Positions 1 to 11,286 of a DNA stretch of 11,286 nucleotides are shown one piece after another (position 1 is the stretch's first letter; each line of letters opens with the position of its first letter). Position numbers and translations under genes: made by a program. The notes beneath the pieces were generated by a model. The model did not search any database. It worked only from the letters and a program-made list of their open reading frames with translations, and was not told the DNA's origin. This stretch comes from Chloroflexota bacterium (GTDB lineage: Bacteria; Chloroflexota; Anaerolineae; B4-G1): the NCBI GenBank assembly GCA_024232355.1, contig JAAEPW010000080.1, positions 1 to 11,286 on the forward strand, in the 5' to 3' direction.

Positions 1-1
1 C

Positions 2-451
2 GTCCACGCCCGCCAGGAGCTAGACGACGCCGTCCTGCGCGAGTTCGCGCAGGCGATCTCGGCGGCCCTGCCATCCGGCGGAGAGCGCCCCACCCTGGTG
101 GCCCAACTGCCGTCCGGCGGACTGTTGGAACGCAGCGCCCTCTTTTTCCACCAAGAAATCTCTATTCAGCACGAGATATGGCTGGGCGGCGAAAACCTGC
201 TCGGCCTCAGCCCCGAAACAGACGGCATCCTGGCGCGCTATGACCTCGGCGGCACGACGGCGCGGCTGATGCTGATACAATTCCCCGACGCCGAGAGCGC
301 GACGGCAGCGCTGGCGGCGTTGGAGAGCGGCCAGGCGGATGGCCTGGTGAGCGCCGACGTTAGTGAGGGCTTGCTGGGCGCGGTCTTTGGCGAGGTGGAC
401 GCGGCAGCGGCGAGCGAGTTGTTAGCCGCTGCCCTGGATGACGGCGATTGA
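2..451 (+). CDS. Hypothetical protein, C-terminal part (5' end outside window)
   Basis: The reading frame is open from the first bases to the TGA at 449-451, so the true start lies upstream; about 149 residues are visible. The GTG near 98 is only an internal codon. The visible part has a segment with short hydrophobic strands (ALFFHQEISIQHEIWLG, then NLLGLSPETDGILARYDLGG), a strand RLMLIQFPDAESATAAL, and a long Ala-rich C-terminal helix ending DDGD. The pattern of a strand followed by 'FPDAESATAAL' weakly recalls DUF6599-type proteins, which have a similar YPD-x-A-x-A-x-A-L segment, but I do not recognise the family with confidence. No membrane segment is visible. The methyltransferase gene begins 15 nt downstream on the same strand, so the two are probably co-transcribed. 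Function unknown. Confidence 0.7.
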   Translation, partial: VHARQELDDAVLREFAQAISAALPSGGERPTLVAQLPSGGLLERSALFFHQEISIQHEIWLGGENLLGLSPETDGILARYDLGGTTARLMLIQFPDAESATAALAALESGQADGLVSADVSEGLLGAVFGEVDAAAASELLAAALDDGD

Positions 452-466
452 CGAAAAGCGTGAAAC

Positions 467-1255
467 GTGAAAATTGGGTCTCTATCCTTCGACCGCATGG
501 TCGAGCATTACGACGAAACGCGAAGCTGCGATGCTGCCTGCCTCGACGCGGCCCTCGACCTGGTCACAGAGAGATTTCCGCCCCGGAGTTTCGGCAATCT
601 CTTTGAGCCGGGAATCGGAACGGGCAGAATCGCGATCCCGCTGGCACGACGGGGCTACCGGGTCACGGGGGTAGACATCTCTGGCGAAATGCTGGCGCGC
701 TTGACCCGGTCGAGCCAAACACTGCCCATATCCTGTCAAAAGGCCGACGTGACAAAATTACCCTTCCGGGACGCGGCCTTTGACGTCGCCATCGCCACAC
801 ACCTGTTCTACTTTATACCGGAATGGAAACGAGCCGTTGACGAGATCCTGCGCGTGCTCAAAAGCGATGGCGCGCTAATTTTGATGCACACGGGGGCAGG
901 GATGGAGGTCCCGTTCCTGAATCAAAGATACAAGGAACTGTGCGCCGAGCAGAGCTGCCCGATCAAGAGCATAGGCGTCAACTCCACCCGCCAGGTCGTG
1001 GAGCACTGCAAAAGCAACAGCCACAGGGCAGAGTGGATCCGCGACCGCTGGCAGTGGACCACGCACGTCCCGCTCGACCAGGCGCTCGACCACCTGCAAG
1101 CCCGCGCCTACTCGTTCACCACCTTTGCGCCCGACGACGTTCACAGCACGGCCATCGAGCGGTTGGAAACCGAATTGAAACACCAGTACGGCAGCCTGGG
1201 CGTTGTGCAAGTTCCCAACCAGGTTTACGTGGTCGTGATCTCTTCACCGGGTTAA
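467..1255 (+). CDS. Class I SAM-dependent methyltransferase
   Basis: This is a 262-residue soluble methyltransferase of the Methyltransf_11/UbiE-like type that would transfer a methyl group from S-adenosylmethionine to an unidentified small molecule. Seen in the protein: an N-terminal FDRMVEHYDETR cap segment (residues 8-19), motif I EPGIGTGR (47-54) for SAM binding, the acidic residue ending strand 2 (GVD, D70), the adenine-contacting ADVTKLPF (93-100), and the post-motif FDVAIATHLFYFIP (105-118), followed by VDEILRVLKSDGALIL (124-139). These five elements are the standard Rossmann-like order. The GTG at 467 gives the full N-terminal cap but has a poor ribosome site; the ATG at 497 is the main alternative and would remove ten residues. 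Length is normal for the family. It follows the partial gene by 15 nt and converges with the broken regulator 9 nt past its stop. Substrate unknown. Confidence 0.9.
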   Translation: MKIGSLSFDRMVEHYDETRSCDAACLDAALDLVTERFPPRSFGNLFEPGIGTGRIAIPLARRGYRVTGVDISGEMLARLTRSSQTLPISCQKADVTKLPFRDAAFDVAIATHLFYFIPEWKRAVDEILRVLKSDGALILMHTGAGMEVPFLNQRYKELCAEQSCPIKSIGVNSTRQVVEHCKSNSHRAEWIRDRWQWTTHVPLDQALDHLQARAYSFTTFAPDDVHSTAIERLETELKHQYGSLGVVQVPNQVYVVVISSPG

Positions 1256-1264
1256 CGTGGTCGC

Positions 1265-1816
1265 TCACTCCCCCAACGCCTCGGCAATCGCCGCCCCGAA
1301 TGCTTCCGAAGCGTCGGGACCACTGGCGGTGATAAAGAGTCCGTCCCGCTCGACAGTCACGCCAGTGAGAACAGCCCCCTCGTAGCTGCTATGAACCGGC
1401 TGGGCCTCGATGACGTGATAATCGTCCAGGACGAGGAGCAGTGGCGTGGAAAGAGCCGCCACGTCGTTGAGCAGCGCGGTCACGAGTGTGTCGAGTTAAA
1501 GCTGCTGCCGAGATTGTAGCGCAACTTGCACGGTTTCGCCCACGCCGGGAGCGACCGTCTGGAGTATGGCGACGACGTAGCGCCAGAAACGATTGGGGTC
1601 GTTGTCACCCCGGTCCAACGAAAGCCAGGCGGCAGGCCGTTCGATGGACCGGGTCCACTCGCTCAACAACGTGGTCTTGCCGAAACCGGCAGCGGACGAG
1701 ATCAGCGTCAATTTGCGCGCCAGCCCGGCGTTCAAGCGCTCGATCAAGCGCGGACGCGACACCATCTCGGGCCGGATGGGGGGGATATAGAGTTTGGTGC
1801 CCAGGATAGGCGTCAT
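1265..1816 (-). pseudogene. Broken MalT/LuxR-type ATPase regulator joined to a DJ-1/PfpI-like tail
   Basis: On the minus strand an ATG at 1816 opens a MalT-like P-loop NTPase: LGTKLYIPPIRPEMVSRPRL, Walker A SSAAGFGKTTLL (residues 40-51), then AAWLSLDRGDNDPNRFWRYV. The frame stops at a TAA (1496-1498) but continues in exactly the same frame as LDTLVTALLND and the Walker B stretch LLLVLDDYHVIEAQP, which are normal MalT order. A single in-frame nonsense codon therefore splits the domain. At about 1385-1390 the MalT similarity ends, and the frame runs on as YEGAVLTGVTVERDGLFITASGPDASEAF to a TGA at 1265. That tail resembles the C-terminus of DJ-1/PfpI amidotransferase-like proteins (VDGN-x-IT-x-x-GP pattern). 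Intact MalT-type regulators are about 900 residues with TPR repeats and a LuxR helix-turn-helix; all of that is gone. A weak GAGACGAG precedes the ATG. The regulator identity is firm; the PfpI assignment is inference. Confidence 0.8.
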
Positions 1817-1833
1817 CTCGTCTCACATGGTGG

Positions 1834-1852
1834 GGCAAATTGTCAATTTGCC
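1834..1852. repeat. 19-bp palindrome upstream of the broken regulator
   Basis: GGCAAATTGTCAATTTGCC consists of two 9-bp perfect inverted arms around a single T. It lies 18 nt upstream of the ATG of the minus-strand regulator remnant, where an operator or promoter would sit. There is no U-run on either side, so it is not a standard terminator. It may be a binding site left from the once-functional regulator gene. The function is inference; the symmetry is seen directly. Confidence 0.6.
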
Positions 1853-1903
1853 TTTATCTTGGCAGAAATCGCCGCCTTCGCAATGTGGCATAGTTTGGGG
1901 TGT

Positions 1904-1929
1904 TCTCTGTGCCGGAAGGCGTTTGTGTG
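1904..1929 (+). repeat. 26-nt motif, copy 1 (recurs at 11059-11084)
   Basis: This stretch matches 11059-11084 at 22 of 26 positions by eye, with no gap; both contain TCTCTGT, a GAA in the middle and TTTGTGTG at the end. The second copy overlaps the probable promoter of the glycyl-tRNA synthetase gene. After copy 1 comes TTACTCGCTTCC, against GTAAAATCCGCTGCC after copy 2, so weak similarity continues further. Copy 1 may be a decayed duplicate of that promoter region or a shared regulatory box. Confidence 0.55.
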
Positions 1930-1935
1930 TTACTC

Positions 1936-1992
1936 GCTTCCCAGCGGCGAAATAGCTTCCCAGCGGCGGAATAGCTTCCCAGCGGCGGAGTC
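1936..1992. repeat. Three tandem 19-bp direct repeats
   Basis: Three head-to-tail copies with consensus GCTTCCCAGCGGCGGAATA lie at 1936-1954, 1955-1973 and 1974-1992. Copy 1 has one A for G change (GGCGAAATA) and copy 3 diverges only at its last three bases. They are followed by GTCGAGGC, which occurs again at 2013-2020. The array sits in non-coding DNA between the broken regulator and the accessory operon. It has no CRISPR-like spacers. It could be a minisatellite from slippage or a cluster of protein-binding sites. Confidence 0.85.
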
Positions 1993-2165
1993 GAGGCTTT
2001 AGCCGGGCAGATGTCGAGGCGTCACCTGGCCCCCTGCTGTATATTCTCTCGGAAAAAGAGCAAGACCTACAGGCATTTCGCCATCCCTGGTAACAGCTTC
2101 ATCTAGTCATCAACTCCATACCCAAGTAACCAAACTTGCTCAAAACTCATCCCATCGCAACATAA

Positions 2166-2194
2166 TTGTCTTGTGCAAGAATGTGTGCTATACT
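2166..2194 (+). promoter_or_regulatory. Predicted sigma-70-type promoter of the accessory operon
   Basis: A TTGTCT -35 box (2166-2171) is separated by 17 nt from a TATACT -10 box (2189-2194), preceded by an extended TGC. Transcription would start near 2201, giving a leader of about 55 nt before the ATG at 2257. The same TGTGTGnTA extended -10 appears before the gene at 11142, which supports both calls. Confidence 0.6.
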
Positions 2195-2256
2195 CAAGCA
2201 CAATGTAAAAACGCGCTCCCTGGTTCAGCATAACCTGAGACAACACCCTGATACCA

Positions 2257-3402
2257 ATGATCCAAGCGCCACTATTCCAAACCATAACCCTCTCCAAACT
2301 CGAATCCCACCTCTGGGAAGCGGCCAACATCCTGCGCGGCAGTCCCGTCGACCGCACCGACTGGAAGAGTTATATCCTGCCCCTGCTCTTTTTCAAACGC
2401 ATCTGCGACGTGTGGGACGAGGAATACGCCGAGGCCGTCGAGACCTACGGCGAGGACTTTAGCGACGAGCACCGCTTCCAGGTTCTCCAGGACTGCCACT
2501 GGACCGTCGTGCGCGAGACCCCGGCCAACGTCGGCACTGCCTTGCAGAACACCCTGCGCGGCATCAAGGCCGTCAACCAGAAACACCTCTATAGCGTATT
2601 TGGCGACGCCCTGTGGAGCAACAAGGATCGCCTGCCCAACAACGATGTGCGCGACGCCTTTGCCGCCGACTATAGCTACCTCTCCAAGTTGTGGGAGGCT
2701 CTCTCGCCCGACCTGATTTTGCAGCAATACGAGACCGATTATCGCTGGCTGTCGCAGGTCTACGTCTCGGTGCAGCCCACCACCGGCGCGGGCCAACTGA
2801 TCTGGCACGCCCTGGGGACCAAGACGGTCGAGTTGATCCACCAACACGTCCACATCGAGGCGATCCACGACGACCTAGACGAGATCGTGCTCGACGCCGA
2901 ACTGCTCGAAGCGGTGCTGGGTACGCCTGATCCGGGCAGGAAAGCGAAAGAAATCGAGATCAAGGTCGCCCGCCGCCTGCGCAAGCACCTGGGCGATCCC
3001 CGCTTCCGCGCCCTGTCCGAGCGCTTGGAAGCCCTCAAGGAGCGTCACGAGCGCGGCCAACTGCACAGCATCGAGTTCCTCAAGCAACTGCTCAACATCG
3101 CCGCCGAACTGGTGAACGTGGAGAAAAACGTCCCGCCCGAAGAGGACGAGGACCGGGGCAAAGCGGCCCTGGGCGAGTTATTCGAAGAAGCGCGCACCGA
3201 GGACACGCCCGTCGTGGTGGAGCGCATCGTCGCCGACATTGACGAGATCGTGCGCCACGTCCGTTTCCCGGATTGGCAGGATACGAGCGCGGGGGAGCGG
3301 GAGGTTAGGAAGGCACTGCGTAAGACTTTGTTCAAGTATAAATTGCATCAGGACAAGGATCTGTTTACCCGGGCGTATGGGTATATTAAGCAGTATTATT
3401 AG
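2257..3402 (+). CDS. Chimeric type I restriction-modification remnant: HsdM N-terminus fused to HsdR C-terminus
   Basis: Residues about 10-127 match the N-terminal helical domain of type I DNA methyltransferase subunits (HsdM_N): LESHLWEAANILRGSP, DWKSYILPLLFFKRICDVWDEE, CHWTVVRETPANVG, and LYSVFGDALWSNKDRLPN. At residue 127-133 (nt about 2635-2655) the match switches to the C-terminal region of type I HsdR subunits: FAADYSYLSKLWEALSPD, DYRWLSQVYVSVQP, KEIEIKVARRLRKHLGDPRF, RLEALKERHERGQ, FPDWQ, AGEREVRKALRKTLFKYKLHQD, and an ending GYIKQYY that is typical of HsdR. The HsdM SAM-binding and NPPF catalytic motifs, the whole specificity subunit, and the HsdR nuclease and helicase motors are absent. 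The frame is intact for 381 residues. The simplest reading is one large in-frame deletion across an hsdM...hsdR locus. The product could not methylate or cut DNA; it may still bind partners through both retained helical domains. The ATG at 2257 is preceded only by a weak purine stretch. The next gene starts 13 nt after its stop. Confidence 0.9.
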   Translation: MIQAPLFQTITLSKLESHLWEAANILRGSPVDRTDWKSYILPLLFFKRICDVWDEEYAEAVETYGEDFSDEHRFQVLQDCHWTVVRETPANVGTALQNTLRGIKAVNQKHLYSVFGDALWSNKDRLPNNDVRDAFAADYSYLSKLWEALSPDLILQQYETDYRWLSQVYVSVQPTTGAGQLIWHALGTKTVELIHQHVHIEAIHDDLDEIVLDAELLEAVLGTPDPGRKAKEIEIKVARRLRKHLGDPRFRALSERLEALKERHERGQLHSIEFLKQLLNIAAELVNVEKNVPPEEDEDRGKAALGELFEEARTEDTPVVVERIVADIDEIVRHVRFPDWQDTSAGEREVRKALRKTLFKYKLHQDKDLFTRAYGYIKQYY

Positions 3403-3403
3403 G

Positions 3404-3409
3404 AAGGAG
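3404..3409 (+). promoter_or_regulatory. Ribosome binding site fixing the start at 3416
   Basis: AAGGAG lies 6 nt before the ATG at 3416. The same frame is open upstream to 3239, inside the preceding gene, but that extension is Arg/Cys-rich shadow sequence, so this site decides the start. Confidence 0.85.
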
Positions 3410-3415
3410 TACACT

Positions 3416-6400
3416 ATGACAGACAATCAAGTGCGTTCGCCCATCAACCCTTACATCGCCGGTGCCCCCGTCAAAGGCGAGACGATGTTCTTTGGCCGCG
3501 ACGACATCTTTGAAGCCATCCGCACCCGCCTGGTTGGAAGGCACCAGGACAACGTCATAGTCATCTACGGCCAGCGGCGCACCGGCAAAACTTCGGTGCT
3601 CTATCAAATGGGCCACCGCTTGAACGAGGATCAAGAGCGTTACGTCGCCGTACTCGTGGACTTGCAAGGGTTAAAGTTGGATGGGGTGGATAACTTTTTG
3701 TGGGAACTGGCCCGTACCATCATACGAGTAGCACATCGTGAGTACCAACTGGACTTGCCAGCCATCGACCGTACTGCTTTCCAAGCCGATGCTCGGGGCG
3801 CCTTTCGCGACAATTTCCTGCCATCGCTGTGTGAGGCCATCGGCGAACGGCGATTGTTGTTAATGTTCGATGAGGCTGTGCGTTTTGAGGAAACGGTTTT
3901 GTCCGGACAGTTAGAACGAGACGTTTTCAATTATCTGCGCAGTCTGATGCAGCATGAGCCTGACCTAAGCTTTATCTTTTCCTTGGGCAGCAAGCTGGAA
4001 CATATGCGCCCGGAATATGCATTGCTGTTCAACACGGCGCTCTATATCAAGGTCAGCTTTCTTGATGAGGTCTCGGCCCGTGCTCTGATCACTGAGCCAG
4101 TGTCTGGACTCTATATCTTTGAAGAAGACGCCATCAATCGCCTGCTGACTTGTACCTCACGCCATCCTTATTTCACCCAAGTGCTGTGCCATACGTTGTT
4201 CACACGTTGGGAGCGAGAGCGATGGAATCGGGTGACTCCGACCCAAGTAGATGCGGTGCTGGATGAGGCTACGGACCTGACTATAGCTAACCTGCAATAC
4301 ATCTGGAACGAAGCCAACCGAACAGAGAAACTTGTCTTGGCAGCCTTGGCCGAGATAAAGTCGGGCAAAGCGAATGTTGACACCCTACTTCGCCATCTAG
4401 AGCAAGGGGGGACTCGCCTGAAACGGCCCAAGATAGTTCGCGCTCTGAGCGAACTGGAACGCCGCCTTGTAATTGATTCGTCTGCCCACCCCCGCTTTTG
4501 TATAGCATTGGTGTATCGTTGGCTAGCTCGCGAAAAGCCGTTAGATTGGGTGCGTGGAGAATTGTCGGTTGTTGATGAAACTAGCTCGGTGATTGAGCCA
4601 GATTATCACCCACGAAGTAAAGATCGGACGCGGCCTACATGGCGCCCAGTATTGGCATTGGGTGTGGTGATGTTGATAGCCTTGGCAGTAGTCTTACTAG
4701 TGCCAGGGATTTCGATGGACTGGCTCTCTCCAACATCATCTGTGATTATACATACCCCGGAATTCTCAGGTGATTATATTGAAAGAGAAGAAAGCATATG
4801 GCGCGCTTGGCTCGGAATTTCCGCTTGCTCGAAAGAGCTTCCGCGTCAAGAAGCATTTACACTGGGTGCAGAGTCATTTTCTTGCCAAGCAGGCAAGCAA
4901 GGTGGAACTGTAACATTCACACTATCGATTCTTCAGCCTGACGACACTCACATGGTTGTTCTGCACGCCCTATGTCCCAAGTCAACAGGCTGTGTTTCTG
5001 CTGTTGACGCTCAGCAAGCTGGTACTCTCTCATTATATGTTGACGAGCAGGTGCTGTGGACTGCTACGTGTTCGAGTGATAGACAATGTGACTATCTTGC
5101 TCTAGGACAAGGTCCATTAGTTGCATTCACGACTGATGTTGTAACACATCAGGTACGTCTTGATGTCTCTCCAGGCATCAACTGGTCAATTGCCGATCTG
5201 GAAGCAGAGTGGATTGAAATACCTGCTTTGATCCAAGGCGTTGCATATAGCCCTTTCCGTGATTGTCAGAATCCCAACACAGGTGTATTCCCCACTGAAC
5301 AGGAGATTCGGGAGGATTTGACGATGATACAGCATATGGGCAATGCTATTCGTACCTATTCTGCTACCGGAACACAAAAATCCATCGCCTTCTTGGCTCA
5401 AGAGGCTGGTTTGCGTGTGAGTGCTGGTGCATCGTTAGGCCCAGATTTGGAGGAGAACGAGAAAGAGATCGCCAACTTGATCGAATTGGCACAAATGGTG
5501 GATTTGGAATCAGTTATTGTGGGCAACGAGGTGATTCTCCGTCGAGACCTAACCCAGGAGCAGTTGATAGGCTATATTCAAAGAGTCAAAGCCAATGTAG
5601 ATGTACCAGTTACTACTGCTGAGATTGAAAGCATCTTTCTGGAATCCCCTGACTTGATAGAATCTGTAGATTATCTGTTAGTTAATATCCATGCTTACTG
5701 GGATGGGCAAGCTATTGAGAATGCAGCGCGCTACGTAATAGACAGGTATCAAGCTATACAGGAGGCAAGTGGAGGCAAGCGTGTAGTAATTGGTGAGACG
5801 GGGTGGCCCTCGTCTGGTCCAGTTAGAGGTAGTGCAGTACCTCGCCCAGAGAATCAATATCGCTTTTTACACGAGTTCCTCATCCTGGCACAACAAAAAG
5901 ATGTCGAGTTTTACTACTTTACTGTCTTTGATGAGTTGTGGAAGACGGAAGGTGGTGTTGGCCCTCATTGGGGTGTGATGTATGCTGACCGGCGCAACAA
6001 ATACAATTTACAAAGCCTTTTAATTCCCCTTACAGAGCAATATCAAGTCTTTCCAATAGCGATGCCATCTACACCGTCCGTGAGTAACGAGAACGTTCTT
6101 TATGTCTATCGTGACTATAGCTCCCAAGAAAATCATTTTGTACCGAGCGGCTGGATCGGAGATATTTCGAGCATTCATTTCAATGATTGCTTTCAGTGGG
6201 ATGACAATTGGATAGACAGAGCTATCGAGGTACAGTATATTCCAAGCCTCACCGATGAGAACGGCTGGGCAGGGATCTATTGGCAGTATCCAGCAAACAA
6301 CTGGGGAACGATGCCTGAAGGATACGATTTGCAAAACTATACTCAGTTGCGTTTCCGTGCCAAAAGCGATCAGAATGGTACCAAAGTCAAGTTTTTTGTC

Positions 6401-7216
6401 GGTGGAGTTTCTGCTGGTGATTACCCTAGTTCAATTCCAGTGCCACTCTATGCCCGTGAGGCAGACTCGGACGGGTTTGTAACACTGAGCACCAACTGGT
6501 ACGAGTTCCACATTGACCTGGTGGATGTTGATCTTAGCCACGTAATTGACGGATTTGGATGGATGGCAGAACGAGATCATGTACCGGATGGCGCTACCTT
6601 GTATTTGGACAATATTCTGTTTGATCAAGATCTTTTACTCTCTCTTCCTATTACTCCTATTACACTGATGCCAACGTCGGTGCCCTCTGTTGACTTGTCA
6701 ACGACACCACCTCAAACTACTATGCCGCTACCAACGTCAGTATCAGCCACACACTTTATCAGCAAATCTCTCGTGTTTGCTGATGGCTATGATATGGGTG
6801 TGAACACGTCAGATGGATTAACTGGGTGGGTTGCTGATATGGGCGGGTATATACGTATGGATTATCCCAGTGGTCAAGATTGGGGAGCGGTGTTCATTAC
6901 TTGGGGAGAACCGACAGGTCGACCACGTCCCTATGTGGATCTATCCAATTATCGAACACTTTCCCTTGAACTGCGCGGAGAGGTCGGTGGTGAGATGGTA
7001 TGGATAGGTCTAAAAGACAATACTGATCCTGACAATGGCTCTGAAACCAAGTTTCTAGTGGATAATCTGACCACAGAATGGCAAACCTTTACGTTCCGTC
7101 TTTCAGATTTCAAGACAGCCAAGCTGACCAAGCTGTATGTAGTGACCGAGTTTGTTTTTGGGCCAAATACGCCAACTGAAACCGTTTACTTTCGCAATAT
7201 TCGGTACTTGCCTTGA
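3416..7216 (+). CDS. Membrane-anchored P-loop ATPase fused to GH17 beta-glucanase-like and carbohydrate-binding domains
   Basis: This is a 1266-residue multidomain protein. Residues 1-375: an AAA/STAND-like ATPase with FFGRDD (25-30), Walker A GQRRTGKTS (52-60), Walker B LLLMFDE (147-153), RHPYF (249-253) and a winged-helix-like end. Residues 411-430: one hydrophobic helix, preceded by a basic stretch (R400-R410), which predicts the ATPase inside the cell and the rest outside. Residues about 445-600: a beta-rich segment with six cysteines (471, 490, 520, 526, 552, 558). Residues 606-870: a glycoside hydrolase family 17-like barrel beginning GVAYSPF, with the acid/base glutamate in VGNE (E705) and the nucleophile in GETGWPS (E794); this family cleaves beta-1,3-glucans. 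Residues 893-1072 and 1115-1264: two carbohydrate-binding-like beta-sandwiches, each closing with a Y-x-x-NI strand (YLDNILF; YFRNIRYL), joined by a Pro/Thr/Ser linker. GC drops after about 4600 (22 of 60 at 5641-5700), suggesting that the outer part has a different origin. The product may sense ATP state inside and act on polysaccharide outside; this role is inference. Confidence 0.9.
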   Translation: MTDNQVRSPINPYIAGAPVKGETMFFGRDDIFEAIRTRLVGRHQDNVIVIYGQRRTGKTSVLYQMGHRLNEDQERYVAVLVDLQGLKLDGVDNFLWELARTIIRVAHREYQLDLPAIDRTAFQADARGAFRDNFLPSLCEAIGERRLLLMFDEAVRFEETVLSGQLERDVFNYLRSLMQHEPDLSFIFSLGSKLEHMRPEYALLFNTALYIKVSFLDEVSARALITEPVSGLYIFEEDAINRLLTCTSRHPYFTQVLCHTLFTRWERERWNRVTPTQVDAVLDEATDLTIANLQYIWNEANRTEKLVLAALAEIKSGKANVDTLLRHLEQGGTRLKRPKIVRALSELERRLVIDSSAHPRFCIALVYRWLAREKPLDWVRGELSVVDETSSVIEPDYHPRSKDRTRPTWRPVLALGVVMLIALAVVLLVPGISMDWLSPTSSVIIHTPEFSGDYIEREESIWRAWLGISACSKELPRQEAFTLGAESFSCQAGKQGGTVTFTLSILQPDDTHMVVLHALCPKSTGCVSAVDAQQAGTLSLYVDEQVLWTATCSSDRQCDYLALGQGPLVAFTTDVVTHQVRLDVSPGINWSIADLEAEWIEIPALIQGVAYSPFRDCQNPNTGVFPTEQEIREDLTMIQHMGNAIRTYSATGTQKSIAFLAQEAGLRVSAGASLGPDLEENEKEIANLIELAQMVDLESVIVGNEVILRRDLTQEQLIGYIQRVKANVDVPVTTAEIESIFLESPDLIESVDYLLVNIHAYWDGQAIENAARYVIDRYQAIQEASGGKRVVIGETGWPSSGPVRGSAVPRPENQYRFLHEFLILAQQKDVEFYYFTVFDELWKTEGGVGPHWGVMYADRRNKYNLQSLLIPLTEQYQVFPIAMPSTPSVSNENVLYVYRDYSSQENHFVPSGWIGDISSIHFNDCFQWDDNWIDRAIEVQYIPSLTDENGWAGIYWQYPANNWGTMPEGYDLQNYTQLRFRAKSDQNGTKVKFFVGGVSAGDYPSSIPVPLYAREADSDGFVTLSTNWYEFHIDLVDVDLSHVIDGFGWMAERDHVPDGATLYLDNILFDQDLLLSLPITPITLMPTSVPSVDLSTTPPQTTMPLPTSVSATHFISKSLVFADGYDMGVNTSDGLTGWVADMGGYIRMDYPSGQDWGAVFITWGEPTGRPRPYVDLSNYRTLSLELRGEVGGEMVWIGLKDNTDPDNGSETKFLVDNLTTEWQTFTFRLSDFKTAKLTKLYVVTEFVFGPNTPTETVYFRNIRYLP

Positions 7217-7279
7217 AAGCAAACCTACACTTTAAAGATGAAATCAGTTGTGAATGACCGAGATATTTAGCTACGACAG

Positions 7280-7303
7280 AACTTGGGTCAGTTACTCCAA
7301 GTT
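7280..7303. repeat. Inverted repeat between the two ATPase genes
   Basis: AACTTGG (7280-7286) and CCAAGTT (7297-7303) form a perfect 7-bp stem with a 10-nt loop, 34 nt before the start of the next gene. There is no U-run after it. It may be a small regulatory hairpin in the 121-nt spacer, which is by far the largest gap inside the gene block; chance cannot be excluded. Confidence 0.35.
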
Positions 7304-7325
7304 GGGCAATTTGCACACCCTCTGC

Positions 7326-7331
7326 AAGGAG
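7326..7331 (+). promoter_or_regulatory. Ribosome binding site fixing the start at 7338
   Basis: AAGGAG stands 6 nt before the ATG at 7338. The frame is open back to an ATG at 7254, but those 28 residues have no recognisable content, whereas HRNPFTYGNPI after 7338 is the usual opening of this ATPase type. Confidence 0.85.
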
Positions 7332-7337
7332 AAAGCT

Positions 7338-8651
7338 ATGCATCGTAATCCTTTCACCTACGGTAACCCCATCACCAACCCAACCCACTTTATCGGGCGG
7401 AAGAACGAATTGAACCAGGTCCTCACCCGATTGCGCAATGATGCGTTCGAATCATCGTCAATAGTAGGTGAACGACGTGTTGGCAAGACATCGTTACTCC
7501 ACGCATTAGCGGCCAAGCTTGCACCGATTAATGATCAACAGCCAAGTGTGTGTGTTCTCAGCCTCGACCCTCAGATGCTCTCTTCTGAGGCTACGCCTCG
7601 CCGTTTCTGGGACCGCATACTGCGCCAACTAGCTCAGAGATTGCCTAACGGTGACCTCAAGACCGCTGTGGAAGCACTACGTCAAGCTGAGAATATGGAC
7701 ACTTTTGACTTGAGTGATCTCTTCGATCGGTTGGATGATGCCGGGATGTCATTGGTATTGTTGCTGGACGAGTTTGAGCGCGTAGCAGGCAACGCCAATT
7801 TTGGCCCCGATTTCTTTTACGGCCTGCGTTCGCTCGTTATCCATCACCGTCTGGCATTGGTCACCGCCAGTTACGCCGAGCTAAGCAGCCTGTCCCATTC
7901 AGAAGACGTGCGTTCCTCGCCTTTTTTCAACATCTTTGCCACCATCCACCTGGGCCTATTCAAACCGGAAGAAGTGGATCAATTTTTCGAGCGATACCTG
8001 GCGAGCACTGATATTCGTTTCCGAGAAAGCGAGCAAGTTTTTCTGACATCTATCGCCGGGCTTCACCCTTACTACTTGCAAATCGGCGGGAGCTTTTTGT
8101 TCGATGCCTACCAGCAAGGATTGCCTGGGAAAGAGCGTTTGGTCTATGCTCATCGACGATTCACTGCCGAGGCCGAGGATACCCTGGCCTTCACCTGGCG
8201 GCACTCGACCGACGAGGAAAAGATCAGCCTGGCCGTTTTGGCGCTGTTGAGTGCCACAGAACCCAGTGGCGACACGCAAAAATTCAGCGAGAGCAAGCTC
8301 AAAGATTATTACAGCCACGCCGGTCCCACTCTGGCTCAGTTGGTTCGTCGGGGGATAGTGGCCGAACAGAGCGATGGCTACGCCCTATTCTCGACTGTTT
8401 TGGCCGAGTGGATTCGAAACGAACTCCGATCCGGCCTGGCAACGCCTCAAACTTATGAGGCGTGGCTCAAAGACTCGGCCAATCAAGGCCGGCTGACACG
8501 AATCAAGGCCAGTCTGGCAGATGGGGTCAAGGAGCAAGTATTGCCCAAACTCAAGGAAACCTATTGGGAATTGATTGTCGGGTGGCTGACCAATCCAGAG
8601 ACGGTCAAGGCCGCTTTTGATTTGTTGCGCTCGTGGTTGGGGGAAAGATAA
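7338..8651 (+). CDS. STAND/AAA-like ATPase with winged-helix-like C-terminal region
   Basis: This is a soluble protein of 437 residues. The N-terminal NPFTYGNPI and FIGRKNEL (18-25) lead into Walker A GERRVGKTS (44-52) and Walker B LVLLLDEFE (139-147), followed by ASYAELSSL (177-185, a sensor-1-like position) and GLHPYYLQ (241-248), the HPYY element common to archaeal-type ATPase_2 and Chloroflexi STAND-like NTPases. Residues about 285-365 look like a winged helix (EEKISLAVLALL, then LAQLVRRGIVAEQSDGYALFS). The last 70 residues are helical (TYEAWLKDS, ETYWELIVGWL, AAFDLLRSWLG) and unassigned; they may be an effector or partner-binding module. There is no membrane helix, unlike the neighbouring ATPase at 3416, whose ATPase half it resembles in motif order. 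It lies 121 nt after that gene and 23 nt before the DUF4268 gene. A switch or sensor role is inference from the fold. Confidence 0.85.
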   Translation: MHRNPFTYGNPITNPTHFIGRKNELNQVLTRLRNDAFESSSIVGERRVGKTSLLHALAAKLAPINDQQPSVCVLSLDPQMLSSEATPRRFWDRILRQLAQRLPNGDLKTAVEALRQAENMDTFDLSDLFDRLDDAGMSLVLLLDEFERVAGNANFGPDFFYGLRSLVIHHRLALVTASYAELSSLSHSEDVRSSPFFNIFATIHLGLFKPEEVDQFFERYLASTDIRFRESEQVFLTSIAGLHPYYLQIGGSFLFDAYQQGLPGKERLVYAHRRFTAEAEDTLAFTWRHSTDEEKISLAVLALLSATEPSGDTQKFSESKLKDYYSHAGPTLAQLVRRGIVAEQSDGYALFSTVLAEWIRNELRSGLATPQTYEAWLKDSANQGRLTRIKASLADGVKEQVLPKLKETYWELIVGWLTNPETVKAAFDLLRSWLGER

Positions 8652-8660
8652 AGCTACACC

Positions 8661-8666
8661 AGGAGG
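8661..8666 (+). promoter_or_regulatory. Ribosome binding site fixing the start at 8675
   Basis: A perfect AGGAGG lies 8 nt before the ATG at 8675. The frame is open back to 8633, overlapping the previous gene, but that earlier ATG has no such site. Confidence 0.9.
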
Positions 8667-8674
8667 AACACACA

Positions 8675-9604
8675 ATGATTGGCAAACTGCAAAGAGTTTC
8701 TTTACGCGACGTGTGGAAGCACGAAGCTCTGGACTTTACACGCTGGCTTGAGGACAATCTGGACGTCTTGAACGATGCGCTCGACATCACACTCTCTGGC
8801 GCGGAGCGTGAACAATCAGCCGGAGCCTTCAACGTCGACCTGGTTGCAGAAGATGAAGCGGGTAATCCGGTGGTCATTGAAAACCAGCTTGGAAAAAGCG
8901 ACCATGATCACCTGGGAAAACTCATCACTTATTTGACCGCCATTGAAGCAAAAACGGCAATCTGGATCGTCTCCCATCCCAGGCCGGAGCACATGCGCGC
9001 AATTTCTTGGCTGAACGAGTCATCTTTGGCAGCTTTTTACTTGCTCAAGGTAGAAGCGATCAAGATTGGAGATTCAGCACCTGCACCATTGCTGACGCTG
9101 ATCATCGGGCCAAGTGAGGAAAGCCGTGAGGTTGGCAAGACCAAGAAAGAACTGGCAGAGCGGTATAGCATTCGCAAACAATTCTGGACCGGGCTGCTTG
9201 AGAGATCAAGAGCCAAAACGAAATTGCACGCCACCATCTCTCCCGGTCAGCACAGTTCTATCGGGACCGGTGCAGGCAAATATGGCTTGAGTTACAATTA
9301 CACCATCCGCAAAAATGATGGGGACGTCGAACTCTACATTGATCGTGGAAAGGATAGGGAAAGCGAGAACAAGAGTATCTTTGACAGCCTCGCTGAATCC
9401 AAAGATAGCATTGAGGCCGCTGTTGGTGAATCCTTGGATTGGCAGCGGCTCGACAATAAACGCGCCTGTCGGATCAAGAGAAACATTGCCCTGGGAGGTT
9501 ATCGCGACGAGCCTAAATGGCCCGAAGTCCAAGATGCTATGATCGACGCTATGATTCAACTCGAGAAGGCTCTCAGACCACACATCGCAAAGCTGAAGGT
9601 GTGA
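8675..9604 (+). CDS. DUF4268 protein with N-terminal PD-(D/E)XK-like nuclease fold
   Basis: This is a protein of 309 residues. The N-terminal half shows the restriction-endonuclease-like signature: an acidic residue in FNVDLVAED (D55), a beta turn, then VVIENQ (E69 and Q71, an ExQ variant of ExK), and a conserved LGKLITYLTAIEAKTAIWIVS stretch at about 80-100 (helix plus strand). The C-terminal half (about 165-309) matches DUF4268: IRKQFWTGLLERSR, GLSYNYTIRKNDGDVELYID, then LDWQRLD, CRIKRN and a closing helical segment MIQLEKALRPHI. Proteins of this architecture are often found beside restriction-modification and other defence genes, and the context here agrees. With Q in place of K the site may still cut (ExQ occurs in active members) or only bind DNA. 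It follows the ATPase by 23 nt and is followed by another nuclease-fold gene after 28 nt. The exact function is not known. Confidence 0.85.
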   Translation: MIGKLQRVSLRDVWKHEALDFTRWLEDNLDVLNDALDITLSGAEREQSAGAFNVDLVAEDEAGNPVVIENQLGKSDHDHLGKLITYLTAIEAKTAIWIVSHPRPEHMRAISWLNESSLAAFYLLKVEAIKIGDSAPAPLLTLIIGPSEESREVGKTKKELAERYSIRKQFWTGLLERSRAKTKLHATISPGQHSSIGTGAGKYGLSYNYTIRKNDGDVELYIDRGKDRESENKSIFDSLAESKDSIEAAVGESLDWQRLDNKRACRIKRNIALGGYRDEPKWPEVQDAMIDAMIQLEKALRPHIAKLKV

Positions 9605-9632
9605 CAGAACGACGAGGTATGCGAGGACAACA

Positions 9633-10778
9633 ATGACCGGAAAAATCTACCTGTTACAAGAAGACGGTTCCCTACAACCAATGAGCGAGCGTTCCTACGT
9701 CACCGAAGATCGCCTGCAAGTCTTGCTGAGAGACTATCCCGACCTGCTGGCGGGCGACCAGATGGACGAAGAAAACCCGCGCCGCTGGTTGCTGCTATCC
9801 CGCGAGGTAGGAATACCCTTTGAGCAAGATGGACGCGAATGGATGTCGCTCGACCATCTCTTTCTCGACCAGGACGCAATTCCCACCCTGGTAGAAGTCA
9901 AACGCAGCAGCGACACTCGCGTCCGGCGCGAGGTGGTCGGGCAAATGCTCGACTATGCCTCCAATGCCGTCGTGTATTGGTCGGTGGAACGCCTGCGCGC
10001 CCGCTTCGAGGTCGCCTGCGAAGAGCAAAAAGAGGATGCCAATCAACTGGTGGCAGACCTGCTCCAAAGCGATCCGGCAGACAAAACGTCCGTGGACGCT
10101 TTCTGGGAACAGGCACTCACCAACCTGCGCGCCGGAAAGATCCGCCTGGTCTTTGTCGCCGACCAGATTCCGCCCGAACTCGGACGCATCGTCGAGTTTC
10201 TGAACGCCTACATGGCCCCCGTAGAAGTGCTGGCCGTCGAGGTCCGCCAGTACGTGGGCGAGGGGATCAGAACCCTGGTGCCCCAGGTCGTTGGGCAGAC
10301 GTCTCAAGCCCAGGGCCGCAAATCCGGTGGCAGAGCCAAAAAGCGTAAATGGGACGAACCTTCTTTCTTTCGCGAGCTTGAGGAGAGAAATGATGCTGTT
10401 GCGGTTACCATAGCCCGGGCGATTCTCGATTGGGCGCGTTCCAACGTAACGCGCATCTGGTGGGGTGAAGGCATGCGCAGCGGCTCATTTGTGCCGACTC
10501 TGAACTATAATGAGCGAGATCATCAGCTTTGCGCCGTGTGGACGAATGGCGCAGTCGAGATATACTTTTACTGGTTCCAGTACAAACCACCGTTCGACTC
10601 TGAGGAGAAACGACGCGAGTTGCTCGCCCGGCTCAACGCGATCCCCGGCGTATCGCTTCCCGACGACGCTATAGCCAGACGACCGGGCATTCCTCTGTCC
10701 ACGTTGGCGGACGAATCGGCTCTACAACAATTCCTTCACGTGTTCGACTGGGTTGTTCAGGAGATAAAGGCTTTGTAG
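9633..10778 (+). CDS. PD-(D/E)XK-like nuclease-fold protein of unknown function
   Basis: This is a protein of 381 residues. Residues about 22-110 contain a restriction-endonuclease-like core: TEDRLQVLLRDYPDLLAGD (24-42, the opening helix with an acidic residue), SLDHLFLD (D74), then PTLVEVKRSSDTRVRREV with the ExK pair E88/K90, and a following helix VVGQMLDYASNAVVYW. This order is like the NucS/DUF91 type of nuclease. A middle region (about 150-215) has strands IRLVFVADQIP and VEVLAVEVRQY. A basic linker GRKSGGRAKKRKW (228-240) then leads to a C-terminal domain (about 241-381) that I do not recognise by name, with ARSNVTRIWWGEGMRSGSF, FVPTLNY and VEIYFYWFQYKPPF; such tails occur in other defence-associated proteins. 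The ATG has a modest GAGG site 6 nt upstream. It is probably the last gene of the block. DNA cutting is predicted, not shown. Confidence 0.8.
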   Translation: MTGKIYLLQEDGSLQPMSERSYVTEDRLQVLLRDYPDLLAGDQMDEENPRRWLLLSREVGIPFEQDGREWMSLDHLFLDQDAIPTLVEVKRSSDTRVRREVVGQMLDYASNAVVYWSVERLRARFEVACEEQKEDANQLVADLLQSDPADKTSVDAFWEQALTNLRAGKIRLVFVADQIPPELGRIVEFLNAYMAPVEVLAVEVRQYVGEGIRTLVPQVVGQTSQAQGRKSGGRAKKRKWDEPSFFRELEERNDAVAVTIARAILDWARSNVTRIWWGEGMRSGSFVPTLNYNERDHQLCAVWTNGAVEIYFYWFQYKPPFDSEEKRRELLARLNAIPGVSLPDDAIARRPGIPLSTLADESALQQFLHVFDWVVQEIKAL

Positions 10779-10891
10779 CCTCAATGCCTCCTTACTCGGA
10801 ATAGTCGAAGAAAAATAGATGGCTAGCCTCCATCAATCCATACCCCCAACCCAAAATACCACCCGCCACCACCCAGCATCGCCGTTCACCT

Positions 10892-10924
10892 AGATTGGTT
10901 CAATCTTTGAGATTGAACCAATCT
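10892..10924. repeat. 33-nt double dyad (perfect 15-bp inverted repeat)
   Basis: The left arm AGATTG-GTT-CAATCT and the right arm AGATTG-AAC-CAATCT are perfect reverse complements separated by TTG. Each arm is itself a 6-3-6 palindrome, so the hexamer and its complement alternate four times. In RNA it could fold as one 15-bp hairpin or as two small ones. No U-run follows on either strand. It could be a mobile or REP-like intergenic hairpin, a tandem operator with an 18-bp repeat period, or a transcript-end stabiliser. Confidence 0.9.
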
Positions 10925-11058
10925 GAACACCACCAACACCCCCACCCAGCACCGCCTCGCAGAACCGCCCCGGTCCAAAGCGCGGCTTTGTGCACACAAT
11001 CGTCATCTGCCTGAATCCACGTCCCATACAAATACAATTACCCTGGCAATCCGAGCAC

Positions 11059-11084
11059 TCTCTGTCCCAGAAAGCATTTGTGTG
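11059..11084 (+). repeat. 26-nt motif, copy 2 (see 1904-1929)
   Basis: It agrees with 1904-1929 at 22 of 26 positions. Here it directly abuts the -10 box of the glycyl-tRNA synthetase promoter, so this is probably the functional copy or the source of the other one. Confidence 0.55.
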
Positions 11085-11091
11085 GTAAAAT
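11062..11091 (+). promoter_or_regulatory. Predicted promoter of the glycyl-tRNA synthetase gene
   Basis: A TAAAAT -10 box (11086-11091) is preceded by TGTGTGG, the same extended -10 pattern as at 2182-2194. A weak CTGTCC -35 box lies at 11062-11067, 18 nt upstream. The transcript would start near 11098, leaving about 44 nt of leader, too short for a T-box. Confidence 0.5.
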
Positions 11092-11126
11092 CCGCTGCCA
11101 AGACCAAACCCAAGCAAACGATCATC

Positions 11127-11132
11127 AGGAGG
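11127..11132 (+). promoter_or_regulatory. Ribosome binding site of glycyl-tRNA synthetase
   Basis: A perfect AGGAGG lies 9 nt before the ATG at 11142 and fixes that start. Confidence 0.9.
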
Positions 11133-11141
11133 ATTTTCCCT

Positions 11142-11286
11142 ATGGCCCAAGACAAAACACTGATGGAAAAACTAGTCTCCCACTGCAAACGACGCGGATT
11201 CATCTTCCAATCCAGCGAAATCTACGGCGGCATCGGCGGATTCTGGGATTACGGCCCGCTGGGTGTCGAACTCAAACGCAACGTCA
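11142..11286 (+). CDS. glyQS: Glycyl-tRNA synthetase, N-terminal part (runs off window)
   Basis: The first 48 codons of the single-chain (alpha-2 dimeric) class II glycine--tRNA ligase are present; the enzyme charges tRNA-Gly with glycine in the cytoplasm. The visible protein starts [18 protein letters not shown] and continues [20 protein letters not shown] and [10 protein letters not shown], which is the near-invariant N-terminal motif 1 region of this family (SSEIYGG...G-x-WDYGPLG). The ATG has a perfect Shine-Dalgarno sequence. The gene continues beyond the window; usual family length is about 450-500 residues. It is separated from the accessory block by a promoter-bearing spacer, so it is probably transcribed on its own. 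Confidence 0.95.

Follow-up and report, generated by a model that had tools for sequence, protein, structure and literature searches.

The window analyzed here is a stretch of 11,286 nucleotides from a Chloroflexota bacterium, in which the ORF at 3416-7216 (forward strand) encodes one 1266-aa product composed of an ATPase, a transmembrane (TM) helix, a beta-sandwich, a GH17 barrel, and two CBM-like sandwiches. The union of an ATPase, one TM helix, and an outward GH17 domain in a single ORF, claimed by the first-pass annotation, was confirmed by domain search and by the topology pattern. The ATPase module (aa 1-384; 3416..4567, +) carries the Walker A motif GQRRTGKT and the Walker B motif LLLMFDEA, and the single TM helix (aa 411-429; 4646..4702, +) is predicted to lie N-in/C-out, with five K/R residues before it and none after. 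We refer to the ATPase-TM part as the chassis and to the outer part as its payload. In the Pfam scan, AAA_22 was the sole profile above its cut-off for the window chassis, which scored below the nSTAND cut-offs (nSTAND6, 13.5 bits vs 27.7). It is called STAND-like here because some of its relatives pass nSTAND1 (e.g., L001, 31.1 bits with a cut-off of 27.1) and because of its kinship with the partner ATPase described below. The nucleotide-binding motifs are intact in the chassis alignment, window included (GKT in 79/80, DE in 80/80 sequences), the lone chassis without an aligned GKT being probably L035, whose gene is split over two frames. The GC3 of the ectodomain is 0.42 vs 0.60 and 0.61, a difference of -0.18; recent capture was considered on account of this dip and rejected, since the dip is unexceptional among 26 control loci (mean -0.08, sd 0.08, lowest -0.295).

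The ectodomain begins with a beta-sandwich (aa 446-600; 4751..5215, +) containing six cysteines, each conserved in 23-30 of the 36 aligned sequences. It is followed by a complete TIM barrel (aa 602-873; 5219..6034, +), and the earlier placement of residues 606-870 in GH17 was borne out by PF00332 (55.6 bits, curated cut-off 28.2). Both catalytic glutamates named at that stage are present, so that the barrel and the glutamate pair characteristic of GH17 occur together. E705 in the motif IVGNEV (5528..5530, +) and E794 in GETGWP (5795..5797, +), each found in 36/36 aligned sequences, are the predicted acid/base and nucleophile, roles that we assume from general knowledge of the family, in which these residues presumably occupy the beta-4 and beta-7 positions. 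E794 aligns with the glutamate replaced by alanine in the active-site mutant 4wtr. The VIA fold comparison spanned mainly model residues 67-440 and barely tested the sandwiches. The first-pass annotation also listed two carbohydrate-binding modules. Two such sandwiches exist, the first at aa 894-1070 (6095..6625, +), with more than one match in some relatives, and the second at aa 1113-1266 (6752..7213, +), preceded by a linker (1077-1110) of low model confidence; they are classified only as CBM-like, because the window protein falls below the Pfam cut-off of 27 for CBM30 and CBM_11 (15.1 and 13.7 bits, respectively). CBM30 was matched at E<=0.01 by 9/36 aligned sequences.

By sequence comparison, this ectodomain occurs elsewhere as a surface protein without an ATPase. 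The GH17-CBM protein P0121 is 63% identical to the window protein over residues 450-1266, and P0121 and its Chloroflexota relatives share the same order (N-terminal sandwich, GH17, CBM-like 1, CBM-like 2), with a signal-peptide-like N-terminus in the place of the ATPase-TM module. A hydrophobic N-terminus was observed in 111/127 GH17 relatives and a lipobox-like motif in 48/127; TP-rich linkers are present in many of the N-termini listed, and Walker A is absent from all 127.

The architecture had been described as unusual, which holds for the ATPase-GH17 combination, found here only, but not for an ATPase with a TM helix and an outer domain, which is common in Chloroflexota. In a whole-length search that scored the 7994 candidates sharing most words, the query alone among 80 matches spanned both parts. 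GH17 was found in 18 of 396 genomes of the class, with no open frame longer than 930 aa among the matches listed, and in 1 of 251 genomes of the phylum. A scan of genome contigs with the full-length protein gave no match, and a profile scan yielded 272 relatives, the best 80 of which were taken as the relative loci studied.

Comparison of relatives identified the ATPase-TM part as a chassis of the Chloroflexota whose outer part, judged by sequence, is freely exchanged. The 121 complete relatives carry 21 payload families, and at least 29 payload changes map on the ATPase tree; a TM helix follows the ATPase in 121/121, and in 109/121 it is flanked by more K/R residues toward the ATPase than away from it. 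Exchange is evident even among four near relatives of the same type (49-72% identity), each with a different payload: unrecognised in P0002, FGE and M23 in P0003, TPR and FGE in P0004, and TPR in P0006. The largest payload family comprises 52/121 relatives, with propeller-type Pfam domains in 11 of the 12 members listed, and Pfam also reveals enzyme-like payloads (FGE, M23, papain, subtilisin). Layouts other than class 1 also occur close to the window: in P0005 (53% identical) the ATPase is C-terminal, and class-2 chassis have an extra membrane or propeller part ahead of the ATPase. The exchanged outer parts probably sense different things outside the cell. GH-like barrels suspected by eye in P0012, P0014, and P0032 were dismissed, as none had Pfam support, nor did sequences of solved structures support those in P0012 and P0032.

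Downstream of the chassis lies a gene missed by the first-pass annotation (7338..8651, +), which profile, structural model, and homology identify as a soluble nSTAND2-type ATPase without a TM helix. The ATG at 7338 is favored over the ORF start at 7254 by homology to L001, by the low confidence of residues 1-26, and by an upstream AAGGAG. This partner passes PF20702 (nSTAND2; 42.8 bits, cut-off 24), and nSTAND2 is matched by all members of two partner alignments that include it (27/27 and 40/40). Its model (pLDDT 87.9) matches 2qen, 2fna, ORC2, and plant NLRs, and thus profile, Walker motifs, and a winged-helix-bearing NLR/ORC-like fold together mark it as a STAND protein. Walker A is present in 67/68 partners, and D172/E173 are invariant in both alignments. 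A count based on a combined Walker A and B pattern (65/79 chassis, 65/68 partners) was discarded, the pattern being too narrow according to the chassis alignment. The Pfam scan detected no recognised output domain in the window partner. It further covered 65 of the 69 other partners: the class-2 partners (n=39) carry kinase (27) or OmpR-type HTH (10) domains, and the class-1 partners (n=26) carry LuxR-type HTH (6), TIR (2), or EAD7 (2) domains, at most 10/26 of the latter class having a recognised output. Overall, Ser/Thr-kinase and DNA-binding domains account for 43 matches vs 4 for TIR or EAD7.

In 69 of the 80 loci (best 80 of 272 relatives), the partner accompanies the chassis and is encoded on its strand, within 300 nt in 59, and 10 of the 11 loci without it are cut by contig ends. 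Among the 251 genomes, 32/44 chassis-like matches lie no more than 7 kb from a partner-like one. No conserved third gene accompanies the pair in these 80 loci, the next clusters reaching at most 11/80. Sequence comparison resolves the two ATPases as separate, co-diverging clades: 67 chassis and 67 partners fall on opposite sides of one branch (SH-aLRT 100), and their distances correlate with r=0.95, a value reached in 0/2000 permutations. The two proteins share a nearest relative by identity in just 28/67 loci. Signalling across the membrane, one of the functions first suggested for the window protein, is strengthened by the swappable ectodomains and by a co-diverging partner that in relatives carries kinase, DNA-binding, or TIR domains.

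Other neighbors are of nuclease type. An HsdM_N-bearing protein (2257..3402, +) is encoded directly upstream of the chassis after a 13-nt gap, and the same-strand run continues past the partner with a PDC-S11 family gene (DUF4268; 8675..9604, +), 23 nt away, and a second, weaker PDC-S11-like gene (9633..10778, +). Since all three are unmatched in the 80 relative loci (best 80 of 272), their placement is weak evidence for the defence role once derived from it; TIR and EAD7 in relatives keep such a role possible. As to mobile context, no relative turned up among viral contigs, and plasmids gave two weak matches (27% and 34% identity).

Two-component systems join a membrane sensor of variable input to a soluble partner of variable output, encoded by adjacent, co-diverging genes. 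The chassis-partner pair resembles them in having a putative membrane sensor and a soluble partner that are neighbors and co-diverge, but differs in that both halves are ATPases; no histidine-kinase or receiver match is listed for the window pair or the partner sets. Among STAND proteins, the nSTAND2 two-gene operons, proposed as counter-invader systems (eLife 2021, PMC8195603, section 15), likewise consist of adjacent genes with a constant NTPase core and variable fused modules. According to that section, one of their NTPases is eroded and the effectors are mostly GT4 or HEPN, and its description of the operon includes no TM helix or ectodomain. The window genes are similarly adjacent, whereas Walker A and B are intact in both ATPases, one of them anchored in the membrane and bearing a payload outside, and neither the chassis nor the partner alignments have eroded NTP-binding motifs. 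Unlike the effectors named in that section, the modules on partners of chassis relatives are kinase, HTH, TIR, or EAD7; GT4 or HEPN was found neither in the window pair nor among the families listed for 65/69 other partners. The STAND NTPases with diversified CLec/FGE sensors, which occur in multicellular bacteria, also couple a recognition domain that varies to an NTPase core and share FGE with the chassis payloads; in the portion of PMC10907252 consulted, they vary via diversity-generating retroelements, whereas the chassis swaps whole unrelated domains, predicted to be extracellular. The RsgI anti-sigma biosensors, as outlined in part of PMC4711584, share with the chassis a cytoplasmic regulator, a membrane-spanning segment, and a glycoside hydrolase or CBM outside. 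Among them, RsgI6 of Clostridium thermocellum is a GH10-headed polysaccharide sensor whose outer domain shares 57% identity with a secreted xylanase, comparable to the 63% between the window ectodomain and a surface-type GH17 protein; in that account, RsgI6 has an anti-sigma domain inside and no STAND partner. The hallmarks of RsgI systems, an RsgI_N domain and a cognate sigI gene, were not found: across the 8 window ORFs scanned, Pfam gave nothing for RsgI or sigma factors at E<=0.1, and NCBIfam yielded two sporulation-sigma models overlapping 8633-9601, both far under cut-off. Searches of open-access PMC articles, preprints excluded, listed no account of the membrane version; a preprint or a differently worded or subscription paper may exist.

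On balance, the evidence leans toward an ATP-driven sensor-responder system of two proteins in Chloroflexota, whose membrane-bound half, equipped with a GH17-CBM head, is the product of the window gene. By analogy, the pair is best read as working like the GH10-bearing RsgI6. Outside the cell, the GH17 barrel and the two CBM-like domains would bind, and perhaps nibble, beta-1,3-glucan, and this engagement would alter where the single TM helix sits or how it clusters. On the cytoplasmic side, the STAND/ORC-like chassis ATPase may switch its nucleotide or assembly state jointly, and presumably in physical contact, with the paired nSTAND2 ATPase, which would relay the signal onward to an output. 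Several points count against this reading: the window partner shows no recognised output domain, a single ATPase-GH17 protein was found, chassis and partner share a nearest relative in just 28/67 loci, the low ectodomain GC3 is unexceptional, and P0005 departs from the class-1 layout.

Since the head retains the two GH17 glutamates, as enzymes do, a plain surface enzyme has to be weighed as well. The head could be a tethered enzyme that serves feeding or remodelling, either a beta-1,3-glucanase or a transglucosylase, with the ATPase pair controlling its placement, clustering, or release instead of receiving information from it; the 36/36 conservation of the glutamates, the surface-like nearest relatives with their hydrophobic N-termini (111/127) and lipobox-like motifs (48/127), and the enzyme-like nature of several other payloads, which was counted against the sensor-responder reading, agree with this, but many payloads resemble ligand-binding propellers, and the HTH and kinase domains on relatives' partners suit inward signalling better, so we regard it as rather unlikely. 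Somewhat less likely still is a conflict system, in which an intruder or competitor at the surface, e.g., one that bears glucan, is detected by the pair and provokes defence or suicide. The proposed counter-invader role of nSTAND2 operons (PMC8195603, section 15), the TIR and EAD7 domains (2/26 each) of class-1 partners, and the PDC-S11 genes directly downstream point that way; against it, the PDC-S11 and HsdM-like genes are unmatched in the relative loci (best 80 of 272), and kinase and DNA-binding domains outnumber TIR or EAD7 (43 to 4 among 65 partners). The related early suggestions of attack on an envelope or capsule and of self-directed damage found no support. Misjoining of two genes in assembly is very improbable. 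The fusion was found in one copy only, and similarity to most chassis relatives stops near residue 384 while that to GH17 surface proteins starts near 450; yet the reading frame is preserved across the junction, which falls between domains, every one of the 121 complete relatives extends past a TM, and the chassis's own partner sits after the GH17 part, so that a chimera needs two misjoins, one of them in frame.

The sensor-responder reading can be extended, tentatively and with slightly less than even confidence, to an ATP-based analog of two-component signalling in Chloroflexota, not described before, with a membrane STAND-like sensor and an nSTAND2 responder, the GH17 version reading beta-glucan. 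Held just as tentatively, the sensor ectodomains of this analog would be freely exchanged, and its dedicated, co-diverging responder would bear modules of kinase, DNA-binding, TIR, or EAD7 type that can likewise be exchanged.

The chassis and its partner belong to a large, little-studied Chloroflexota family of paired switch proteins. NLR-type ATPases have been studied mostly as cytoplasmic immune switches. If the proposed reading is true, an NLR-type branch serving as membrane receptors with interchangeable heads would link immune-type NTPases to environmental sensing, and the paired ATPase would bring kinase or DNA-binding outputs to this receptor branch. In the GH17 member the ligand can be guessed (beta-1,3-glucan), and thus the idea of an ATP switch is directly testable; the GH17 chassis also hints at a route from a surface glucanase to a receptor head.

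The first-pass annotation had described an ATPase, a transmembrane (TM) helix and a GH17 domain in one protein (3416-7216, + strand), and this observation was confirmed. A search with residues 1-460, the ATPase-TM part (hereafter the chassis), returned 563 proteins. Among the 120 listed, most share an ATPase followed by a TM helix, beyond which the contents differ; their listed Pfam domains include FGE-sulfatase, TPR, Reg_prop, PD40 and WD40 propellers, CAP, papain, subtilisin, M23 and LamG, and GH17 is listed for the window protein only. The TM helix follows the ATPase in all 121 complete relatives of this layout from the chassis-part and whole-length searches (window protein included), and lysines and arginines around it are more numerous before than after the helix in 109, equal in 10 and fewer in 2. 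The outer parts form 21 families (52, 35, 10 and 3 members, the rest 2 or 1); mapped onto the ATPase tree, they imply no fewer than 29 changes, versus a minimum of 20 for 21 states. Walker A (GKT) and Walker B (DE) are kept in 79/80 and 80/80 chassis sequences, respectively. At one locus (L035, 7986-10552), the chassis gene is spread over two overlapping frames and is therefore broken or misassembled there.

The GH17 part retrieved 305 proteins, and the best of the 120 listed, P0121 (63% identity to window residues 450-1266), starts with a signal-peptide-like stretch followed by a TP-rich linker. Of 127 GH17-part relatives from the GH17-part and whole-length searches, 111 have a hydrophobic N-terminus, 48 carry a lipobox-like motif and none contains a Walker A motif. 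Judged by sequence, the window gene joins two separate histories, of the ATPase-TM side and of the GH17 side. The search for other proteins with the ATPase-GH17 order, suggested at first pass, was run and revealed no second protein spanning both (80 whole-length matches; 7994 candidates scored). The join is in frame and at a domain border, and the usual chassis partner gene adjoins the fusion on its 3' side, as in Thermoflexia bacterium G79 (locus L001; 69% identity for the chassis and 75% for the partner); an artefact could thus arise only through two misjoins, including an in-frame one. Ectodomain GC3 is 0.42, versus 0.60 for the chassis and 0.61 for the partner. This dip (-0.18) was dismissed as proof of recent capture, since a lower GC3 of the outer part is usual among 26 control loci too (mean -0.08, sd 0.08, lowest -0.295).

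The partner, overlooked at first pass, is an nSTAND2-type ATPase by Pfam match (7338-8651, + strand). No long hydrophobic stretch was seen in it by eye, in sequence or model, and TM segments are predicted in only a few partners of relative loci. Its model (pLDDT 87.9) resembles the archaeal ATPases 2qen and 2fna, ORC2 and plant NLRs. A chassis profile scan of genome contigs yielded 272 relatives. The 80 best loci were retained whether or not they were paired, and their titles place them all in Chloroflexota; 69 of the 80 have a partner on the same strand, and in 59 it is within 300 nt. In ten of the 11 partner-less loci, the contig ends within 1.3 kb on the side on which the nearest group has its partner, and the short chassis ORF of L032 has none despite 2.7 kb free. 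In a sample of 251 genomes of the phylum, the chassis was matched in 44 and the partner in 51; a partner-like match lies within 7 kb of 32 of the 44 chassis-like matches of at least 60 bits, on the same strand in 28 of the 32. A tree built from 67 pairs separates chassis from partner across a single branch (SH-aLRT 100). The two have co-diverged: their pairwise distances correlate (r 0.95 for 67 loci, r 0.92 for 28 class-1 loci; 0/2000 permutations as high for either set). They have the same nearest relative in only 28/67 loci.

Two layouts were distinguished. In class 1, the ATPase comes first and the outer part follows the TM helix; in class 2, the ATPase is last and the part before it is polytopic in most loci. 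Most of L036-L071 (class 2; not L038, L067 and L069) are mirror images, with a polytopic membrane N-terminus (GAF in L042) and a C-terminal chassis ATPase, and the L067 group has one or two TM segments before the ATPase, with propellers in L067 itself. Class-2 partners (n=39) carry Pkinase in 27 cases and Trans_reg_C in 10; the truncated L050 and L053 are probably those matching neither. Class-1 partners (n=26, ten also scanned singly) carry GerE in 6, TIR_2 in 2 and EAD7 in 2, and the window partner contains none of these five domains. The TIR domain is C-terminal in the partners of L021 (13461-15173) and L034 (12800-14545), whose adjoining chassis are long, with a TM helix near residue 870-890. 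A sensor-responder pair would look like this, with membrane or outer domains that vary on one protein and signalling modules that vary on its partner.

The interpretation given at first pass, signalling or defence, is supported in part. An HsdM_N-bearing gene (2257-3402, +) ends 13 nt upstream of the fusion gene; its product looks, by its domain matches, like a type I methylase start (HsdM_N, 64.4 bits) followed by an HsdR-like end (T1RH-like_C, 19.4 bits, below cut-off). Downstream, on the strand of the pair, lie two adjoining PDC-S11-type candidate defence genes (8675-9604, +, strong match of 461.5 bits; 9633-10778, +, weak match of 51.5 bits). None of the three is matched across the 80 relative loci, so these nuclease-type neighbours, which had hinted at defence, say little about the function of the pair, but a defence role is possible because of the TIR and EAD7 relatives. 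Chassis-like ATPases also occur in P0267 (31% identity) and in match H1 of NZ_MH220285.1 (27%), whose listings or annotations read N-6 DNA methylase or type I methylase; a link of the chassis ATPase to type I systems is possible. A 106-aa N-terminal fragment (1496-1816, - strand; only Pfam AAA_16, 20.8 bits, below cut-off), which we take to resemble a MalT/LuxR-type STAND regulator, has no continuation in the window ORF list and is probably a decayed gene.

We propose that the GH17-CBM head would engage beta-glucan, the presumed ligand, and thereby alter the chassis ATPase, which would then act jointly with the partner ATPase through putative contact and ATP switching. What the sequences demonstrate is the architecture, the pairing and the co-divergence. 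The closest functional parallel to this proposed mechanism is RsgI6, whose outer GH10 has very low activity and is thought to be a polysaccharide sensor (PMC4711584). Among published gene pairs, the nSTAND2 operon comes nearest; unlike the window pair, it has one eroded NTPase and mostly GT4 or HEPN effectors, and section 15 of PMC8195603 describes no membrane part for it, whereas the window chassis has one. Several genomes, recognized by shared contig prefix, contain multiple pairs, sometimes of both classes (L005/L028/L050, L003/L012, L004/L059 and L045/L080), as expected for a sensor repertoire. What had appeared as one odd protein is a member of a large modular two-ATPase family, the only one found so far with a GH17 head.
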